In this document: in pieces, positions 1-64,000 of the stretch | Layout: every line of letters starts with the position of its first letter | How positions within the stretch are numbered: position 1 is the stretch's first letter | NCBI RefSeq assembly: GCF_009684755.1 | Contig: NZ_BLBC01000006.1 | Span: 1 to 64,000 of the forward strand | Direction: 5' to 3' | Origin: Capnocytophaga felis | GTDB taxonomy: Bacteria; Bacteroidota; Bacteroidia; Flavobacteriales; Flavobacteriaceae | DNA: 64,000 nucleotides | The notes under the pieces: model-generated | The model's database searches: none | Seen by the model: the letters and a program-made list of their open reading frames with translations, nothing else | Told to the model about the DNA's origin: nothing | Program-made: the position numbers and the translations under genes

Positions 1-27
1 TCGAAAAGTTTAAACAAGTTTTAAATA

Positions 28-72
28 AAATACTACATAATAGAATGTTAATCATTCTATTATGTAGTATTT
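28..72. terminator. Bidirectional intrinsic terminator
   Basis: A perfect 20-bp inverted repeat (28-47 and 53-72) surrounds the 5-base loop TTAAT. The stem is A-rich on one side and T-rich on the other, so it can terminate in both directions. It lies just past the stop of the minus-strand S46 peptidase and would also stop a plus-strand gene entering from the left. Confidence 0.85.
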
Positions 73-95
73 TTTATGAAGGTAAAATCAGCGGA

Positions 96-2240
96 TTACT
101 CCACAATTGTCATTTCATCAACAATGTGTTTTGCTCCTGAAAATTTGTCGATTACCCAAAGCACATAGCGGATATCTACATTAATGGTACGTTGTAATTT
201 TGAGTCAAAAATAACGTCCCCTGCCATTGCTTCGATATTTCCGTCAAAAGCCAAACCAATCAGTTCTCCTTTGCCATTCATCACTGGCGAACCTGAGTTT
301 CCTCCAGTAATATCGTTGTCTGTCAAGAAATTAACGTGCATTGTTCCGTCTTTATCCAAATAACGTCCGAAATCATTTGCTTCATACATTTCAATCATAC
401 GTTTCGGCATATCAAATTCCGGGTCGTTAGGTTTGTACTTGGCAATCATTGATTTGAATGCTGTATAATTATTGATAGAGGCATCGGCATTGCGTTTATC
501 GGTAGGAAGTGCACGAACTGTTCCGTAAGTCAAACGCAGTGTGGAGTTTGCATCAGGATATAATGTATTTCCGATTTTGGAAACTCGCATTCCTTTCACG
601 AATTTTCGGAAAGCTTTCTCGTAAGAATCTTGCAATGCAATTTCTTCCTCCGATTTATGATTATATTGATTTACAAGTGATAACGAAAGTTGTGCCAACA
701 TATCGTTTTCAAGTACTTCAGGATTTGGGTTTGCTAAGAAGTTTTTGAAATTCTCCTCTGAACCAAATACGCTCGTTTCGAAGGCCTTATCTGCAAATTT
801 TTTGAAATCTCCTTGATAATTTGCCTGTATTTGTTTTACTTCTGAAGGAATATTTTTTGCTTTGTTTGCATATAATTTCAGTCCACTTGCCAAAATTGCT
901 TTTTCCGTAGGAATGTGTTTCTCTTTATAGATTTCCAAAACGTTTTGCATACGGCTAACCAATTGGCTTTTTTGTTGATCAGGCATTTGTTCGTACTTTT
1001 GAAAAGCTTTTGTTATTGCTTGCGGAAGCCCAACAAAATCCGTTGCACGAATAAGCGAAACCAAATAGTTATTATCAGCCGATTGAACATTTGTTTTTTC
1101 AAAATAATCAGCCATTGTTTTTAGTACATTGCCGTATTCAGCTCTGTTTTGCTTTTTGTTAGCCCACTTAGCAACTTTTTTCTCGTAACTACGCTTTGTA
1201 TCAGCGGTTTTGTGAGCTTTCAGAGCCTCAATCATACCTTGACGATTTTTCCAGTAATTTGCAATTTGTGCGTATTTTGAAGCATACATCAAACGTACGG
1301 CATCATCAGCATTCATAAAAGGTTTCATAGCGTCCATTGCTGTTTTTGAACCTTCTACCCAAGCCGGATACGCATATTCCACATTTTGGTCAACCCAGAA
1401 AGAAGGCACCCAGCGATTTGTACGCCCGGGATAGCCCAAAATCATAGCAAAATCTTTTTCTTGAACACCTTTCAGACTTACTGCCAGATGCTTTTTGGCT
1501 TTCATTGGGATATTTTCGGCAGAATAATCAGCTGCATTTCCGTTTTTGTCGGTATAAACACGGAAAAGTGAAAAGTCTCCTGTTTGACGAGGCCACTCCC
1601 AATTATCAGTATCTCCACCAAATTTCCCGATACTTTCAGGCGGAGTTCCTACCAAACGAACATCTTTAAAATCTTGATAAACAAAATAATAATATTCATT
1701 TCCTTGAAAGAATGAACGAACAGAAACCACATATTTTCCGCCTTCATCGTTTTCTTTTTGAATTTTTGCTATTTCACGATTCAATGCCGCTTCACGCTCT
1801 TTTTCAGTCATTTTATCATTAACAACAGAAAGCATTCGGTCAGTAACATTGTCCATACGAACGAAGAAACGAACAAAAAGTGATTGTGGTTTTATTTCAT
1901 CTTTGTGTGTTTTTGCCCAAAATCCATCACGTAAGTAATTATTTTCGGGAGTAGAAACCTCAGCAATTTGTCCATATCCGCAATGGTGATTAGTTAATAC
2001 CAGCCCATCTTTTGAAATAATACTTGCCGTACAACCTCCGTTAAATTGCACAATTGCATCTTTCAAACTATTGTTGTTGATGCTATAAATCTCTTGGGCA
2101 GTAAGTTGTAAGCCCATTTTTTGCATATCACGCTGATTCAAACGTTCTATGAACATTAAAAACCACATTCCTTCATCGGCACGAGCTATTGGCGTTAAAA
2201 GCAAAGCAGCGATGAATGTCAAACATATTTTTTTCATCAT
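96..2240 (-). CDS. S46 family dipeptidyl-peptidase (DPP7/DPP11 type)
   Basis: The 714-residue protein has a cleavable signal peptide (about residues 1-21, ending in an ARA-type site) and is predicted to be periplasmic. Family members remove dipeptides from peptide N termini. The chymotrypsin-like catalytic residues are visible: His in TNHHCGYG (about 85-86) and Ser649 in GNSGSP. The family motif DTDNWEWPR is present. Length matches the usual 700-720. The residue 18 positions after the catalytic Ser is Gly667; published DPP7 enzymes have Gly at the equivalent place and DPP11 enzymes have Arg, so a DPP7-like preference for hydrophobic residues is inferred. The gene stands alone, with a terminator after it. 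Confidence 0.93.
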   Translation of the reverse strand: MMKKICLTFIAALLLTPIARADEGMWFLMFIERLNQRDMQKMGLQLTAQEIYSINNNSLKDAIVQFNGGCTASIISKDGLVLTNHHCGYGQIAEVSTPENNYLRDGFWAKTHKDEIKPQSLFVRFFVRMDNVTDRMLSVVNDKMTEKEREAALNREIAKIQKENDEGGKYVVSVRSFFQGNEYYYFVYQDFKDVRLVGTPPESIGKFGGDTDNWEWPRQTGDFSLFRVYTDKNGNAADYSAENIPMKAKKHLAVSLKGVQEKDFAMILGYPGRTNRWVPSFWVDQNVEYAYPAWVEGSKTAMDAMKPFMNADDAVRLMYASKYAQIANYWKNRQGMIEALKAHKTADTKRSYEKKVAKWANKKQNRAEYGNVLKTMADYFEKTNVQSADNNYLVSLIRATDFVGLPQAITKAFQKYEQMPDQQKSQLVSRMQNVLEIYKEKHIPTEKAILASGLKLYANKAKNIPSEVKQIQANYQGDFKKFADKAFETSVFGSEENFKNFLANPNPEVLENDMLAQLSLSLVNQYNHKSEEEIALQDSYEKAFRKFVKGMRVSKIGNTLYPDANSTLRLTYGTVRALPTDKRNADASINNYTAFKSMIAKYKPNDPEFDMPKRMIEMYEANDFGRYLDKDGTMHVNFLTDNDITGGNSGSPVMNGKGELIGLAFDGNIEAMAGDVIFDSKLQRTINVDIRYVLWVIDKFSGAKHIVDEMTIVE

Positions 2241-2427
2241 AAAATAAATTAATTTTTTTTCGAGGCTAAAAATAAATAATAATTACAACTAAAAACACTA
2301 TTTAGTTATTTTTAACATTTTAAGTTGATTCCTTATATTCTTCTTTTTGGAAGAAAATTGAACGAAAGGTTTGAAAATGCTTTTTGCAAAATGTTTATAA
2401 TGAAATTATTATGTTTTATAAATAAAA

Positions 2428-3087
2428 TTATTTTTTTGCTCTTAACATTTCACGTTTTCCGGGTGGTCCTTGAAGTTTTTCAACCTGAAAACCACAGGAT
2501 TTCATTGCTCTTTGAACAGTTCCTTTTGATGAATAGGTAACTAAGTAGCCACCTTTTTTCAGAGCTTTGTACATTTTTTCAAAAATAGAAATTTCCCAAA
2601 GTTCGGGTTGGACTCTTGCTCCGAAAGCATCAAAATAAATAAGGTCAAACTGCTCAAAATCATCAATTTGTTCAAAAAATTGCTTTCTTTTTTTGATGAA
2701 AAAACTTTCTGAAATAGAAATTTCTTTTTCCCATTCCGATTGATGAATTTCTTTAAAAATGGATTGTAGTGTATTGTTATTCAGTTGATTGCAATAATTC
2801 ATTTGCTGGGCTTCTTCCCAAGAAAGTGGATAACCTTCCACAGTTTCATAGTGGATTTTCAAACCTAATTTTGAATGTTCCAAATACGTAACTAAGGCGT
2901 TTAATCCTGTTCCGAAGCCAATTTCAAGAATAGAAACTGATTGATTTTCAAATAAATGAAGACCATTTTTTATGAAAACGTGTAAAGCTTCCTGAACAGC
3001 ACCGTGTTTGGAATGAAAACATTCGTCCCACTCCGGAATTTGAAAAGTAGTTGAACCATCGGAAGTTATGATAACTTTACGTTCCAT
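2428..3087 (-). CDS. mnmD: tRNA U34 methyltransferase MnmD (DUF752)
   Basis: The 219-residue protein matches the methyltransferase half of MnmC, which converts the 5-aminomethyl group on tRNA wobble uridine to 5-methylaminomethyl, using S-adenosylmethionine. The SAM-binding motif EIGFGTGLNA is at about 55-64, the acidic motif DLIYFDAFG at about 145-153, and the C-terminal GPPGKREMLRA tail is typical. It is a stand-alone methyltransferase without the FAD oxidase half, as in many Bacteroidota. It starts 3 bp after the stop of the upstream AAA ATPase, so the two are probably translated from one mRNA. mnmA, which thiolates the same uridine, is at 39767. Confidence 0.9.
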   Translation of the reverse strand: MERKVIITSDGSTTFQIPEWDECFHSKHGAVQEALHVFIKNGLHLFENQSVSILEIGFGTGLNALVTYLEHSKLGLKIHYETVEGYPLSWEEAQQMNYCNQLNNNTLQSIFKEIHQSEWEKEISISESFFIKKRKQFFEQIDDFEQFDLIYFDAFGARVQPELWEISIFEKMYKALKKGGYLVTYSSKGTVQRAMKSCGFQVEKLQGPPGKREMLRAKK

Positions 3088-3090
3088 TTT

Positions 3091-4233
3091 TTAATTTTTA
3101 AAACCTATTTTTGAAGGTTCAGAATTTTCCTTAAATTCCTTGACATTAATGTTTGTCAATTCTGCTAAAGAATAAGGTTTATTTACAGTGACTTGTTTAT
3201 CAGTTGATTGTAAGTATTTATTTGCTTTCTCAACGGTAAGTTCTTTGAATTTATACTCTGCAATAAGTCTTCCTTTTCGCAAAAGTGCGGGATCAATTTT
3301 TGAAATATCAGAGTTGAAAGTACAAATTAACTGACATTCAAGCACATCGGAAAGCATTCCGTCAGCAATATTTAAGATAGAAGAAACTACATCTGTGTTG
3401 CTGTTGAAAACAGTTCGTTCGGCGATATAATTCTCGCAATCTTCCAAAACCAAAATTGAGTTTTTATTGCCAATTAACAAACCGATAAAAGCAGGGTCAG
3501 TAAGTGAGCCAATCATCGTTGTAGGAATAAAAATGAATTTCTTATTCGGAATTTGACTTGTTAACCATTTGATATAGTTGGTTTTACCAGAACCCGCAAT
3601 ACCGTGAAACAGAACGACTCCTTTCGTGTCATTGGTCAAAACATTTTTTACGCGATTGTGAATTTCTAAAAAATCATCATTGTACATTGTTTCAAAATCA
3701 ATACGGTACGGTTTTATGGTATGCGTTTTGATTTCAAGCCCAACTTGAGTTTTCAGCAAAATAGATACTTTCGAATCTTTGGAAACGTACTTTTCAATAT
3801 ACTCCGAAAAAAGAATCATTAAATTTTCTTTTGCTTTCGGATTTGTATTCTCGTAGTACACATAATTCACCTTAAAAAGCCCGTCTTCAAAAATTTGATT
3901 GTCATATTCATTGGATAAGTTCTTGTCTGTCAAAATAAAAACCTCCAACTCAGGATGAAAAAAACATTCCTCCGATTCAAAAAGTTTGTTCTGGTGTGAA
4001 GCATAATCAACAGTGTAGTAATCAGTACATTTTATAAGATGTTTCAGTTTTTCTTTCTGGATTACCAAATCTTCTCCACGCAAATAAATTCGAGTCATTA
4101 AATCATCTAACAAACATTGATATGGATTGCTGTAAGTCAACACTTTGAATTTATCTACAACCTGAACGTTATCATCTTCATCGGTCTGTAATAAGTTAAT
4201 AGGGCGATAATATTTAGAATCTTGTATTTTCAT
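3091..4233 (-). CDS. Orphan AAA-type ATPase
   Basis: The 380-residue protein has an uncharacterised N-terminal half (1-200) and a C-terminal AAA-like ATPase. The Walker A motif GIAGSGKT is at 211-218 and the Walker B stretch LVLEDCE at 261-267. A following run rich in N, S and D, ending in CTFN, fits sensor 1 of the AAA family, and LLRKGRL resembles the arginine-finger/sensor region of BCS1/FtsH-like ATPases. No peptidase, helicase or nuclease motif is seen, so the substrate is unknown. It sits between menC and mnmD on the same strand and overlaps neither. It was probably recruited as a housekeeping passenger of the dnaE run. Confidence 0.75.
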   Translation of the reverse strand: MKIQDSKYYRPINLLQTDEDDNVQVVDKFKVLTYSNPYQCLLDDLMTRIYLRGEDLVIQKEKLKHLIKCTDYYTVDYASHQNKLFESEECFFHPELEVFILTDKNLSNEYDNQIFEDGLFKVNYVYYENTNPKAKENLMILFSEYIEKYVSKDSKVSILLKTQVGLEIKTHTIKPYRIDFETMYNDDFLEIHNRVKNVLTNDTKGVVLFHGIAGSGKTNYIKWLTSQIPNKKFIFIPTTMIGSLTDPAFIGLLIGNKNSILVLEDCENYIAERTVFNSNTDVVSSILNIADGMLSDVLECQLICTFNSDISKIDPALLRKGRLIAEYKFKELTVEKANKYLQSTDKQVTVNKPYSLAELTNINVKEFKENSEPSKIGFKN

Positions 4234-4295
4234 AAATGGATAGTTTTAAAAAGCATTCAAAAAATGAAAAAAGTTTGTTTTTTTTGTAAAAATAA

Positions 4296-5330
4296 TTAAA
4301 ATATTTTTTCCCAATCTGTATCCGGATTGTATTTTAAAAATCCTTTTTGAACAGATAGTGGAGAGGCAATGTTATTGGTGTATAAGGCTCCCGTTCCCAA
4401 ACCTTGAGGCATTGGGTTGTTGAGCTTGAAAGTCCATTGAGCAATGGCATTGAGCCCGATGTTACTTTCTAAAGCACTGGTTATCCACCAACCGATATGT
4501 TGCTTTTCGGCGAGGGAAATCCATTCTTCCGAATTTTTATATCCTCCTACAAGCGAAGGTTTTAAAATGATGTATTGCGGATTTATTTCTTCCAAAAGTC
4601 TTTTTTTATCAGAAAAATGAATCACTCCGATAAGTTCTTCATCTAAGGCAATAGGCAAAGGTGTTTTTTGGCAAAGTTCTGCCATTTTTTCGGTTTGATT
4701 TGCTTTGATAGGCTGTTCGATGGAATGTAATTCCAATTCGCTGAGGCGTTTTAGCTTTTCCAAAGCCTCTTCAGCAGAGAACGCTCCGTTGGCATCTACC
4801 CGAATTTCAATATCTTGTGATGAAAATTCCTTTCGTAGGTTTTTTAAAATTTCGTACTCTTGTTTAAAATCAATTGCCCCGATTTTCATTTTAATACAAC
4901 GAAATCCTTGCGAGAGTTTTTCCTTAATTTGCGATTTCATAAACTCGGGCGACCCCATCCAAATCAGTCCATTAATGGAAATGGAAGTCTTGCCTTTTGT
5001 GAAATCAGAAGGAAATAGAATGTGTGGGTTATCCGATTTTAAGGAAAGAAAAGCCTGTTCCAAACCAAATTGAATAGAAGGGAATTCGGTAAGTTTTTCG
5101 AGTAAATATTCTTTTCCTAACGCAATGTTATTGCAAACCCATTGTAAGGTGTCCTCATAATCAGGGCGGTGGTCGAAGCTCAATGTTTTTAGTAAGCCAC
5201 ATTCACCAATTCCTTTTTTTTCATTTTCGTTGATTATCAAGAAGTAAGTCTCTTTTTGGGTAAGTATTCCTCTTGATGTTCCTGACGGACGCTTAAAATC
5301 TAAAATATGTTTTCTGTAAAAAGCTTTCAT
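4296..5330 (-). CDS. menC: o-Succinylbenzoate synthase
   Basis: This 344-residue enolase-superfamily enzyme dehydrates SHCHC to o-succinylbenzoate in menaquinone synthesis. Catalytic features are visible: the KxK pair in KMK (147-149), metal ligands Asp179 (RVDAN), Glu205 (SIEQP) and Asp230 (ALDEE), and the second catalytic Lys257 in LKPSLVGG. The LKPSLVGG and DEELIG motifs favour MenC over dipeptide epimerases, although the two subgroups are close. It lies 20 bp downstream of dnaE. No other men genes are in the window. Confidence 0.88.
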   Translation of the reverse strand: MKAFYRKHILDFKRPSGTSRGILTQKETYFLIINENEKKGIGECGLLKTLSFDHRPDYEDTLQWVCNNIALGKEYLLEKLTEFPSIQFGLEQAFLSLKSDNPHILFPSDFTKGKTSISINGLIWMGSPEFMKSQIKEKLSQGFRCIKMKIGAIDFKQEYEILKNLRKEFSSQDIEIRVDANGAFSAEEALEKLKRLSELELHSIEQPIKANQTEKMAELCQKTPLPIALDEELIGVIHFSDKKRLLEEINPQYIILKPSLVGGYKNSEEWISLAEKQHIGWWITSALESNIGLNAIAQWTFKLNNPMPQGLGTGALYTNNIASPLSVQKGFLKYNPDTDWEKIF

Positions 5331-5350
5331 TAATTTTTGGATTGAAGTGC

Positions 5351-8300
5351 TTAATTATCTTCCATTAAATCAACCTCAAGATGTTGTTCTTCCTCTTCGA
5401 TTTCTTCTTTCTTTTTGGTGATGAGTTTTTCCATTTTCCGGTCATTTAAAACATATAAAACCGATTTTTGGTCTAATTCATCAAGAAATTCTTTAGAAAT
5501 ATCAACTTTTAGCTGTCCATTATCCATATTTAGATGGATGTTCTCTTTAGTATTGTGGATAACAAATGAAATTGGATAGTTTCCGCTATATTTTTCGATA
5601 ATTTCTTTATAACTTTTGATTAAATCTGTTGAAATTTCCTCAATATTTAGATGTAAGGCGATTTTTTTTGAATAATTTTCCAACACATCTTGAAGCACCA
5701 TCATTTGATTGAAAATGATTCGAGGTTCCGATTTTTCGTTACTTTCTTTCTTCTGCCACCCTTCTTTAACTCCGAACTTGCAGAACAGAAACGTTCCTAA
5801 AACCAAATAATTACGGAATTTTAAATAATCATCATTGAACAATTTAAACTCGTGCGAACCGTCGTAATCCTCCAAAACAAATGAAGCCCAGCCTTTACCG
5901 TTTTTTGAGGTGCGATGCTGAACGTCGGTAATCATTCCCGCAACGCTTATTTCTCTGTTAATGAGTGGATAAAGGTCTTGTAATTGACTGAGTGACAGAT
6001 TGCAAAAATTATCTAAAGAATGTTTAAAATCATCAAGTGGATGCCCTGAAATGTAAATTCCGACAACCTCTTTTTCGCGTCGTAATTGCTCCAAATTTCC
6101 CCAAGTTTCGCAATTAGGAATTGTAGGTTCAGGGATTTCTACCTCATTGGTTCCGCCAAAAAGGCTCATTTGTGCAGAATTTTTACTTTCTTGATATTTA
6201 TTTCCAAAGCGAATGGCCTTTTCCAGAAAAGGAACTCCATCTGCTTCAGTATGAAAATATTGGGCTCGATGTACTTTTGTGAAAGAATCAAAACCTCCAG
6301 CCAAAGCGATGTTTTCAAAGGCTTTTTTGTTGATATTTTTGTAATCGACACGTTTAGCCAAATCAAAAATAGAGGTGTAATTTCCGTCTTTTCGATGTGA
6401 AACAATGGTGTCCACCGCATTTTTCCCCACGCCTTTAATAGCCCCCATTCCAAAGCGAATATTACCGTCCTTATTTACCGTAAATTTGTAAAATGATTCG
6501 TTTACATCAGGGCTTAACACTTTGATTCCCATACGTTGGCATTCTTCCAAGAAGAAAGAAACTTGCTTGATGTCGTTCATATTATTGGAAAGCACTGCAG
6601 CCATAAATTCCGCCGGATAGTTGGCTTTTAAGTAAGCAGTTTGGTAAGCAATCCACGCATAACAAGTAGAGTGCGATTTGTTAAAAGCGTAACTTGCAAA
6701 AGCTTCCCAGTCTTTCCAAATTTTTTCCAAAACATCGGCAGGATGTCCGTTTTTGATTCCTCCTTCCACGAATTTGGGTTTTAGCTTTTCAAGCAAGGCG
6801 AAAATCTTTTTTCCCATTGCCTTACGGAGCATATCGGCATCACCTTTGGAAAATCCTGCCAACTTCTGCGAGAGCAACATCACTTGCTCCTGATACACGG
6901 TAATTCCGTAAGTTTCTTTTAAGTATTCTTCCATCGCATCAAGGTCATACACAATGGGTTCCGTGCCATGTTTTCGCTTAATAAAACTCGGAATATACTC
7001 CAGCGGACCTGGCCGGTACAAAGCATTCATCGCAATCAAATCGGCAAAAACAGTGGGTTTGAGCTCACGCATATATTTTTGCATTCCGGGCGACTCGTAT
7101 TGGAAAATCCCCACAGTTTCACCACGTTGGAAGAGCTCGTATGTTTTTTTATCGTCAATCGGAATTTCATCCGGATTGATTTCTATGCCGTTACGTCTTT
7201 TGATGAGTTCAATCGAATCTTTAATAAGTGTAAGGGTTTTCAGCCCCAAGAAGTCCATTTTCAGTAGTCCGGCACTTTCAACGACAGAGTTATCAAACTG
7301 AGTTACAAATAAATCCGAATCTTTAGCGACCGAAACAGGTACAAAATTGGTGATGTCGTCAGGCGTGATGATAACCCCACAGGCGTGAATTCCCGTATTT
7401 CGGACAGAACCTTCCAGAACTTGAGCTTGTTGCAGTGTTTCGGCGGCTAAATCCGTTCCTTCGGCTATCTGTTTGAGTTCGTGTACTTTCGGAAGCTCAT
7501 CGGAACGTAGTTTTTCTTTCAGTTGCTTATCATCCATACCGAAAATTTTCGCCAATTTCATATTTGGCACGAGTTTGGCAATTCTGTCCGATTCGTGCAA
7601 AGGCAAATCCAGCACACGGGCAGTATCTCGAATGGAGGATTTTGCCGCCATCGTTCCGTAAGTGATGATTTGTGCAACCTGATTTTTTCCGTATTTATTG
7701 ATAACGTAATCCATTACTAATGAGCGTCCTTCGTCATCAAAGTCGATATCAATATCGGGCATACTAACGCGGTCAGGATTGAGGAAACGCTCAAAAAGCA
7801 AATCGTATTTTATAGGGTCTATATTGGTGATTCCGAGGCAATAAGCCACAGCCGAACCCGCTGCCGAACCCCTTCCCGGACCTACGGAAACGCCCATTTC
7901 CCGAGCCGCTGCGATAAAGTCCTGAACGATAAGGAAATATCCCGGGTAACCCGTTTTTTCGATAATCATCAATTCAAAATCCAATCGTTCGATAACTTCT
8001 TCTGAAAGAGGTAGTTCGTAACGTTTTTCAGCACCAAGATAGGTCAAATGTCTGAGATATTTGTTTTCTCCTTTTTTTCCGTCAGGGTCGTCTTCTACTA
8101 AAAAATCATTCGGAATTTGAAATTTTGGCAATAAAACCTCGCGAGCCAAGTTATAAATTTCAATTTTATCAATGATTTCTTGAATATTTAAAATGGCTTC
8201 AGGAATATCCTTAAACAAGTTTTTCATTTGTTCGGCGGATTTGTAATAATATTCCTGATTGGGCATCCCGAAGCGATATCCACGACCTCTTCCGATAGGA

Positions 8301-9808
8301 GTTGCCTGCTTTTCGCCGTCTTTTACACATAACAAAATATCGTGTGCGTTGGCATCTTTTTGATTGATATAGAAGGTGTTATTGGTTGCTACAAGTTTTA
8401 CCTGATGTTTTTTGGATAGTTCTATAAGTGCTTGATTCACACGATTTTCATCTTCCTGATTATGTCGCATCAGTTCGATATAAAGGTCATCACCGAAAAG
8501 ATTTTTCCACCAAAGTAAGGCAATTTCAGCTTGTTTTTCACCGATATTCAGCACTTTAGAAGGTATTTCGCCATTCATTCCGCCGGTTAATACAATCAGG
8601 TCGTTTTTGTATTTTTCAACGATATTTTTGTCAATTCGTGGCACGTAATAAAATCCGTCGGTATAGGCGATGGAAGCCATTTTTGCCAAATTGTGATAGC
8701 CTTTTTTGTTTTTGGCTAACATAACAACTTGATATCCATTATCTTGATGGCTCTTATCCAAATGGTTTTCACAGATGTTGAATTCACAACCTACGATGGG
8801 TTTTATTTCAATTTCTGTAGGGACTTCGCCTTTTTCGAGGGCTTCATCGTTTTTTGCTTTGGCAGATTTGTTATGCCCCAGAACTTCCTTGATGAAGTGA
8901 AAAGCTCCCATCATATTTCCGCTGTCAGTCATTGCAACGGCAGGCATTTTTTCCTGAATGGTTTTTTTTACTAAGCTCTGAATAGATGTAGTTGCTTGTA
9001 AAACAGAGAATTGTGTGTGATTGTGCAAATGAACAAATGAAGCATTTTCAAGCAGAGCGATGTTAGCTTCTATTTGTTGCTGAGTAAGTCCGCTTTCGGT
9101 TTGTTGGGATTGACGGATTTTATCGGAAGCCTCTTTTAAATTGACGTGTTTCAGCCCGATGGGTTGAATTTGAGTTGGGTTATATTCTTGAAATTCAGAT
9201 ATATATTCAGCACTAATATCTTTCGATTCAAAGCCTTGCCCGATGCGTATCAATTCAAAGAAACAACGTGTGGTAGCTTCCACGTCGGCAGTGGCGTTGT
9301 GAGCTTCAGCGAAAGGTTCTTGAAATAGAAATTCGTGTAACTCGGTGAGTGTAGGGAGTTTAAATCGACCTCCGCGACCTCCGGGTATTTTACAGAGTTC
9401 GGCGGTGATTTCGGTACACGTATCCAAAACGGGCATTGTAGCCAATGGACTTTCCACACCGTAACGATGGAATTCCGCTCCCATAATATTGATGTCAAAA
9501 CCAATGTTTTGTCCCACCACGTAAGCCGATTTTTGCAACGCTTCGTTAAATTGTGCAAATACCTTGTGGATTGAAACTCCTTGTTGCTGAGCTAATTCGG
9601 TAGAGATTCCGTGTACTTTTTCAGCATCATACGGAATGTTAAAATCATCGGGAGCAATCAGAAAATCTTTATGTTCAATGAGCTTTCCGTGGCGGTCGTG
9701 CAATTGCCAAGCAATCTGGACAGCCCGAGGCCAATTGTCTGAATCTGTGATGGGTGCATCCCAACGTTTGGGTAAACCTGTGGTTTCGGTATCGAAAATT
9801 AAGTACAT
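5351..9808 (-). CDS. dnaE: DNA polymerase III alpha subunit with fused N-terminal 3'-5' exonuclease
   Basis: The 1485-residue replicative polymerase starts with a DnaQ-like proofreading domain (1 to about 190): Exo I has FDTETTG (D6, E8) and Exo III has HNATADVEAT (170-179). A PHP domain follows (HLHNHTQF, 260-267), then the polymerase core with GPGRGSAAGS (about 640) and the catalytic triplet in PDIDIDF (about 683-689). A C-terminal OB-fold contains the GKGWASFVLEDYDG stretch near 1340. The usual DnaE is about 1160 residues, and the extra length is the exonuclease. DnaE fused to an exonuclease in this order is known in Bacteroidota. It heads the run dnaE-menC-AAA-mnmD. Confidence 0.97.
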   Translation of the reverse strand: MYLIFDTETTGLPKRWDAPITDSDNWPRAVQIAWQLHDRHGKLIEHKDFLIAPDDFNIPYDAEKVHGISTELAQQQGVSIHKVFAQFNEALQKSAYVVGQNIGFDINIMGAEFHRYGVESPLATMPVLDTCTEITAELCKIPGGRGGRFKLPTLTELHEFLFQEPFAEAHNATADVEATTRCFFELIRIGQGFESKDISAEYISEFQEYNPTQIQPIGLKHVNLKEASDKIRQSQQTESGLTQQQIEANIALLENASFVHLHNHTQFSVLQATTSIQSLVKKTIQEKMPAVAMTDSGNMMGAFHFIKEVLGHNKSAKAKNDEALEKGEVPTEIEIKPIVGCEFNICENHLDKSHQDNGYQVVMLAKNKKGYHNLAKMASIAYTDGFYYVPRIDKNIVEKYKNDLIVLTGGMNGEIPSKVLNIGEKQAEIALLWWKNLFGDDLYIELMRHNQEDENRVNQALIELSKKHQVKLVATNNTFYINQKDANAHDILLCVKDGEKQATPIGRGRGYRFGMPNQEYYYKSAEQMKNLFKDIPEAILNIQEIIDKIEIYNLAREVLLPKFQIPNDFLVEDDPDGKKGENKYLRHLTYLGAEKRYELPLSEEVIERLDFELMIIEKTGYPGYFLIVQDFIAAAREMGVSVGPGRGSAAGSAVAYCLGITNIDPIKYDLLFERFLNPDRVSMPDIDIDFDDEGRSLVMDYVINKYGKNQVAQIITYGTMAAKSSIRDTARVLDLPLHESDRIAKLVPNMKLAKIFGMDDKQLKEKLRSDELPKVHELKQIAEGTDLAAETLQQAQVLEGSVRNTGIHACGVIITPDDITNFVPVSVAKDSDLFVTQFDNSVVESAGLLKMDFLGLKTLTLIKDSIELIKRRNGIEINPDEIPIDDKKTYELFQRGETVGIFQYESPGMQKYMRELKPTVFADLIAMNALYRPGPLEYIPSFIKRKHGTEPIVYDLDAMEEYLKETYGITVYQEQVMLLSQKLAGFSKGDADMLRKAMGKKIFALLEKLKPKFVEGGIKNGHPADVLEKIWKDWEAFASYAFNKSHSTCYAWIAYQTAYLKANYPAEFMAAVLSNNMNDIKQVSFFLEECQRMGIKVLSPDVNESFYKFTVNKDGNIRFGMGAIKGVGKNAVDTIVSHRKDGNYTSIFDLAKRVDYKNINKKAFENIALAGGFDSFTKVHRAQYFHTEADGVPFLEKAIRFGNKYQESKNSAQMSLFGGTNEVEIPEPTIPNCETWGNLEQLRREKEVVGIYISGHPLDDFKHSLDNFCNLSLSQLQDLYPLINREISVAGMITDVQHRTSKNGKGWASFVLEDYDGSHEFKLFNDDYLKFRNYLVLGTFLFCKFGVKEGWQKKESNEKSEPRIIFNQMMVLQDVLENYSKKIALHLNIEEISTDLIKSYKEIIEKYSGNYPISFVIHNTKENIHLNMDNGQLKVDISKEFLDELDQKSVLYVLNDRKMEKLITKKKEEIEEEEQHLEVDLMEDN

Positions 9809-9963
9809 AAACTCTACTTTTGTTCAAAAGCGTAAAATTATGAAATAAAATTGTAACCAAGATAAAAAGTTATTCACAACTCATATAAATATATTGATTA
9901 TCATATATTTATGTGGTAAATTTATAGAGAATATGACTTTATAAAAATTTTATTAGATTGTAA

Positions 9964-10905
9964 TTACCTTTTTCTGGTGGGACTTATTATTTTTACGTTG
10001 TGAAAAGCAATTGCACCACGAATAACTCCTGAGATGACCTCGTATAAAGCATTGATTGTTTGTGATTTGAGTTCGTTTTTGTGGTAAATAAGACTTATTT
10101 CGCGTGCAGGATGAGGTTCAGCGAAAGGATGTATGTGTTTTTTTTCGTTTTCTTTCAATTCCAAAGAATGTAAGTAGGGAATGAGAGTCATTCCCAAGCC
10201 TTCGTTTGCCAATCGTATTAATGTTTCAAAACTTCCGCTTTTGAGTTGAAAACACGTTTTGGATTCTATAATGTCTTGGTTACAAATGTTTAACACGCTT
10301 TCTTTGAAGCAATGCCCATCTTCCAACATTAAAATATCATTGATGTCCAAGTCTTCCGTATAAATGGTGTTGTTTGCTTGTAGTCTGTGATTATCAGGTA
10401 TATATGCTACAAAAGGCTCGTAATAAAGAGGTTTTTCAATAATATTTAGATGATTCAAAGGAGTTGCCAAAATAGCAGCATCATAAGTACCTTCTTCAAC
10501 TTTCTGTAAGATGCTTTCAGTATTTTGTTCCTCAATTTTTAAGCAGACTTTTGGATATTTATGAATGAAATTAGCCAAAAACATCGGCAGTAGGGTAGGG
10601 GAAACCGTAGGAATTATTCCCACGCGGAATTCTCCACCAATAACTCCCTTTTGTTGAGCAACAATATCGTTCATTCTATCAGATTCATTAACAATGACTT
10701 GTGCCTGTTTAATGATTTGTTCGCCAATTTTAGTAATTTGCAATGGTTTTTTGCTTCTGTCAAAAATAATCACACCCAATTCCTCCTCTAACTTTTGGAT
10801 TTGCATACTTAAAGTAGGCTGAGTTACAAAACTATTTTCGGCTGCGGTGGTAAAATTTTTATATTTTGCAACGGCTAAAACGTACTGAAATTGAGTGATA
10901 GTCAT
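9964..10905 (-). CDS. oxyR: OxyR-type LysR transcriptional regulator
   Basis: This 313-residue LysR protein has an N-terminal winged helix-turn-helix (about 1-60) and a substrate-type sensor domain. The peroxide-sensing cysteines of OxyR are both present at the same numbers as in E. coli, C199 and C208, in the motif LEDGHC followed by eight residues and C. This strongly supports a peroxide-responsive activator that forms an intramolecular disulfide. It lies 35 bp downstream of the luciferase-like gene on the same strand and close to sod and ferritin, which are typical oxidative-stress genes. Expected targets such as catalase and ahpC are not in the window. Confidence 0.92.
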   Translation of the reverse strand: MTITQFQYVLAVAKYKNFTTAAENSFVTQPTLSMQIQKLEEELGVIIFDRSKKPLQITKIGEQIIKQAQVIVNESDRMNDIVAQQKGVIGGEFRVGIIPTVSPTLLPMFLANFIHKYPKVCLKIEEQNTESILQKVEEGTYDAAILATPLNHLNIIEKPLYYEPFVAYIPDNHRLQANNTIYTEDLDINDILMLEDGHCFKESVLNICNQDIIESKTCFQLKSGSFETLIRLANEGLGMTLIPYLHSLELKENEKKHIHPFAEPHPAREISLIYHKNELKSQTINALYEVISGVIRGAIAFHNVKIISPTRKR

Positions 10906-10940
10906 AGTTTCTTATTTAAAGTTGGATAATTTTTCGCTCG

Positions 10941-11864
10941 CTAAAAAGTTCTTTTTAATTGAGGGAGAACTTCTCTTCCAATTTCATCTAAAACAACATC
11001 TACTGGGCGTGAACTGTATTTTAGTACTAACATTACGTGATTGACCCCTATTTTCCTCAAAGTCAGAAACATATCAATCAAATAATTTCTGCCTAATCGG
11101 AATCCTAAATTAATATTAACAGGTTTGAAATCAGGGTCTTCCATAAGGTCAATGTATATGGATTGAATGTAGGGTTTTCGGGGTTGTCCTTCGTTTTCCA
11201 AAGTCTCAATCCAATTTTTAACAACTTTTCCCGTGAGAGCAAAATCACGAGGATAGTAAATCCATCCATCAGAATTTTTTGCAATCCATTCCAAATTAAC
11301 TCCTCCAATATGTCCTGTAACATACATAGGAATATTTCTTTTCAAAGGTTTTGGAATTACATCGCCCGATTTGTTCATAAGGATGCCATAATCATTATTG
11401 TAATAAGGAAATTCCTTTGACCAAAAATTTCTCAGCATCTGCATATGCTCAAATACTCGAGCACTTCTTAATCCAAAAGGCTGATTAAAAGCAGGATACT
11501 CAATAGGACGGTCGCCTGATGCTACTCCCATATGAAAGCGGTTCGGGAAAAGAACATCCAAACTTGCTGAAGCTTTCGCAACGTGTAACGGATGACGCAA
11601 AGGCAACACTAAACTTGCTATTCCTATTTTGATAGTTTTTGTAAGAGACGCAATATGTGAAAGATATATCCAAGGATCAAAAATCTGACCTACATCTTTA
11701 AAATCGGGGTCTTTTAATGGAATATCACGAACCCAAACAGTATCAAAACCGTAAGATTCAGCCAATTGTATTAAATGTATCTGATTTTCCATCTTCGGAA
11801 CGCTTCCTTCATAAGCCTCTATAGGAAGAAGTAACCCTATGGATAGATTATGGGCATCTAGCAT
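10941..11864 (-). CDS. LLM-class flavin-dependent oxidoreductase (luciferase-like)
   Basis: The protein of about 307 residues has the luciferase-like TIM barrel: an N-terminal IGLLLP strand, a DTVWVRD motif, KIGIASLVLPLRHPLHVAKASASLD, and VASGDRPIEYPAF, which is typical of the BA3436-type subgroup. It is expected to use FMNH2 and oxygen on an unknown substrate. An open frame extends upstream to 11957, but a strong promoter at 11885-11918 lies inside that extension, so the start at 11864 is preferred. It reads into oxyR, suggesting a shared transcript and a possible role in oxidative stress. Confidence 0.88.
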   Translation of the reverse strand: MLDAHNLSIGLLLPIEAYEGSVPKMENQIHLIQLAESYGFDTVWVRDIPLKDPDFKDVGQIFDPWIYLSHIASLTKTIKIGIASLVLPLRHPLHVAKASASLDVLFPNRFHMGVASGDRPIEYPAFNQPFGLRSARVFEHMQMLRNFWSKEFPYYNNDYGILMNKSGDVIPKPLKRNIPMYVTGHIGGVNLEWIAKNSDGWIYYPRDFALTGKVVKNWIETLENEGQPRKPYIQSIYIDLMEDPDFKPVNINLGFRLGRNYLIDMFLTLRKIGVNHVMLVLKYSSRPVDVVLDEIGREVLPQLKRTF

Positions 11865-11884
11865 AATGTTGCTTTTTACGTATG

Positions 11885-11918
11885 CAAAGGTAATTTTATT
11901 TTCAAAAATAACAAAAAA
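11885..11918 (-). promoter_or_regulatory. Promoter of the luciferase-like gene
   Basis: The minus strand shows TTTTTTG, exactly 19 bp, then TACCTTTG. This is a full Bacteroidota sigma-ABfr consensus. Transcription should start about 11878, leaving a short leader before the start codon at 11864. Confidence 0.8.
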
Positions 11919-12174
11919 TGAAATTGGATTTGTCTTGAAAAAGTTATCTTTTTCCAAACTTGTAAATATTTTTATTTTCTAATATAATCAGGATTAAATC
12001 ATAAGAATAAACAAAAAGGTATAAAGTTCAGATAATGAGTGATTTAGTATGTTTCCAAGAATATATTTAAAAACAAGGCATAAGGTGAGGATAAAATTTT
12101 GTTTTATGTGTTTGATTTACAAATAATTAAAAACTATCTTGAAGATTCTAAATTAAAAAATGTTAATTTATTTT
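11919..12174. other. Gene-free region upstream of sod
   Basis: These AT-rich bases separate the divergent luciferase-like gene and sod. I see no open frame, tRNA or strong hairpin here. The functional parts lie at its two ends: the minus promoter at 11885-11918 and the sod operator/promoter at 12171-12202. Confidence 0.6.
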
Positions 12175-12190
12175 TTTAGATAAATCTAAA
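12175..12190. promoter_or_regulatory. Perfect palindrome in the sod promoter (putative operator)
   Basis: TTTAGAT, two bases, then ATCTAAA form a perfect 7-bp inverted repeat lying between the probable -33 T-run (12171-12177) and the -7 box (12195-12202). A repressor bound here would block RNA polymerase. An extra ATCTAAA half-site follows at 12206-12212. The shape resembles sites of metal-dependent DtxR/MntR-type repressors, but the regulator is not identified here. Confidence 0.6.
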
Positions 12191-12194
12191 TTAT

Positions 12195-12202
12195 TATTTT
12201 TG
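12195..12202 (+). promoter_or_regulatory. sod promoter -7 box
   Basis: TATTTTTG fits the TAnnTTTG consensus, about 80 bp before the sod start codon. The -33 element is a T-run rather than a clear TTTG. Confidence 0.65.
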
Positions 12203-12283
12203 CTAATCTAAAAATAAGACGAAGATAACAACATAAAATAATTGAAAAACAAAAAACTAACTATTTAAATCTGAAAAAAGACA

Positions 12284-12880
12284 ATGAAAATTAATCATAC
12301 ACTTCCAGAGCTTCCGTACGATAAAAATGCTCTAAATCCGATTATTACAGAAGAAACTTTTGATTATCACTACGGAAAACATCACGCAGCGTATGTCAAT
12401 AATTTGGCGGGTTTGGTAAAAGATACGCCAATGGCAGATGAAAACATCGTGGACATCATCCGAAAAAGCCACGCCGAAAACAATGTAGCCATTTTCAACA
12501 ATGCAGCTCAGCACTGGAATCATTCCTTTTTTTGGCATTGTCTTTCGCCCGATGGCGGAAAAAATCCTACGGGAAAAATAGCCGAACTCATCAATCGCGA
12601 TTTCGGAAGTTTTGATGATTTTAAAGAGCAATTTTCAACCACCGCCGTAAAATTATTTGGTTCGGGCTGGGCGTGGCTGGCTCAAAACCAAGAAGGTAAA
12701 TTGGAAATTCTACCAATGAAAGATGCTTTTACTCCTCTAACCGAAAACAAAACGCCTATTCTCACCCTTGATGTGTGGGAACACGCCTACTATATCGATT
12801 ACCGCAATGCACGACCTAAATTTGTGGAAGGATTTTGGGAAATCGTCAATTGGAATTTTGCTAACGAAAATTTGAAATAA
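12284..12880 (+). CDS. sodB: Iron superoxide dismutase
   Basis: This 198-residue Fe/Mn-family superoxide dismutase closely resembles E. coli SodB. Metal ligands are His29 (YHYGKHH), His80 (WNH), Asp163 and His167 (DVWEHAYYIDYRNARP). Gln76 in NNAAQ sits in the N-terminal position typical of Fe-type enzymes; Mn-type enzymes carry it in the C-terminal half. It disproportionates superoxide in the cytoplasm. Its bases are somewhat richer in G and C than those of many neighbours, which would fit high expression. The next gene begins 1 bp after its stop, so the two are cotranscribed. A palindrome in the promoter suggests regulation. Confidence 0.95.
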   Translation: MKINHTLPELPYDKNALNPIITEETFDYHYGKHHAAYVNNLAGLVKDTPMADENIVDIIRKSHAENNVAIFNNAAQHWNHSFFWHCLSPDGGKNPTGKIAELINRDFGSFDDFKEQFSTTAVKLFGSGWAWLAQNQEGKLEILPMKDAFTPLTENKTPILTLDVWEHAYYIDYRNARPKFVEGFWEIVNWNFANENLK

Positions 12881-12881
12881 T

Positions 12882-13361
12882 ATGAGCGACACTTGCGTAA
12901 ATCACATCGAAAATTATTGGAAGATTTTGACCGAAGATGCTAATGAATCTTTCAAGAAAGGGAAGTATGAACTCGCTTTGGAAGGCTACCTCAACGCCTT
13001 GTACAGAGCCGAAGTGTTAAATAACAATCTGTCCGATTGTTTCCGACTGAAAGTTCCCTTTTTGCAGCTGTACATCGTTTCGCACAACAATCTGGCGAAT
13101 TGTTACGAGAAATTGAATTTGATTGAAAAATCCGAAGAATCTTTGCGGAAAGTCGTGTTTTTTATCCTGTATTTCTTTGAGAAAAAACTTATCAACCAAG
13201 AGGAAATGAATAGTGAATTAAAGAAATCGGTTGTTACTTATTTAAACTTTATCAAGAGTAATAATCTTCAAATGAAAGACGAAAATTTATTTTTTGAATT
13301 ATTACGAAGATACACAAAAGAAACAGAATTACAAAAACTTAATACATTAATCTATGCGTAA
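12882..13361 (+). CDS. Small helical TPR-like protein downstream of sod
   Basis: A 159-residue protein without signal peptide or membrane segments. The stretch NESFKKGKYELALEGYLNALYRAEVLN and the following YNNLANCYEKLNLIEKSEESLRKV have the spacing of two tetratricopeptide repeats, so it is probably an all-helical protein-binding protein. Function is unknown. It starts one base after the sod stop, so translational coupling and a link to SOD (for example metal loading or turnover) are possible but inferred only from position. Confidence 0.7.
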   Translation: MSDTCVNHIENYWKILTEDANESFKKGKYELALEGYLNALYRAEVLNNNLSDCFRLKVPFLQLYIVSHNNLANCYEKLNLIEKSEESLRKVVFFILYFFEKKLINQEEMNSELKKSVVTYLNFIKSNNLQMKDENLFFELLRRYTKETELQKLNTLIYA

Positions 13362-13518
13362 AATAAGGAATACTTAGCGTTAGAGGGCGACTCTCTGAAT
13401 TTAAAAAAAGCCGTTATATTAACCAAACAAGATATAGAAATTACCGCTTGTATGTGAAAATCAGTGGTGTAAGTTCTATTTCAGTAAATTATAAAGATAA
13501 AATACAAACAATTTATAA

Positions 13519-14103
13519 ATGAGAATGAAAAATATTTTTACAATTTTTTTAATAGCAGGACTGCTTGTTGGATGTTTTAATAAACAAAAAATCAAACCTT
13601 TAGAAAATTCTGTCAAAGTGGAATGGACAGCATACAAAACCACCGACAAACTGCCCGTCAAAGGCACATTTAACTCCGTAAAATTAGAAAAAATTGGAGA
13701 AGGGACTTCCGTTGAAGAAATTTTGAATGAAGCAGAATTCAGTTTGAACTCACTTGACTTGGCGACAGGAGATATTTCCAGAGACGAAAAAATCAAAAAA
13801 TCTTTCTTCGGGCTTATGAACGAAGCTGGGACGATTTCTGGGAAAATATATCTAAAAGACAATCAATGGTTTGTAAAGTTAAAAATGAACGGAATTTTAG
13901 TTGAGGAAGTTCCTGCAACGGTCAGTTATGAAAATAGAAAACTAAAACTTACTGCTCCTATCAATCTGAAAGACTTCAACGCATTACAAGTTTTGGAGAT
14001 GCTTAATAGTGTGTGTTTTGATTTACACAAAGGAGCAGACGGAATAAGTAAAGTCTGGGAAACAGTAGATGTTTTAGCAACAATGGAATTTACTGAAAAA
14101 TAG
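13519..14103 (+). CDS. YceI-like lipoprotein
   Basis: The 194-residue protein has a lipoprotein signal with lipobox LLVGC (Cys19). The rest matches the YceI lipocalin-like fold: VEWTAYKTTDKLPVKGTFNSVK near the start, SLDLATGDISRDEKIKKSFF in the middle, and KLTAPINLKDF towards the end. YceI proteins bind isoprenoid-like lipids in the periplasm. The usual helix-strand pattern and length fit. It lies between sod's partner and kdsB with gaps of about 150 bp, so it is probably its own unit. The ligand is unknown. Confidence 0.82.
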   Translation: MRMKNIFTIFLIAGLLVGCFNKQKIKPLENSVKVEWTAYKTTDKLPVKGTFNSVKLEKIGEGTSVEEILNEAEFSLNSLDLATGDISRDEKIKKSFFGLMNEAGTISGKIYLKDNQWFVKLKMNGILVEEVPATVSYENRKLKLTAPINLKDFNALQVLEMLNSVCFDLHKGADGISKVWETVDVLATMEFTEK

Positions 14104-14218
14104 GATTTATACCCAAAGAAACTATTTCGCAGGAGAATAAAGACCGATTTGTTATTTTTGTAACTTATTGATAATTAAAATTATAAAACAAATATTTTAC
14201 TTTTCTGACTAAAAAATA

Positions 14219-14226
14219 TATCTTTG
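14219..14226 (+). promoter_or_regulatory. kdsB promoter -7 box
   Basis: TATCTTTG matches TAnnTTTG, 20 bp before the kdsB start, giving a very short leader. Confidence 0.65.
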
Positions 14227-14245
14227 CTACAAAAAGAGAGCATTT

Positions 14246-14989
14246 ATGAAAATAATAGCAATGATTCCTGCACGTTATGAGGCTTCTCGTTTTTCGGGGA
14301 AATTAATGAAAGATTTGGAAGGAAAACCTGTGATTGTCAGGACTTTTGAAGCTGTACTTAACACGAAGCTTTTCGGACAAGTGTATGTGGTTACCGATGA
14401 TAACCGAATTGAAGAGGCAATCCTGAATGTGGGAGGCAAGGTCATCCGTAGTAAAAAGGAACACAAAAGCGGAAGTGACAGAATTGCAGAGGCTTGCGAG
14501 AATCTGGAAGCGGATGTAATTGTAAATATTCAAGGAGATGAACCTTTTACAGAGAAGAAGAATTTGGAAATGTTACTCAAAATATTTTCGGAAGATGTTA
14601 ATAATGAGGTGAGTGTAGCCAGTTTGATGGAACGATTAGATAATCCTGAAGAGGTTTGCAATCCAAATAATGTGAAGGTTGTAGTTAGTAAAAACGGTGA
14701 TGCACTCTATTTTTCAAGGGCTTTTATTCCTTTCCCACGAGATGAAAAATCGGAAGGTGTTTATTTTAAGCATATTGGAATTTATGCTTACAGAAAAGAA
14801 GCCTTAATGCAGTTTACACAATTAGAAGAATCAATTTTGGAAAAGACGGAGAAGTTAGAGCAACTTCGTTATTTGGAAAACGGATTTAGAATTCGTTTAG
14901 CAGAAACCAACATTTCTACCATAGGCATTGACACGGAGGAAGATTTGCAAAAGGCAAGGCAACTTTGGAAAAAACGTAATCATTTATAA
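14246..14989 (+). CDS. kdsB: 3-deoxy-manno-octulosonate cytidylyltransferase
   Basis: This 247-residue enzyme activates Kdo as CMP-Kdo for LPS inner-core synthesis. The N-terminal nucleotide-binding signature IPARYEASRFSGK and the metal-binding IQGDEPF motif are present, as is the FIPFPRD substrate loop. Length matches the family (about 245-250). Its pathway partner kdsA is at 22739, and a GT9 glycosyltransferase is at 19363. A terminator follows at 15015-15053. Confidence 0.95.
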   Translation: MKIIAMIPARYEASRFSGKLMKDLEGKPVIVRTFEAVLNTKLFGQVYVVTDDNRIEEAILNVGGKVIRSKKEHKSGSDRIAEACENLEADVIVNIQGDEPFTEKKNLEMLLKIFSEDVNNEVSVASLMERLDNPEEVCNPNNVKVVVSKNGDALYFSRAFIPFPRDEKSEGVYFKHIGIYAYRKEALMQFTQLEESILEKTEKLEQLRYLENGFRIRLAETNISTIGIDTEEDLQKARQLWKKRNHL

Positions 14990-15014
14990 TCAAGTTTTTA
15001 GTAAATATATAAGT

Positions 15015-15053
15015 AAAGGCTGTTTTTCTTTAGGAAAATAGCCTTTATTTTTT
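15015..15053 (+). terminator. kdsB terminator
   Basis: AAAGGCT and AGCCTTT arms with an inner TTTTC/GAAAA pairing are followed by a T-run. It separates kdsB from the next lipoprotein unit. Confidence 0.8.
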
Positions 15054-15072
15054 GTAATTAAAAGAAAAATAT

Positions 15073-15080
15073 TATTTTTG
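15073..15080 (+). promoter_or_regulatory. Promoter -7 box of the metzincin lipoprotein unit
   Basis: TATTTTTG matches TAnnTTTG, 25 bp before the start codon and just after the kdsB terminator. Confidence 0.65.
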
Positions 15081-15105
15081 TCGCCTTAAAAAATCAGTAA
15101 TATAA

Positions 15106-16248
15106 ATGAAACTACTTACTAAAAGATTGAAACTGAGGTTGTTTGCACTAGTGGGACTATTAGCTTTTGGATGTGCAAAAAACGAAAAACAAGAAAAAAT
15201 CGTTGAGGTTGAGGTTGAAAAACAAGTTGTTAAAGATTTTGACCTTGCCAAAGCTTCCACAGTTACCGCTTTACAAGTGAAAACTTCAGGAACAGAAATG
15301 TTTACAGAAGAAGATAATAAAGAAGTAAACGGAAAGGTGATTCTTTACAATGACGATTTGAGAGCTTTCCGTGTGAATGAAATGCTGGAGGTGCGTGCCA
15401 TTGAAGGAAATAAGTATCGAATCCGTAACTTTTTGCCTCACACTTTCACTAATGTTGAACTTCAAATGTATGTTGAAGGATTCAAAGCACCTGTAAAAAT
15501 TGCTTTTTTTGAGGAATTTCCTCCTCTGTATGAGTATGTTGGTGATTTGCCTTTTTCTGCCAGAGAAACATTTTTTGAAGATATCAACGGACAAAAGTTT
15601 TCTGTAGAAAATATAAATAACCTTTCTCCTTCTGATTTGAAATTTTCTTTGATAAGCAATGACCCAATGCTTGAGAAAATGAAAGCAATCAAACTCAACA
15701 CGTTGTATTGTTTCAGACCTTACGAAAGAGATAACAAATGGGGAAGATTAACTGCTGAAGATGCCCGTAATTACCTTCCGGTTGTGATGAATATGGCGTA
15801 TATGTTCAGTTCAGATGATTTTGAAAAAGGGATTAAAGAAACTCCATATGAATTTGAAAATAAAAAAGGAGTAGCTTTGAACAGAGAGCAAATTATCCGT
15901 AGTTTTATTGAAATTCCTCGTCAGGATTTGGGTGTAATCATAGAGCCTGGTTTGGGTGGCTTAGGCGGAGGAAGTACTTTTGGTGTTCGCCGTGAGTATA
16001 TTAACAATCCTAAAAGTGCTTATTATACAAAGTCCGATTTGGGAGCTCCTTGGTTTAGTTCGTTGGTTATGAATGTCTGGATTCACGAATTCGGTCACGT
16101 AGCTGGTTATGGTCACGACGGAAATATGACTTATTTCTATGGTGAGGGAAAAGACACTAAAGGTTTGGTACCTGTAGGAATGGCTGTTTACCAAAAATTA
16201 TTGTTAGACGGAGAGCTTCCTTTCACAAAATATCCTTACGAAAAATAA
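15106..16248 (+). CDS. Lipoprotein with metzincin-type zinc metalloprotease motif
   Basis: The 380-residue protein has a lipoprotein signal (lipobox AFGC, Cys23) and a charged tether rich in E, K and V. Near the C terminus, HEFGHVAGYGH (327-337) matches the metzincin zinc site HExxHxxGxxH exactly, and a Met about 20 residues later (PVGMA) could be the Met-turn. A glycine-rich stretch (GLGGLGGGS) precedes it. The N-terminal 300 residues are not recognised and could be a binding or pro-domain. It is probably an envelope-anchored peptidase. It shares an operon with the next lipoprotein (13-bp gap). Substrate and exact family are unknown. Confidence 0.75.
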   Translation: MKLLTKRLKLRLFALVGLLAFGCAKNEKQEKIVEVEVEKQVVKDFDLAKASTVTALQVKTSGTEMFTEEDNKEVNGKVILYNDDLRAFRVNEMLEVRAIEGNKYRIRNFLPHTFTNVELQMYVEGFKAPVKIAFFEEFPPLYEYVGDLPFSARETFFEDINGQKFSVENINNLSPSDLKFSLISNDPMLEKMKAIKLNTLYCFRPYERDNKWGRLTAEDARNYLPVVMNMAYMFSSDDFEKGIKETPYEFENKKGVALNREQIIRSFIEIPRQDLGVIIEPGLGGLGGGSTFGVRREYINNPKSAYYTKSDLGAPWFSSLVMNVWIHEFGHVAGYGHDGNMTYFYGEGKDTKGLVPVGMAVYQKLLLDGELPFTKYPYEK

Positions 16249-16261
16249 AATAACACAACAG

Positions 16262-17242
16262 ATGAAAAAAATATTTACATTTATCCTGCTTACTACTTTG
16301 TTTTCGTGCGGGAAGCAAGTTGAAGAAGTTATTATAGAGAAAAAAATTGAAAAAATAGTAAAAGTAGATCCTAAAATTAAATCAGAATCAACCGTTGCAT
16401 ACTATTTTGAAGAACAGAATCCAATTTTAACAAATAAAAAGCAAAACGAAAACTTTATTACTATTGATTGGTATGAAGATGAACTTTTCTTGGGAGTAGA
16501 AGCCACTAACGGAACAAATAAAACATATTCTGTCCAAAAATTAGACCTACAAACAGGAGTGCTTACTGAATTGATTTCCAATTTGAAAGAAATAAAAGAT
16601 GTGGCAATCAATAATGATTATTTGTTTATTACACAGTCAAATACGGTACAAGTTTTTGACCGAAAAACTTTTTCTTTACAAACGACTATTGGCACAGGAA
16701 GAGACGGTTACGATAACAATGGAATGTTTCAGGCTTTGACATTATTGCCTATGGAAAATCATTTGTTAATTCGTGATTTACGAAGGCTTCTTTTCTACAG
16801 AAATTCAGATATTATACCTGAAAATTCAAAGAAAATTTCTGCTCCCATAAGAAGTGCTTTTTCACAAAGAAGTAACGCTTCATTGGCTTATATTGACAAA
16901 AAATTGTATTTATCAAATAATAATTCAATAGAAACGTATGATTTACAAGAAAATATGCTTATAAATAATGAGCAGTCTGCTTCTAAAAGTATAAATTTTG
17001 GAACGAGAATATACCAATTAGCTCAATTTAGAGGACATCTTTATGCCAGTTTTGGAGAGTTAGGATTTGCCAGAATTGATACTGAAAAAGGAATTGTAGG
17101 AAAAAGATATACAAATTTTCAATCTACACCACTTAGCGTTACGTGCTTTACTTTTTCTGAAGATAAACTATTTGTAATCAATAATATAAATAGTTCAATT
17201 TCACTCTATAATGTAAAGAATATTATTTATAAAGAATATTAA
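16262..17242 (+). CDS. Lipoprotein, probable beta-propeller-like partner of the metzincin protein
   Basis: The 326-residue protein has a lipobox LFSC (Cys16) followed by an E/K/I/V-rich tether like that of the preceding gene. The body shows recurring strand patterns with DWYEDELFLGV, LQTGVLTELI, DRKTFSLQTTIGTG and DLQENM, consistent with a beta-propeller, but no named domain is recognised. It starts 13 bp after the metzincin gene and has a terminator after it, so the two are probably one operon. A role as scaffold, substrate or inhibitor of the protease is an inference only. Confidence 0.7.
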   Translation: MKKIFTFILLTTLFSCGKQVEEVIIEKKIEKIVKVDPKIKSESTVAYYFEEQNPILTNKKQNENFITIDWYEDELFLGVEATNGTNKTYSVQKLDLQTGVLTELISNLKEIKDVAINNDYLFITQSNTVQVFDRKTFSLQTTIGTGRDGYDNNGMFQALTLLPMENHLLIRDLRRLLFYRNSDIIPENSKKISAPIRSAFSQRSNASLAYIDKKLYLSNNNSIETYDLQENMLINNEQSASKSINFGTRIYQLAQFRGHLYASFGELGFARIDTEKGIVGKRYTNFQSTPLSVTCFTFSEDKLFVINNINSSISLYNVKNIIYKEY

Positions 17243-17260
17243 CAGATTTGTCAAATATGT

Positions 17261-17289
17261 AAAAAGCTGCCTTTTATGGGCAGTTTTTT
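17261..17289 (+). terminator. Terminator of the lipoprotein pair
   Basis: CTGCC and GGCAG arms extended by A/T pairs, with the T-run immediately after. Confidence 0.75.
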
Positions 17290-17344
17290 ATTTTATTAAA
17301 GAATAATTTTAACCCAATAAAACGGGATTATTGCAAAAAAAGTG

Positions 17345-17352
17345 TAAATTTG
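17345..17352 (+). promoter_or_regulatory. Ferritin promoter -7 box
   Basis: TAAATTTG fits TAnnTTTG, 34 bp before the ferritin start. No clear TTTG is seen at the expected upstream distance. Confidence 0.6.
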
Positions 17353-17385
17353 CGGAATTGATTAATTTTTAAAAAAAATATCACT

Positions 17386-17916
17386 ATGGCAAAACAAAAA
17401 TATACCCGATTGCAAACAAGTTTGCATCCTGAAATTATTGATTTGTTAAATCTTCAAGTTAGTAAAGAAGCTGAGGCAAGTTCCATTTATTTGGCAATGG
17501 CATCTTGGTGTGAAGTTAACGGATTTCCAAGAAGTGCTGAGTTTTTCTACTGTCACGCAGTGGAAGAAAGAGACCATATGATGAAAATTTTCCGTTTTTT
17601 GAATGAAAACGGAGCTAGAGCTTTTGCTCCTGAAGTAGGCAAAGTGCAACAAGATTTCAAATCACTCAAAGAGGTTTATGAAAAAACATTGGAACACGAA
17701 ATTGAAGTAACCAAATCTATTTTTTATATTTTCCAAAAGGCACGACAAGAGGCCGATTACGCGAGTGAAAATTTCTTGCAATGGTTTGTGGAAGAGCAAC
17801 TTGAAGAAGAGCGTTTGGTACACGGTATTTTGGATATGTTTGAACTAATGGAAGGTAAAGATAATCCATTGGCACTTAAATTAATTGACGAACGTATTCC
17901 GTTAGAAGACGCATAA
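17386..17916 (+). CDS. ftnA: Non-haem ferritin
   Basis: The 176-residue four-helix bundle protein is the bacterial ferritin type. Ferroxidase residues align with E. coli FtnA: Glu30 (SKEAEASS), Glu61 and His64 (EERDH), a Glu in LEHE near 103, and the EEQLEEE motif near 136-142. It stores iron in the cytoplasm and limits Fenton chemistry, which fits nearby sod and oxyR. Its stop codon overlaps the next gene's ATG by one base, so the two are translationally coupled. Confidence 0.95.
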   Translation: MAKQKYTRLQTSLHPEIIDLLNLQVSKEAEASSIYLAMASWCEVNGFPRSAEFFYCHAVEERDHMMKIFRFLNENGARAFAPEVGKVQQDFKSLKEVYEKTLEHEIEVTKSIFYIFQKARQEADYASENFLQWFVEEQLEEERLVHGILDMFELMEGKDNPLALKLIDERIPLEDA

Positions 17917-18917
17917 TGATTTTAGTTACTGGCGGAACCGGATTGATAGGAAGTCATTTGTTGTTCTATCTAACTCAAAGAGAGGACAGAAAAGTAAGGG
18001 CGATTTATCGTTCCGAGGATTCGTTGGAAAAAATCAATAAAATATTTCAAAAATTATCTCATACAGGAGAAAAGCAATTTTCTCGAATAGAGTGGGTTAA
18101 GGCTGATATTAATGACATCCCGAGGCTGGAAATGGCTTTTCGGGATGTTTCTTATGTTTTTCACGCAGCAGGGTTTATTTCTTTTCAGCCTGATGATTTT
18201 GAGAAACTCATTAAAGTTAATGTAGAAGGTACGGCTAATATAGTGAATCTTTGCATTGATTTTCAGGTAAAGAAGTTGTGTCACGTGAGTTCTGTGTCGG
18301 CTTTATCTTCGGCGGTTGGTAAAATTACGAATGAATTAAGTGATTGGAATCCAGAAGATAACAACCACGATTATGCCATTAGTAAGCACGGAGCTGAAAT
18401 GGAAGTTTGGCGAGGTTCGCAGGAAGGTTTAAAAGTTGTCATTGTAAATCCGTCGGTGGTTTTAGGAGCATACTTTTGGGACTCAGGTTCAGGGCTTTTA
18501 TTTAAAAAAGTAGCAGACGGACTTTCATTTTTCCCTGCAGGCGGAACAGGCTTTGTTGATGTTGAAGATGTTGTAAAAGCAATGATTGCTCTTCAGTTTT
18601 CAGAAGTTGAAAATCAGAGATTTGTACTTAATGGCTCAAATCAAACGTACGAATATATTCTTAAAAACATTGCCAATTATTTGAAAGTAAAACCTCCTCG
18701 AAAAAAAATAAATTATAAAACACTTCGTTTTCTTGCTCGTTTAGATGGTTTTTTAAGTTTTTTTAGAGTTAAAAAGAGAACATTAACTTTAAGAAGTGCA
18801 GATTCACTGGGTCGTGTGATTAATTATGATGGAAATAAAATAACTCAATTTGTTGATTTTCAGTATAAAAGTATAGATGACTCTTTAAAAGAAATCTGTC
18901 AGAAATACAAGAAATAA
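17916..18917 (+). CDS. NAD-dependent epimerase/dehydratase (extended SDR)
   Basis: The 333-residue protein begins directly with the Rossmann motif VTGGTGLIGSH (4-14). Further SDR features are HVSSVSAL and the catalytic YAISK. The substrate domain has GTGFVDVEDVV. It resembles the dihydroflavonol reductase-like group. The substrate is unknown. The start overlaps the ferritin stop in the arrangement TAATG, an unusually tight link for an SDR and ferritin, so it is probably made together with ferritin. Confidence 0.85.
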   Translation: MILVTGGTGLIGSHLLFYLTQREDRKVRAIYRSEDSLEKINKIFQKLSHTGEKQFSRIEWVKADINDIPRLEMAFRDVSYVFHAAGFISFQPDDFEKLIKVNVEGTANIVNLCIDFQVKKLCHVSSVSALSSAVGKITNELSDWNPEDNNHDYAISKHGAEMEVWRGSQEGLKVVIVNPSVVLGAYFWDSGSGLLFKKVADGLSFFPAGGTGFVDVEDVVKAMIALQFSEVENQRFVLNGSNQTYEYILKNIANYLKVKPPRKKINYKTLRFLARLDGFLSFFRVKKRTLTLRSADSLGRVINYDGNKITQFVDFQYKSIDDSLKEICQKYKK

Positions 18918-18943
18918 AAAAACGTAAAATGATTTTTTCTTTT

Positions 18944-19363
18944 CTATTTTTCTAAAAAACTCAGTAATGCTAATTCATAACTTTTCATACCAAATCCTAA
19001 AATAACTCCTTTGGATACAGGCGAAATGTAGGAATGATGTCGGTATGTTTCTCGAGCGAATGTATTGGAAATATGTACTTCAATTACAGGAGTTTGAATA
19101 GATTTTATGGCATCAGCAATGGCAATTGAGGTATGTGTATAGGCCCCTGCATTGAGAATTATTCCGCTATAGTCAAACCCGATTTCGTGAATTTTATTAA
19201 TAATTTCACCTTCTACATTGCTTTGAAAATAAATAAGCTGAGTTTGCAGATATTTTTTCTGTAAATTATTAAAAAAATGCTCAAAAGTTTGTTTTCCATA
19301 GATTTCCGGTTCTCTTTTACCTAAAAGATTGAGATTAGGACCGTTAATGATAGCTATTTTCAT
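18944..19363 (-). CDS. aroQ: 3-Dehydroquinate dehydratase, type II
   Basis: The 139-residue enzyme catalyses the third step of the shikimate pathway. The type II signature NGPNLNLLGKREPEIYG carries the catalytic tyrosine (Tyr23), and VEVHISN with the distal YRHHSYISP loop completes the active site. Length matches the family (about 140-150). Its start overlaps the stop region of the upstream glycosyltransferase (they share base 19363), so the two form an operon. Confidence 0.95.
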   Translation of the reverse strand: MKIAIINGPNLNLLGKREPEIYGKQTFEHFFNNLQKKYLQTQLIYFQSNVEGEIINKIHEIGFDYSGIILNAGAYTHTSIAIADAIKSIQTPVIEVHISNTFARETYRHHSYISPVSKGVILGFGMKSYELALLSFLEK

Positions 19364-20406
19364 TATTTTTTATTGTTTAGAGTGATAATTTCTTCTATTT
19401 TAGTTAAAATTTCTTCTGTTGTGATAGTTTTTATAGCTCTTTCATAACCTTTTGGATATTTATTTCCGTAAACAGAGGTTGGAATGAGGGGAAAAGCCTT
19501 TCTGTCTGCCAATAAAGCGTTTTCAATTGGCTGACCATAAGGATAAAATCCGGCAAATGGGTGCGTTACTCCCCAAACGGTTATTGTTGGAACTCCAAAC
19601 ATCGCTGCTAAATGTGCATTTCCGCTATCCATTGCAATCATAACATTAAGATTTGCAATGAGTTGTAATTCTTTTTCAAATGGAAAACGCCCTACCATAT
19701 TTTCTATATTTGGTAAGAAAGCAACTTCTTCAACAATTTTTCGTTCGTGTTCTCCTCCACCAAAAATATAAATTTTACTATTTGGATAGTTTTCTGATAG
19801 TTTGAAAATCAAATTTTTAAGGTTTTCAAAAGGATATTGTTTTCCCAAGTGTGAGGCAAACGGAGCAATTCCAATATTTTTCTCTTTTGAAAGTAAATTT
19901 TTTACCTCTTCTGATAACTTAGGTTTTGGCACTAAATAATTCTTATCCAACGAAATAGGAAAACCTAACTTTTCAAGAACATCGGCATAACGTTGATAAG
20001 AAGGTTTTAATTGTCTGAAAGTCTTGTTTTTAGGTCTTGTAAGAGCTTTTTTTTCCTTTCTTCCCTTATCAATTTGAAAAAATGGAATCCCTGAAATTTT
20101 GAAAAATATTTTTAAAATATTAGTTCTTAATACGTTATGAATATCAGCAACGGCTTCGATTCCCAAATTTTTAAGCTCTTTGAACAATTGATAGAGACCT
20201 GAAATACCTTTATGTTTGCCTTTTAAATCAATGTTAAATACTTCACAGTTAGGTATATGTGCAAACATTGGAGCAAATATTGGTCGTGTAACAAAGGTAA
20301 TTTTTACATTAGGATATTGTTCCGCAAAGGCAGTTAAAACAGGAACACTAATAGCGACATCACCCATCGCCGACATACGAAACACTGCAATATGTTTGAA
20401 AGCCAT
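19363..20406 (-). CDS. Glycosyltransferase family 9 (heptosyltransferase-like)
   Basis: The 347-residue protein has the GT9 two-domain pattern: an N-terminal RMSAMGDVAISVPVL motif, the middle GIAPFASHLGKQYP strand, and the C-terminal MAMDSGNAHLAAMFGVPTITVWG donor-binding region. GT9 enzymes transfer ADP-heptose to LPS core. Whether this organism uses heptose is not shown here, so the sugar is uncertain. It is cotranscribed with aroQ. Its promoter faces that of the divergent M64 gene. Confidence 0.88.
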   Translation of the reverse strand: MAFKHIAVFRMSAMGDVAISVPVLTAFAEQYPNVKITFVTRPIFAPMFAHIPNCEVFNIDLKGKHKGISGLYQLFKELKNLGIEAVADIHNVLRTNILKIFFKISGIPFFQIDKGRKEKKALTRPKNKTFRQLKPSYQRYADVLEKLGFPISLDKNYLVPKPKLSEEVKNLLSKEKNIGIAPFASHLGKQYPFENLKNLIFKLSENYPNSKIYIFGGGEHERKIVEEVAFLPNIENMVGRFPFEKELQLIANLNVMIAMDSGNAHLAAMFGVPTITVWGVTHPFAGFYPYGQPIENALLADRKAFPLIPTSVYGNKYPKGYERAIKTITTEEILTKIEEIITLNNKK

Positions 20407-20433
20407 TTTATTGATTTGTTGAGATTTATTCGT

Positions 20434-20441
20434 TACCTTTG
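20434..20441 (+). promoter_or_regulatory. M64 peptidase promoter -7 box
   Basis: TACCTTTG matches TAnnTTTG, with TTG 20 bp upstream (20411-20413). The leader to the start codon would be about 65 bases. Confidence 0.6.
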
Positions 20442-20488
20442 GCTTTTGTTATTTATCTCATTTAGAGGTAATGAACGAAAAGCAATTA

Positions 20489-20496
20489 CAAATGTA
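20489..20496 (-). promoter_or_regulatory. GT9-aroQ promoter -7 box
   Basis: The minus strand reads TACATTTG, about 80 bp before the GT9 start. It points towards the plus-strand promoter at 20434-20441, so the two leader RNAs would overlap. Confidence 0.55.
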
Positions 20497-20512
20497 TTGA
20501 AAATTTTCAAAA

Positions 20513-21781
20513 ATGAAACGTATTTTATTGATTTTTTTTAGTTTTTTAGTTTCCGGAATATTTTATTCGCAAGAAAAAAACTTCGATTTTAATAAAAGTC
20601 TTCGGATTGATTTTTATTTGGTAGGTGATGCACATACAACAGAAGTAATCCTGACGCAAATGAAAAAGGAACCATATTGGGGAGGTTCAAAAACTAATTT
20701 CATTTTTCCGAATTATGGTGAGTTTCGGTTACAATTGATTGATGAAAAAACACAAAAAGTCGTTTTTTCAAAAGGATTTAATTCTCTTTTTAACGAATGG
20801 CAACATATTGAGCAGGCAAAAATAGAGAAAAAATTATTTTCACACGCTGTACAAGTACCATTTCTTATTAAAAATCTACAATTACAGATAGAAAAACGTA
20901 ACAAGAATGGAAAATTTGAGAAAATATTTGAAAAAAGTATCAATCCGAATGATTATTTTATAAAAGAAGAAACGGTTTCGGTTTATTCAGTGAAGAAATT
21001 GCTTGAAAATGGCAATCCGTCTCAAAAGGTGGATATTGCTATTTTAGCAGAAGGATACACTGAAAGCGAAATTCAGAAGTTTTACGCCGACGCCAAGAGA
21101 ATGGTTGATTATATGTTTACAATTCCGCCTTTTGACTCTTTGAAAAAAGATTTTAATGTATATGCAATTGGTGTAACTTCCAAAGAATCAGGTACGGATA
21201 TTCCGGGTAAACATATTTACAAAAAAACTGCTTTTGATGCTTCTTTCTATACTTTTGATATGGAAAGATATCTGACAACCAACAATATGCAAGCAATTGC
21301 CGATGCTGCTTCACTGGTGCCTTATGACCAAATTTATGTTTTGGTAAATACGTCAACTTACGGAGGAGGAGGATTTTATAATCATCTAAATTTAGCAACT
21401 TCTGATCACGAATTATCAGAGAAAGTATTTGTTCACGAATTTGGTCACGGTTTTGTAGGGCTTGCCGATGAATATTATGATTCTTCTACTGCTTTTGATT
21501 CATTTTATAACATTTCGGTGGAACCTTGGGAGGAAAATATCACATCTTTGGCGAATTTTGAGACTAAATGGAAAGATATGATTAAAAAATCAACACCAAT
21601 TCCTACTCCGAGAACTCCAAAATATGAAAAAGAAGTGGGCGTTTTTGAGGGAGGAGGCTATGTTTCCAAAGGAATTTACAGTCCGGTGCAGGATTGCCGA
21701 ATGAAATCCAATGTACCGAAAGGATTTTGTCCTGTTTGTGAACGAGCTATTCGGAAAGTTGTGAAATTTTACACAGAATAA
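20513..21781 (+). CDS. Secreted M64 family metallopeptidase (IgA peptidase type)
   Basis: The 422-residue protein has an N-terminal signal peptide ending near residue 20 (FYSQ). An N-terminal beta domain (25-160) precedes the M64 domain, recognised by ILAEGYTESE near 180 and the zinc site HEFGHGFVGLADEYYD (308 onward). The C-terminal CRMKS...FCPVCERAI motif of this family is present. The family is named after a Clostridium IgA protease, but most members in Bacteroidota are untested. It is probably secreted or periplasmic. Confidence 0.9.
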   Translation: MKRILLIFFSFLVSGIFYSQEKNFDFNKSLRIDFYLVGDAHTTEVILTQMKKEPYWGGSKTNFIFPNYGEFRLQLIDEKTQKVVFSKGFNSLFNEWQHIEQAKIEKKLFSHAVQVPFLIKNLQLQIEKRNKNGKFEKIFEKSINPNDYFIKEETVSVYSVKKLLENGNPSQKVDIAILAEGYTESEIQKFYADAKRMVDYMFTIPPFDSLKKDFNVYAIGVTSKESGTDIPGKHIYKKTAFDASFYTFDMERYLTTNNMQAIADAASLVPYDQIYVLVNTSTYGGGGFYNHLNLATSDHELSEKVFVHEFGHGFVGLADEYYDSSTAFDSFYNISVEPWEENITSLANFETKWKDMIKKSTPIPTPRTPKYEKEVGVFEGGGYVSKGIYSPVQDCRMKSNVPKGFCPVCERAIRKVVKFYTE

Positions 21782-21891
21782 ATAGCCACTAAAAAATTAA
21801 AATAAAAGTTTGTAGAGCCAATCATCTAACAAATTATCAAACCAGTTTCTATATCCGACTTTTTTTCTATTTTTGCAAAAATTTTTGGAAA

Positions 21892-22467
21892 ATGAATTTT
21901 GATATTAAGGAAATTATATCCACAACAATGGTGCTTTTTGCCGTAATTGATATTATTGGTAGTATTCCCATAATCATTAATTTACGTCAGAAAGTTGGGC
22001 ATATTCAGTCGGAAAAAACGGCAATTGTTTCGGCTATTTTGCTTATTTTGTTCTTATTTTTGGGGAAAGAAATTCTTAATCTATTTGGTGTAACGGTGGA
22101 ATCATTTGCTGTTGCAGGGGCGTTCATTTTGTTTTTCTTGGCTTTGGAAATGATTCTTGGAATTACTCTTTATCGTGATGAAGAGCCACAAACAGCATCA
22201 ATTGTTCCTTTGGCGTTTCCGTTGGTAGCAGGTGCAGGTTCTATGACCACAGTTCTGTCATTGCGAGCAGAATATTATCTTGAAAATATCATAATAGGAA
22301 TTGTTATAAACATCATATTTGTTTACATTGTGCTAAAATCTTCTAAAAAAATAGAAAAAATATTGGGTAAACAAGGAATAAATGTAATACGTAAGATATT
22401 TGGAGTGATTTTGCTTGCCATTGCCGTGAAATTATTTGCTGCAAATGCCAAAGGATTATTTGCTTAA
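21892..22467 (+). CDS. MarC family integral membrane protein
   Basis: The 191-residue protein has about six hydrophobic segments and the MarC signatures VIDIIGSIPIIINL near the start and PLAFPLVAGAGSMTT in the middle. The family's function is unknown; despite the name, E. coli MarC is not needed for antibiotic resistance. It is followed 20 bp later by a small membrane protein on the same strand. Confidence 0.9.
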   Translation: MNFDIKEIISTTMVLFAVIDIIGSIPIIINLRQKVGHIQSEKTAIVSAILLILFLFLGKEILNLFGVTVESFAVAGAFILFFLALEMILGITLYRDEEPQTASIVPLAFPLVAGAGSMTTVLSLRAEYYLENIIIGIVINIIFVYIVLKSSKKIEKILGKQGINVIRKIFGVILLAIAVKLFAANAKGLFA

Positions 22468-22487
22468 AAGTTTAGAAATTGATTTTT

Positions 22488-22682
22488 ATGAAAATATTTA
22501 TTGTAATATTATTTATTTTTTCTTTAGTCATCATTGGGTTTAATATCTATTTAATAGATTTTTCAAATCCGTTTGAAGGAAAGAGTTTTGTAGCTTTGAT
22601 TTCAGCAGGTGTAGCAGGAGTTGCACTGTTGTTGCTTTCGATTTTTTATCTATCAAGGCGAATCAAAGACAAGTTGAAATAA
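22488..22682 (+). CDS. Small two-helix membrane protein
   Basis: A 64-residue protein with two predicted membrane helices (about 1-20 and 33-52) and a basic tail (SRRIKDKLK). An upstream TTG in frame at 22479 is less likely than the ATG at 22488. Function is unknown. It lies between marC and kdsA on the same strand with short gaps. Confidence 0.6.
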   Translation: MKIFIVILFIFSLVIIGFNIYLIDFSNPFEGKSFVALISAGVAGVALLLLSIFYLSRRIKDKLK

Positions 22683-22738
22683 AACATCTGATTTTAATTG
22701 TTATTTAATTGAAATTCAGTGAAATAATATCTGGAATT

Positions 22739-23542
22739 ATGCTTGTATCTAATAAAGAAAATAATTTTTTCCTTTTGGCAGGTCCTTGTGCTATTGAAGG
22801 AGAAGAAATGGCGATGCAGATTGCCGAGAGAATAGTTTCCATCACGGATAAATTGAATATTCCGTATGTTTTTAAAGGGAGTTTCAAAAAGGCAAATCGC
22901 AGCCGGATAGATTCTTTTACGGGAATTGGTGATGAAAAGGCGTTGAAAATTCTTGAAAAAGTGGGAAAAGAATTTGGAGTGCCAACGGTTACTGATATTC
23001 ACGAAGTTAGCGAAGCTGAAATGGCTGCTCAATATGTTGATATTCTGCAAATTCCAGCTTTTTTGGTGCGTCAGACTGATTTGGTGGTTGCAGCTGCCAA
23101 AACGGGTAAGGTTGTTAATTTAAAAAAAGGACAATTTATGAGTCCTGAAAGTATGAAACATGCCGTTCAGAAAGTACTTGATAGCGGAAATAATAGTGTT
23201 TTAATTACAGATAGAGGCACGATGTTTGGTTATCAGGATTTGATTGTTGATTTCAGAGGAATACCAACAATGCGTTCGTATGCTCCTGTAATTATGGATG
23301 TTACGCATTCTTTACAACAGCCTAACCAAACAAGTGGCGTAACTGGAGGTCGTCCCGATATGATTGAAACCATTGCTCGTGCAGCTATCGTGAATAATGC
23401 AGACGGGCTATTCATAGAAACCCACTTTGACCCGGCAAATGCGAAAAGTGATGGGGCAAATATGCTTCATCTTGATTTGCTTGAAGGTCTTTTAACAAGA
23501 TTAACAGCAATCAGACAAACAATCTTATCATTTGAAGATTAG
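22739..23542 (+). CDS. kdsA: 3-deoxy-8-phosphooctulonate synthase
   Basis: The protein of about 267 residues condenses arabinose 5-phosphate and PEP to Kdo 8-phosphate for LPS. Signatures include FLLAGPCAIEG, the substrate motif FKGSFKKANR, and the C-terminal THFDPANAKSDG. The Asp/Asn and His positions fit the KDO8P synthase fold. The frame is open to a TTG at 22709, but the ATG at 22739 gives the standard length. It is the partner of kdsB at 14246. Confidence 0.94.
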   Translation: MLVSNKENNFFLLAGPCAIEGEEMAMQIAERIVSITDKLNIPYVFKGSFKKANRSRIDSFTGIGDEKALKILEKVGKEFGVPTVTDIHEVSEAEMAAQYVDILQIPAFLVRQTDLVVAAAKTGKVVNLKKGQFMSPESMKHAVQKVLDSGNNSVLITDRGTMFGYQDLIVDFRGIPTMRSYAPVIMDVTHSLQQPNQTSGVTGGRPDMIETIARAAIVNNADGLFIETHFDPANAKSDGANMLHLDLLEGLLTRLTAIRQTILSFED

Positions 23543-23597
23543 CAGCTTAAATTTTTCAAATTCGCTAATTTTCTAATTTTTTCAAACTAAAAATTAT

Positions 23598-25007
23598 ATG
23601 TATCATAAAGAAGCTCTTTCAAATCCAATTTTTTCGTTAATAAGCAAAATTTCAGGTGAAATTTCATTGGAAAGTTATGTTATTGGTGGATTTGTGAGGG
23701 ATTATCTTCTGAAGAAAAAACTTCCGAAGGACATTGATATTGTTTCTATCGGGAGCGGAATTTCTTTGGCGGAAAAAGTAGCTGAAAAATTACCAAATAA
23801 TCCGAAAGTTTCTGTTTTTAAGAATTTTGGAACTGCAATGATAAAAGCAGACGGGCTGGATATTGAATTTGTTGGAGCCAGAAAAGAAAGTTATGAATCC
23901 AACTCTCGGAAACCTTATGTAGAAAGTGGAACGCTCCAAGACGACCAAAATCGTAGAGATTTCACAATCAATGCAATGGCGTTGTCTCTTTCAGAACATA
24001 ATTTCGGAGAATTGATTGACCCTTTTGATGGGCTTTCAGACCTTAAAAATAAAATTATACGCACACCGCTTGATCCGGATATAACATATTCGGATGACCC
24101 TCTTCGTATGATGCGGGCTATTCGGTTTGCGACTCAGTTAGGATTTGAAATAGAAGAAAAGTCATTGCAGGCAATTGCTAAAAACAAAGATCGTTTAAAG
24201 ATAATTTCAAATGAACGTATTATAGATGAGCTAAATAAGATACTTGCTTCGCCAAAACCTTCTATTGGCTTGAAACTTCTGTACGAAACAAAACTTCTTC
24301 ATTATATTCTTCCGGAACTTGTTGAATTACAAGGAGTAGAGGAACACGAAGGGCAACGACATAAAGATAATTTCTGGCATACATTAGAAGTTGTTGATAA
24401 CATAGCCCAAAACACAGATGATTTGTGGCTACGTTGGTCGGCTTTATTGCACGATATCGGAAAAGCTCCAACGAAACGTTTTGATAAAAAAAACGGCTGG
24501 ACGTTTCACGGTCACGAATTTTTGGGAAGTAAAATGGTTTTCCATATTTTCAAACGATTGCGAATGCCTCTGAATGATAAAATGAAATATGTTCAGAAGA
24601 TGGTTCGTATGAGTTCTCGTCCCATTGTTATTGCTGAAGATATTGTTACAGATTCTGCGGTAAGGCGGTTGGTTTTTGATGCCGGAGATGATTTTGAGGA
24701 TTTGATGACGCTTTGTGAGGCAGATATTACAACGAAGAATCCAAAGAAATTCAAACAATATCACGATAATTTTCAGCTGGTTCGCCAAAAAGTTGTAGAA
24801 GTAGAGGAAAAAGACCATATTCGTAATTTTCAGCCTCCGATTTCAGGAGAAGAAATTATGAAAACGTTCAATTTGAAGCCTTCGCGTGAAATAGGAATGC
24901 TAAAAGATGCTATAAAAGAAGCTATTTTGGACGGAAAAATATCAAATGATTACGAAGCTGCTAAAAAATTTATGTTCGATAAAGCCAAGCAGATGAAGTT
25001 GATATAA
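23598..25007 (+). CDS. cca: CCA tRNA nucleotidyltransferase with HD domain
   Basis: This 469-residue class II nucleotidyltransferase carries the head motif GGFVRDYLLKKKLPKDIDIV with the DxD metal pair, the RRDFTINAMAL motif, the flexible-neck DPLRMMRAIRFA and a C-terminal HD phosphohydrolase domain (LLHDIGKAP, near 290). It adds or repairs the 3' CCA of tRNAs. The motif set fits CCA-adding enzymes rather than poly(A) polymerase, but the two cannot be fully separated by eye. It ends at a strong terminator. Confidence 0.93.
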   Translation: MYHKEALSNPIFSLISKISGEISLESYVIGGFVRDYLLKKKLPKDIDIVSIGSGISLAEKVAEKLPNNPKVSVFKNFGTAMIKADGLDIEFVGARKESYESNSRKPYVESGTLQDDQNRRDFTINAMALSLSEHNFGELIDPFDGLSDLKNKIIRTPLDPDITYSDDPLRMMRAIRFATQLGFEIEEKSLQAIAKNKDRLKIISNERIIDELNKILASPKPSIGLKLLYETKLLHYILPELVELQGVEEHEGQRHKDNFWHTLEVVDNIAQNTDDLWLRWSALLHDIGKAPTKRFDKKNGWTFHGHEFLGSKMVFHIFKRLRMPLNDKMKYVQKMVRMSSRPIVIAEDIVTDSAVRRLVFDAGDDFEDLMTLCEADITTKNPKKFKQYHDNFQLVRQKVVEVEEKDHIRNFQPPISGEEIMKTFNLKPSREIGMLKDAIKEAILDGKISNDYEAAKKFMFDKAKQMKLI

Positions 25008-25010
25008 ATA

Positions 25011-25053
25011 AAAAAAGGCTGAAGAGTATTTACATTCTTCAGCTTTTTTGTTT
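25011..25053. terminator. Bidirectional terminator between cca and asd
   Basis: GCTGAAGA and TCTTCAGC arms are flanked by A-runs and T-runs on both sides, serving the convergent genes. Confidence 0.85.
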
Positions 25054-25068
25054 TTAAACTAAATTTTA

Positions 25069-26058
25069 TTATAACAGATTGTTTGCAACCAGATATTCAG
25101 CAATTTGAATTGTGTTTGTTGCAGCTCCTTTTCTTAAATTATCTGATACTACCCACATATTTAGGGAGTTAGGTTGAGATTCATCTCTGCGAATACGTCC
25201 AACAAAAACATCGTCTTTTCCCTGTGCATACAAAGGCATAGGGTAGGTGTTTGTGCTGATATCATCCTGAAGAGTTAATCCAGAGGTTTTTGAGAATAAT
25301 TCACGTACTTCATCTAAATCAAAATTGTTAAGAAGTTCAACATTTATTGATTCACTATGCCCGCCAACAACAGGAATACGTACAGCCGTAGCGGTAACAG
25401 CAATGCTGTCATCACGGAGAATTTTTTTAGTTTCGCGAACCAATTTCATTTCTTCTTTTGTGTAGCCATTATCCTCGAAAACGTCGCAATGCGGAATAGC
25501 ATTTCGGTGTATTTGGTAATGATAAGCCATATCGCCTTTTTCTCCTTTGTACTCGTTTTCAAGTTGTTTCACGGCTTTTACTCCGGTGCCTGTGATGGAT
25601 TGATAGGTAGAAACCACAACACGTTTGATTCCATATTTTTTTTGAAGTGGAGCCAAAGCAATCAGCATTTGAATTGTGGAACAGTTCGGATTTGCGATTA
25701 TTTTATCTTCTTTTGTAAGAACATCAGCATTGATTTCAGGAATTACCAATTTTTTAGTTGTGTCCATACGCCAAGCAGAAGAATTATCAACCACAGTTGT
25801 CCCTACTTGTGAAAATTTGGGAGCCCATTCCAGCGAAACGCTTCCTCCAGCCGAAAACAATGCAATATCAGGCTTTAAAGAAACTGCTTGCTGCAATCCT
25901 ATCACAGTGTATTCTTTGCCCTGAAAATTTATTTTTTGCCCAACAGACTTCTCCGAAGCCACGGGAATTAGCTCAGTTACAGGAAAATTCCTTTCTTTAA
26001 GTACTTCTAACATTACGTTACCAACCATACCAGTAACGCCCACAACAGCTACTCTCAT
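25069..26058 (-). CDS. asd: Aspartate-semialdehyde dehydrogenase
   Basis: The 329-residue enzyme reduces aspartyl phosphate to the semialdehyde, feeding lysine/diaminopimelate, threonine and methionine synthesis. It has the N-terminal Rossmann motif VGVTGMVG, the catalytic cysteine C126 in NPNCSTIQ, and the C-terminal GHSESINVEL with its active-site His. Length is normal. Its own promoter is at 26084-26091. Confidence 0.96.
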   Translation of the reverse strand: MRVAVVGVTGMVGNVMLEVLKERNFPVTELIPVASEKSVGQKINFQGKEYTVIGLQQAVSLKPDIALFSAGGSVSLEWAPKFSQVGTTVVDNSSAWRMDTTKKLVIPEINADVLTKEDKIIANPNCSTIQMLIALAPLQKKYGIKRVVVSTYQSITGTGVKAVKQLENEYKGEKGDMAYHYQIHRNAIPHCDVFEDNGYTKEEMKLVRETKKILRDDSIAVTATAVRIPVVGGHSESINVELLNNFDLDEVRELFSKTSGLTLQDDISTNTYPMPLYAQGKDDVFVGRIRRDESQPNSLNMWVVSDNLRKGAATNTIQIAEYLVANNLL

Positions 26059-26083
26059 AATATTTAAAATAAAATATGACGCA

Positions 26084-26091
26084 CAAATTTA
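26084..26091 (-). promoter_or_regulatory. asd promoter -7 box
   Basis: The minus strand reads TAAATTTG, 26 bp upstream of the start codon. Confidence 0.6.
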
Positions 26092-26323
26092 CATATTAAA
26101 TTTTAATTGTGGAATTTATAAAATTAAAATGTTTAATTTTTAACAAAATATTATTTTCTTGTTGATTTGAAAAGTGTTATGCCCAAAATATGTAAAAACG
26201 ATTGTGTGAGAGCGTATTTAGGATGATTTTATAATAAAAATGTAGATAGTTTATCTCTTTTAAAATTCAAAAAAAATAATGAACTTTGTAGCCGTTTTTG
26301 ATGATTTTAAACCATAAAAAAGA

Positions 26324-26974
26324 ATGTTGCCACTAAAGGATACTTTGAAACATAAAGGGTTACGAAACCAATTAGCTGATTTACTAAAGGAGAAAGGAAT
26401 TACGGATATAAACGTTTTGAATGCCATTCGAACAATTCCAAGACATTTGTTTATGGATAGTAGTTTCGAGGCTCACGCATACCAAGATAAGGCTTTTCCC
26501 ATTGAGGCAGGTCAAACCATTTCTCAACCTTATACTGTAGCTTTTCAAACACAGTTATTACAAGTTTCTGCCGGACAGAAAGTGCTGGAAATAGGCACGG
26601 GAAGTGGTTATCAATCAAGTGTTTTGCTTTTTTTGGGAGTTAATTTATTTACCATTGAACGGCAACAAAAGCTTTTTAAGCAAACACAATTATTACTTCC
26701 GAAGCTAATGCCTCGTCCCGCAAAAATGTACTTTGGAGATGGCTATAAAGGATTACCCAATGAAGCACCTTTTGATCGTATTTTGGTAACAGCTGGGGCT
26801 CCTGAAGTGCCAACTGCTTTGTTAGCTCAATTGGCAGTAGGAGGAAGATTGGTTATTCCTGTGGGAGATGAAACACAAGTGATGACTCTCTTTGAAAGAA
26901 TATCTCCAAGTGAATTTCATAAAACAGAATATGGTGATTTTCAATTTGTTCCTTTGTTAAAGGATAAGGTTTAG
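26324..26974 (+). CDS. pcm: Protein-L-isoaspartate O-methyltransferase
   Basis: The 216-residue SAM-dependent enzyme repairs isoaspartyl residues in aged proteins. The typical motifs are present: PRHLFM near residue 40, the substrate loop GQTISQPY, the SAM site VLEIGTGSGYQSSVL and ILVTAGAPEVP. Length matches the family. The region before it (26092-26323) is AT-rich with a weak GAACTTTG box and nothing else recognisable. It reads towards the oppositely oriented rnpB. Confidence 0.93.
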   Translation: MLPLKDTLKHKGLRNQLADLLKEKGITDINVLNAIRTIPRHLFMDSSFEAHAYQDKAFPIEAGQTISQPYTVAFQTQLLQVSAGQKVLEIGTGSGYQSSVLLFLGVNLFTIERQQKLFKQTQLLLPKLMPRPAKMYFGDGYKGLPNEAPFDRILVTAGAPEVPTALLAQLAVGGRLVIPVGDETQVMTLFERISPSEFHKTEYGDFQFVPLLKDKV

Positions 26975-26985
26975 AAAAATAAAAA

Positions 26986-27283
26986 GAGAGCAAATCATAA
27001 GCCGGATTCTGTTTCTTGACTGGCAAGATGCTTATCATTTATCTTGATTTATAATTACTTATAAACTCAAACCGCCTACCCTCCAACATCGGGCGAGCAA
27101 CCCTAAAAAGCTGGTTTACACGGCGTTGCACCACATAGAGTTTACCTGATTTCACTACAGCCTAACTGTACTTGCTTTCTGTTGCACTTGTCCTCATCTT
27201 ACGACGGACGGGCGTTACCCGTTATGCTGCTCTTTGGTGTCCGGACTTTCCTCTATAAAATAGCGATAAGCCGATTTGCTCTC
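26986..27283 (-). ncRNA. rnpB: RNase P RNA
   Basis: The minus strand contains the conserved core GAGGAAAGTCCGGAC near the 5' end, and the 5' GAGAGCAAATC pairs perfectly over 11 bp with the 3' GATTTGCTCTC (helix P1). The P4-related AGAAACAGAATCC near the 3' end and ACGGGTAACGCCCGTC complete the class A bacterial type. The RNA of about 298 nt is the catalytic subunit that matures tRNA 5' ends. A promoter lies directly upstream, and it converges with pcm. Confidence 0.97.
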
Positions 27284-27288
27284 GGTGG

Positions 27289-27296
27289 CAAAGTTA
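27289..27296 (-). promoter_or_regulatory. rnpB promoter -7 box
   Basis: The minus strand reads TAACTTTG, five bases before the predicted 5' end of RNase P RNA. This provides an internal calibration that transcription starts about six bases after the TTTG in this genome. Confidence 0.8.
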
Positions 27297-27340
27297 AGAA
27301 ATTATTTGAATTTTAGTTTCTGAAAATAATCAAAATAAAC

Positions 27341-27373
27341 TTTTTTGGGTTTATACCTTTTTGTTTATATTTG
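27341..27373 (+). promoter_or_regulatory. Promoter of the ABC exporter operon
   Basis: TTTTTTG, 18 bp, then TATATTTG. It lies within a possible N-terminal extension of the ATPase frame and so decides for the ATG at 27396. Confidence 0.8.
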
Positions 27374-27395
27374 CCCTCAAACATTTAATTTTATA

Positions 27396-28322
27396 ATGGT
27401 TATCACAGAAAATATTTGTAAAAAATACGGAAACTACACAGCTTTAAACGATGTGTCCGTTACAATTCCTAAAGGAAGTATTTTCGGGCTTTTAGGACCT
27501 AATGGAGCGGGGAAAACTTCTTTTATAAGAATACTCAATCAAATAACATATCCCGATTCAGGGAAGGTATTTTTTGACGGGAAACCACTTCATCCTGAGC
27601 ATATTTCACAAATAGGATACTTGCCGGAAGAACGAGGACTTTACAAAACGATGAAAGTAGGGGAGCAGGCTCTTTATTTGGCACAATTGAAAGGACTTTC
27701 AAAAGAAAAAGCAAAAGAACGTTTAAAATTTTGGTTTGAACGCCTGGAAATCGGAGATTGGTGGAATAAGAAAATACAAGAGCTTTCCAAAGGAATGGCA
27801 CAGAAAATCCAATTTGTTGTAACGGTGCTTCACGAGCCTAAACTCCTTATTTTTGATGAACCTTTTAGTGGTTTTGACCCGATTAATGCCAATATTATTA
27901 AAGATGAAATTTTGTATCTTCGGGAACAAGGAGCTACGATTATATTTTCAACCCACCGAATGGAATCAGTAGAAGAACTTTGTGACCATATAGCCTTGAT
28001 TAACAAGTCGGAAAAAATTCTGGAAGGTAATTTGTTGGATATCAAGCGTTCATTCAAAAGTAATGTTTTTGAAGTAGGACTGAAGGTTGATGAAGATAAA
28101 CAAACAGAACTTCTATCCGAATTACAAGAACATTTTTCAGTAGATAACGCAAATTTTAGAAGTTTGTACGAGGGTTTAAAGCTTAATATTTACAAAAAAG
28201 AACATCAAACAGCCAATGAGTTGCTACAATATCTGAATTCAAGAGCAGAAATTATGCATTTTGTGGAAAAAATTCCGACAGTTGATGAGATATTTATGCG
28301 TTCTGTTGAAAAAAGAAACTAA
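27396..28322 (+). CDS. ABC transporter ATP-binding protein
   Basis: The ATPase of about 308 residues has Walker A (GPNGAGKT), a signature stretch LSKGMAQK, Walker B LLIFDEPFSGFDP and the switch His in STHRM. The C-terminal 90 residues resemble the regulatory tail of NatA/YhaQ-type ATPases (DUF4162-like). An open frame extends to 27345, but the promoter at 27341-27373 excludes it. It pairs with the permease that follows, forming an exporter possibly for sodium or a small molecule. Confidence 0.92.
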   Translation: MVITENICKKYGNYTALNDVSVTIPKGSIFGLLGPNGAGKTSFIRILNQITYPDSGKVFFDGKPLHPEHISQIGYLPEERGLYKTMKVGEQALYLAQLKGLSKEKAKERLKFWFERLEIGDWWNKKIQELSKGMAQKIQFVVTVLHEPKLLIFDEPFSGFDPINANIIKDEILYLREQGATIIFSTHRMESVEELCDHIALINKSEKILEGNLLDIKRSFKSNVFEVGLKVDEDKQTELLSELQEHFSVDNANFRSLYEGLKLNIYKKEHQTANELLQYLNSRAEIMHFVEKIPTVDEIFMRSVEKRN

Positions 28323-28370
28323 AAACTGATATTTTTTGTTACATTTTTATTTTTTAGTATCGTAAAAGGA

Positions 28371-29663
28371 ATGAAACATTTAGGAATAATAACAAAACGA
28401 GAATATTTAAATAAAGTACGAAACAAATCTTTTATCATTATGACCTTTGTTAGCCCGTTGGTTGTAATAATATTTGGTTTATTAATAGGTTATCTGACCA
28501 ACATTAATAATGCAGGAAATGTTAAAAAAATAGCCATTTTGGATGAAAGTCATCGTTTTTCAAAAAGTTTTGAGAATACTTCAACAGTTGAATATTTCTT
28601 TTTGAAAGATGCTTCGTTAAAAGAAGCAAAAACGATAATTTTGGCGGAAAGTATGTACGGATTACTGTATATTCCTCCAGCCAACGATGAAAATTGGCAC
28701 CAACACATTGAATTTTTTAGTGAAGAGTCACCTAATATTTCATTGCTAAATCAGTTTTCAGATAACATAGAAACGACTCTTTTTCAGGATAATTTAACAT
28801 CAAAAGGAATAGATAAAAAGCAAATAGATGATTCAAAGGTAAAAGTGAGTATTTCTTTGGAGAATTTCAGTGGAGAAAAAAGTTCAGAGCTGGATAGTAT
28901 CATAAGAATTGCGATTGGCGGAATGGCTGGTTATCTGATTTTTATGTTTATTATTATTTATGGAAATGCAATTATGCGTAGTGTAATTGAGGAAAAAACT
29001 AACCGTATTATTGAAATCATTATTTCATCGGTGAAACCTTTTGAGTTAATGCTGGGTAAGATTTTTGGGACTTCATTGGCTGGGATTACTCAATTTTTGA
29101 TTTGGATGGTTTTCGGTGGTTTTCTGATGACTATTTTAACTTCATTTTTAGATGTCAATCCTTCGTCAACCAATGAGGTTTTAATGAATAAATCGGGAAT
29201 GGACAAGATAACTTCGGAAGTTTTGTTAGCTTTTTTTAAATTTCCGTTTATGGAAATGTTCACCTCTTTTTTGTTTTATTTTGTGGGAGGATATTTGTTG
29301 TATAGTTCCTTTTATGCGACTATAGGAGCAATGGTGGATAATGAAACGGATACACAACAATTTTTGATGCCTATTTTAATGCCTTTAATATTAGCGGTTT
29401 ATGTTGGTTTTTTTACTGTTATAGAAGAACCTCACGGCACAGTTTCTGTTGTCCTTTCATATGTTCCGCTTACGTCTCCTGTGGTAATGCTGATGAGAAT
29501 CCCATTTGGCGTGTCTTGGTGGGAAGTGCTCATTTCCATATTATTACTCTACGGAACATTCTTTTTAGTAATAAAATTTGCTGCGAAAATTTATCGTATA
29601 GGAATTCTGATGTATGGCAAAAAAGCAACTTACAAAGAGGTTTGGAAATGGCTTAAATATTGA
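28371..29663 (+). CDS. ABC-2 type transporter permease (NatB-like)
   Basis: The 430-residue protein has one N-terminal membrane helix, a large external loop of about 150 residues, and five to six C-terminal helices starting near 185 (MAGYLIFMFIIIYGN). The VIEEKTNRIIEIIISSVKPFELMLGKIFG motif is typical of NatB/YhaP permeases. It lies 48 bp after the ATPase. Substrate unknown. Ends at a bidirectional terminator. Confidence 0.9.
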   Translation: MKHLGIITKREYLNKVRNKSFIIMTFVSPLVVIIFGLLIGYLTNINNAGNVKKIAILDESHRFSKSFENTSTVEYFFLKDASLKEAKTIILAESMYGLLYIPPANDENWHQHIEFFSEESPNISLLNQFSDNIETTLFQDNLTSKGIDKKQIDDSKVKVSISLENFSGEKSSELDSIIRIAIGGMAGYLIFMFIIIYGNAIMRSVIEEKTNRIIEIIISSVKPFELMLGKIFGTSLAGITQFLIWMVFGGFLMTILTSFLDVNPSSTNEVLMNKSGMDKITSEVLLAFFKFPFMEMFTSFLFYFVGGYLLYSSFYATIGAMVDNETDTQQFLMPILMPLILAVYVGFFTVIEEPHGTVSVVLSYVPLTSPVVMLMRIPFGVSWWEVLISILLLYGTFFLVIKFAAKIYRIGILMYGKKATYKEVWKWLKY

Positions 29664-29665
29664 TA

Positions 29666-29702
29666 AAAATAAGGGCAAAATGAACTTTTGCCCTTATTTT
29701 TT
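29666..29702. terminator. Bidirectional terminator between the ABC permease and coaBC
   Basis: Perfect 15-bp arms (29666-29680 and 29686-29700) with a GGGC/GCCC core and A/T flanks, serving both converging genes. Confidence 0.9.
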
Positions 29703-29703
29703 A

Positions 29704-30882
29704 CTACTTTTTGAGTTTTAATACTTCATTTAAGATATCTTTTGCTACTTCGGTTTTGTTTTTTAAAGGAAACGAAACTTCACTATTCTGTGTGATAAAT
29801 GTTATTTTATTTGTATCAGTTCCGAATCCTGCACCTTTATCTTTCAGTGAGTTAAGTACAATTCCGTCTAAATTTTTCTTATTGAGTTTTGTTTTTGCAT
29901 TTTCTGACTCATTTTCAGTTTCCAGAGCAAATCCTATAAGGAGTTGTTGTTTCTTCTGTTTTCCTAACGAGGCAAGAATATCAATTGTGGAAACCAATTC
30001 CAAAGTTAGTGAAGTTTCTTTCTTTTTGATTTTTTCCGGAGCTTTTGTTTTTGGAGTGTAATCGGCAACAGCTGCTGAAAGAATGGCAATATCTGATGTT
30101 TCAAATTGATTTACAGTAGCTTCGTACATATCCGACGCACTCACTACACGATGTAAGTGAATATTTCTGTCAATATTTGTTTCTGAAGAAGGACCTAAAA
30201 TTAAATGAACTTCAGCACCTTGTTTCACGGCTTCGTTGGCAATGGCAATCCCCATTTTTCCTGTTGAAAAATTACCTATAAATCGCACAGGATCAATAGC
30301 TTCATAAGTAGGGCCGGCTGTGATTAATACTTTTTTTCCTTTTAAAGGAAAGTTTTTGGATAAATTGGTTTCGATAAAATTTATAATATCCTCAGGTTCA
30401 GCCATTCTTCCTTGTCCGATTAATCCACTTGCCAATTCTCCATAAACAGCAGGAATTATTTGATTACCAAATGATTGTAATTTATTTAGATTCTCATTCA
30501 CAGTGGGATGTGCATACATATCCAAATCCATAGCAGGTGCTACAAATATGGGAGCTTTAGCAGAAAAGTAGGTGGCTAATAACAGGTTGTCACACAAACC
30601 ATTAGCCATTTTTGCCAAAGTATTTGCAGTTGCAGGAGCGATAAGAATCACATCAGCCCAAAGAGCTAATTCTACGTGATTATTCCATTGATTATCATTT
30701 GTTTTGAATGATGAAACCACTTTGTTTTTGGACAATGTAGCCAATGTTAAAGGAGTTACAAATTCTTCTGCACTTTCTGTTAAAATAATCTTTACATTGT
30801 GTCCTTTTTTTACCAATAAACGTACCAAGTGAGGCATTTTATAAGCGGCAATTCCTCCTGTGATTCCTAAAATTATATTCAT
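29704..30882 (-). CDS. coaBC: Bifunctional CoaBC (PPC decarboxylase / PPC synthetase)
   Basis: The 392-residue protein makes 4'-phosphopantetheine from phosphopantothenate and cysteine for coenzyme A. The N-terminal FMN-binding CoaC half has ITGGIAAYK, PATANTLAKMANGLCDNLL with the catalytic Cys, and PAMDLDMY. The C-terminal CoaB half starts at KKVLITAGPT and has RFIGNFSTGKMG. Length matches the usual 390-400. It is the last gene of the run bamD-rpoZ-coaBC, an order conserved in Flavobacteriia, where DUF4835 and recN genes often follow; here the run ends at a terminator. Confidence 0.95.
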   Translation of the reverse strand: MNIILGITGGIAAYKMPHLVRLLVKKGHNVKIILTESAEEFVTPLTLATLSKNKVVSSFKTNDNQWNNHVELALWADVILIAPATANTLAKMANGLCDNLLLATYFSAKAPIFVAPAMDLDMYAHPTVNENLNKLQSFGNQIIPAVYGELASGLIGQGRMAEPEDIINFIETNLSKNFPLKGKKVLITAGPTYEAIDPVRFIGNFSTGKMGIAIANEAVKQGAEVHLILGPSSETNIDRNIHLHRVVSASDMYEATVNQFETSDIAILSAAVADYTPKTKAPEKIKKKETSLTLELVSTIDILASLGKQKKQQLLIGFALETENESENAKTKLNKKNLDGIVLNSLKDKGAGFGTDTNKITFITQNSEVSFPLKNKTEVAKDILNEVLKLKK

Positions 30883-30982
30883 AAACTAATCAAATCAAAA
30901 AAGGTTTCAAGAAATAAACCATTGTGTTTACTGCTTAAAACCTATGTTTTATACAAATTAATACAAATAATAATCTTGATTA

Positions 30983-31297
30983 TTAGTTGGTTTCTCTATA
31001 ATAAACCTTATCCTCTAACCATTCTTTAATTGCAATTGCTTGTGGTTTAGGGAGTTTTTCGTAGAATTTAGAAACTTCAATTTGTTCTTTATTCTCAAAA
31101 ATTTCTTCCAAATTATCGTTATTAGTTGCAAATTCGTCTAATTTTTCAATTAATTCTTTTTTAATTTCAGAATTTATTTGTACTGCACGTTTTGCAATGA
31201 TTGAAATGGCTTCGTAAATATTTCCGGTGGGAGCTTCAATAGCACTTCTGTTGTAAGTAACTGTAGAAGTAGGAGCATCAATCTTTTTAAAATCCAT
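30983..31297 (-). CDS. rpoZ: RNA polymerase omega subunit (Flavobacteriia form)
   Basis: The 104-residue protein matches the RpoZ form of Flavobacteriia: NTERM with VTYNRSAIEAPTGNIYEAISIIAKRA, followed by INSEIKKEL and the C-terminal KFYEKLPKPQAIAIKEWL. The AKRANQI-like motif that contacts the beta' subunit appears as AKRAVQINSEI. Omega helps assembly of RNA polymerase and is a site of ppGpp binding in other phyla. It lies between bamD (21-bp gap) and coaBC. Confidence 0.88.
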   Translation of the reverse strand: MDFKKIDAPTSTVTYNRSAIEAPTGNIYEAISIIAKRAVQINSEIKKELIEKLDEFATNNDNLEEIFENKEQIEVSKFYEKLPKPQAIAIKEWLEDKVYYRETN

Positions 31298-31318
31298 AGT
31301 ATTCTTTTTTATAAATTT

Positions 31319-32119
31319 TTATGAGTAAATTTTCAATGATGTTTCAATTTTTTCAAGCATTTTATCAGCTTCTTTTTTGTAAGATGTTTCAGGATACGAT
31401 TTTACCAAAGTTTCGTATGCTTCTTTGGCAATTTTCAAACGTTCCTCTTTTTTGTGTTCCACACTATTGATAGCCCACTCATAAGCTGAATGCAAACGAA
31501 CAAAAAGAGCTTCCTCTTTGAAAACAGTTCCCGGATTGCTTGATAGGAAATTATCTAAAGCCTTCATAGCTGCTTGATAATCACGGATTAAATTGTATTG
31601 TTTTGCAATTTCAAACTCTTTTTTCTGAAGACGTGTTAGCAAGTCCAACGTCATTTCATTAGCTTCTTTTGCGTATTCTGTGTGGGAATATCGGTCTAAG
31701 AATAGTTGTAACTTTTCAAGTGCTTGATGTGTAACTTCTTGGTCAACACTGTACTTAGGAGTTTCCAAGTAGATTGTTTTGGCTGCCAAAAAAGCGGCTT
31801 CGGCTACTTTTTCACTTTTTGGGTACAATTTGCAAAAGCGTTCAAACTGATATGAAGCAGTGGTGTATTGTTTGGTTTTATAATACGCATCTGCAGCCAT
31901 ATAAACCACTCGTTCACCTTGAGGTCTTCCCGCATATTGGTCCATAATGTCTTTAAACAACTGGATTGATTTTTTGTATTTTCCCTCTTTATATAGTTGT
32001 TCAGCCATATTGTACTTAACTGTAGCATCATCAGACTTTAAGGCTTTCTGATATTCTCCACAAGCACTTAACAAACTCGCACCAACTAAACCTATTACGA
32101 TATATTTCCTAACTTGCAT
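31319..32119 (-). CDS. bamD: Outer-membrane assembly lipoprotein BamD
   Basis: The 266-residue lipoprotein has lipobox LLSAC (Cys20) followed by GEYQKALKSDD, typical of Bacteroidota BamD. Several TPR units follow, such as AEQLYKEGKYKKSIQLFKDIMDQY and SYQFERFCKLYPKSEKVAEAAFLAAKTIY. It is a periplasmic-side subunit of the BAM machinery that inserts beta-barrel proteins. The putative promoter ends only four bases before the start codon, so the mRNA could be leaderless. First gene of the run bamD-rpoZ-coaBC, 36 bp after fabG. Confidence 0.92.
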   Translation of the reverse strand: MQVRKYIVIGLVGASLLSACGEYQKALKSDDATVKYNMAEQLYKEGKYKKSIQLFKDIMDQYAGRPQGERVVYMAADAYYKTKQYTTASYQFERFCKLYPKSEKVAEAAFLAAKTIYLETPKYSVDQEVTHQALEKLQLFLDRYSHTEYAKEANEMTLDLLTRLQKKEFEIAKQYNLIRDYQAAMKALDNFLSSNPGTVFKEEALFVRLHSAYEWAINSVEHKKEERLKIAKEAYETLVKSYPETSYKKEADKMLEKIETSLKIYS

Positions 32120-32123
32120 TCGG

Positions 32124-32131
32124 CAAAAGTA
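32124..32131 (-). promoter_or_regulatory. bamD promoter -7 box
   Basis: The minus strand reads TACTTTTG, with only CCGA between it and the bamD ATG. If used, transcription starts at or next to the ATG. Confidence 0.5.
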
Positions 32132-32155
32132 AATAGTTTTTATGATTTATCAAAA

Positions 32156-32902
32156 TTATGTAAGCATTCCGCCGTCAACATTCAATACTTGTCCTGTGAT
32201 GTATGCCGACATATCCGATGCTAAAAATACACACGCATTGGCAACATCTTCTGGCTGACCACCTCTTTTCAAAGGAATATTATCTCGCCAACCTTGTACT
32301 ACTTTTTCATCCAAGACGGCTGTCATTTCAGTTTCGATGAATCCCGGAGCTATTGCATTACAACGAATATTTCTGGAACCCAGTTCTAAAGCGATGGATT
32401 TTGTAAAGCCCAACATACCTGCCTTTGAAGCCGCATAGTTAGATTGACCCGCATTTCCTTTTATTCCCACAACACTGCTTATGTTGATAATGGAGCCTTT
32501 ACGCTGTTTTAACATAGTACGTTGCACAGCTTTGGTCATATTGAAAACAGATTTCAAATTTACTTCAATTACTTTGTCAAAATCTTCCTCTGAAATTCGC
32601 ATTAAGAGATTATCTTTTGTGATTCCGGCATTATTTATCAGAATGTCAATACTTCCAAATTCTGCAACGACATCTTCAGCTAATTTTTGAGCCGCTTCAT
32701 AATCAGCAGCATTGCTTTGATATCCTTTCGCTTTCACACCTTTCGCTCTTAATTCGTCTTCCAATTTTTGAGCTGTTTCTACTGATGAACTATATGTAAA
32801 AGCAACATTTGCACCTTGTGAGGCGAAAACTTCGGCAATTCCTCTTCCGATACCTCTGCTTGCTCCTGTTATGATTGCAGTTTTTCCTTCTAATAGTCTC
32901 AT
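32156..32902 (-). CDS. fabG: 3-oxoacyl-ACP reductase
   Basis: The 248-residue SDR enzyme reduces 3-oxoacyl-ACP in fatty acid elongation. It has the cofactor motif [18 protein letters not shown], the catalytic Ser in ISSVVG and YAASK, and the C-terminal [13 protein letters not shown]. This motif set and length match FabG closely; other SDRs remain possible. It lies upstream of bamD on the same strand. Confidence 0.93.
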
Positions 32903-32971
32903 ATTTAGTTTAAATTTTATTGTTAAAAATTATTGTTTTTGTCTGAATGTGTTAAAAAGTAACTTTATTTT

Positions 32972-33292
32972 TTATCCGCCAACACGCTTTACTTTAAATC
33001 CTTTTCCTTTGAGAAATTCCATAATTTTATTGCGGTAATCTCCTTGAATTATAATAGTTTCATTTTTGAAAGAACCTCCAACCCCCAAAAGAGTTTTGAT
33101 TTCTTTTGCTAAAATTTTAAAATCTTCATCAGCTCCTAAATATCCTTCAATGATTGTTACAGGCTTGCCTTTGCGTTTTTCGTACTTACAAATCAGAGGT
33201 TCATCCTGAAGCCAGATATTTGACACGTTTTCTGCAGGAGTTTCTTCCTCAATATGGTCAGGAAATAAATTTTTTAACTGTTCACGTAACAT
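32972..33292 (-). CDS. SUI1/YciH family translation factor
   Basis: The protein of about 106 residues has the SUI1 domain of eukaryotic eIF1: CKYEKRKGKPVTIIEGY, ILAKEIKTLLGVGGSFKNETIIIQGDYRNKIMEFLKGKGFKVKRVGG. In bacteria YciH can discriminate start codons. The frame opens at 33319, but the promoter box at 33317-33324 overlaps that codon, so the ATG at 33292 is chosen. That gives a length matching flavobacterial relatives. It stands alone, divergent from the M28 gene. Confidence 0.9.
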   Translation of the reverse strand: MLREQLKNLFPDHIEEETPAENVSNIWLQDEPLICKYEKRKGKPVTIIEGYLGADEDFKILAKEIKTLLGVGGSFKNETIIIQGDYRNKIMEFLKGKGFKVKRVGG

Positions 33293-33316
33293 TTCAGATA
33301 AAACATTTTCAGAGTG

Positions 33317-33324
33317 CAAATATA
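33317..33324 (-). promoter_or_regulatory. SUI1 promoter -7 box
   Basis: The minus strand reads TATATTTG. It excludes the first possible start codon at 33319. Confidence 0.65.
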
Positions 33325-33372
33325 TAAATAAAATTTAATTTTCTTGATTTGAATGAATTCAATATTCTTTAT

Positions 33373-33380
33373 TAAATTTG
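33373..33380 (+). promoter_or_regulatory. M28 peptidase promoter -7 box
   Basis: TAAATTTG, with TTTG 21 bp upstream. It overlaps the first possible start of the M28 frame (33378), so the ATG at 33417 is the real start. Confidence 0.65.
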
Positions 33381-33416
33381 CCATCGTCTAATTTAAAACA
33401 GAAGAAAGTCAAACAA

Positions 33417-34424
33417 ATGAAAAGAATATTTTTATCTTTTATTGCTATTTCGGTTTTTGGTTGTAGCATTCAAAAAAATGATGTTCAGAGTGAAGACAAG
33501 GTGCTTCCGATTTTCTTAAATGAAATTTCCGAACAGAGATTAAATGAAACGCTGAAAGTAATTGCTTCCGATGAGATGCAAGGACGAGATACGGGAAGTG
33601 AAGGTATCAAAAAGGCAGCAAATTGCATTGTAGAACAATACACAAAGGAAGGAATTACGTATCCGTCAAAGGCTTCGGGATGGTTTCAAACTGTGCCGAA
33701 ATCTTTTTTCAGAAATAAATTCAACGATTCCGATAATATTTGGGCTTTTGTTGAAGGAAGTGAAAAACCGGAGGAAGTTATCGTAGTATCAGCACATTAT
33801 GACCACTTGGGAATGAAAAATGGAGAAATATACAACGGTGCAGACGACAATGGTTCGGGAACGGTGGCTGTAATGGAATTGGCACGCGTTTTCAATTTAG
33901 CGAAGAAAAAGGGATACGCTCCAAAACGTTCGGTGATGTTTTTACTTGTAACAGGCGAAGAAAGAGGACTTTATGGGTCGAATTTCTATTCTAAAAATCC
34001 GTTATATCCTTTAAAGAATACCGTAGCCAATATAAATATTGATATGATAGGACGAGTTGATGATTTACACACAGACAATAATTATGTGTATGTTATTGGT
34101 GCAGACCGATTAAGTTCGGAATTGCATACAATTAATGAAGAAATGAACAGAAAATATGTCAATTTGAAATTGGATTACAAATATGATGATCGTGATGACC
34201 CGTGGCAGATTTATTACCGCTCTGACCATTATAACTTTGCAAAACACGGAATTCCTTCGGTTTTCTTTTTTAATGGATTACATTCTGACTATCACCAACC
34301 TACGGATACACACGATAAAATAGATTTTGAAGCAATGACAAAACGTACCAAGTTAATTTTTGCCTTAACGTGGGAGCTTGCCAATCGTTCGGAGCGTATA
34401 AAAGTGGACAGAGACGGAAAATAA
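33417..34424 (+). CDS. M28 family aminopeptidase lipoprotein
   Basis: The protein of about 335 residues has a lipoprotein signal with lipobox VFGC. The M28 zinc site is complete: AHYDHLG, GADDNGSGT, GEERGLYGS, NIDMIG and SDYHQPTDTHDKID give the five metal ligands. M28 enzymes remove N-terminal residues; in Bacteroidota they are often envelope lipoproteins. The frame opens 39 bp earlier, but the promoter overlaps that part. The next gene has its own promoter. Confidence 0.93.
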   Translation: MKRIFLSFIAISVFGCSIQKNDVQSEDKVLPIFLNEISEQRLNETLKVIASDEMQGRDTGSEGIKKAANCIVEQYTKEGITYPSKASGWFQTVPKSFFRNKFNDSDNIWAFVEGSEKPEEVIVVSAHYDHLGMKNGEIYNGADDNGSGTVAVMELARVFNLAKKKGYAPKRSVMFLLVTGEERGLYGSNFYSKNPLYPLKNTVANINIDMIGRVDDLHTDNNYVYVIGADRLSSELHTINEEMNRKYVNLKLDYKYDDRDDPWQIYYRSDHYNFAKHGIPSVFFFNGLHSDYHQPTDTHDKIDFEAMTKRTKLIFALTWELANRSERIKVDRDGK

Positions 34425-34425
34425 A

Positions 34426-34458
34426 TTTTTGTAGTTAAGACTTAATTTATTACCTTTG
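34426..34458 (+). promoter_or_regulatory. Promoter of the 174-residue membrane TPR protein
   Basis: TTTTTG, exactly 19 bp, then TACCTTTG: a full Bacteroidota consensus starting 2 bp after the M28 stop. Confidence 0.8.
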
Positions 34459-34483
34459 CGTTTCGTTAAAAAAAATACAAAAA

Positions 34484-35008
34484 ATGAAATATCTACAAAA
34501 TAAATATGTAAAAATTGTTCTTGCTGTGTTGATTAATGTTTATGCAATATATCAATTCACACAAGGAAATATAGGAAATGGAATAGCTTTGATATTGTTG
34601 TCTTCAATTCCCATATTGTTGTATTTCAGGAATGAATTTATTTTATTGGCATTCCTCAGGTTGAGAAAACAAGATTTTGAAGGAACGAAAAAGTGGCTCA
34701 GTAAAATAGTTGATCCGGAAACCGCTTTGATTAAAAAACAGCAAGGATACTATAATTATTTACACGGAATTATTTATTCACAGATAAACCTTACTCAAGC
34801 TGAAAAATACTTCAGAAAGGCATTACAATTAGGTTTGAATATGAGCTACGATATTGCGATGGCAAAGTTGAGTTTGGCTGGAATTATGATTCAAAAACGC
34901 AGAAAACGTGAAGCTCAAGAATTGCTTGCTGAAGCTAAAAAATTGGATAAGCAAAATATGATGACCGAACAAATCAAAATGATGCAGCAACAACTTAAAC
35001 GAATTTAA
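34484..35008 (+). CDS. Membrane-anchored TPR-like protein
   Basis: The 174-residue protein has two N-terminal membrane helices (about 9-27 and 31-48) and a cytoplasmic helical domain with TPR spacing (GIIYSQINLTQAEKYFRKALQLGL and LSLAGIMIQKRRKREAQELLAEAKKL). Function is unknown; it is probably a protein-protein adaptor. It ends at a terminator. Confidence 0.75.
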   Translation: MKYLQNKYVKIVLAVLINVYAIYQFTQGNIGNGIALILLSSIPILLYFRNEFILLAFLRLRKQDFEGTKKWLSKIVDPETALIKKQQGYYNYLHGIIYSQINLTQAEKYFRKALQLGLNMSYDIAMAKLSLAGIMIQKRRKREAQELLAEAKKLDKQNMMTEQIKMMQQQLKRI

Positions 35009-35030
35009 AAAAAAAATTTTACTTTATATG

Positions 35031-35067
35031 AAAGGTGGTAATCGAAGGTTATCACCTTTTTATTTTT
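35031..35067 (+). terminator. Terminator of the TPR-like membrane protein
   Basis: AAAGGTGGTAA and TTATCACCTTT arms (one G-T pair) with the following T-run. Confidence 0.85.
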
Positions 35068-35091
35068 TGCTACTTGGGTTCAATTATAAAA

Positions 35092-35125
35092 ATACAAAAG
35101 GAAATCACTTCCCAATGATTTCCTT
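35092..35125 (-). terminator. lpd terminator
   Basis: On the minus strand AAGGAAATCA and TGATTTCCTT form a 10-bp stem followed by a T-rich stretch. Confidence 0.75.
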
Positions 35126-35170
35126 CTGAATAATAAAATGTTTAAAACTATGAAAAAAACTTTTTGTATT

Positions 35171-36577
35171 TTAGATATGTAAAGCACGATTATCTGTGGC
35201 AGCCAAAGCAGCTTCTTTAATTGCTTCGGTGAAAGTTGGGTGTGCGTGGCTAATGCGTGAAATATCCTCAGCACTTGCTTTAAATTCCATAGCAGTTACG
35301 GCTTCGGCTATCATATCGGCAGCTCTTGCACCAATCATATGAACTCCCAAAATTTCATCGGTAGAAGCGTCCGCTAAGATTTTGACGAATCCATCTGTAT
35401 CCATACTTGCTCTGGAACGCCCTAAAGCACGCATCGGGAATTGTCCTGATTTGAATGCAATTCCTTCTGCTTTAAGTTGCTCTTCTGTTTTTCCTACGTT
35501 GGCAACCTCTGGCCAAGTGTAAACGACTCCGGGAATTAGATTGTAGTCAATATGAGGTTTTTGTCCAGCCAATTGCTCAGCTACCAAAACTCCTTCTTCT
35601 TCTGCTTTGTGAGCCAGCATTGCTCCACGAACTACATCTCCAATGGCGTAAATATTTGAAACACTGGTTTGTAAATGTGAATTCACTTCAATTCTGCCAC
35701 GTTCATCTGTTTTAATGCCAGCTGCTTCCAAATTCAGTCCGTCTGTGTAAGGCTTTCTTCCCACAGCGACCAAACAGTAATCCCCTTCAAGTGTGATTTC
35801 TTCTCCTTTTTGAGTAGTAGCTTTTACGGTTACTACGTTTCCATTCCGTGAAACTTCTTTTACTTGATGACTTATGTAGAACTTAAATCCTTGTTTTTTA
35901 AGTACTTTTGTGAGTTCTTTCCCTAAACTTTTATCCATTGTAGGAAGGATGCCGTCCATATATTCAACAACGGAAACAGAGGCTCCCAATCGTTTGTAAA
36001 CTTGTCCGAGTTCCAAACCGATAACACCACCTCCAATAACAATTAAGTGTTTTGGAATTTCATTTAATTTTAGAGCTTCGGTAGAAGTTATAATTCTTTC
36101 TTTATCAATCGTTATAAAAGGTAAGGAAGAAGGTTTAGAACCGGTAGCGATGATTGTTTTTTGGGTTTCTATTCCTTCGGAAGAACCATCTTTTGAGGTA
36201 ATTTTAATTCGAGTAGAATTCACAAAACTTCCCAATCCGTGAAAAACATCAATTTTATTTTTGTCCATCAAAAATTTGATTCCCGAACAAGTTTGTTCTA
36301 CTACTGCTTTTTTTCTGTCAATCATTTTTTTAAGATTGACTTTTATCTCACCGGAAACTTCAATTCCGTGAGCTTCAAAGTGTTTTAGAGCATCTTCATA
36401 ATGATGGGAAGAATCCAACAAGGCTTTTGACGGGATGCAACCTACATTTAAGCAAGTTCCTCCTAAAGTGTCATATTTTTCAATAATGGCAGTTTTGAAT
36501 CCTAACTGTGCCGAGCGTATTGCTGCTACATAACCTCCGGGTCCTGAACCTATTACAACAACATCATACGTTTTCAT
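35171..36577 (-). CDS. lpd: Dihydrolipoyl dehydrogenase
   Basis: The 468-residue flavoenzyme reoxidises dihydrolipoamide in 2-oxoacid dehydrogenase complexes. It has the FAD motif VIGSGPGGYVAA, the redox disulfide in GGTCLNVGCIPSKAL, the NAD motif VIGGGVIGLELG, and the C-terminal HAHPTFTEA with its active-site His-Glu pair. Length matches the family. The gene stands alone, so its complex partners are elsewhere. Confidence 0.97.
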   Translation of the reverse strand: MKTYDVVVIGSGPGGYVAAIRSAQLGFKTAIIEKYDTLGGTCLNVGCIPSKALLDSSHHYEDALKHFEAHGIEVSGEIKVNLKKMIDRKKAVVEQTCSGIKFLMDKNKIDVFHGLGSFVNSTRIKITSKDGSSEGIETQKTIIATGSKPSSLPFITIDKERIITSTEALKLNEIPKHLIVIGGGVIGLELGQVYKRLGASVSVVEYMDGILPTMDKSLGKELTKVLKKQGFKFYISHQVKEVSRNGNVVTVKATTQKGEEITLEGDYCLVAVGRKPYTDGLNLEAAGIKTDERGRIEVNSHLQTSVSNIYAIGDVVRGAMLAHKAEEEGVLVAEQLAGQKPHIDYNLIPGVVYTWPEVANVGKTEEQLKAEGIAFKSGQFPMRALGRSRASMDTDGFVKILADASTDEILGVHMIGARAADMIAEAVTAMEFKASAEDISRISHAHPTFTEAIKEAALAATDNRALHI

Positions 36578-36609
36578 AACTTAATGATTAAATTCTATGA
36601 TTAATGCCA

Positions 36610-36643
36610 CAAACATACAAATAAAAAGATAGAAATACAAAAA
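36610..36643 (-). promoter_or_regulatory. lpd promoter
   Basis: The minus strand reads TTTTTG, 20 bp, then TATGTTTG, about 33 bp before the lpd start. Confidence 0.65.
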
Positions 36644-36710
36644 CTAATTTTTTCTTTTTTTATCTGTAAGTAGAAAAACATTTTTCTAAATTATTTTTAA
36701 ATTTCTTGGA

Positions 36711-39632
36711 TTATTCGTTTTCTATCATTCCCTTTAAGAACTTGGCAGTGTAGCTCTTTTCTTGTTTTGCTACTTCCGCAGGAGTTCCGTAGGCTACCAC
36801 TTCGCCGCCGCCTTTTCCGCCTTCATAGCCAATATCGATGATGTAATCCATTGCTTTAATTACGTCAAGATTGTGTTCTATCACAAGCACTGTGTTTCCT
36901 TTATCTACCAATTTATCAAGCACTTCCAGCAGAACGCTAACGTCTTCAAAATGAAGCCCAGTTGTGGGTTCGTCTAATATATAAAAGGTGTTTCCTGTGT
37001 CTTTTTTGGAAAGCTCCGTCGCCAATTTTACACGTTGGGCTTCTCCGCCTGAAAGTGTTGTAGATTGCTGACCCAGAGTGATATAACCCAAACCAACTTC
37101 TTCTATGGTTTTTAATTTTCGATGAATTTTCGGGATATTTTCAAAGAATTGAACCGCATCACTGATGGTCATATCCAAAACGTCGGCGATTGACTTTCCT
37201 TTATATCGCACTTCAAGTGTTTCTCGGTTAAAACGCTTGCCTTTACAGGTTTCACACTCCACGTAAACGTCTGGCAGAAAGTTCATTTCGATGACTTTTA
37301 GTCCCGAGCCTTCACAGGTTTCGCATCTACCGCCTTTGACATTAAAGCTGAATCTCCCTGGTTTGTATCCACGTATCATCGCTTCGGGCGTTTGTGTAAA
37401 AAGAGTGCGAATCTCGCTGAAAACTCCCGTGTAAGTTGCCGGATTGGAGCGAGGTGTACGTCCAATAGGTGATTGGTCAATAGCAATGACCTTATCAATA
37501 TTTTCCAATCCTTCGATACTTTCATAAGGCATCGGAACTTTTACCGCATTGAAAAAATGAGCATTCAAAATCGGATAAAGCGTTTCATTTATCAAAGTTG
37601 ATTTTCCGCTACCCGAAACGCCCGTTACGCCAATCATTTTTCCCAAAGGAAAGGTTACGGACACGTTTTTAAGATTATTTCCGGTACAACCACGCAAAAT
37701 AAGCTCCTTTCCGTTGCCTTTTCGGGGGCTTTTGGGTTCGGAAACGCGTCGCCTGCCACTGATGTAATCCGCAGTGATGGTTTTTGCGTCCATCATTTGC
37801 TTGGGTGTACCTTTAAAAATGATTTCTCCGCCGTTTTTCCCCGCTTTTGGACCTATATCAATGACGTAATCGGCTTCGAGAATCATTTCTTCGTCGTGTT
37901 CCACCACCAAAACCGAATTCCCGATATCACGAAGCGATTTTAAAGAGTTAATAAGTCGTTGGTTATCACGTTGATGCAAACCGATGCTGGGTTCGTCTAA
38001 AATATACAAAACGCCCGTGAGTTGCGACCCGATTTGCGTTGCCAAACGTATCCGCTGGGCTTCTCCGCCTGAAAGCGATTTTGAACTTCGGCTTAATGAT
38101 AAATACGTCAGCCCTACATCTACCAAAAATTGCAAACGCGTGCGTATTTCTTTGATAATTTCCGATGCAATTTTACGTTGTTTGTCCGAAATTTGGTCGG
38201 AAAGCGTTGCAAACCACTGCGAAAGCTCCAAAATATCCATATTGGAGAGTTCCGCGATGTTTTTCTCGTTTATTTTGAAATAAAGTGCTTCTTTTCGCAA
38301 TCTGCTTCCGTTACATTCTTGGCAAGGAAGCGTGTCCATAAACTCGGAAGCCCATCTTTTTATGGAAGAAGAATCGGAATTATCGTATTGATTCTTAATG
38401 AAATTCACAATTCCTTCAAAATCAATTTCATAATCTCGGGTAATTCCCAAAACATCTGATTTTACGGAAAATTTTTCTTTTCCACCATATAAAATAAGCT
38501 CTACAGCCTCTTGCGGAAGTTCCTCAAAACTATCGGACATTTTCGCTCCGAATTTATGCAAAATGGTTTCCAATTGTTTGAAAATCCACGTGTTTTTTTG
38601 CTCTCCTATGGCTGAAATGGCTCCGTTTTTGATAGAGAGTTGCTTATTCGGAATTATTTTATTGATGTTTACTTCTTGAACTTCGCCCAATCCGTTACAA
38701 TGCGGACACATTCCTTTGGGAGAGTTGAACGAAAAGGTATTTGGCTCGGGCATCGGGTAGGAAATTCCGCTTGTAGGACACATCAAATTACGGCTAAAAT
38801 ACTGAACTTGCCCTGTTTCCTGTTCAAGAACCATCAAAACGCCATCGCCGTAGTGCATTGCAGTTTTGATGGATTCACTCAGGCGTTTTTGGGTTTCCTC
38901 CTGATTATCAATAAGCATTCGGTCAATGACGATTTCGATGTCGTGTGTTTTGTAACGGTCGAGCTTCATTCCTTTTTCGATGTCGCGGATTTCACCGTTT
39001 GTTCGCACCTTTACGAAACCTTGCTTGGCAATCTGTTCGAAGAGTTCACGGTAATGCCCTTTTCTGGATTGCACCACAGGGGCTAAAATATTTATTCTGT
39101 GATTGTTATATTTTTCAGAAATAAGTTCTTGTACTTGTGCATCACTATAACTGACCATTTTTTCTCCCGTTTGGAAGCTATACGCATCGGATGCACGAGC
39201 AAAGAGCAAACGCAGAAAATCATACACTTCCGTGATAGTACCCACGGTGGAACGCGGTGATTTTGAGGTGGTTTTCTGTTCGATAGCAATTACGGGTGAA
39301 AGTCCATCGATTTTATCCACATCCGGACGCTCTAATCCGCCCAAAAACTGCCTTGCATAAGCAGAAAAAGTCTCGATGTAGCGTCGTTGTCCTTCGGCAT
39401 AAATGGTATCAAACGCCAACGATGATTTTCCACTTCCGGAAAGCCCCGTGATAACCACGAGTTGTTCTCTGGGAATGTCAATATCTATGTTTTTAAGGTT
39501 GTGAACGCGTGCACCTTTGACGGAAATATTTTCCTCAAATTGGGTTTGTTTTTCTTCCAAACAGGCTATCGTTTGATTTTTTTTGTGTTGTATTGTTTTG
39601 TCGTTTTTTTCTTTTTTTTGGCTCTCTTTCAT
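36711..39632 (-). CDS. uvrA: Excinuclease ABC subunit UvrA
   Basis: The 973-residue damage-recognition ATPase of nucleotide excision repair has both ABC halves: Walker [15 protein letters not shown] near 70 and [12 protein letters not shown] near 680, and signatures [12 protein letters not shown] and [12 protein letters not shown]. Zinc-binding cysteine pairs are seen in [17 protein letters not shown] and [17 protein letters not shown]. It is slightly longer than E. coli UvrA (940) because of a charged N-terminal extension of about 40 residues. A promoter lies 21 bp upstream; it is divergent from mnmA. Confidence 0.97.
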
Positions 39633-39652
39633 TTGAATATGAGATTAGGGGG

Positions 39653-39660
39653 CAAAGTTA
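39653..39660 (-). promoter_or_regulatory. uvrA promoter -7 box
   Basis: The minus strand reads TAACTTTG, the same box as rnpB, 21 bp before the uvrA start codon. Confidence 0.65.
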
Positions 39661-39720
39661 CGAATTTCAGTTAAAATATAAGGCGTGAAACGGAAATAGT
39701 GATAAGTCATAAAAAAATAG

Positions 39721-39728
39721 TAGCTTTG
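39721..39728 (+). promoter_or_regulatory. mnmA promoter -7 box
   Basis: TAGCTTTG matches TAnnTTTG, 39 bp upstream of the mnmA start. Confidence 0.6.
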
Positions 39729-39766
39729 CACTTTCAATTGAAGAAAAATATTTTCATTAGGTAAAA

Positions 39767-40975
39767 ATGAACAAAAATATTTCAAAAAGAGTAGTAGTAG
39801 GGCTTAGCGGAGGAGTAGATAGCAGTGTTGCTGCTTATTTACTTAAAGAGCAAGGTTATGAAGTCATTGGTTTGTTTATGAAAAACTGGCACGATGATTC
39901 GGTTACGATTTCCAATGAATGTCCTTGGTTGGAAGATAGTAATGATGCCCTTCTGGTAGCTGAAAAATTAGGCATTCCATTTCAGACTGTTGATATGAGT
40001 GAGCCGTATAAGCAACGCATTGTTGATTATATGTTTCGCGAATATGAAAATGGTCGTACTCCTAACCCTGATGTGTTGTGTAACAGGGAGATAAAGTTCG
40101 ATGTGTTTATGAATTTGGCTCTTTCACTTGGTGCTGATTATGTGGCAACTGGGCATTATTGTAGAAAGGAAGAAATTGATGTTAATGGAGAAAAAATATA
40201 TCGTTTGCTTTCTGGGAAGGATACAAATAAAGACCAGTCTTATTTTTTATGCCAATTATCACAACAACAGCTAAGTAAAGCCCTATTTCCTATTGGTGAA
40301 TTGCAAAAATCACAGGTTAGAACTATCGCATCGGAGCAAGGGCTAATTACTGCCGAAAAGAAAGATTCTCAGGGGCTTTGCTTTGTGGGGAAAGTACGTT
40401 TGCCTGAATTTCTGCAACAGCAATTACAACCAAAGGTAGGTGATATTATTGAAATTCCAAATGATTGGCAAGGATATAAATCTTTTGATAATTTGAAAAC
40501 CTTTGAAACTTACGAAGATGAATTAAAATATCTTTCAAAACGATTTGAATATCAGCCTTCTGACGGGAAAAAGGTTGGTACACATCAAGGAGCTCATTAT
40601 TTTACAAAAGGACAACGAAAAGGTTTGCACGTGGGAGGCACACCTGAACCACTTTTTGTGATAGAAACTGATGTAAATCAAAATATTATCTATGTCGGGC
40701 AAAGCCATAATCACAGAGGTCTTTTCCGAAAAGCTCTTTTTATAAAAGAAGATGATGTACATTGGGTTCGAAAGGATTTATCCTTGCAAGTAGGTGATAA
40801 AAAAGTGTTTATGGTACGCATTCGTTATCGTCAGCCGTTGCAAAAAGCCGTTTTGTACAAAGTTGAAAGTGGGCTTTTCATTCATTTTGAAGAGCCACAA
40901 AGTGCTGTAACAGAGGGGCAGTTTGCTGTTTGGTATGACGGGGAAGAACTTGTAGGAAGTGGAGTGATTAGTTAA
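39767..40975 (+). CDS. mnmA: tRNA-specific 2-thiouridylase
   Basis: The 402-residue enzyme puts sulfur on the wobble uridine of tRNAs for Lys, Glu and Gln. It has the PP-loop [15 protein letters not shown], the first catalytic Cys in [12 protein letters not shown], the second in GLCFVGK, and the C-terminal beta-barrel. It is longer than E. coli MnmA (368); the extra residues lie in the middle (about 220-265), as in other Bacteroidota. It acts on the same nucleotide as MnmD at 2428. Confidence 0.95.
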
Positions 40976-41045
40976 AATTCTGAAAGATGAGTCATTAATG
41001 AATTTGTTTTTCTGATTTTTGAACTTTTTATTAGGAATTTAAGAG

Positions 41046-41804
41046 ATGAGATTGTTTAAAAGAAGTCCGTTCGGACAAATATTATGGATAAAACGCTGGC
41101 TTATAAGGCTTTTTGGAATTATTACACACAGTCGTTATAATGGATTCAATCAGTTAAAAATAGAAGGCTCGGACGTTATCAGAGCATTGCCACAAACTAA
41201 TGTGTTATTTATATCCAATCATCAGACGTATTTTGCTGATGTGGCTGCGATGCTTCACGTTTTTAATGCGAGTTTGAAAGGAAGGGTAAATACCATCAAA
41301 AACATAAGCTATTTATGGAATCCGAAGCTAAATATTTATTACATAGCAGCTTCCGAAACAATGAAATCAGGATTACTTCCAAAAATTTTGAGTTATGTCG
41401 GTGCAATTCCAGTGGACAGAACTTGGCGTGAAAAAGGGAAAGACATTAAGCGTGAGGTCAAACAAAGTGATGTAAATAACATCGGAATTGCTTTGAATGA
41501 CGGCTGGGTAATTACTTTTCCTCAAGGGACGACATCTCCTTGGAAACCTATTCGTAAAGGCACAGCTCACCTAATAAAACAGTACAAACCTATTGTAGTG
41601 CCTATTGTGATTGACGGATTTCGTCGTTCTTTTGACAAAAAAGGAATCAATATCAAGAAAAAAGGCGTTCAGCAGTCAATGGTTATCAAAGCACCTTTAC
41701 AGATTGATTATGAGAATGAAAGTGTTGAGCAAATTGTTGAGAAAATAGAAATGGCAATCGAGCAACACGAATCATTCTTGAAAGTGAAAAAAACCGACAA
41801 CTAA
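41046..41804 (+). CDS. 1-acyl-glycerol-3-phosphate acyltransferase family protein
   Basis: The 252-residue PlsC-family protein has the catalytic HX4D motif (NHQTYFAD, near 57-64), the FPQGTTS glycerol-phosphate motif and VPIVIDGFRR. It probably acylates lysophosphatidate at the inner membrane in phospholipid or ornithine/serine lipid synthesis. The hydrophobic N-terminal segment is short. Its last codons form one arm of the terminator hairpin that follows. Confidence 0.85.
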   Translation: MRLFKRSPFGQILWIKRWLIRLFGIITHSRYNGFNQLKIEGSDVIRALPQTNVLFISNHQTYFADVAAMLHVFNASLKGRVNTIKNISYLWNPKLNIYYIAASETMKSGLLPKILSYVGAIPVDRTWREKGKDIKREVKQSDVNNIGIALNDGWVITFPQGTTSPWKPIRKGTAHLIKQYKPIVVPIVIDGFRRSFDKKGINIKKKGVQQSMVIKAPLQIDYENESVEQIVEKIEMAIEQHESFLKVKKTDN

Positions 41805-41824
41805 TTTTTAGTTGTCGGTTTTTT
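41788..41824. terminator. Bidirectional terminator overlapping the acyltransferase 3' end
   Basis: Perfect 17-bp arms (41788-41804 and 41808-41824) with a three-base loop. The left arm contains the acyltransferase's final codons and stop. It also serves the convergent GNAT gene, which ends at 41825. Confidence 0.9.
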
Positions 41825-42265
41825 CTATTTTGGATAAATCTCTTTTAATGCTTTCACATACACCAAAACACCTTTATCCTTAAACTCCTCTTGCTCATAG
41901 AGTTTGATGGCACCAATTTTGTCAGTAGAAGTGAAAAGCAGAATTTCCCCCAAATCTAATGACTTTCCTTTTTTAATAAGGGCTTGAATGAGTTTCTTGC
42001 CTATTTTCTTTCCACGTTGAGATTCGCTTACAACAACGTCCTCAATCCAGCCTTTGTGACCCGAAATAACCTTGTAAACAGCCATTGAAGCCATTCCTAA
42101 AAGCCTTCCATCTTCAATATGACAAGCTATGAAAGGAGCTTCTTTTTCGTTTTTAAAAATCTCAGAAAGAGAAAGTTGATTTCTTTTGCTTAGCAAGGAG
42201 AATAAATCGCGAGCATCTTGCTCAATTACCGGAGTAATGAGCTCTTTTGTTAAAAATGTAATCAT
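41825..42265 (-). CDS. GNAT family N-acetyltransferase
   Basis: The protein of about 146 residues has the GNAT core: IEDVVVSESQRGKKIGKKLIQALI is the acetyl-CoA loop (R/QxxGxG/A form) and KIGAIKLYEQEEFKDKGV is motif B with the catalytic Tyr. The frame opens at 42301, but the ATG at 42265 gives the usual start MITFLTKEL. Substrate unknown; the WIEDVVV stretch resembles glucosamine-6-phosphate acetyltransferases, but this is weak. Confidence 0.85.
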   Translation of the reverse strand: MITFLTKELITPVIEQDARDLFSLLSKRNQLSLSEIFKNEKEAPFIACHIEDGRLLGMASMAVYKVISGHKGWIEDVVVSESQRGKKIGKKLIQALIKKGKSLDLGEILLFTSTDKIGAIKLYEQEEFKDKGVLVYVKALKEIYPK

Positions 42266-42524
42266 AGTTTTCTTCTTTATTTTTCCAACAAAACTAATCA
42301 AAAAAAAGTAAAAAACAACAAGGAATGCAAAAAATTGATAAAAAGCAAAGAGAAAATGTATGATAAAAATTTATTTAAGATTGTAAAAATATTTGTAAGT
42401 GATTAATAATTAATTTTATATATATAGAATCTTTAAAAATTAGAATTATTAATTTCTTTTTGTTAAACCATTCATTTTTTTCGATGTCTAACGGAGTATA
42501 TTTTTATAAAATAAGATTATAATT
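42266..42524. other. Gene-free AT-rich region
   Basis: These bases upstream of the GNAT gene contain only AT-rich sequence with runs of T and A. No clear promoter box, hairpin or open frame is seen. Confidence 0.5.
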
Positions 42525-42626
42525 ATGAAGAAATTAGTATTTCTGCTAACTTTTGTTACATTTTCGGTTTGGGGACGGTTCTTTATAGTCGGCTTTTTTG
42601 TGTACAAACTTTTCTCTTTCATTTAA
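42525..42626 (+). pseudogene. Orphan signal-peptide-like open frame (33 codons)
   Basis: The frame codes for MKKLVFLLTFVTFSVWG, which looks exactly like a Bacteroidota signal peptide, followed by only 16 hydrophobic and basic residues and a stop. Typical secreted proteins of the phylum would continue after a Gln at that point; here there is Arg. It may be the leftover 5' end of a deleted secreted-protein gene, or a small membrane protein. No full promoter consensus is seen before it. It ends 38 bp before the ABC-F gene. Confidence 0.4.
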
Positions 42627-42632
42627 TAATAA

Positions 42633-42640
42633 TATCTTTG
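42633..42640 (+). promoter_or_regulatory. ABC-F gene promoter -7 box
   Basis: TATCTTTG matches TAnnTTTG, 25 bp before the start codon. Confidence 0.65.
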
Positions 42641-42652
42641 CCCCCGATTTAA

Positions 42653-44287
<1,635 letters not shown>

Positions 44288-44299
44288 AGGGTTGTGTTA

Positions 44300-44419
44300 T
44301 AAAAAGTATGATTGAGGTTATGATTGTCAGGCTGAGCGTAGTCGAAGCCTTGTAATGATAACGCTTCGACTACGCTCAGCCTGACAAAAACACTTTTTTT
44401 AAAGGCATCATACTTTTTA
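44300..44419. repeat. Nested perfect inverted repeats after the ABC-F gene
   Basis: An inner stem of 25 bp, perfect (44324-44348 and 44363-44387), encloses a 14-base loop. Its core reads GCTGAGCGTAGTCGAAGC. An outer, separate 13-bp perfect pair (44300-44312 and 44407-44419), TAAAAAGTATGAT with its complement, surrounds it with 11 and 19 unpaired bases between. The inner stem is much richer in G and C than its surroundings. The structure could be a miniature mobile element or a repetitive extragenic palindrome; no target-site duplication is certain. Confidence 0.85.
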
Positions 44420-44470
44420 CATCACTTCCAATAAAAGTTTTCAAAGGCTAAAAAATAATTACGATAAACG

Positions 44471-44505
44471 ACTCCGAATGCATTTTTTGTGTTCGGAGTT
44501 TTTTT
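44471..44505 (+). terminator. Intrinsic terminator before the 21-bp array
   Basis: ACTCCGAA (44471-44478) and TTCGGAGT (44492-44499) form a stem followed by a run of seven T. It should end transcription from the ABC-F side. Confidence 0.85.
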
Positions 44506-44519
44506 GTTTCTGTTTTGAA

Positions 44520-45053
44520 AATCTAAAAAAGCAAAAAAAGAATTTAAAAAAGCAAAAAGATAGATTACGTAATCTAAAATATTGTCATCAGAACCTAAAA
44601 AATAAATTCAGGAAGCTAAATTATTATTATCAGAAGCTAAAATATTGCTTCTTGAATTTAAAAAATAGTCATCGTAATCCAAAATATTGTCATCAGAACC
44701 TAAATTATTGCTTCTTGAATCTAAAAAATAGTCATCATAATCTAAAATATTGTTTTCAGAACCTAAAAAATAAATTCCTGAAGCTAAAATATTGTCTTCA
44801 GAATCTAAAAAATTATTTCTGTAATTTAAAATTTAGTTATTGGAAGCTAAAAAATAAATTCCATAACCTAAAAAATAGCTTTCGAAAGCTAAATTATTGT
44901 CTTCAGAATCTAAAAAATTACTTCTGTAATTTAAAATTTAGTCATTAGAACCTAAAATATTGCTTTTTGAATTTAAAAAATAATCATCGAAATCTAAAAT
45001 TTAATCATTAGAATCTAAAAAATAAATTTCAGAAGCTAAAATATTGCTTTCAT
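44520..45053. repeat. Degenerate 21-bp tandem repeat array, 25 units
   Basis: Twenty-five units of exactly 21 bp are arranged head to tail, with one 9-bp partial unit after the second (534 bp in total). The conserved core is AAnCTAAAA followed by a variable half that usually ends in TCAG, TTG or a similar triplet. An A-tract recurs every 21 bp, which is two helical turns, so the DNA should be intrinsically curved. Higher-order copies of three units (63 bp) are visible: units 13-15 match 18-20, and 6-8 match 9-11. A plus-strand frame reads the first 20 units as NLKxxxx heptads, but its ATG (44478) lies inside the terminator before the array and the codon variation is not synonymous, so I do not call it a gene. 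Confidence 0.9.
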
Positions 45054-45086
45054 TCAGTTTTTATCTTTAAAATTATAAAATAAAAA

Positions 45087-45113
45087 AGGTTATCAATTCA
45101 AAACTGATAACCT
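45087..45113 (-). terminator. Terminator of the DUF4595-like lipoprotein gene
   Basis: AGGTTATCA and TGATAACCT arms; on the minus strand a T-run follows directly. Confidence 0.8.
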
Positions 45114-45135
45114 CTTCTTTATTTTGATATTTTAT

Positions 45136-45888
45136 TTAGTAATTAATTTCGAACGTAGTTACGTATTTTTCTTTATCGTGGGTATTTTCGTAGTTTTCAG
45201 TAATTTTTGTAACATAGCCTTCTTTATCGAATTCATATTCGTAAGAATAGGAATATCTGTCAGAAGAGACTTGAGTAGGAAGCATTTCTGAGCTTTTTCC
45301 CGTAGGAAAAGGTAAACAAAGTAAAAACATTTTATTATAAGAAAAACGATTTAATAAAATGAATGAAAAATTATTTTTATTACTATGCTTACCGTATTCA
45401 ATTCTTACATCAGGATTATTTTTGTCTCCTAAAGCTACAAAATTGCCATTTTCCCAATGATAATTATATATTTCATCTTTATCAATGGTTCCTTTGCCTG
45501 CTTTTTTAGTTTCTTGAACTAATTGATTGTCAGTATTGTATTTATATTCGTAGTTTTTCTCGGAAGATTCTATTCTTGTCAAGGAAACAACGTTTCCTTT
45601 TTCATTGATTGTTGCTGATATCTTAAATTTTTCAATTTCAATCTTATCTTTTTGGTAAGATACGTCAAACGAATTAGCGATTTTAGTGATTTTATTTTCT
45701 TTATTGTAGGTGTAATGAATTATAGCATCTTTTAAATTTTCTTCTCCGCCGTTGATTTTTACTGACTTAATAAGTTTTTCAGAAGTTGAAGCATTTTCAT
45801 TAGGTTTTGGACTATCAGTATCTTTTCCGCAAGAAATAGTGGTTAATAATACTACCAAAAGAATCATTTTCAAAACATTTTTTTTCAT
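45136..45888 (-). CDS. DUF4595-like lipoprotein
   Basis: The 250-residue protein has a lipobox (TTISC, Cys20) followed by GKDTDSPKPNE, resembling the lysine-acidic surface-export signal described for Capnocytophaga lipoproteins. The body consists of repeated Tyr-rich strands such as IIHYTYNKENKITKI, NYEYKYNTDNQLVQE and SYSYEYEFDKEGYVTKI, as in DUF4595 and RHS-like proteins. Function is unknown; surface exposure is inferred. It is bracketed by its own promoter and terminator. Confidence 0.75.
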   Translation of the reverse strand: MKKNVLKMILLVVLLTTISCGKDTDSPKPNENASTSEKLIKSVKINGGEENLKDAIIHYTYNKENKITKIANSFDVSYQKDKIEIEKFKISATINEKGNVVSLTRIESSEKNYEYKYNTDNQLVQETKKAGKGTIDKDEIYNYHWENGNFVALGDKNNPDVRIEYGKHSNKNNFSFILLNRFSYNKMFLLCLPFPTGKSSEMLPTQVSSDRYSYSYEYEFDKEGYVTKITENYENTHDKEKYVTTFEINY

Positions 45889-45916
45889 TTTTTTCGATTT
45901 TTATTTGTTGAAAGAG

Positions 45917-45924
45917 CAAATATA
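45917..45924 (-). promoter_or_regulatory. Promoter -7 box of the DUF4595-like gene
   Basis: The minus strand reads TATATTTG, 29 bp before the start codon. Confidence 0.65.
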
Positions 45925-46004
45925 TAGAAATATTTTTCAATTTTCAGTTTTTTTAAAAATTAAAATAAAATCCACAATATGATGAGATTATCAATTTTAT
46001 TTAT

Positions 46005-46012
46005 TAGATTTG
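46005..46012 (+). promoter_or_regulatory. lemA operon promoter -7 box
   Basis: TAGATTTG matches TAnnTTTG, 20 bp before the lemA start. Confidence 0.65.
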
Positions 46013-46031
46013 CCCTTTAAATTACAAACAG

Positions 46032-46619
46032 ATGAAAAAATGGATTATTATCATAGCGGTACTTGCCGTTATAGGATTTTGGGGTGTAAGTAAAAACAAC
46101 CAAATGGTGCGTCTTAAAGGAGAAGCCGAAAAAGAATGGGCAGATGTGGAAAGTTCATATCAACGTCGTGCTGACCTTATCGGTAATTTGGTAAAAACAG
46201 TACAAGGAGCCGCTGATTTTGAAAAAGGAACATTAACACAAGTGATTGAAGCACGTTCCAAAGCTACTTCTGTAAATATTGATGCTTCTAATTTAACTCC
46301 TGAAGCTATCAATCAGTTTCAAGAAGCACAAGCTGGGCTTACTTCGGCTTTGTCTCGCTTGTTGGTAACTGTGGAACGCTATCCTGATTTGAAAGCAAAC
46401 CAAAACTTTTTGCAGTTACAATCACAAATTGAAGGTACAGAAAACAGAATTAATGTGGCTCGCAATCGTTTTAATGCGTCAGCAAAGGAATACAATGTTT
46501 ACATTGAGTTATTTCCTAACAGTTTGATTGCAGGTTTCACAGGTCGTTCAAAAATGCCGTTGTTTAAAGCCAAAGAAGGAGCTGAAAATGCACCCGAAGT
46601 TAATTTTGATTTTAAATAA
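46032..46619 (+). CDS. lemA: LemA family protein
   Basis: The 195-residue protein has one N-terminal membrane helix (about 4-20), then the LemA helical domain with EKEWADVESSYQRRADLIGNLV, and the NVARNRFNASAKEYN motif. LemA proteins are membrane-anchored with an N-terminus-out topology; their molecular role is unclear. It is the first gene of a three-gene operon with two TPM-domain proteins, an arrangement widespread in Bacteroidota. Confidence 0.93.
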   Translation: MKKWIIIIAVLAVIGFWGVSKNNQMVRLKGEAEKEWADVESSYQRRADLIGNLVKTVQGAADFEKGTLTQVIEARSKATSVNIDASNLTPEAINQFQEAQAGLTSALSRLLVTVERYPDLKANQNFLQLQSQIEGTENRINVARNRFNASAKEYNVYIELFPNSLIAGFTGRSKMPLFKAKEGAENAPEVNFDFK

Positions 46620-47063
46620 ATGCCAAGAATTGAAGATTTTTTAACTTCGCAAGAAGAACAACAAATTGTAGAAGCTATCCGTATTGCCGAAAAAACTACT
46701 TCGGGTGAAATACGTGTGCATTTAGAAAGTCAAACTTCCACAGAGCCTCTCAAAAGAGCTGTGGAGGTTTTTCATTTATTAAAGATGGATACCACAGCCC
46801 AACGCAATGGCGTATTGTTCTATTTTGCTGTTCAAGATAAGAAATTTGCCATTTATGGAGATGAAGGCATAAACAAATTAGTTCCAGCAGATTTTTGGGA
46901 AAGCACTAAAAATCAAATGAAAGCGTATTTTCAAAAGGGGCAATTTTATCAGGGAATCATTGAAGGCATTCTGAAAGCTGGTGAAGAGTTAAAACGCTAT
47001 TTTCCATACCAGAAGGAAGATATCAATGAGCTTCCTGATGATATTTCAAAAGGAGAAATTTGA
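46620..47063 (+). CDS. TPM domain protein, soluble
   Basis: The 147-residue protein starts immediately after the lemA stop. It contains the TPM (TLP18.3/Psb32/MOLO-1) fold: RIAEKTTSGEIRVHLE, RNGVLFYFAVQDKKFAIYGDEGINK and FYQGIIEGILKAGEELKRYFP. It lacks a signal peptide or membrane helix, unlike the next gene. TPM domains in other organisms have phosphatase or repair roles in photosystems; the bacterial role is unknown. Its stop region overlaps the next start by 4 bp. Confidence 0.88.
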   Translation: MPRIEDFLTSQEEQQIVEAIRIAEKTTSGEIRVHLESQTSTEPLKRAVEVFHLLKMDTTAQRNGVLFYFAVQDKKFAIYGDEGINKLVPADFWESTKNQMKAYFQKGQFYQGIIEGILKAGEELKRYFPYQKEDINELPDDISKGEI

Positions 47064-47824
47064 TGAAGAAACTATATTACTTTATTATATTGCTTTTGGC
47101 TGTTCAGCCGTTGCTTTTGGCACAAGTTCCCAAACTGAAAAATCCGAATGAGGCGGTGCAGGATTACGTTAATTTGCTTTCTGACCAAGAAAGGATGCTT
47201 CTTAATACAAAACTGACACATTATGCCGATTCTACTTCTACGGGGATTGTCATAGCAATCGTTCCGAGAACTGATGATGACATCAATTTTCAGGCTGCTG
47301 AAATTCTTTCCCAATGGAAAATCGGGCAAAAAGGAAAGGACAATGGCGTATTGATATTAATGGCTTCTGAACAAAGAAAAGTAGCAATATCAACAGGTTA
47401 CGGCGTAGAAGAATACCTAACTGACGCATTGAGCAAGCAAATTATCACACAAGATATGATTCCTCACTTTAAACAAGGGGATTATTATGCGGGTTTTGAC
47501 AGTGCCACGACCTCAATAATGCAAGTTCTTTCAGGAACATATAAGAACGATGCTACTCCAACGCAAGGAATTCCTTTCTCTGTGATAGTTATTTTTGGAA
47601 TTGCAATGCTTTTGCTGATTATAGCTTTATCAAAAGGAGGCAAAGGCGGAAATAATAGCCGAGGTGGAGGCGGTTTTGACCTTTTTGATATGATAATCCT
47701 TTCCAGTATGGGGCGAAATTCCGGCGGTTTTGGCGGAGGTTTCGGAGGCGGAGGCAGCTCGGGAGGTTTTGGCGGCTTCGGCGGTGGAATGGGCGGAGGC
47801 GGAGGTGCCAGCGGAAGTTGGTAA
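47060..47824 (+). CDS. TPM domain membrane protein with Gly-rich tail (YgcG-like)
   Basis: The 254-residue protein has a signal peptide ending near residue 21 (LLLAQ), a TPM domain (LSDQERMLLNTKLTHY to about 160, with VAISTGYGVEEYLTDA), a membrane helix at about 174-192, and a glycine- and serine-rich C-terminal tail. This layout is typical of YgcG. It probably works with LemA at the membrane. The GC-rich tail is followed by an open 124-bp stretch that may be a gene remnant. Confidence 0.9.
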   Translation: MMKKLYYFIILLLAVQPLLLAQVPKLKNPNEAVQDYVNLLSDQERMLLNTKLTHYADSTSTGIVIAIVPRTDDDINFQAAEILSQWKIGQKGKDNGVLILMASEQRKVAISTGYGVEEYLTDALSKQIITQDMIPHFKQGDYYAGFDSATTSIMQVLSGTYKNDATPTQGIPFSVIVIFGIAMLLLIIALSKGGKGGNNSRGGGGFDLFDMIILSSMGRNSGGFGGGFGGGGSSGGFGGFGGGMGGGGGASGSW

Positions 47825-47948
47825 ATCCACTTTTGAAACTGTTACTATCGATTACTCAAAATTACAAAGAGATATTGACGAAAAAATAGGAATAATTTTC
47901 AACATCAAGCCGAAACAAATTAGGATTTTTACAAGAGTAAACTTTTAA
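47825..47948 (+). other. Protein-like open tail after the TPM gene
   Basis: In another frame from the TPM gene, this stretch is open for about 40 codons and reads STFETVTIDYSKLQRDIDEK and so on, ending FTRVNF. The composition looks protein-like, but no start codon of its own is seen inside it. It may be the 3' remnant of a lost gene or chance. Confidence 0.3.
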
Positions 47949-47949
47949 T

Positions 47950-47981
47950 CGTACGTGAATTTAGAAATTTTTTGACGTACG
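47950..47981. repeat. Short palindromic hairpin with CGTACGT arms
   Basis: CGTACGT (47950-47956) and ACGTACG (47975-47981) are each self-complementary and pair with each other, with AATTT/AAATT pairing further in. It is near the terminator at 47994. Confidence 0.5.
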
Positions 47982-47993
47982 TATTTTACATAG

Positions 47994-48047
47994 AAAACCT
48001 CGAAATGGAATTTTCTCTTCTGAAAGAAAATCCGTTTCGAGGTTTTT
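47994..48047. terminator. Long bidirectional terminator between TPM and FAH genes
   Basis: AAAACCTCGAAA and its complement, extended by GGA and TTTTC pairs with one bulge, give a stem of about 20 bp flanked by A and T runs. It serves both converging genes. Confidence 0.85.
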
Positions 48048-48058
48048 GATTTACCAAT

Positions 48059-48670
48059 TTACTTGATATTTACGGTAAACATCTTCTGATTTTCCAAAAA
48101 ACCTTCCAGAATATCGTTCGGAGCCACGCTGCCAACACCTGCCGGCGTACCCGTGAAGATAATATCGCCTTTGCGTAAGGTAAAAAACTTCGAAGCTTCG
48201 GCAATGATTTGGTCAAAAGTCCAGAGCATTAAACTTGTACTGCTTTCTTGAACCGTTTGTCCGTTTTTCTCTAATCGGAAGGCAAGCGAGTTTAAATCAC
48301 CGAGACGTGATTTATGGATAAAATCCCCGATAATCGCCGAACCATCAAAGGCTTTGCATTTTTCCCACGACAGCCCGTTTTGTTTTAAGGAAGCCTGTAA
48401 GTCGCGAGCGGTGAAGTCAATCCCCAAACCGATTTCCTCGTAATACTTGTGAGCAAACTTCTCCGAAATACATTTCCCGTTCTGTGTGATTTTGAGAATT
48501 ACTTCTACTTCGTGATGCAAATCGTTAGTGAAGTCGGGAATATAATAGGGGAGTTCCGTGTTGTGAATTGCCGTATCGGGTTTTAAAAATAACACGATGT
48601 TTTTAGGATGTTTGCCGTCAAATTCTTTTATGTGGTCAGCATAATTTTTTCCTACACAAATGATTTTCAT
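48059..48670 (-). CDS. Fumarylacetoacetate hydrolase family protein
   Basis: The 203-residue protein has the FAH fold: GKNYADHIKEF, LFLKPDTAIH, the metal ligands in HHEVEVIL (Glu-x-Glu) and the GIDFTARDLQ stretch, and GDIIFTGTPAGVG at the C terminus. It is a short form of the family, whose members include fumarylpyruvate hydrolases and oxaloacetate decarboxylases; the substrate cannot be told. It is the last gene of the run exonuclease-DUF4230-FAH. Confidence 0.9.
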   Translation of the reverse strand: MKIICVGKNYADHIKEFDGKHPKNIVLFLKPDTAIHNTELPYYIPDFTNDLHHEVEVILKITQNGKCISEKFAHKYYEEIGLGIDFTARDLQASLKQNGLSWEKCKAFDGSAIIGDFIHKSRLGDLNSLAFRLEKNGQTVQESSTSLMLWTFDQIIAEASKFFTLRKGDIIFTGTPAGVGSVAPNDILEGFLENQKMFTVNIK

Positions 48671-48719
48671 AAAAATATAGCGTTTATGGTGAGTGCTTTT
48701 GTTATTATATTTTTTCTGT

Positions 48720-49337
48720 TTAATTCTTCTCGATAGCTTTTAAGTCGCTTGCGTTTTCAATTGGCAAACTGTTATACTCTAATGTCCAGCCAATGGATTT
48801 TGTCAAAAAGATGATGTTTGCCAGTTCCGAAATCAGGCGATTTTCTGCATTTTTCTTTAATCCGGATTGTGCAACTTTCTTCTCCAATTCTTCATTTACT
48901 CTGCGTTGAATTTTATTAACGTCATTAGTGCCGAACGGATTTACCGGATTTTGGCTGACATCGTAGTACTTCATCTTGGGATAAATCTTTACTTCGGCGT
49001 CCGGAATTGACTTGATAATTACTTTTTTATTGACCTCATCAATATCATAAACTACCTTTTGCAAATCATAAGAGACAGTAACATCTGCATTTACTACGAT
49101 GAGAATCTTCTTGTCGAACGACAGTAAGTCCATAAAATACTTCTGGCTGTCGGTGTAAGAAATGACCTCAGCAAAATGCCCTTCCGTTACTATGAGTTTG
49201 CTGACGTTGGCTATCTGCGTTTGAATCAAAGCCGAATCCGCTTCCAATGTTTCCCTTGCTTCCTTTTTATCCCAAAAGTATTTGATAACCAGCAGAAGGG
49301 CTATTGCGGTAAGCATTCCAAAGATAAATTTTTTCAT
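48720..49337 (-). CDS. DUF4230 domain protein
   Basis: The 205-residue protein has one N-terminal membrane helix (about 3-20) and a DUF4230 domain: ANVSKLIVTEGHFAEVISYTD, KKILIVVNADVTVSYDL, and a C-terminal helical stretch with RRVNEELEKKVAQSG. It is probably anchored in the inner membrane facing the periplasm. Function is unknown. It lies between the exonuclease and FAH genes. Confidence 0.85.
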   Translation of the reverse strand: MKKFIFGMLTAIALLLVIKYFWDKKEARETLEADSALIQTQIANVSKLIVTEGHFAEVISYTDSQKYFMDLLSFDKKILIVVNADVTVSYDLQKVVYDIDEVNKKVIIKSIPDAEVKIYPKMKYYDVSQNPVNPFGTNDVNKIQRRVNEELEKKVAQSGLKKNAENRLISELANIIFLTKSIGWTLEYNSLPIENASDLKAIEKN

Positions 49338-49414
49338 AATACGTTCATTTTAAATTATTTTGAAGGAATTGTATGCTATTTGTTGCGGTTTGCCAAAGAA
49401 ATGATTGCCGTAAA

Positions 49415-50182
49415 CTATTTGGCAAATGCCCGCAGTTTGATGGCAGTCAGTACTTTTTTGGTGTACAGCGGGAAGTCGGCATTCAAGAGCCAACCGAAAT
49501 ATCCCGGTTCTTCATTAAGGATGTCCGTAACTTTTCGTCCTTTATGCTTCCCGAAGGTAAAAATCTCTTCGTTTTTGTCATTGAGGGCGATAAATCCGGC
49601 GAAGTCCACAGCTTGTTTTCGGGTGGTGAACTCGCTGAGTTTTTTCATATTGTTGTCCAACTCGGGATAACGGTCGAGTTGTGATTTTAGTATCTCATAG
49701 GTAGCGTTGGTGTCTGCTGCTGCCGAGTGGGCATTGTTCAGCGTTTTTCCGCAGTAGAACTTATAAGCGGCACTCAGGGTGCGTTGTTCCATTTTATGAA
49801 AGATAGTTTGCACGTCCACCGTTACGCGGTTTCCTAAATCGAAATCGACTTCGGCACGGAGCATTTCTTCCGCCAAGAGTGGAATGTCAAAGCGGTCGGA
49901 ATTATAGCCAGCAAGGTCAGCATCTTTAATCATATTGTGAATGGTTTTTGCCAATTCCCTGAACGTCGGTTCGTTGGCAACGCGTTCGTCAGTGATTCCG
50001 TGTACGTCGCTTGCTCCTTTTGGTATCGGAATTGTAGGATTTACAAGCCACGTTTTGCTTTCTTTGTTACCATTGGGATATACTTTCAGTACGGAAATTT
50101 CAACAATACGGTCTTTAGTAATGTCGGTTCCGGTAGTTTCCAAATCGAAGAAACAGATAGGTTTTGCTAAATTTAATTCCAT
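49415..50182 (-). CDS. DnaQ-like 3'-5' exonuclease with C-terminal DUF3820-like domain
   Basis: The 255-residue protein has all exonuclease motifs: Exo I FDLETTG (Asp13, Glu15), Exo II with LAGYNSDRFDIP, and Exo III with HSAAADTNAT. A C-terminal domain with FTFGKHKGRKVTDILNEEPGYFGWLL resembles DUF3820 and the tail of some exodeoxyribonuclease X-type enzymes. It is probably a DNA repair or RNA turnover nuclease, distinct from the proofreading domain fused to DnaE. First gene of the run with DUF4230 and FAH. Confidence 0.92.
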   Translation of the reverse strand: MELNLAKPICFFDLETTGTDITKDRIVEISVLKVYPNGNKESKTWLVNPTIPIPKGASDVHGITDERVANEPTFRELAKTIHNMIKDADLAGYNSDRFDIPLLAEEMLRAEVDFDLGNRVTVDVQTIFHKMEQRTLSAAYKFYCGKTLNNAHSAAADTNATYEILKSQLDRYPELDNNMKKLSEFTTRKQAVDFAGFIALNDKNEEIFTFGKHKGRKVTDILNEEPGYFGWLLNADFPLYTKKVLTAIKLRAFAK

Positions 50183-50310
50183 TGAATGTTTGATTTTAAG
50201 CTGAAAAGATTAGCAATATTACCTGATAACTAATTCTTTTTTTGCTGTTATTTTTCTATGTTTATTATTTGAATTATTTACTTTTTACTGTTTTAAGCTC
50301 CCTCAGATAG

Positions 50311-50376
50311 CACAGATTTTCACAGATTTGTATGTAATGTATAAATAACAACCCGTGTGCATTTGTGAAATCTGTG
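50311..50376. repeat. CACAGATTT direct and inverted repeats
   Basis: Two 10-bp tandem copies (CACAGATTTT and CACAGATTTG, 50311-50330) are followed by an inverted copy AAATCTGTG at 50368-50376. It lies in the gap before the next lipoprotein gene's stop and may be an extragenic repeat or weak terminator. Confidence 0.55.
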
Positions 50377-50408
50377 GGGAATCATATTACAAATATCGGC
50401 TATAAATC

Positions 50409-51056
50409 TTAATTCTTTCCGTTTAAAACCATACCCCGAAGCCATTCGTTGGTTTCTTCAAAGCCTTCAAGCCAACTGATTTTCCACTTTCCGTCTTCTT
50501 TTTTTGCCTTGACTTTGTAAGTGAAATCACCCCAAGAAGGTTCGCCCCATTGCCATTGAAAGCTGGCAACATCATCTTTAATTTTTATGTTTTCAATAGT
50601 CATTCGCTCGTAATAGTCGGGCGAAGGAATATCCTGACACATACACCAATCATTTGTTCCCCTGCTAAACGGAGAAATATCGCCCACAGCCCATTTCACG
50701 TGATGCTCTCGCAAAGCGAAATCAATATTCTGCCCAATTTCATCATATAGGTTAATCAAATCTCTCCCAAAGAAGCCCGATTTTTCAAGTTTACGTATCT
50801 GTGCATCGTGGATAGCGAAATCTATTCCGTTAAATAGCGTATCATTGGGGGCGGCAGTGGGTATGAAATCTTCGTAGGAATACTCATTCTCCAACCATTT
50901 GTAGGCATTGCGTGTTAAGTTGAGCAGTGCCAAGCTATCATTCTGAACGCTTTGAGCGATATTTTTTGACTTATTCCCAGTTGCTTTTTCGCCTTTGGAT
51001 TGCTGTTTGCACGCTATCAGAGCCACAAAAGTAAGCATTAAAATTAGTTTTTTCAT
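50409..51056 (-). CDS. Lipoprotein of unknown function
   Basis: The 215-residue protein has a lipobox (LIAC, Cys16) and a periplasmic body with AYKWLENEYSYEDFIP, FAIHDAQIRKLEKSGFF, FALREHHVKWAVGDISPF and DFTYKVKAKKEDGKWKISWLEGF. The final stretch is like the NTF2/DUF3828 group of cystatin-like folds, but this is tentative. It has no close partner. Confidence 0.6.
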   Translation of the reverse strand: MKKLILMLTFVALIACKQQSKGEKATGNKSKNIAQSVQNDSLALLNLTRNAYKWLENEYSYEDFIPTAAPNDTLFNGIDFAIHDAQIRKLEKSGFFGRDLINLYDEIGQNIDFALREHHVKWAVGDISPFSRGTNDWCMCQDIPSPDYYERMTIENIKIKDDVASFQWQWGEPSWGDFTYKVKAKKEDGKWKISWLEGFEETNEWLRGMVLNGKN

Positions 51057-51137
51057 AGGTTTTTTTGTTTTTATTATAATGTGCGGAAATAAAAAAGAGT
51101 CACTTCTTTTAACTCTTTTTATAGCACTTAATAATTT

Positions 51138-51716
51138 TTAGAACAATATATACTTTATTTCAGCTCCCAGCGTTGGGGCAAAAGCCAGATATTTGGAATT
51201 ACTATTCCATTCCTTTACGTACGATTTTCGGTAATAATGCCCGATACCAACGTGCAGAGTAAGAAGCAATTTCTTGACGATAACGGTTCGTACGCCCCAA
51301 TGTATTTCATTTATCATTCTCACATCATTGTCACTGATAGCTCCGTATAGAATTTTATTTTGGAAAGCAATAAAGTTACCTCGATTAAAGGAATTGTCTT
51401 TTCCTTTACGTTCTCGTTTATTACGATTGTAGTAATATCGGAAACTTGCTTTGGTGTAAGGAGAAAATTTTTCATTGAGAGAATTTATGCTATATCCCTT
51501 TTCTTGATTAAAAAAGTCGCCGACTCCTGCCGATAATTCAGCTTCGGTATTTTTGAAAAGAGGCTGTTCGTAGGCAATTCCCAACCGAAGCCAAGACGCT
51601 TCCAGACTAAATTGCTTATGTAAATCGGCTTGACTGCGTCCCATAAAAGGAAGAGCTAAAAAAATAGTAAGTATTAAATATTTCTTTTTGTTTCTTGTTA
51701 AAAATAATTTTTTCAT
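51138..51716 (-). CDS. Probable secreted or outer-membrane beta-barrel protein
   Basis: The 192-residue protein has an N-terminal signal peptide (about 13-29, LALPFMGRSQ). The body shows alternating aromatic strands (EASWLRLGIAYEQPLF, TKASFRYYYNRNKRERK, LLLTLHVGIGHYYRKSY, FAPTLGAEIKYIL) ending in Phe, a common C-terminal residue of outer-membrane barrels. Function unknown. Confidence 0.6.
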   Translation of the reverse strand: MKKLFLTRNKKKYLILTIFLALPFMGRSQADLHKQFSLEASWLRLGIAYEQPLFKNTEAELSAGVGDFFNQEKGYSINSLNEKFSPYTKASFRYYYNRNKRERKGKDNSFNRGNFIAFQNKILYGAISDNDVRMINEIHWGVRTVIVKKLLLTLHVGIGHYYRKSYVKEWNSNSKYLAFAPTLGAEIKYILF

Positions 51717-51823
51717 CTCTGAAAATGATTTTTTATTAGTAGTAATGCAAATTTAATTCTTTATTTCAAGATTATAACTTTCAGTACGTTTTATTTATTT
51801 TTACGTGTTGTGTTTATTTTTAT

Positions 51824-51887
51824 GGGGCGTATGCGATACGCCTCTACGTTGTTGTGATTTTATTTCTGTGGGTGTATGTGATATACC
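51824..51887. repeat. Tandem GGCGTAT hairpins
   Basis: GGCGTAT and ATACGCC (51826-51842, 3-base loop) form a hairpin; 45 bp later a decayed copy, GGTGTAT and ATATACC (51871-51887), repeats the design. The gap before the upstream barrel gene (51717-51823) holds AT-rich sequence only. Confidence 0.65.
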
Positions 51888-51901
51888 TGTATATATGTTT
51901 G

Positions 51902-51949
51902 AAAATTTCCTGACGTCAGAAAAAAAATTTCTTGACGTCAGGAAATTTT
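51902..51949. terminator. 17-bp perfect hairpin with GACGTC, probable terminator of the HU-related gene
   Basis: Perfect arms at 51902-51918 and 51933-51949 contain CTGACGTCA and TGACGTCAGG, ending in A/T runs. It lies after the minus-strand HU-related gene's stop (52063) and so can terminate it; A/T flanks on both sides make it bidirectional. Confidence 0.75.
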
Positions 51950-52062
51950 TTTCTTGCCGTGCGTTTTTTTTCATCTTTGCCGAGGGAAAATTATTTACGT
52001 ACCGGAAGCAATAAAAAATACGACTGTATGATAGATACAGCCGTAAGTTTTAAAGTTTGTTT

Positions 52063-52434
52063 TTACGATTTTTCAAAAGAAATTTCTTCGATGGCTTTTT
52101 TCATTTCTACCCCTGGTGTGAAGATAATACGCACGTCTTTAATCATTGAGGAGTTGAAATCTTTTTCATTTTCCACGCCTTCGCTACTTACGGAGATGCG
52201 GAACGTTCCGAAGTCGCCGAGCTTCACGCTGTTTCCTTTTACGAGTTCTTTCGGAAGTTCTTCCAATAGGTTTTGAATTACGTTGGCTATGTCGCCTGCC
52301 GTAAGAGACGATTTGGAAGAAATTGTTTTAGCGATGTCTTTCTGTTCCACCTTGCTTGAAATTACTGCATTGGCGTACCATTTCTTTTTGGAACGGTCTT
52401 GCGGATTTACCTTTTGTACTAAATGATACTTCAT
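52063..52434 (-). CDS. HU-related DNA-binding protein
   Basis: The 123-residue protein belongs to the HU-related family of Bacteroidota. It has the VNPQDRSKKKWYANAV start, the helical SSLTAGDIANVIQNLLEELPKELVKGNSVKLGDFGTFRI core typical of HU, and a basic/acidic tail. It is longer than classic HU (90) because of an N-terminal addition. It should bind DNA, but its specific role is unknown. Own promoter and terminator. Confidence 0.9.
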   Translation of the reverse strand: MKYHLVQKVNPQDRSKKKWYANAVISSKVEQKDIAKTISSKSSLTAGDIANVIQNLLEELPKELVKGNSVKLGDFGTFRISVSSEGVENEKDFNSSMIKDVRIIFTPGVEMKKAIEEISFEKS

Positions 52435-52487
52435 AGTTGTATGTTTTTTAGTTAAACATTCCGTTTTGAAAAATTATTTTTCGCTAC

Positions 52488-52495
52488 CAAAGATA
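52488..52495 (-). promoter_or_regulatory. HU-related gene promoter -7 box
   Basis: The minus strand reads TATCTTTG, 54 bp before the start codon. Confidence 0.65.
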
Positions 52496-52639
52496 TTTAT
52501 TTTTCGTGAAAAACAAAAATAATTAACGTTTTGTTGTGATTTTTACCACAAGGAAATATTATATATTTCCTTTATTATTTGTTTTGATGGTAAGAGCGAA
52601 AAATAATATTTTGTCCTTACGTATTGTATGAAATTACAA

Positions 52640-53335
52640 TTACTTGACGGATTGTATTTTGTACTCGGGATATATTTCTGAAAGATACTTTTCTTTATTT
52701 TTTGGAATATGGAATGTTGCCACATACATCGTTATGATAGCAAACGTGAAAAAGGCAGCATAAATCACTAAAAACGGTTTGCTTTGCGGAAGGTCTTCCC
52801 TAAATTGAAATAACATTTGGAAAAAGAGAAATAATATGAAAGAATAGCCGTTTAATTTTATGATAATATCTTCAAGAAGCCATTTCTTTTCGTTTTTTTG
52901 TTTGAAAAGACGTCTGTTTTTGATGGAGAATACAATAAATACAATTAAGATAGTCAAAAAAAATACGGGAACTATTATATTGATATTTCCTAATAGGGAA
53001 AGCAATAAATAGATAACAATCCCTATACATAATGTTAGTATGATTTTCGGAATGGTAAAAAACTCTTTTGTTTTCTGCCAAAGCATACGATTGTAACGTT
53101 TGCTCATTTGTTTCATTTTTTCCTCTAATACGTCCATAAAACCAAACACCCCGAATTTACGGAATTCTTTCTGTAGTACGGTTTCAAAATCATCGTCAGG
53201 AAATTCTTGCCAATGCGTTTCGATGGCATTTGCCAGATGGTCAACCAGTTCAGTCTGTACGTCATAATATTCCACGTAATGCTGACGCGTAAATTCGTAT
53301 AGACGTTCGATTTGTTCAGGAGTTACTGTTTTCAT
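52640..53335 (-). CDS. Membrane protein partner of PadR
   Basis: The 231-residue protein has a soluble helical N-terminal part (1-90, with RLYEFTRQHYVEYYDVQTELVDHLANAIE) and four predicted membrane helices (about 94-115, 117-135, 157-172, 187-205). The N-terminal part resembles DUF1700-type proteins, often paired with PadR regulators. Its start overlaps the padR stop by 4 bp, so they are coupled. Function unknown; probably envelope stress or permease-like. Confidence 0.75.
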   Translation of the reverse strand: MKTVTPEQIERLYEFTRQHYVEYYDVQTELVDHLANAIETHWQEFPDDDFETVLQKEFRKFGVFGFMDVLEEKMKQMSKRYNRMLWQKTKEFFTIPKIILTLCIGIVIYLLLSLLGNINIIVPVFFLTILIVFIVFSIKNRRLFKQKNEKKWLLEDIIIKLNGYSFILFLFFQMLFQFREDLPQSKPFLVIYAAFFTFAIITMYVATFHIPKNKEKYLSEIYPEYKIQSVK

Positions 53336-53694
53336 ATTTTAATAGGAGTTAAATTGGTGTCATTTTGCGGATTGATTATATTTTGCAAACAGGCAATAAA
53401 GTTTTGCATTTCAGATACTTGTTTTTCAGTTTCCCGTATGCCGCTTTCAGTTATTTTGTAATATTTGCGAATGCGGTTGCCTACTTGCTCTATTTCGGGA
53501 GTGAGCAATCCTTGTGCTTCCAGCTTGTGTAAAGTAGGGTATAGGGCACCTTCGGTAATAGCGATTTCACCCTGTGATAGTTCTTTTACTCTTTGTGTGA
53601 TTTCATAGCCGTACATTCGTCCGTTATCCTGCAACAGTTTCATAATGATGGTACTGAGGCTTCCTTTATAGAGTACTGAATTTTGTTTTTTCAT
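53332..53694 (-). CDS. PadR family transcriptional regulator
   Basis: The 120-residue protein has the PadR winged helix: LYKGSLSTIIMKLLQDNGRMYGYEITQRV, ITEGALYPTLHKLEAQGLL and RIRKYYKITESG. It is a repressor in related systems. It is the first gene of a coupled pair, and a dyad over its promoter suggests self-regulation. The ligand is unknown. Confidence 0.93.
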   Translation of the reverse strand: MKKQNSVLYKGSLSTIIMKLLQDNGRMYGYEITQRVKELSQGEIAITEGALYPTLHKLEAQGLLTPEIEQVGNRIRKYYKITESGIRETEKQVSEMQNFIACLQNIINPQNDTNLTPIKI

Positions 53695-53705
53695 TTGCTT
53701 ATATA

Positions 53706-53726
53706 TTTATGTTGCAAATATACATA
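53706..53726. promoter_or_regulatory. PadR-type operator over the padR promoter
   Basis: TTATGT, nine bases, then ACATAA form a perfect 6-bp dyad. It matches the ATGT...ACAT form of known PadR sites, with nine instead of eight central bases, and it covers the -7 box TATATTTG of padR (53714-53721 on the minus strand). The 53727-53992 stretch upstream contains no other recognised signal. Confidence 0.65.
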
Positions 53727-53992
53727 ATTTTCTTATGTGTTGTAAGAAATGCATTATTTTTTTCTTTTATCTTTACTTTTAGTTGCCGGAAAGAATTTTG
53801 AAATGTACTGTAAACAAATTAAAAAGCAGCGTGTTTATTGTTTTTTCTTGCAGTGAGAAGAAACACATTGAAGATGTCTTTTGAAAGTAGTTATTGCTTT
53901 ATTTTTTTGATTTTACCCTTTGATGCTTACTTTTATTTGCATATCTTCTCAAAAATATATAGGTTTGCGTCCGTACCAACAGATGATAAATT

Positions 53993-54913
53993 ATGAATGT
54001 GAGTGATACTGTGAGTTTTTTTTTGCACTTTAAGAGGTTTGTTCTGGGACTGCCGATTTTTTTCGTTTTGCAGGTTGCTCAGGCACAAATTCAAGTAAAA
54101 TCGGAATATATAGGAGCTTCACAAGTAAAGGATAATCACGGTAATTCACTTGCCGAGGGAGGAGATATAAAGGTGGTAGATGCTATCGTTCGTCTTCCTT
54201 TGGCGATGCAAAAAAATGAAAATGACGAGGTTATAAAAGCTACTTTTATGTCGTTTTGGGGAACATACGCCTCACTTGGCAATCAACGATTATCAGAGGC
54301 ACATACTATTTCCGACGTAACCAATGTTTCTTTAACCTTTGGGCAATTACTACCCATAACGGGAAAATGGTCGGTTTTGGCAATGGCGGGAGGAGGAATT
54401 TTTACAACCGATTTTCCGAATTTTACAGCAAAATCGGCTTTTTTGCAAGGAGGGGCAATGGTTTTGCGAAAGGAAAACATAAAATTTGATTGGGGAATAG
54501 GAGCTTCTATCAATAATTCGTATGATTATGTGATGATTACGCCTGCTTTCTTGCTTAATTGGAAAATTGACAATAGGCATAAATTAAGTATTTGGTATTA
54601 TAATTGTCTTGAGTTTGAACTTAGTAGAAAAATTTCTGAAAGACTGAAAATAAGTCTGGTAGCTGAGGGCGAAGTGCTTTTTGGATTACATAATAATTAT
54701 GCAAAAGAAATCTCTTTTGTTACTCAATTTGGACACGGAGGAGTTCGTTCCGAATTTAAAGTAGGGAAAAATTTTCACATTCCCGTTACATTGGGAGTTT
54801 CTTTTTCAAGAAATACCTATTTTGATGAAAAAACATTCAAGTTTTACTATAATGTTATAGGCGAAAATAAGCTTTCGTCTTATTTTGCGGCTGGTTTCCG
54901 ATATGGAGGCTGA
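53993..54913 (+). CDS. DUF6268-like outer-membrane beta-barrel protein
   Basis: The 306-residue protein has a signal peptide of about 32 residues (ending AQAQ), then about ten to twelve amphipathic strands, for example QVKSEYIGASQVKD, RLPLAMQKNENDEVIKATFMSFWGTYASLG and ITPAFLLNWKIDNRHKLSIWYY, ending in FAAGFRYGG. It is probably an outer-membrane porin-like protein. Function unknown. The next gene begins 32 bp later on the same strand. Confidence 0.72.
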   Translation: MNVSDTVSFFLHFKRFVLGLPIFFVLQVAQAQIQVKSEYIGASQVKDNHGNSLAEGGDIKVVDAIVRLPLAMQKNENDEVIKATFMSFWGTYASLGNQRLSEAHTISDVTNVSLTFGQLLPITGKWSVLAMAGGGIFTTDFPNFTAKSAFLQGGAMVLRKENIKFDWGIGASINNSYDYVMITPAFLLNWKIDNRHKLSIWYYNCLEFELSRKISERLKISLVAEGEVLFGLHNNYAKEISFVTQFGHGGVRSEFKVGKNFHIPVTLGVSFSRNTYFDEKTFKFYYNVIGENKLSSYFAAGFRYGG

Positions 54914-54945
54914 TAGTTGAACTTTTAAAATATTTAGCAAAAAAA

Positions 54946-56157
54946 ATGCGATTACATCGAAATTTAACAGATGCAGTGATTGAAGGCTTGGGATTGATTT
55001 TCAACGAGAGTCGTTATGCGGATAAAGTAGTTGAAAAACAACTGAAAAAAGATAAACGCTGGGGGGCTCGTGATAGGGCTTTCATTGCAGAAACTACTTA
55101 TGAAATCGTTCGTTGGAAACGTCTATACGCTGAGATTGCAGAAGTAAAGCAGCCTTTTTCGGTTCAGGATTTACGCCGGATGTTTGCCGTTTGGGCAGTA
55201 TTGAAAGGAATTTCATTACCTGATTGGTCGTATTTTGAAAACACTCCTCAACGTCGTATAAAGGGAAAATTTGACGAACTTTCAAAAGTTAGAAAATTCA
55301 GAGAATCAATTCCTGATTGGCTTGATGTTTTGGGAGAAGAAGAGTTAGGTAATGAATTCTGGACGAAGGAGTTGCACGCTCTGAATGAGTTGGCTCCCGT
55401 TGTTTTACGGGCAAATACTTTAAAAATTTCTTCTCCGCAACTGAAAAGTTTATTACAACAAGAAGGTATCGAAACTCGTTTACTGAAAGATTATCCGGAA
55501 GCTTTGGAGCTTTCCGAACGAGCCAATGTGTTCTCAACCAAGGCTTTTTCCGATGGCTTGTTTGAGTTGCAAGATGCCTCATCACAAAAAGTAGCTCCGT
55601 TTTTGGAGGTAGTTCCGGGAATGCGTGTGATAGACACTTGTGCCGGAGCTGGTGGAAAGACGTTGCATTTGGCTTCCTTGATGAAAAATAAAGGACAAAT
55701 CATTGCGATGGATATTTATGAAAATAAACTCCAAGAGTTAAAGCGAAGAGCCCGACGCAATGAAGTTTTCAATGTAGAAACGAAACTGATTGACCCAAAA
55801 CAGCTAAAACGAATGCAAAATACAGCTGACAGAGTTTTAATTGATGCTCCTTGCAGTGGTTTGGGTGTTTTGAAGCGAAATCCAGATGCAAAATGGAAGC
55901 TAAAACCTGAATTTTTGGAACAAATTCGAAAAACTCAACAGGAAATTTTACAAAATTACAGCAAATTAGTAAAATCAGGAGGAAAATTAGTGTATGCTAC
56001 TTGTTCCATTCTTCCGTCCGAGAACCGAAATCAAATTGATGAATTTTTGAAATCAGAAGCCGGAAAAGGGTTTGTTTTTGAAGCAGAAGATAAAATTTTT
56101 GCTCATCAATCAGACTACGACGGATTTTATATGGCAAGAATGCGAAAAAATAGCTAA
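54946..56157 (+). CDS. RsmB/NOP-type RNA (cytosine-5) methyltransferase
   Basis: The 403-residue enzyme has the SAM motif DTCAGAGGKTLHLASLM (near 228), motif IV with the catalytic Cys in DAPCSGLGVLKRNPDAKW and motif VI with the second Cys in YATCSILPSENRNQI. The N-terminal half is a NusB/PUA-like RNA-binding region. RsmB makes m5C967 in 16S rRNA; related enzymes modify tRNA, so the exact target is not certain. Confidence 0.92.
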   Translation: MRLHRNLTDAVIEGLGLIFNESRYADKVVEKQLKKDKRWGARDRAFIAETTYEIVRWKRLYAEIAEVKQPFSVQDLRRMFAVWAVLKGISLPDWSYFENTPQRRIKGKFDELSKVRKFRESIPDWLDVLGEEELGNEFWTKELHALNELAPVVLRANTLKISSPQLKSLLQQEGIETRLLKDYPEALELSERANVFSTKAFSDGLFELQDASSQKVAPFLEVVPGMRVIDTCAGAGGKTLHLASLMKNKGQIIAMDIYENKLQELKRRARRNEVFNVETKLIDPKQLKRMQNTADRVLIDAPCSGLGVLKRNPDAKWKLKPEFLEQIRKTQQEILQNYSKLVKSGGKLVYATCSILPSENRNQIDEFLKSEAGKGFVFEAEDKIFAHQSDYDGFYMARMRKNS

Positions 56158-56307
56158 AAAATTGAGACACCATAATTTGTTTCATTTTTCTTTTCATTGA
56201 TATTTTTCTGTTTAATTCAAAAATTATCTGTAAATTGCACCTCTTTTTATTCTTAAATAAGAATTATATTTTTTAGTTATATTTCTGATATTTATGTTGT
56301 TATAGAA

Positions 56308-57171
56308 ATGCTGAGGTGGATTAAAGATAGGTTTTTTATATTTTTTGTGGTGATGTTAATATCCTCCTGCGAGTATTTTTCAAAGGAAACTCCCCAATAT
56401 GCTATTGCCCGAGTTGGTGAAAAATATCTCTATAAGGAAGATATAGCTGCCATTATGCCAGTTGATTACACAAAAGAAGATAGTATAAACATAGCTGAAA
56501 AATATATTAATAATTGGGCTATAAAAGAATTAATGCTCGCAAATGCTGAACGAAATATAAATGATGAAGAAAAGGAAAATTTTGAACGTTTAGTAAATGA
56601 TTATCGAGCAGATTTATATATAAATTTTTATAAAGAAGGGTTGATAAACAACGCGATAGATACTGTTGTTAATGAGAAAGATATGCAATTCTTCTATGAA
56701 AAAAATAAGGAGATTTTCAAATTAAATGAGGCACTGATAAAGTTGAGATATATTCAAATCTCATCTAATGAAAAGAAGAAAAAAATAAGTGCTCTTGAAG
56801 AAAAAATAAAACGTTTTGAAAAATCTGATGCAAGGGAGTTAGATTCATTGTCATTGCAATTTACATCCGTTTATCTGAATGATTCTACTTGGGTTAAAGC
56901 CGAAAGTGTTTTGAAGAAACTACCTTTTTTAAGCAAAGAAATGGAAACAAGTAAGCAATCATTTGTAACTCATAAAGATTCTACGGGAATTTATTTTGTA
57001 CAGATTTGCGACATTTTGCGAAGAAATGAGCAAGCTCCTATGGAGTATATTTTGCCTACTTTACAACAAATTATATTGAATCAGAGGAAATTAGAGTTTG
57101 TTAAAAAACTTGAAACAGATATTATAAACACAGGTATAAAGAAAAAACAATTTGAAATTATTTATGAATAG
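56308..57171 (+). CDS. PpiC-like lipoprotein
   Basis: The 287-residue protein has a lipobox (ISSC, Cys21). The region YAIARVGEKYLYKEDI with a SurA-type N-domain and a helical middle is followed by a weak parvulin-like stretch (LRYIQISSNEKKKK). It lacks clear catalytic residues and may be a chaperone only. Its 3' end overlaps the next gene's ATG by 8 bp. This gene pair is a common arrangement in Flavobacteriia. Confidence 0.78.
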   Translation: MLRWIKDRFFIFFVVMLISSCEYFSKETPQYAIARVGEKYLYKEDIAAIMPVDYTKEDSINIAEKYINNWAIKELMLANAERNINDEEKENFERLVNDYRADLYINFYKEGLINNAIDTVVNEKDMQFFYEKNKEIFKLNEALIKLRYIQISSNEKKKKISALEEKIKRFEKSDARELDSLSLQFTSVYLNDSTWVKAESVLKKLPFLSKEMETSKQSFVTHKDSTGIYFVQICDILRRNEQAPMEYILPTLQQIILNQRKLEFVKKLETDIINTGIKKKQFEIIYE

Positions 57172-58543
57172 AAAAATTGTATCCGCTATCGGAATGTTAT
57201 TTTTAACTTTGGGCTTATATGCTCAAAATGATACAGTTACTAACAAAGAAGTTGTTCAAAAACGCTTGAAGGTTGATGGCGTGGCAGCTGTTGTTGGTGA
57301 TTATTTAATTTTGGAATCGGACATAGATAAAACTTTTATTGAATTACAGAACCAAGAGGTTGATACAAAGAATTTTACACGTTGCCAAGTTTTGGGTAAA
57401 TTGATGGAAGATAGGTTATACGCTCATCAAGCAGTTCAAGATAGTATCACGGTAACGGATAGCAGAGTTCGTGAGTCTGTAAATCAACGGATTGAATTTT
57501 TATTATCAAAGTTGGGAGGCGATATGAAAAAATTGCTTGAATTCTACAAAAAGGAAGATGAGCAATCAATGCGTGATGAGCTTTTTGATGTTTTCAAACT
57601 GAATATGCTTTCTCAGCAAATGCGTTCGAAAATAGTTGAAAAAGTGGAAGTTACACCGGAAGAAGTGCGTCAATTTTTTAATTCCATTCCTGAAGACGAG
57701 CGTCCTATTTTCAATACGGAACTTGAAATTGCTCAAATTGTTATAAATCCGGTGGCTCCGAAAGAAGAAGTTCAGAAGGTAATAGACCAATTAAATGAAA
57801 TTAAAGCCGATGTGGAGCAAAACGGAGCGAGTTTTGCCACCAAAGCGATACTTTACTCAAAAGACCGTGCAACAGGAGGTCAAACCTTAAGTTTTAACCG
57901 TTCATCACATTTTGATAAAGCTTTTAAAGATATGGCTTTCAGCTTGCAAGAAGGCGAAATTTCCAAACCTTTTGAATCAAGCTTCGGTTGGCATATCATC
58001 GAAATGGTTAAAGTTAAAGGGAAAGAAGTAACTGTACGTCATATTTTATTGACACCTAGCGTGCCACGTGAGTCATTGATAGAAGCTAAAGAGAAAATTG
58101 AAAAAATTCGTGAAAGAATAATCAATAAAGAGCTTGCCTTTGATGAGGCTGCACGTAGCTTATCCGATGAAAAAGAAACTCGAGGAGATGGAGGTCAGCT
58201 TGTTAATCCGGAAGATTTTTCTTCACGTTTTGAGCTTACACGATTGGAACCTGCTATGTATGAAAGAGTTGCTAAGTTGAAAGACGGAGAAGTTTCTATT
58301 CCGTATCTTGATGAGGACGATACAGGAAAGAAAAGCTATAAAATTTATCAAGTAACAAATCGTCACGAAGAGCATAAAGCTGATTTTGTGAAGGATTACG
58401 TTAAAATTCAGGATTTGGCTTTAAAAGAAAAGCAATTAAAAGCTGTAGCCAAGTGGATGAATGAGAATATTCAAAAAACACATATTATGGTTAATGGAGA
58501 ATATAAAAAATGTGAATTCTCTAATAATTGGCTTAAAAAATAG
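57164..58543 (+). CDS. surA: SurA-like peptidyl-prolyl cis-trans isomerase
   Basis: The protein of about 459 residues has a signal peptide (about 1-20, ending LYAQ), an N-terminal chaperone domain with DGVAAVVGDYLILESDID, and two parvulin domains: ELEIAQIVINP...FNRSSHFDKAFKDMAFSLQEGEISKPFESSFGWHIIEMVK (about 190-290) and VRHILLTPSVPRESL...SDEKETRGDGGQL (about 295-400). It assists folding of outer-membrane proteins in the periplasm. Start chosen at the ATG at 57164; an in-frame TTG lies four codons earlier. Confidence 0.9.
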   Translation: MNRKIVSAIGMLFLTLGLYAQNDTVTNKEVVQKRLKVDGVAAVVGDYLILESDIDKTFIELQNQEVDTKNFTRCQVLGKLMEDRLYAHQAVQDSITVTDSRVRESVNQRIEFLLSKLGGDMKKLLEFYKKEDEQSMRDELFDVFKLNMLSQQMRSKIVEKVEVTPEEVRQFFNSIPEDERPIFNTELEIAQIVINPVAPKEEVQKVIDQLNEIKADVEQNGASFATKAILYSKDRATGGQTLSFNRSSHFDKAFKDMAFSLQEGEISKPFESSFGWHIIEMVKVKGKEVTVRHILLTPSVPRESLIEAKEKIEKIRERIINKELAFDEAARSLSDEKETRGDGGQLVNPEDFSSRFELTRLEPAMYERVAKLKDGEVSIPYLDEDDTGKKSYKIYQVTNRHEEHKADFVKDYVKIQDLALKEKQLKAVAKWMNENIQKTHIMVNGEYKKCEFSNNWLKK

Positions 58544-58586
58544 TATTATTTATTTAGAAAAGCTGTGATTTTTGATGTTTTTTACA

Positions 58587-59306
58587 ATGCAACTTTTTTA
58601 TTATTCTGAAATAGACGAGCAAAGCACTTCCTTTTTCTTTGATAAGGAAGAGAGTCAGCATATTGTGAAGGTTTTACGAAAGAAACAAGGTGATTTTCTA
58701 TATGTTACAAACGGAAAAGGATGGCTTTTTGAAACAGAAATTACGTTTGCTTCTCCTAAAAAGTGTGAAGTTTCAATATTGAAGTACGAGTATAAGTTAC
58801 CTCGTCCGTACCATTTACATTTGGTGGTTGCTCCAACAAAAATGAATGAGCGTTATGAGTGGTTTTTGGAGAAAGCCGTTGAAATTGGCGTAGATGAAAT
58901 TACTCCGATAATATGCCATCACTCTGAAAGAACGGTAATTAAAACGGAACGCTTTGAAAAAATTATACATTCGGCGATGAAACAGTCTTTGCAGTATTAT
59001 TTGCCTAAACTTAATGCTCCCGTATCATCAACAGAATTTTTTAAGCAATTAAAAGATGATAATTCGACGAAGTTTATTGCTCATTGTCAGGATGGTACAA
59101 AATATTTATTTTCAGAAAAACTTAGTCCGTTCCCTGAAAAAATAATGGTTTTAATAGGTCCTGAAGGAGATTTTTCTTCAGAGGAAATCAAATTAGCTTT
59201 GCAAAATCGTTTTCAACCAATTTCACTCGGAGACAATCGCTTACGAACAGAAACAGCAGGAATTGTAGCTTGTGATTTTGTAGCGATTTGCTCCAAATTA
59301 AAATAA
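58587..59306 (+). CDS. rsmE: 16S rRNA m3U1498 methyltransferase
   Basis: The protein of about 239 residues has the SPOUT fold of RsmE: MQLFYYSEI start, HIVKVLRKKQGD, the VVAPTKMNERYEWFLEKAVEIGVDEITPI block and the knot region LIGPEGDFSSEEI and LGDNRLRTETAG that binds SAM. Two upstream in-frame starts exist, but the MQLFYY start is standard. Confidence 0.95.
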   Translation: MQLFYYSEIDEQSTSFFFDKEESQHIVKVLRKKQGDFLYVTNGKGWLFETEITFASPKKCEVSILKYEYKLPRPYHLHLVVAPTKMNERYEWFLEKAVEIGVDEITPIICHHSERTVIKTERFEKIIHSAMKQSLQYYLPKLNAPVSSTEFFKQLKDDNSTKFIAHCQDGTKYLFSEKLSPFPEKIMVLIGPEGDFSSEEIKLALQNRFQPISLGDNRLRTETAGIVACDFVAICSKLK

Positions 59307-59329
59307 AACGTAATAAAATTTATTTGAAT

Positions 59330-60406
59330 ATGAATTCTAAAATGATAGCCAATGGAATACTGCGAGCCGTTGTAACCATTGTCTTGACCATATTACTGCT
59401 CTATGTTCTGTATTTGATAAGGTCAATCATAATATATATAGTATTGGCTTTGGTCGTTGCCTTGATAGCCAAACCGTTAGTTTATTTTCTGGCAAAAAAA
59501 ATGAAGATAAGGAATAAAACCGTCAGGATTTTGATAACGATGGGAGTGTTTATTATTTTAAGTTTGGGAACATTCAGTTTGTTTGTTCCATTGCTTATTT
59601 CGCAGGGGAAAAACCTGTCCGAACTGAATATAGACCTGTTGCGGGAAAATTTAGATGGTTTGATGTCACAACTTTTTGATAACTTAGGAATGAACAAGGA
59701 AAATTATACTATGAGTGCTTCAGAGGTGCTTAATTTCATAGATATTCCTAATTTTCTTAATTCGTTTGTTTCTTTCATCGGGAGTTTTGGAGCAGGAGTA
59801 TTTTCTGTTTTATTCATTTCATTCTTCTTTATAAAAGACGGAAGTAAAATGTTTGGTTCAATTTTGACATTAGTTTCTGCAAAAAATGCACAAAGAACAA
59901 GGGTTTCTGTGCTTAAAATCAATCATTTGCTTTCTCGTTATTTTCTTGGATTGGTTTTGCAATTAACGATTTTATTTGTAATTTACACAATCACATTATT
60001 GATTTTCGGGGTGCAAAATGCTTTAATAATTGCTTTTTTATGTGCTTTTTTGAATGTGATTCCTTATATAGGACCTATTATCGGTTTTGTGTTGATGACT
60101 CTTTTGACGATGAGTAGCAATATCAGTAGTGATTTTATGTCTGTTACTCTTCCCACTACGATTTATGTCTTAATAGGATTCTTTATAGGGCAATTTATCG
60201 ATAATGTTTTTTCACAACCACTTATTTTTTCTAATTCTGTGAAATCTACTCCTTTGGAGATTTTTTTAGTGATTTTGATTACAGGAACACTTTTGGGAAT
60301 TATGGGAATGGTAATTGCTGTGCCGGCTTACACGGTAATTAAAGTGGTTCTTAAAGAGTTTTTCCCGAATAACGAATTAGTTAAATTAATGACTAAGGAT
60401 TTGTAA
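59330..60406 (+). CDS. AI-2E family transporter
   Basis: The protein of about 358 residues has eight hydrophobic segments and the family signatures LVVALIAKPLVYFLAKK, GVFSVLFISFFFIKDG and CAFLNVIPYIGPIIGFVL. The family includes AI-2 exporters and Na/H antiporters; substrate here is unknown. Start at 59330 rather than 59288 because the longer N terminus is charged and atypical. Confidence 0.9.
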   Translation: MNSKMIANGILRAVVTIVLTILLLYVLYLIRSIIIYIVLALVVALIAKPLVYFLAKKMKIRNKTVRILITMGVFIILSLGTFSLFVPLLISQGKNLSELNIDLLRENLDGLMSQLFDNLGMNKENYTMSASEVLNFIDIPNFLNSFVSFIGSFGAGVFSVLFISFFFIKDGSKMFGSILTLVSAKNAQRTRVSVLKINHLLSRYFLGLVLQLTILFVIYTITLLIFGVQNALIIAFLCAFLNVIPYIGPIIGFVLMTLLTMSSNISSDFMSVTLPTTIYVLIGFFIGQFIDNVFSQPLIFSNSVKSTPLEIFLVILITGTLLGIMGMVIAVPAYTVIKVVLKEFFPNNELVKLMTKDL

Positions 60407-60422
60407 TTTCTTATCATTGAAT

Positions 60423-61172
60423 TTATAAAAAATATACGGGATTGGGATACAGAAAGTTGTAATCCAATTCCGTTTCCAGTTTTTTTGAAAGAACGATTTT
60501 TCCGTAAGGTTTTTCTTTAGGTTTAGTTTTTGTTCCTTTTTGATAATTGATAATTTCTTGTTTTATAGGATGTTCCGGAGCTACCACGTTGTACAATTTT
60601 GATTGTAAATTCAGTGAAATCATCTTCTCAATTATCAAGCAAACATCCTGATAATGAGTGTGATTTGCTACTTGATTGGGTTCAGAAATTTTGTATTTGC
60701 TAAGTATGCGGTCATCTCCCATCAATCCGCCTAATCTCAGAATATTTATTTGAGGAAATTTACTTTTCAGAAAAGATTCTACAAAAAATAACTTAGATTC
60801 TAATAAAGTAGAAGGTAAATTTTCATCTATTTTCATATCAGATTGTGGATAAATTCCTATTGAACTGGTAAAAAATAATTGTTTTTTGAAATTCTGAATA
60901 AAAAAATCAATATTTTTTAATCTTTTTTCCAAAATATTGTTATCAAGATGTCTTCCAAATGGAATTGTTATTATAATACAATCCAAATCAGAAAGAATTT
61001 CCCATTTTTTTGCTTCAAAATTATCGAAATCTATTAAAAAGGAATGAAAATAAGTGCCTAAAGATGTATATTTATCAATATTTCGAGTTGTAGTATAAAT
61101 TGTATTATTTTCGTTTAAGTGTTTTGCCAATCGAAAACCCAACCAGCCACATCCTATGATACCTATTTTCAT
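60423..61172 (-). CDS. NAD(P)-binding protein, YeeZ-like SDR
   Basis: The 249-residue protein begins with a Rossmann motif GIIGCGWLGFRLA (4-16) and has CIIITIPFGRH, FTSSIGIYPQSD with a catalytic-like Ser and Tyr, and ILRLGGLMGDDRI. It resembles atypical SDRs of the YeeZ group, for which no reaction is established. Stands alone on the minus strand after a short gap from the DUF4252 genes. Confidence 0.82.
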   Translation of the reverse strand: MKIGIIGCGWLGFRLAKHLNENNTIYTTTRNIDKYTSLGTYFHSFLIDFDNFEAKKWEILSDLDCIIITIPFGRHLDNNILEKRLKNIDFFIQNFKKQLFFTSSIGIYPQSDMKIDENLPSTLLESKLFFVESFLKSKFPQINILRLGGLMGDDRILSKYKISEPNQVANHTHYQDVCLIIEKMISLNLQSKLYNVVAPEHPIKQEIINYQKGTKTKPKEKPYGKIVLSKKLETELDYNFLYPNPVYFL

Positions 61173-61181
61173 TCTTTGATA

Positions 61182-61706
61182 CTATTTTTTTAAAGCCACT
61201 GAAATTTTTTCAAATAAATTTTTCAAACCTTCTTCGTCAACAGAATTTCCGCTCAAAGTAGTTGAAATTTTTGAAAGTTGTGTTACGTCTAAGCCGTTGG
61301 ACAGAATTCTCAAAAGAGCCATTTTTTCTCCTTTTTGAAGAATGAGAATGATTACTTCTTTGATATTTTCGTCTGTACCAACGTAATCAACCTGAAATTT
61401 AATACCTTTATCAGTAGTTCGGATTAAATCTTGGTATTTTTCATCTTTTAAAATGGTAGCTACTTCGTCGTATTCTTTTTTGAGTTGCAAGCTATCACTT
61501 TTATTCAGCAACAGTAAATTAACTCTTTCAATGATATTGAAAATATTTTCTTTTTCCGTAGATTTATCACTCAAATAATCCTTTGGAGAAATATTCATTG
61601 AAATAAAGTTAGGGTTTTCCGAGTTTTTAACGATGTACTGCTGTATGCTTTTCTGTTGGCAAGCCGTGAATGCAAACAGAAATCCGAATAGAATTAAAAT
61701 ACGCAT
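61182..61706 (-). CDS. DUF4252 lipoprotein
   Basis: The 174-residue protein has a lipobox (FTAC, Cys16), then DUF4252: NFISMNISPKDYL, KKEYDEVATILKDEKYQDLI, VIILILQKGEKMALLRILSNGLDVTQLSKIS. The fourth gene of the ECF sigma operon. DUF4252 genes are regularly adjacent to ECF sigma factors in Flavobacteriia. Function unknown; probably an envelope protein. Confidence 0.86.
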   Translation of the reverse strand: MRILILFGFLFAFTACQQKSIQQYIVKNSENPNFISMNISPKDYLSDKSTEKENIFNIIERVNLLLLNKSDSLQLKKEYDEVATILKDEKYQDLIRTTDKGIKFQVDYVGTDENIKEVIILILQKGEKMALLRILSNGLDVTQLSKISTTLSGNSVDEEGLKNLFEKISVALKK

Positions 61707-61718
61707 TTTTAATAAACA

Positions 61719-62234
61719 TTATTTTGTTTTCACTTCTTTTACTTCTTCCGGCAGGTTCATATTTTTTGTCAGAACGCCTATTTTGTTAAGGTCAATATCT
61801 CCTGTGAGGCTCAAAATCACCGCTTTATTTGAATTACCTCCATCTTCAACAAACATCAATAATTCAGAAACGTGGTCGGCATTTTTTCCTTGTTTTACGT
61901 AAAATTTCACGTTTGCAGCTTTGTCTTTTACTCGCATCAACTCGGTTAATGTGGTTTTGCCTAAATAATTTTGGACTTCTTTTTTCATATTTTGTGCTAC
62001 AGTTTTATCTTCTGTTGTGAAGATTTTCAAACCCGTTAATTTATTGGCAATATCCATAAATTCCTTTGCTTCAGCGTCTTTACTGTCAATTTTGGAAAGC
62101 ATTTGAAACATTTTTTGGGAAACCACTACAGTTGTAACCTTGTCATTTTCTTCAAATTTATCAAAAGCAGATTGCCCCACTGCACTCATTGATGTCAAAA
62201 AAATATTTACTAAAAGAATTAATTTTGTTTTCAT
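61719..62234 (-). CDS. DUF4252 secreted protein
   Basis: The protein of about 171 residues has a signal peptide (about 1-20, ending VGQ), then DUF4252: VTTVVVSQKMFQMLSKI, DIANKLTGLKIFTTED, VLLSLTGDIDLNKIGVL. The frame opens at 62267 but the ATG at 62234 begins the signal peptide. It lies 12 bp before the DUF4252 lipoprotein. Confidence 0.87.
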   Translation of the reverse strand: MKTKLILLVNIFLTSMSAVGQSAFDKFEENDKVTTVVVSQKMFQMLSKIDSKDAEAKEFMDIANKLTGLKIFTTEDKTVAQNMKKEVQNYLGKTTLTELMRVKDKAANVKFYVKQGKNADHVSELLMFVEDGGNSNKAVILSLTGDIDLNKIGVLTKNMNLPEEVKEVKTK

Positions 62235-62266
62235 ATTATTACTTTTTATATTTTGTTTATTTTTCA

Positions 62267-62704
62267 CTAAAGCTCGTTTAAATTTATTATTTTATTTGTT
62301 GTTTCGTCGAATTCTTTTAAATATGTAATTTTTGTTGTTCCTTTGTTATAATTAACGGAAACCATTTCTAAAGCCTCTTTTACTTGTTCAAAAACCATTT
62401 CGGCTTCCTGTTGCTGTTTTTGCTGCTTGAGATGGTAACTAATTCCGAAAAAGACACCCAAAAATGTTGCTGCAATTCCAATTTTCCAGAATAAATTTCT
62501 TTTTTTAGGTTTGTTTAGAGGTAATTCTTTTTTTGTAAATTCTTCTAAACCAGCTTTTTGAAAGTATTTGAACATTGGCTTGTATTTTTCAAGGGAAGCA
62601 TCTACTTGTTCGGAATTGAAATATTCTTGCAATTCTTTTTCTTCTTGCAGAGAAGTTTCTCCTTCAAAATATTTTTCTAATAATGATTCAATTTTCTTTG
62701 TCAT
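62267..62704 (-). CDS. Membrane protein, probable anti-sigma factor
   Basis: The protein of about 145 residues has a cytoplasmic N-terminal helical part (MTKKIESLLEKYFEGETSLQEEKELQEYF), one membrane helix at about 72-90 (LFWKIGIAATFLGVFFGIS), and a short external tail. This layout, and its place 10 bp after the sigma gene, fit an anti-sigma factor, although no zinc-binding motif of the ZAS type is seen. The longer frame start at 62743 overlaps the sigma gene and is less likely. Confidence 0.75.
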   Translation of the reverse strand: MTKKIESLLEKYFEGETSLQEEKELQEYFNSEQVDASLEKYKPMFKYFQKAGLEEFTKKELPLNKPKKRNLFWKIGIAATFLGVFFGISYHLKQQKQQQEAEMVFEQVKEALEMVSVNYNKGTTKITYLKEFDETTNKIINLNEL

Positions 62705-62714
62705 ATTTTTATTT

Positions 62715-63215
62715 TTAATATTCAAATGTTGATAATTTTTCACGTACTGTTTTTCGGGCTCTTGATAGAATTACTCTGATGGTTGCCTCTTTTATTCCTG
62801 TTATTTTTTCAATTTCATCAAACTCATATTGCTCTATATCACGTAGTTGCATAACCATACGTTGCTGTTCAGTCATAGTATTGATTATATTTTTCACTTT
62901 ATCCAACATATCATTTGTTTCTACTTGTTTTTGTACCGAAATATGTGTTTCAGTTTCATATTTTATATTTGTAAGAGACACATTTTCAGAGCTTTTTGCT
63001 TTTAATTTATCATAACATAAGTTTTTTGTTAAGGTCATTGTATAGGCTTCCAAATTTTGTATGTCTTTTATTTTTTGGTTTTGTTGCCACAATTTCAGTA
63101 AAATTTCCTGCGAGGCATCTTCGGCTTCATCTTTTGAGATAAGTAATCGCTTGGCAAAACGATAAATTTTATCTTGAAACGGACGAATATGCTCTAAAAA
63201 AGCTTTGTGTGTCAT
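62715..63215 (-). CDS. ECF RNA polymerase sigma factor
   Basis: The protein of about 166 residues has region 2 (FAKRLLISKDEAEDASQEILLKLWQ) and region 4 (MTEQQRMVMQLRDIEQYEFDEIEKITGIKEATIRVILSRARKTVREKL). The start MTHKAFLEHI matches relatives better than the ATG at 63242. It heads an operon with an anti-sigma-like gene and two DUF4252 genes. The four genes are probably controlled together, perhaps by the sigma factor itself. Confidence 0.92.
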   Translation of the reverse strand: MTHKAFLEHIRPFQDKIYRFAKRLLISKDEAEDASQEILLKLWQQNQKIKDIQNLEAYTMTLTKNLCYDKLKAKSSENVSLTNIKYETETHISVQKQVETNDMLDKVKNIINTMTEQQRMVMQLRDIEQYEFDEIEKITGIKEATIRVILSRARKTVREKLSTFEY

Positions 63216-63266
63216 ACAAAAATCATAATTTTCTTCATACAAAAGACGAATATATGAAAAAAATGT

Positions 63267-63274
63267 TACATTTG
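63267..63274 (+). promoter_or_regulatory. S41 peptidase promoter -7 box
   Basis: TACATTTG matches TAnnTTTG, 19 bp before the start codon. Confidence 0.6.
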
Positions 63275-63292
63275 TAGGAAAAATTTTATGTT

Positions 63293-64000
63293 ATGAAAAG
63301 AATATTTTTATCTATTTTGTTGACGGCGAGTATTTTATCTTGTAAAAAAGATGTTGATGATACTCCAAAACCAGATGATGTAAAAAATCAAGATGCATTA
63401 AATTTAGAAATCAAAGATTTTATCTGGAAGGGACTTAACACATTTTATTTATGGCAGGCAGATGTTCCAAATTTGGCAGACACACGTTTTGCTTCAAGTG
63501 TGCAACAAACTAATTTTACAAATTCTGCTTATTCTGATTTTTTGAAGAGTTATAAAACGCCTGATGAATTGTTTTTCAATTTGTTAAATAAATCTGAAAA
63601 ACTATATAAAAATGGAGCTATTGACCGATTTAGCTATATTACAAAGGATTATACAGAATTGGAACGTAATTTTCAAGGAGTTTCGCTCAGTACAGGAATG
63701 GAATTTGGTTTGACGAGGTACGGACAAGAAGGAGGCGTTTTAGGATTTGTTAACTATGTGCTTCCTAATTCTGAAGCAGAACAAAAGGGCGTTAAAAGAG
63801 GAGATTTATTTTTAACCGTAGATGGTACTCATCTGACAGTCAGCAATTACAGAAATTTGTTGTTCAATGATAAAACATCAATGGCTATTGAAATTTACAG
63901 ATTAGAGAATGTAAATGGACAAAAAACAATTCAAAAGATGAATAAATCGGTAGTGATGGCAAAAAAAGAAATCACTGAAAATCCGATACTTATTAAAAAA
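63293..64000 (+). CDS. S41 family peptidase lipoprotein (5' part only)
   Basis: The window ends after 236 codons. The protein has a lipobox (ILSC, Cys17), then KKDVDDTPKPDD, which fits the acidic surface-export signal reported for Capnocytophaga lipoproteins. The N-terminal domain (FIWKGLNTFYLWQADVPNLAD) is typical of S41 proteins in Bacteroidota. A PDZ domain with LGFVNYVLPNSEAEQKGVKRGDLFLTVDGTHL follows near 160-185. The catalytic Ser-Lys part lies beyond the window. Confidence 0.88.
   Translation, partial: MKRIFLSILLTASILSCKKDVDDTPKPDDVKNQDALNLEIKDFIWKGLNTFYLWQADVPNLADTRFASSVQQTNFTNSAYSDFLKSYKTPDELFFNLLNKSEKLYKNGAIDRFSYITKDYTELERNFQGVSLSTGMEFGLTRYGQEGGVLGFVNYVLPNSEAEQKGVKRGDLFLTVDGTHLTVSNYRNLLFNDKTSMAIEIYRLENVNGQKTIQKMNKSVVMAKKEITENPILIKK

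Follow-up and report, generated by a model that had tools for sequence, protein, structure and literature searches.

Bacterial minisatellites are usually taken to be neutral or mobile DNA. Other kinds of short bacterial repeats include the iterons of plasmid origins, which are direct repeats of ~19-22 bp, near two helical turns, whose proteins bind one face of the DNA, and the REP/BIME elements of enterobacteria, which are dispersed, intergenic, partly palindromic units that sometimes stand in rows. The nearest published kind that we found for the array considered here is BrickBuilt of Porphyromonas gingivalis. Its report (PMC4596501) describes a minisatellite/MITE of tandem 23-nt units without spacers, numbering from 1 to 22.8, that is intergenic with 19 copies in one genome, has a limited host range, carries a leader and a tail whose terminal inverted repeats resemble those of ISPg elements, and is reported to contain promoter elements.

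We observe in Capnocytophaga a dispersed family of intergenic arrays with a 21-bp unit, for which we found no description in the open-access literature as judged by titles and abstract openings. Like BrickBuilt, the Capnocytophaga arrays are also short tandem units of a Bacteroidota genus, without spacers, intergenic and dispersed; however, their unit is 21 bp rather than 23 nt and they have no common leader or tail in flanks of 120 or 400 bp. Like iterons, they are two-turn direct repeats in one register, but they lie at several chromosomal places per genome. When nine neighbour proteins were compared with Pfam, seven matched, none of them a replication initiator, and two had no match. The units share with REP/BIME elements their dispersed, intergenic and partly palindromic character, whereas the array-bearing Capnocytophaga have no RAYT gene, the arms of the unit pair no better than shuffled arms, and the unit is smaller. 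A further likeness, in appearance, is found in Parabacteroides acidifaciens 426-9 (L270-L276), where seven apparently intergenic rows of GAAACTWWAGTTTC palindromes have many 21-22-bp steps, with arms and a TAAA core similar to those of the Capnocytophaga units, but also some steps of 27-31 bp and composite copies with repeating spacers. The palindrome pattern tested for this species occurred in 1 of 395 Bacteroidota genomes.

The array was found in a window of 64,000 nucleotides of Capnocytophaga felis DNA, by which we mean the whole stretch that was analysed. The array and its surroundings comprise the following features.

44521..45045, + strand: the whole 21-bp array, 25 units, by direct reading, TRF, lag identity and chaining scan
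44521..44562, + strand: two degenerate A-rich edge units (the first two rows), by row reading
44563..45045, + strand: 23 clean units, with a per-unit consensus of about GNTTYYRRAANC + TAAAATATT
42665..44287, + strand: ABC transporter-type ATPase gene (ABC-F by reading), the left neighbour, context only
44470..44508, + strand: left terminator-like hairpin after the ABC-F gene, with its T tail (hairpin 44470-44500)
45072..45118, - strand: right terminator-like hairpin after the convergent gene, with its tail (hairpin 45118-45082)
45136..45888, - strand: lipoprotein-like gene (by reading), the convergent right neighbour, without Pfam match, context only

The preliminary description had reported 25 head-to-tail units of 21 bp, and this reading is confirmed. 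Self-identity of the array at lags of 21, 42, 63 and 105 is 0.61, 0.66, 0.68 and 0.71, whereas 500 first-order Markov sequences reached no more than 0.45 at any lag from 15 to 69. TRF returned periods of 21, 42, 63 and 105, and a chaining scan, in which step lengths could range from 15 to 31 bp, gave 21 bp for all 24 steps. Of the 25 units 23 are clean, while the first two rows are degenerate; a similar A-rich edge variant is also present in the array beside polA. The statement that every unit has CTAAAA or CTAAAAAA was too strong, with CTAAA in 18 of the 23 clean rows (CTAAAA in 15, CTAAAT in 3) and the remaining five reading TTTAAA (4) or CCAAAA (1). As described, the array occupies a gap of ~850 bp, measured from stop to stop, and is closely flanked by two terminator-like hairpins, the left one being conserved in genome G019. 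It had also been linked with a palindrome at sod through the shared half-site ATCTAAA. We find no support for this link and reject it, since ATCTAAA occurs in the window at chance frequency (26 observed against 23.6 expected, eight of the 26 inside the array) and no column of the unit varies more than the base preceding CTAAA (1.83 bits). The palindrome itself, TTTAGATAAATCTAAA at window positions 12175-12190, which the earlier reader assigned to sod, is the sole window match of TTTAGATN{0,6}ATCTAAA, with 0.01 expected by chance.

Several other features lie near the arrays of this genome. By eye, a MITE-like element occurs at window positions 44292-44430 and at ~6357-6512 of locus L009; its ends resemble GTGTTATAAAAAGTATGAT, and its interior contains a palindrome around TCAGGCTGAGCGTAGTCGAAG. 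These two copies, each beside an array of the window genome, are 75% identical over 161 bp; the element is present in G019 and was not seen next to the orthologous array of G002. A sub-threshold Rfam match to Aggregatibacter sRNA 41 at 44319-44502 (35.5 bits, where the gathering score is 97) overlaps both the MITE-like element and the left terminator. At L009 4159-4191, between co-directional genes, we noted by eye a terminator-like hairpin with A/T-rich flanks, GATTCCGAAAGC-N9-GCCTTCGGAATC, in which a 9-bp A/T block separates two inverted arms of the array type. Sigma-70-like matches are as frequent as in shuffles (7 against 5.9), but promoters of Bacteroidota differ from the sigma-70 type.

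With the window array as a DNA query we found further places in its own genome (contigs C26 and C13), and BLAST matched 9 of 20 genus genomes, three of them (G003, G014 and G016) weakly, at 41-44 bits. A sequence profile made from 40 of 43 selected triple units gave matches at E≤0.001 in 7 of the 20 genomes, strong ones in six (G000, G002, G005, G009, G013 and G019), and in G012 a single match at 7.6e-4 where the chaining scan finds no array. The profile search, with at most 150 candidates scored per genome, thus shows no strong array in 14 of the 20. At the family level, with 26 candidates scored per genome, 20 of 199 genomes had a match at E≤0.001; outside the genus the best E was 2.8e-6 and the rest were 2.6e-5 or weaker, against 1e-12 and 4e-14 for the two members of the genus in this sample. 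The strongest non-genus match was in G054, whose loci L067 and L095 were inspected and contain no array. A pattern match also located an array of the same kind on scaffold NZ_KB900738.1 of Capnocytophaga cynodegmi DSM 19736. Among the matches listed for the triple-unit pattern in genome contigs and viruses, 132 loci were inspected (L096-L213; 14 viral, L214-L227), and 119 of these were heptamer (7-bp) repeats. The heptamer repeats have a CTAAA motif and include many from Flavobacterium and several from cyanobacteria. Repeats with 21-bp steps were also seen in Treponema/Spirochaetaceae MAGs (L107/L277, L278, L209 and L212), some of them open in at least one frame; those at L107, L209 and L212 may be coding.

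The arrays are located between ORFs of at least 70 codons, i.e. they are intergenic, where any ORF overlapping an array by >30% of its own length was treated as a translation of the repeat and excluded. Their neighbours (htpG, COX1, OsmC and TrkA named from Pfam, polA by reading) are found in all three arrangements. They are convergent at the window site with its orthologues and at C13 1429-1722; divergent in G002 and G005 on the far side of the lipoprotein-like gene; and co-directional around polA and htpG, in the gap between the COX1-type and OsmC-type genes of G002, beside trkA in G013 and, by sequence likeness, in G009. Two to four arrays lie within ~5 kb in the htpG/polA region of G000, G002, G005 and G019. 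On the 2.41-Mb chromosome of G002, with dnaA at the start, arrays are found at 198 kb, 1.17 Mb and 2.08 Mb, and the distance to dnaA varies among the arrays of the four genomes looked at. The ABC-F gene itself is present in 20 of 20 genus genomes, and the sister genome G016 has the identical gene order and convergent neighbour with a gap of 194 bp and no array. At the same locus G003 has one unit-like stretch and a different neighbour, and more distant species have other neighbours and gaps mostly <200 bp. Since the sister species has no array at the orthologous place, the array is dispensable. Together with the variable distance to dnaA and the three gene orientations, this does not support the fixed domain boundary that had been suggested.

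To describe the unit we used 113 distinct units in a single orientation. A core of 12 bp, similar to GNTTYYRRAANC, and an A/T block of 9 bp make up the unit, and their axes are separated by one helical turn (10.5 bp). Conservation is uneven, with column entropies ranging from 0.07 to 1.83 bits: columns 9, 10, 14, 15 and 16 are 92-99% A (column 9 at 99%), column 20 is 93% T, column 12 is 87% C and column 1 is 79% G. Columns 2 and 11, by contrast, vary almost freely (1.73 and 1.83 bits). Among 21 axis pairs compared by base complementarity, 6.5/17 ranks first (r 0.64, next 0.41). This result could be biased towards symmetry, since the 40 of 43 triples that supplied the units had been selected by a matrix trained on both strands. 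The first symmetry that we computed was rejected as an artefact of such training and redone on one strand, because a symmetric matrix trained on both strands is no evidence of symmetry. The mirror correlation of column entropy is 0.58 at axis 6.5/17 and is not the best, 0.64 being reached elsewhere. In 10 of 11 single arrays, at least 5% of the column-permuted controls have a palindrome correlation as high as that of the array itself, and L009 alone stands out (4 of 500 controls); shift 12, with the axis as in the pooled units, is the best in 11 of 11. The unit also has polarity, as the commonest left arm, GTCATC, is absent from the 14 commonest right arms.

Partly palindromic units could form hairpins, and one reading is that the array is an RNA element whose transcript folds into repeated hairpins. 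None of 100 dinucleotide shuffles folds as well as the + strand (z -3.2), but folding is within reach of any partly palindromic repeat, and the - strand is unremarkable (z -0.99). The arms do not covary across the core, where 2471 of 5000 within-array shuffles were at least as good, nor across the A/T block, where 4909 of 5000 were and the arms pair worse than shuffled ones (10 arrays, 116 units). Because the arms pair no better than shuffled arms, no hairpin is kept, and we rejected RNA hairpins as scarcely credible despite the folding of the + strand. Rfam over 43900-45400 gave four matches up to E 1, all below the gathering score. A lack of arm covariation is as expected for half-sites read one by one.

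A unit of 21 bp could also be seven codons of a repeat-containing protein or of its relic. One of the forward frames is open for 156 codons (44478-44948), and of 12 arrays three (273, 189 and 168 bp) are free of stops in a forward frame and one (105 bp) in a reverse frame. However, the 156-codon ORF starts within the terminator-like hairpin, the best frame of the main array contains stops in G000 (2), G019 (2), G002 (3) and G005 (1), and the best frame and strand vary between arrays. The three codon phases have entropies of 0.80, 1.16 and 0.82, each with some columns <0.5 bit, and 3-bp indels are absent from the aligned array pairs. With the stops, the shifting frames, the codon-phase entropy and the absence of 3-bp indels we reject a coding repeat, which we regard as extremely improbable.

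The 21-bp spacing is kept in related Capnocytophaga species, the check that the preliminary description had proposed. In the chaining scan, which charged 8 bits per off-grid step and began a new array at larger breaks, arrays were found in 12 of 24 sources (the window and 23 loci). The 19 arrays of G000, G002, G005 and G019, orthologous arrays included, contain 183 units, and 164 of 164 steps are 21 bp; steps of 22 bp make up 3 of 11 in C. ochracea (G009) and 1 of 5 in G013. Orthologous arrays differ in internal length by 105 bp between G000 and G019 and by 21, 21 and 105 bp between G002 and G005. The polA-side arrays of G000 and G019 are equally long (336 bp each) and align without a gap, at 42 mismatches. 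For the G000/G019 array that differs in length, BLAST places six gaps of 3 to 42 bp where an affine alignment needs one of 105 bp. Whole-unit changes prove nothing alone because recombination between units yields them, and the informative signal is the shortage of off-grid indels. Across 966 aligned sites, three orthologous array pairs show 73 substitutions and 0 off-grid indels inside, with terminal gaps excluded from the count. Ordinary intergenic DNA of G000/G019 has 83 indels and 429 substitutions over 4410 sites, from which 14.1 (per substitution) to 18.2 (per site) indels are expected in the arrays, the G000/G019 rate being applied to G002/G005 too, and the Poisson probability of none is 7e-7 to 1e-8. 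When G002 and G005 were aligned with flanks, a 1-bp gap appeared in the degenerate A-rich left edge unit and further 1-bp gaps outside the arrays; with the edge indel included, the single event is well short of the 14 or more expected, and the probability of 0 or 1, worked by hand with the same means, is ~1e-5 to 2e-7. The pair G000/G002 (337 matches, 104 mismatches, gaps of 7, 14, 9 and 11 bp) was left uncounted because its units cannot be paired one to one. Substitutions fell on 5 of 276 sites in columns 9, 10, 14, 15, 16 and 20 and on 68 of 690 elsewhere, a partly circular test, as these units had also served to define the conserved columns and exchange moves only existing variants. Because units exchange variants, the substitution count and the column test are also partly dependent. 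The earlier observation that length is kept while bases drift is thus upheld, and the spacing of the arrays is probably under selection.

The main rival to selected spacing is a neutral minisatellite, i.e. a 21-bp unit of single origin that gains and loses copies by unequal recombination, spreads to nearby gaps and has no function, its columns seeming conserved since the units copy one another. Whole-unit length changes, swapped half-site variants, presence and absence between sister species, the clustering of arrays around htpG/polA and the lack of a preferred gene orientation all fit this reading, and bacterial minisatellites are known, BrickBuilt among them. Copying, however, should treat substitutions and 1-bp indels equally, yet 73 substitutions are accompanied by no off-grid indel within the arrays and by one at an edge, against an expectation of 14-18, in DNA that is rich in A runs. 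Copying also leaves unexplained that column 11 is near random while column 9 is almost invariably A. We regard a neutral origin as a real possibility, although on the unlikely side.

The arrays could alternatively be remnants of mobile DNA, either a MITE with an inner minisatellite or REP/BIME elements moved by a RAYT transposase. In favor of this, the units are dispersed, intergenic and partly palindromic, a MITE-borne minisatellite is known in P. gingivalis (BrickBuilt), and the separate MITE-like repeat lies beside two arrays of the window genome. However, no leader or tail is common to the loci (120-bp flanks of 16 of 21 arrays; 400-bp flanks of 12), and the flank matches that we found are orthologous flanks, the MITE-like repeat and a few short stretches. 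Y1_Tnp (PF01797) was detected in the E. coli positive control and in 2 of 20 genus genomes (G016 and G017), but in none of the six genomes with strong arrays, and we rejected a RAYT/REP system for lack of a Y1 transposase there. The mobile reading is largely refuted and we give it very little credence.

A further property of the array is predicted curvature, which we computed with two models, a 16-wedge model (model 1) and an AA-wedge model (model 2). The A-tracts are in phase with the helix, though this is non-specific, as random AT-rich 21-bp arrays are often phased too. Under model 1 the ratio of end-to-end distance to contour length of the array is 0.18 against a window mean of 0.73, with 0.3% of segments as low, and among periods 17-26 a strong bend arises at period 21 only. 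The ratio is below the Markov mean in 12 of 13 arrays computed. These values favor a reading in which the bend itself is selected through phased A-tracts, without a sequence-specific protein. So does the finding that column order matters to the bend in two G002 arrays: in column permutations under model 1 (seven arrays, 150 each), 10, 4.7, 0.7, 0, 25, 29 and 16% were as bent, the two G002 arrays being those at 0 to 0.7% and others reaching 25-29%. Against this reading, 11% (model 1) and 59% (model 2) of 300 random AT-rich 21-bp tandem arrays are equally bent. The array is also not extreme under model 2, where its ratio is 0.39 and 6% of window segments reach this value, some members of the family scarcely bend (G005_C36 0.69, G019_1909 0.71, G000_C13a 0.94), and curvature leaves the conserved C12 and G1 unexplained. 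The strong intrinsic curvature put forward in the preliminary description is therefore found as a prediction, but it is weak evidence, and the random-array controls rule it out as proof of selection. As modeled, the bend is likely to be physical and may be a by-product; that selection acts on the bend itself we consider improbable.

The reading that we favor, in which we place about as much trust as doubt, is that the arrays are dispensable and minisatellite-like, with spacing under selection, probably because they are side-by-side sites for a putative protein. Each 21-bp unit would be a pair of imperfect dyads, and because the dyads are 10.5 bp apart, equivalent positions would fall on one helix face along the array. 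Arrays gain or lose whole units, presumably by slippage or unequal recombination, and the array alignments suggest that half-site variants have been swapped between units. Purifying selection would hold the unit length and the columns that define the face (AA at 9-10, AAA at 14-16, T20, C12 and G1). A putative DNA-binding protein, probably dimeric or oligomerizing and of the nucleoid-associated or operator-array type, would align along this face and read the arms one by one, and the curvature that follows from the phase would help it to wrap or condense the DNA. As guesses, the bound array might serve in local silencing, in insulation or as a storage site for the protein. One-face protein sites every two turns fit the data because length and face bases are held, the rest drifts and the element may be missing. 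From the interpretation first given to the array, the kept spacing remains, and a putative array of protein sites is the best functional reading, while the domain boundary and the sod link fall away.

More tentatively, and rather doubtfully, the arrays may represent a new bacterial chromatin site, a lattice of dyads at two-turn intervals that grows and shrinks by whole units and on which a candidate nucleoid protein would assemble as a filament or wrap on one face; selection would act less on the letters than on helical register. In the Capnocytophaga arrays register can be measured apart from sequence, and it appears to be constrained. Should a protein be responsible, they would be a direct bait for a Bacteroidota architectural protein; if there is no protein, they would be a clean case of a satellite period that is kept without selection.
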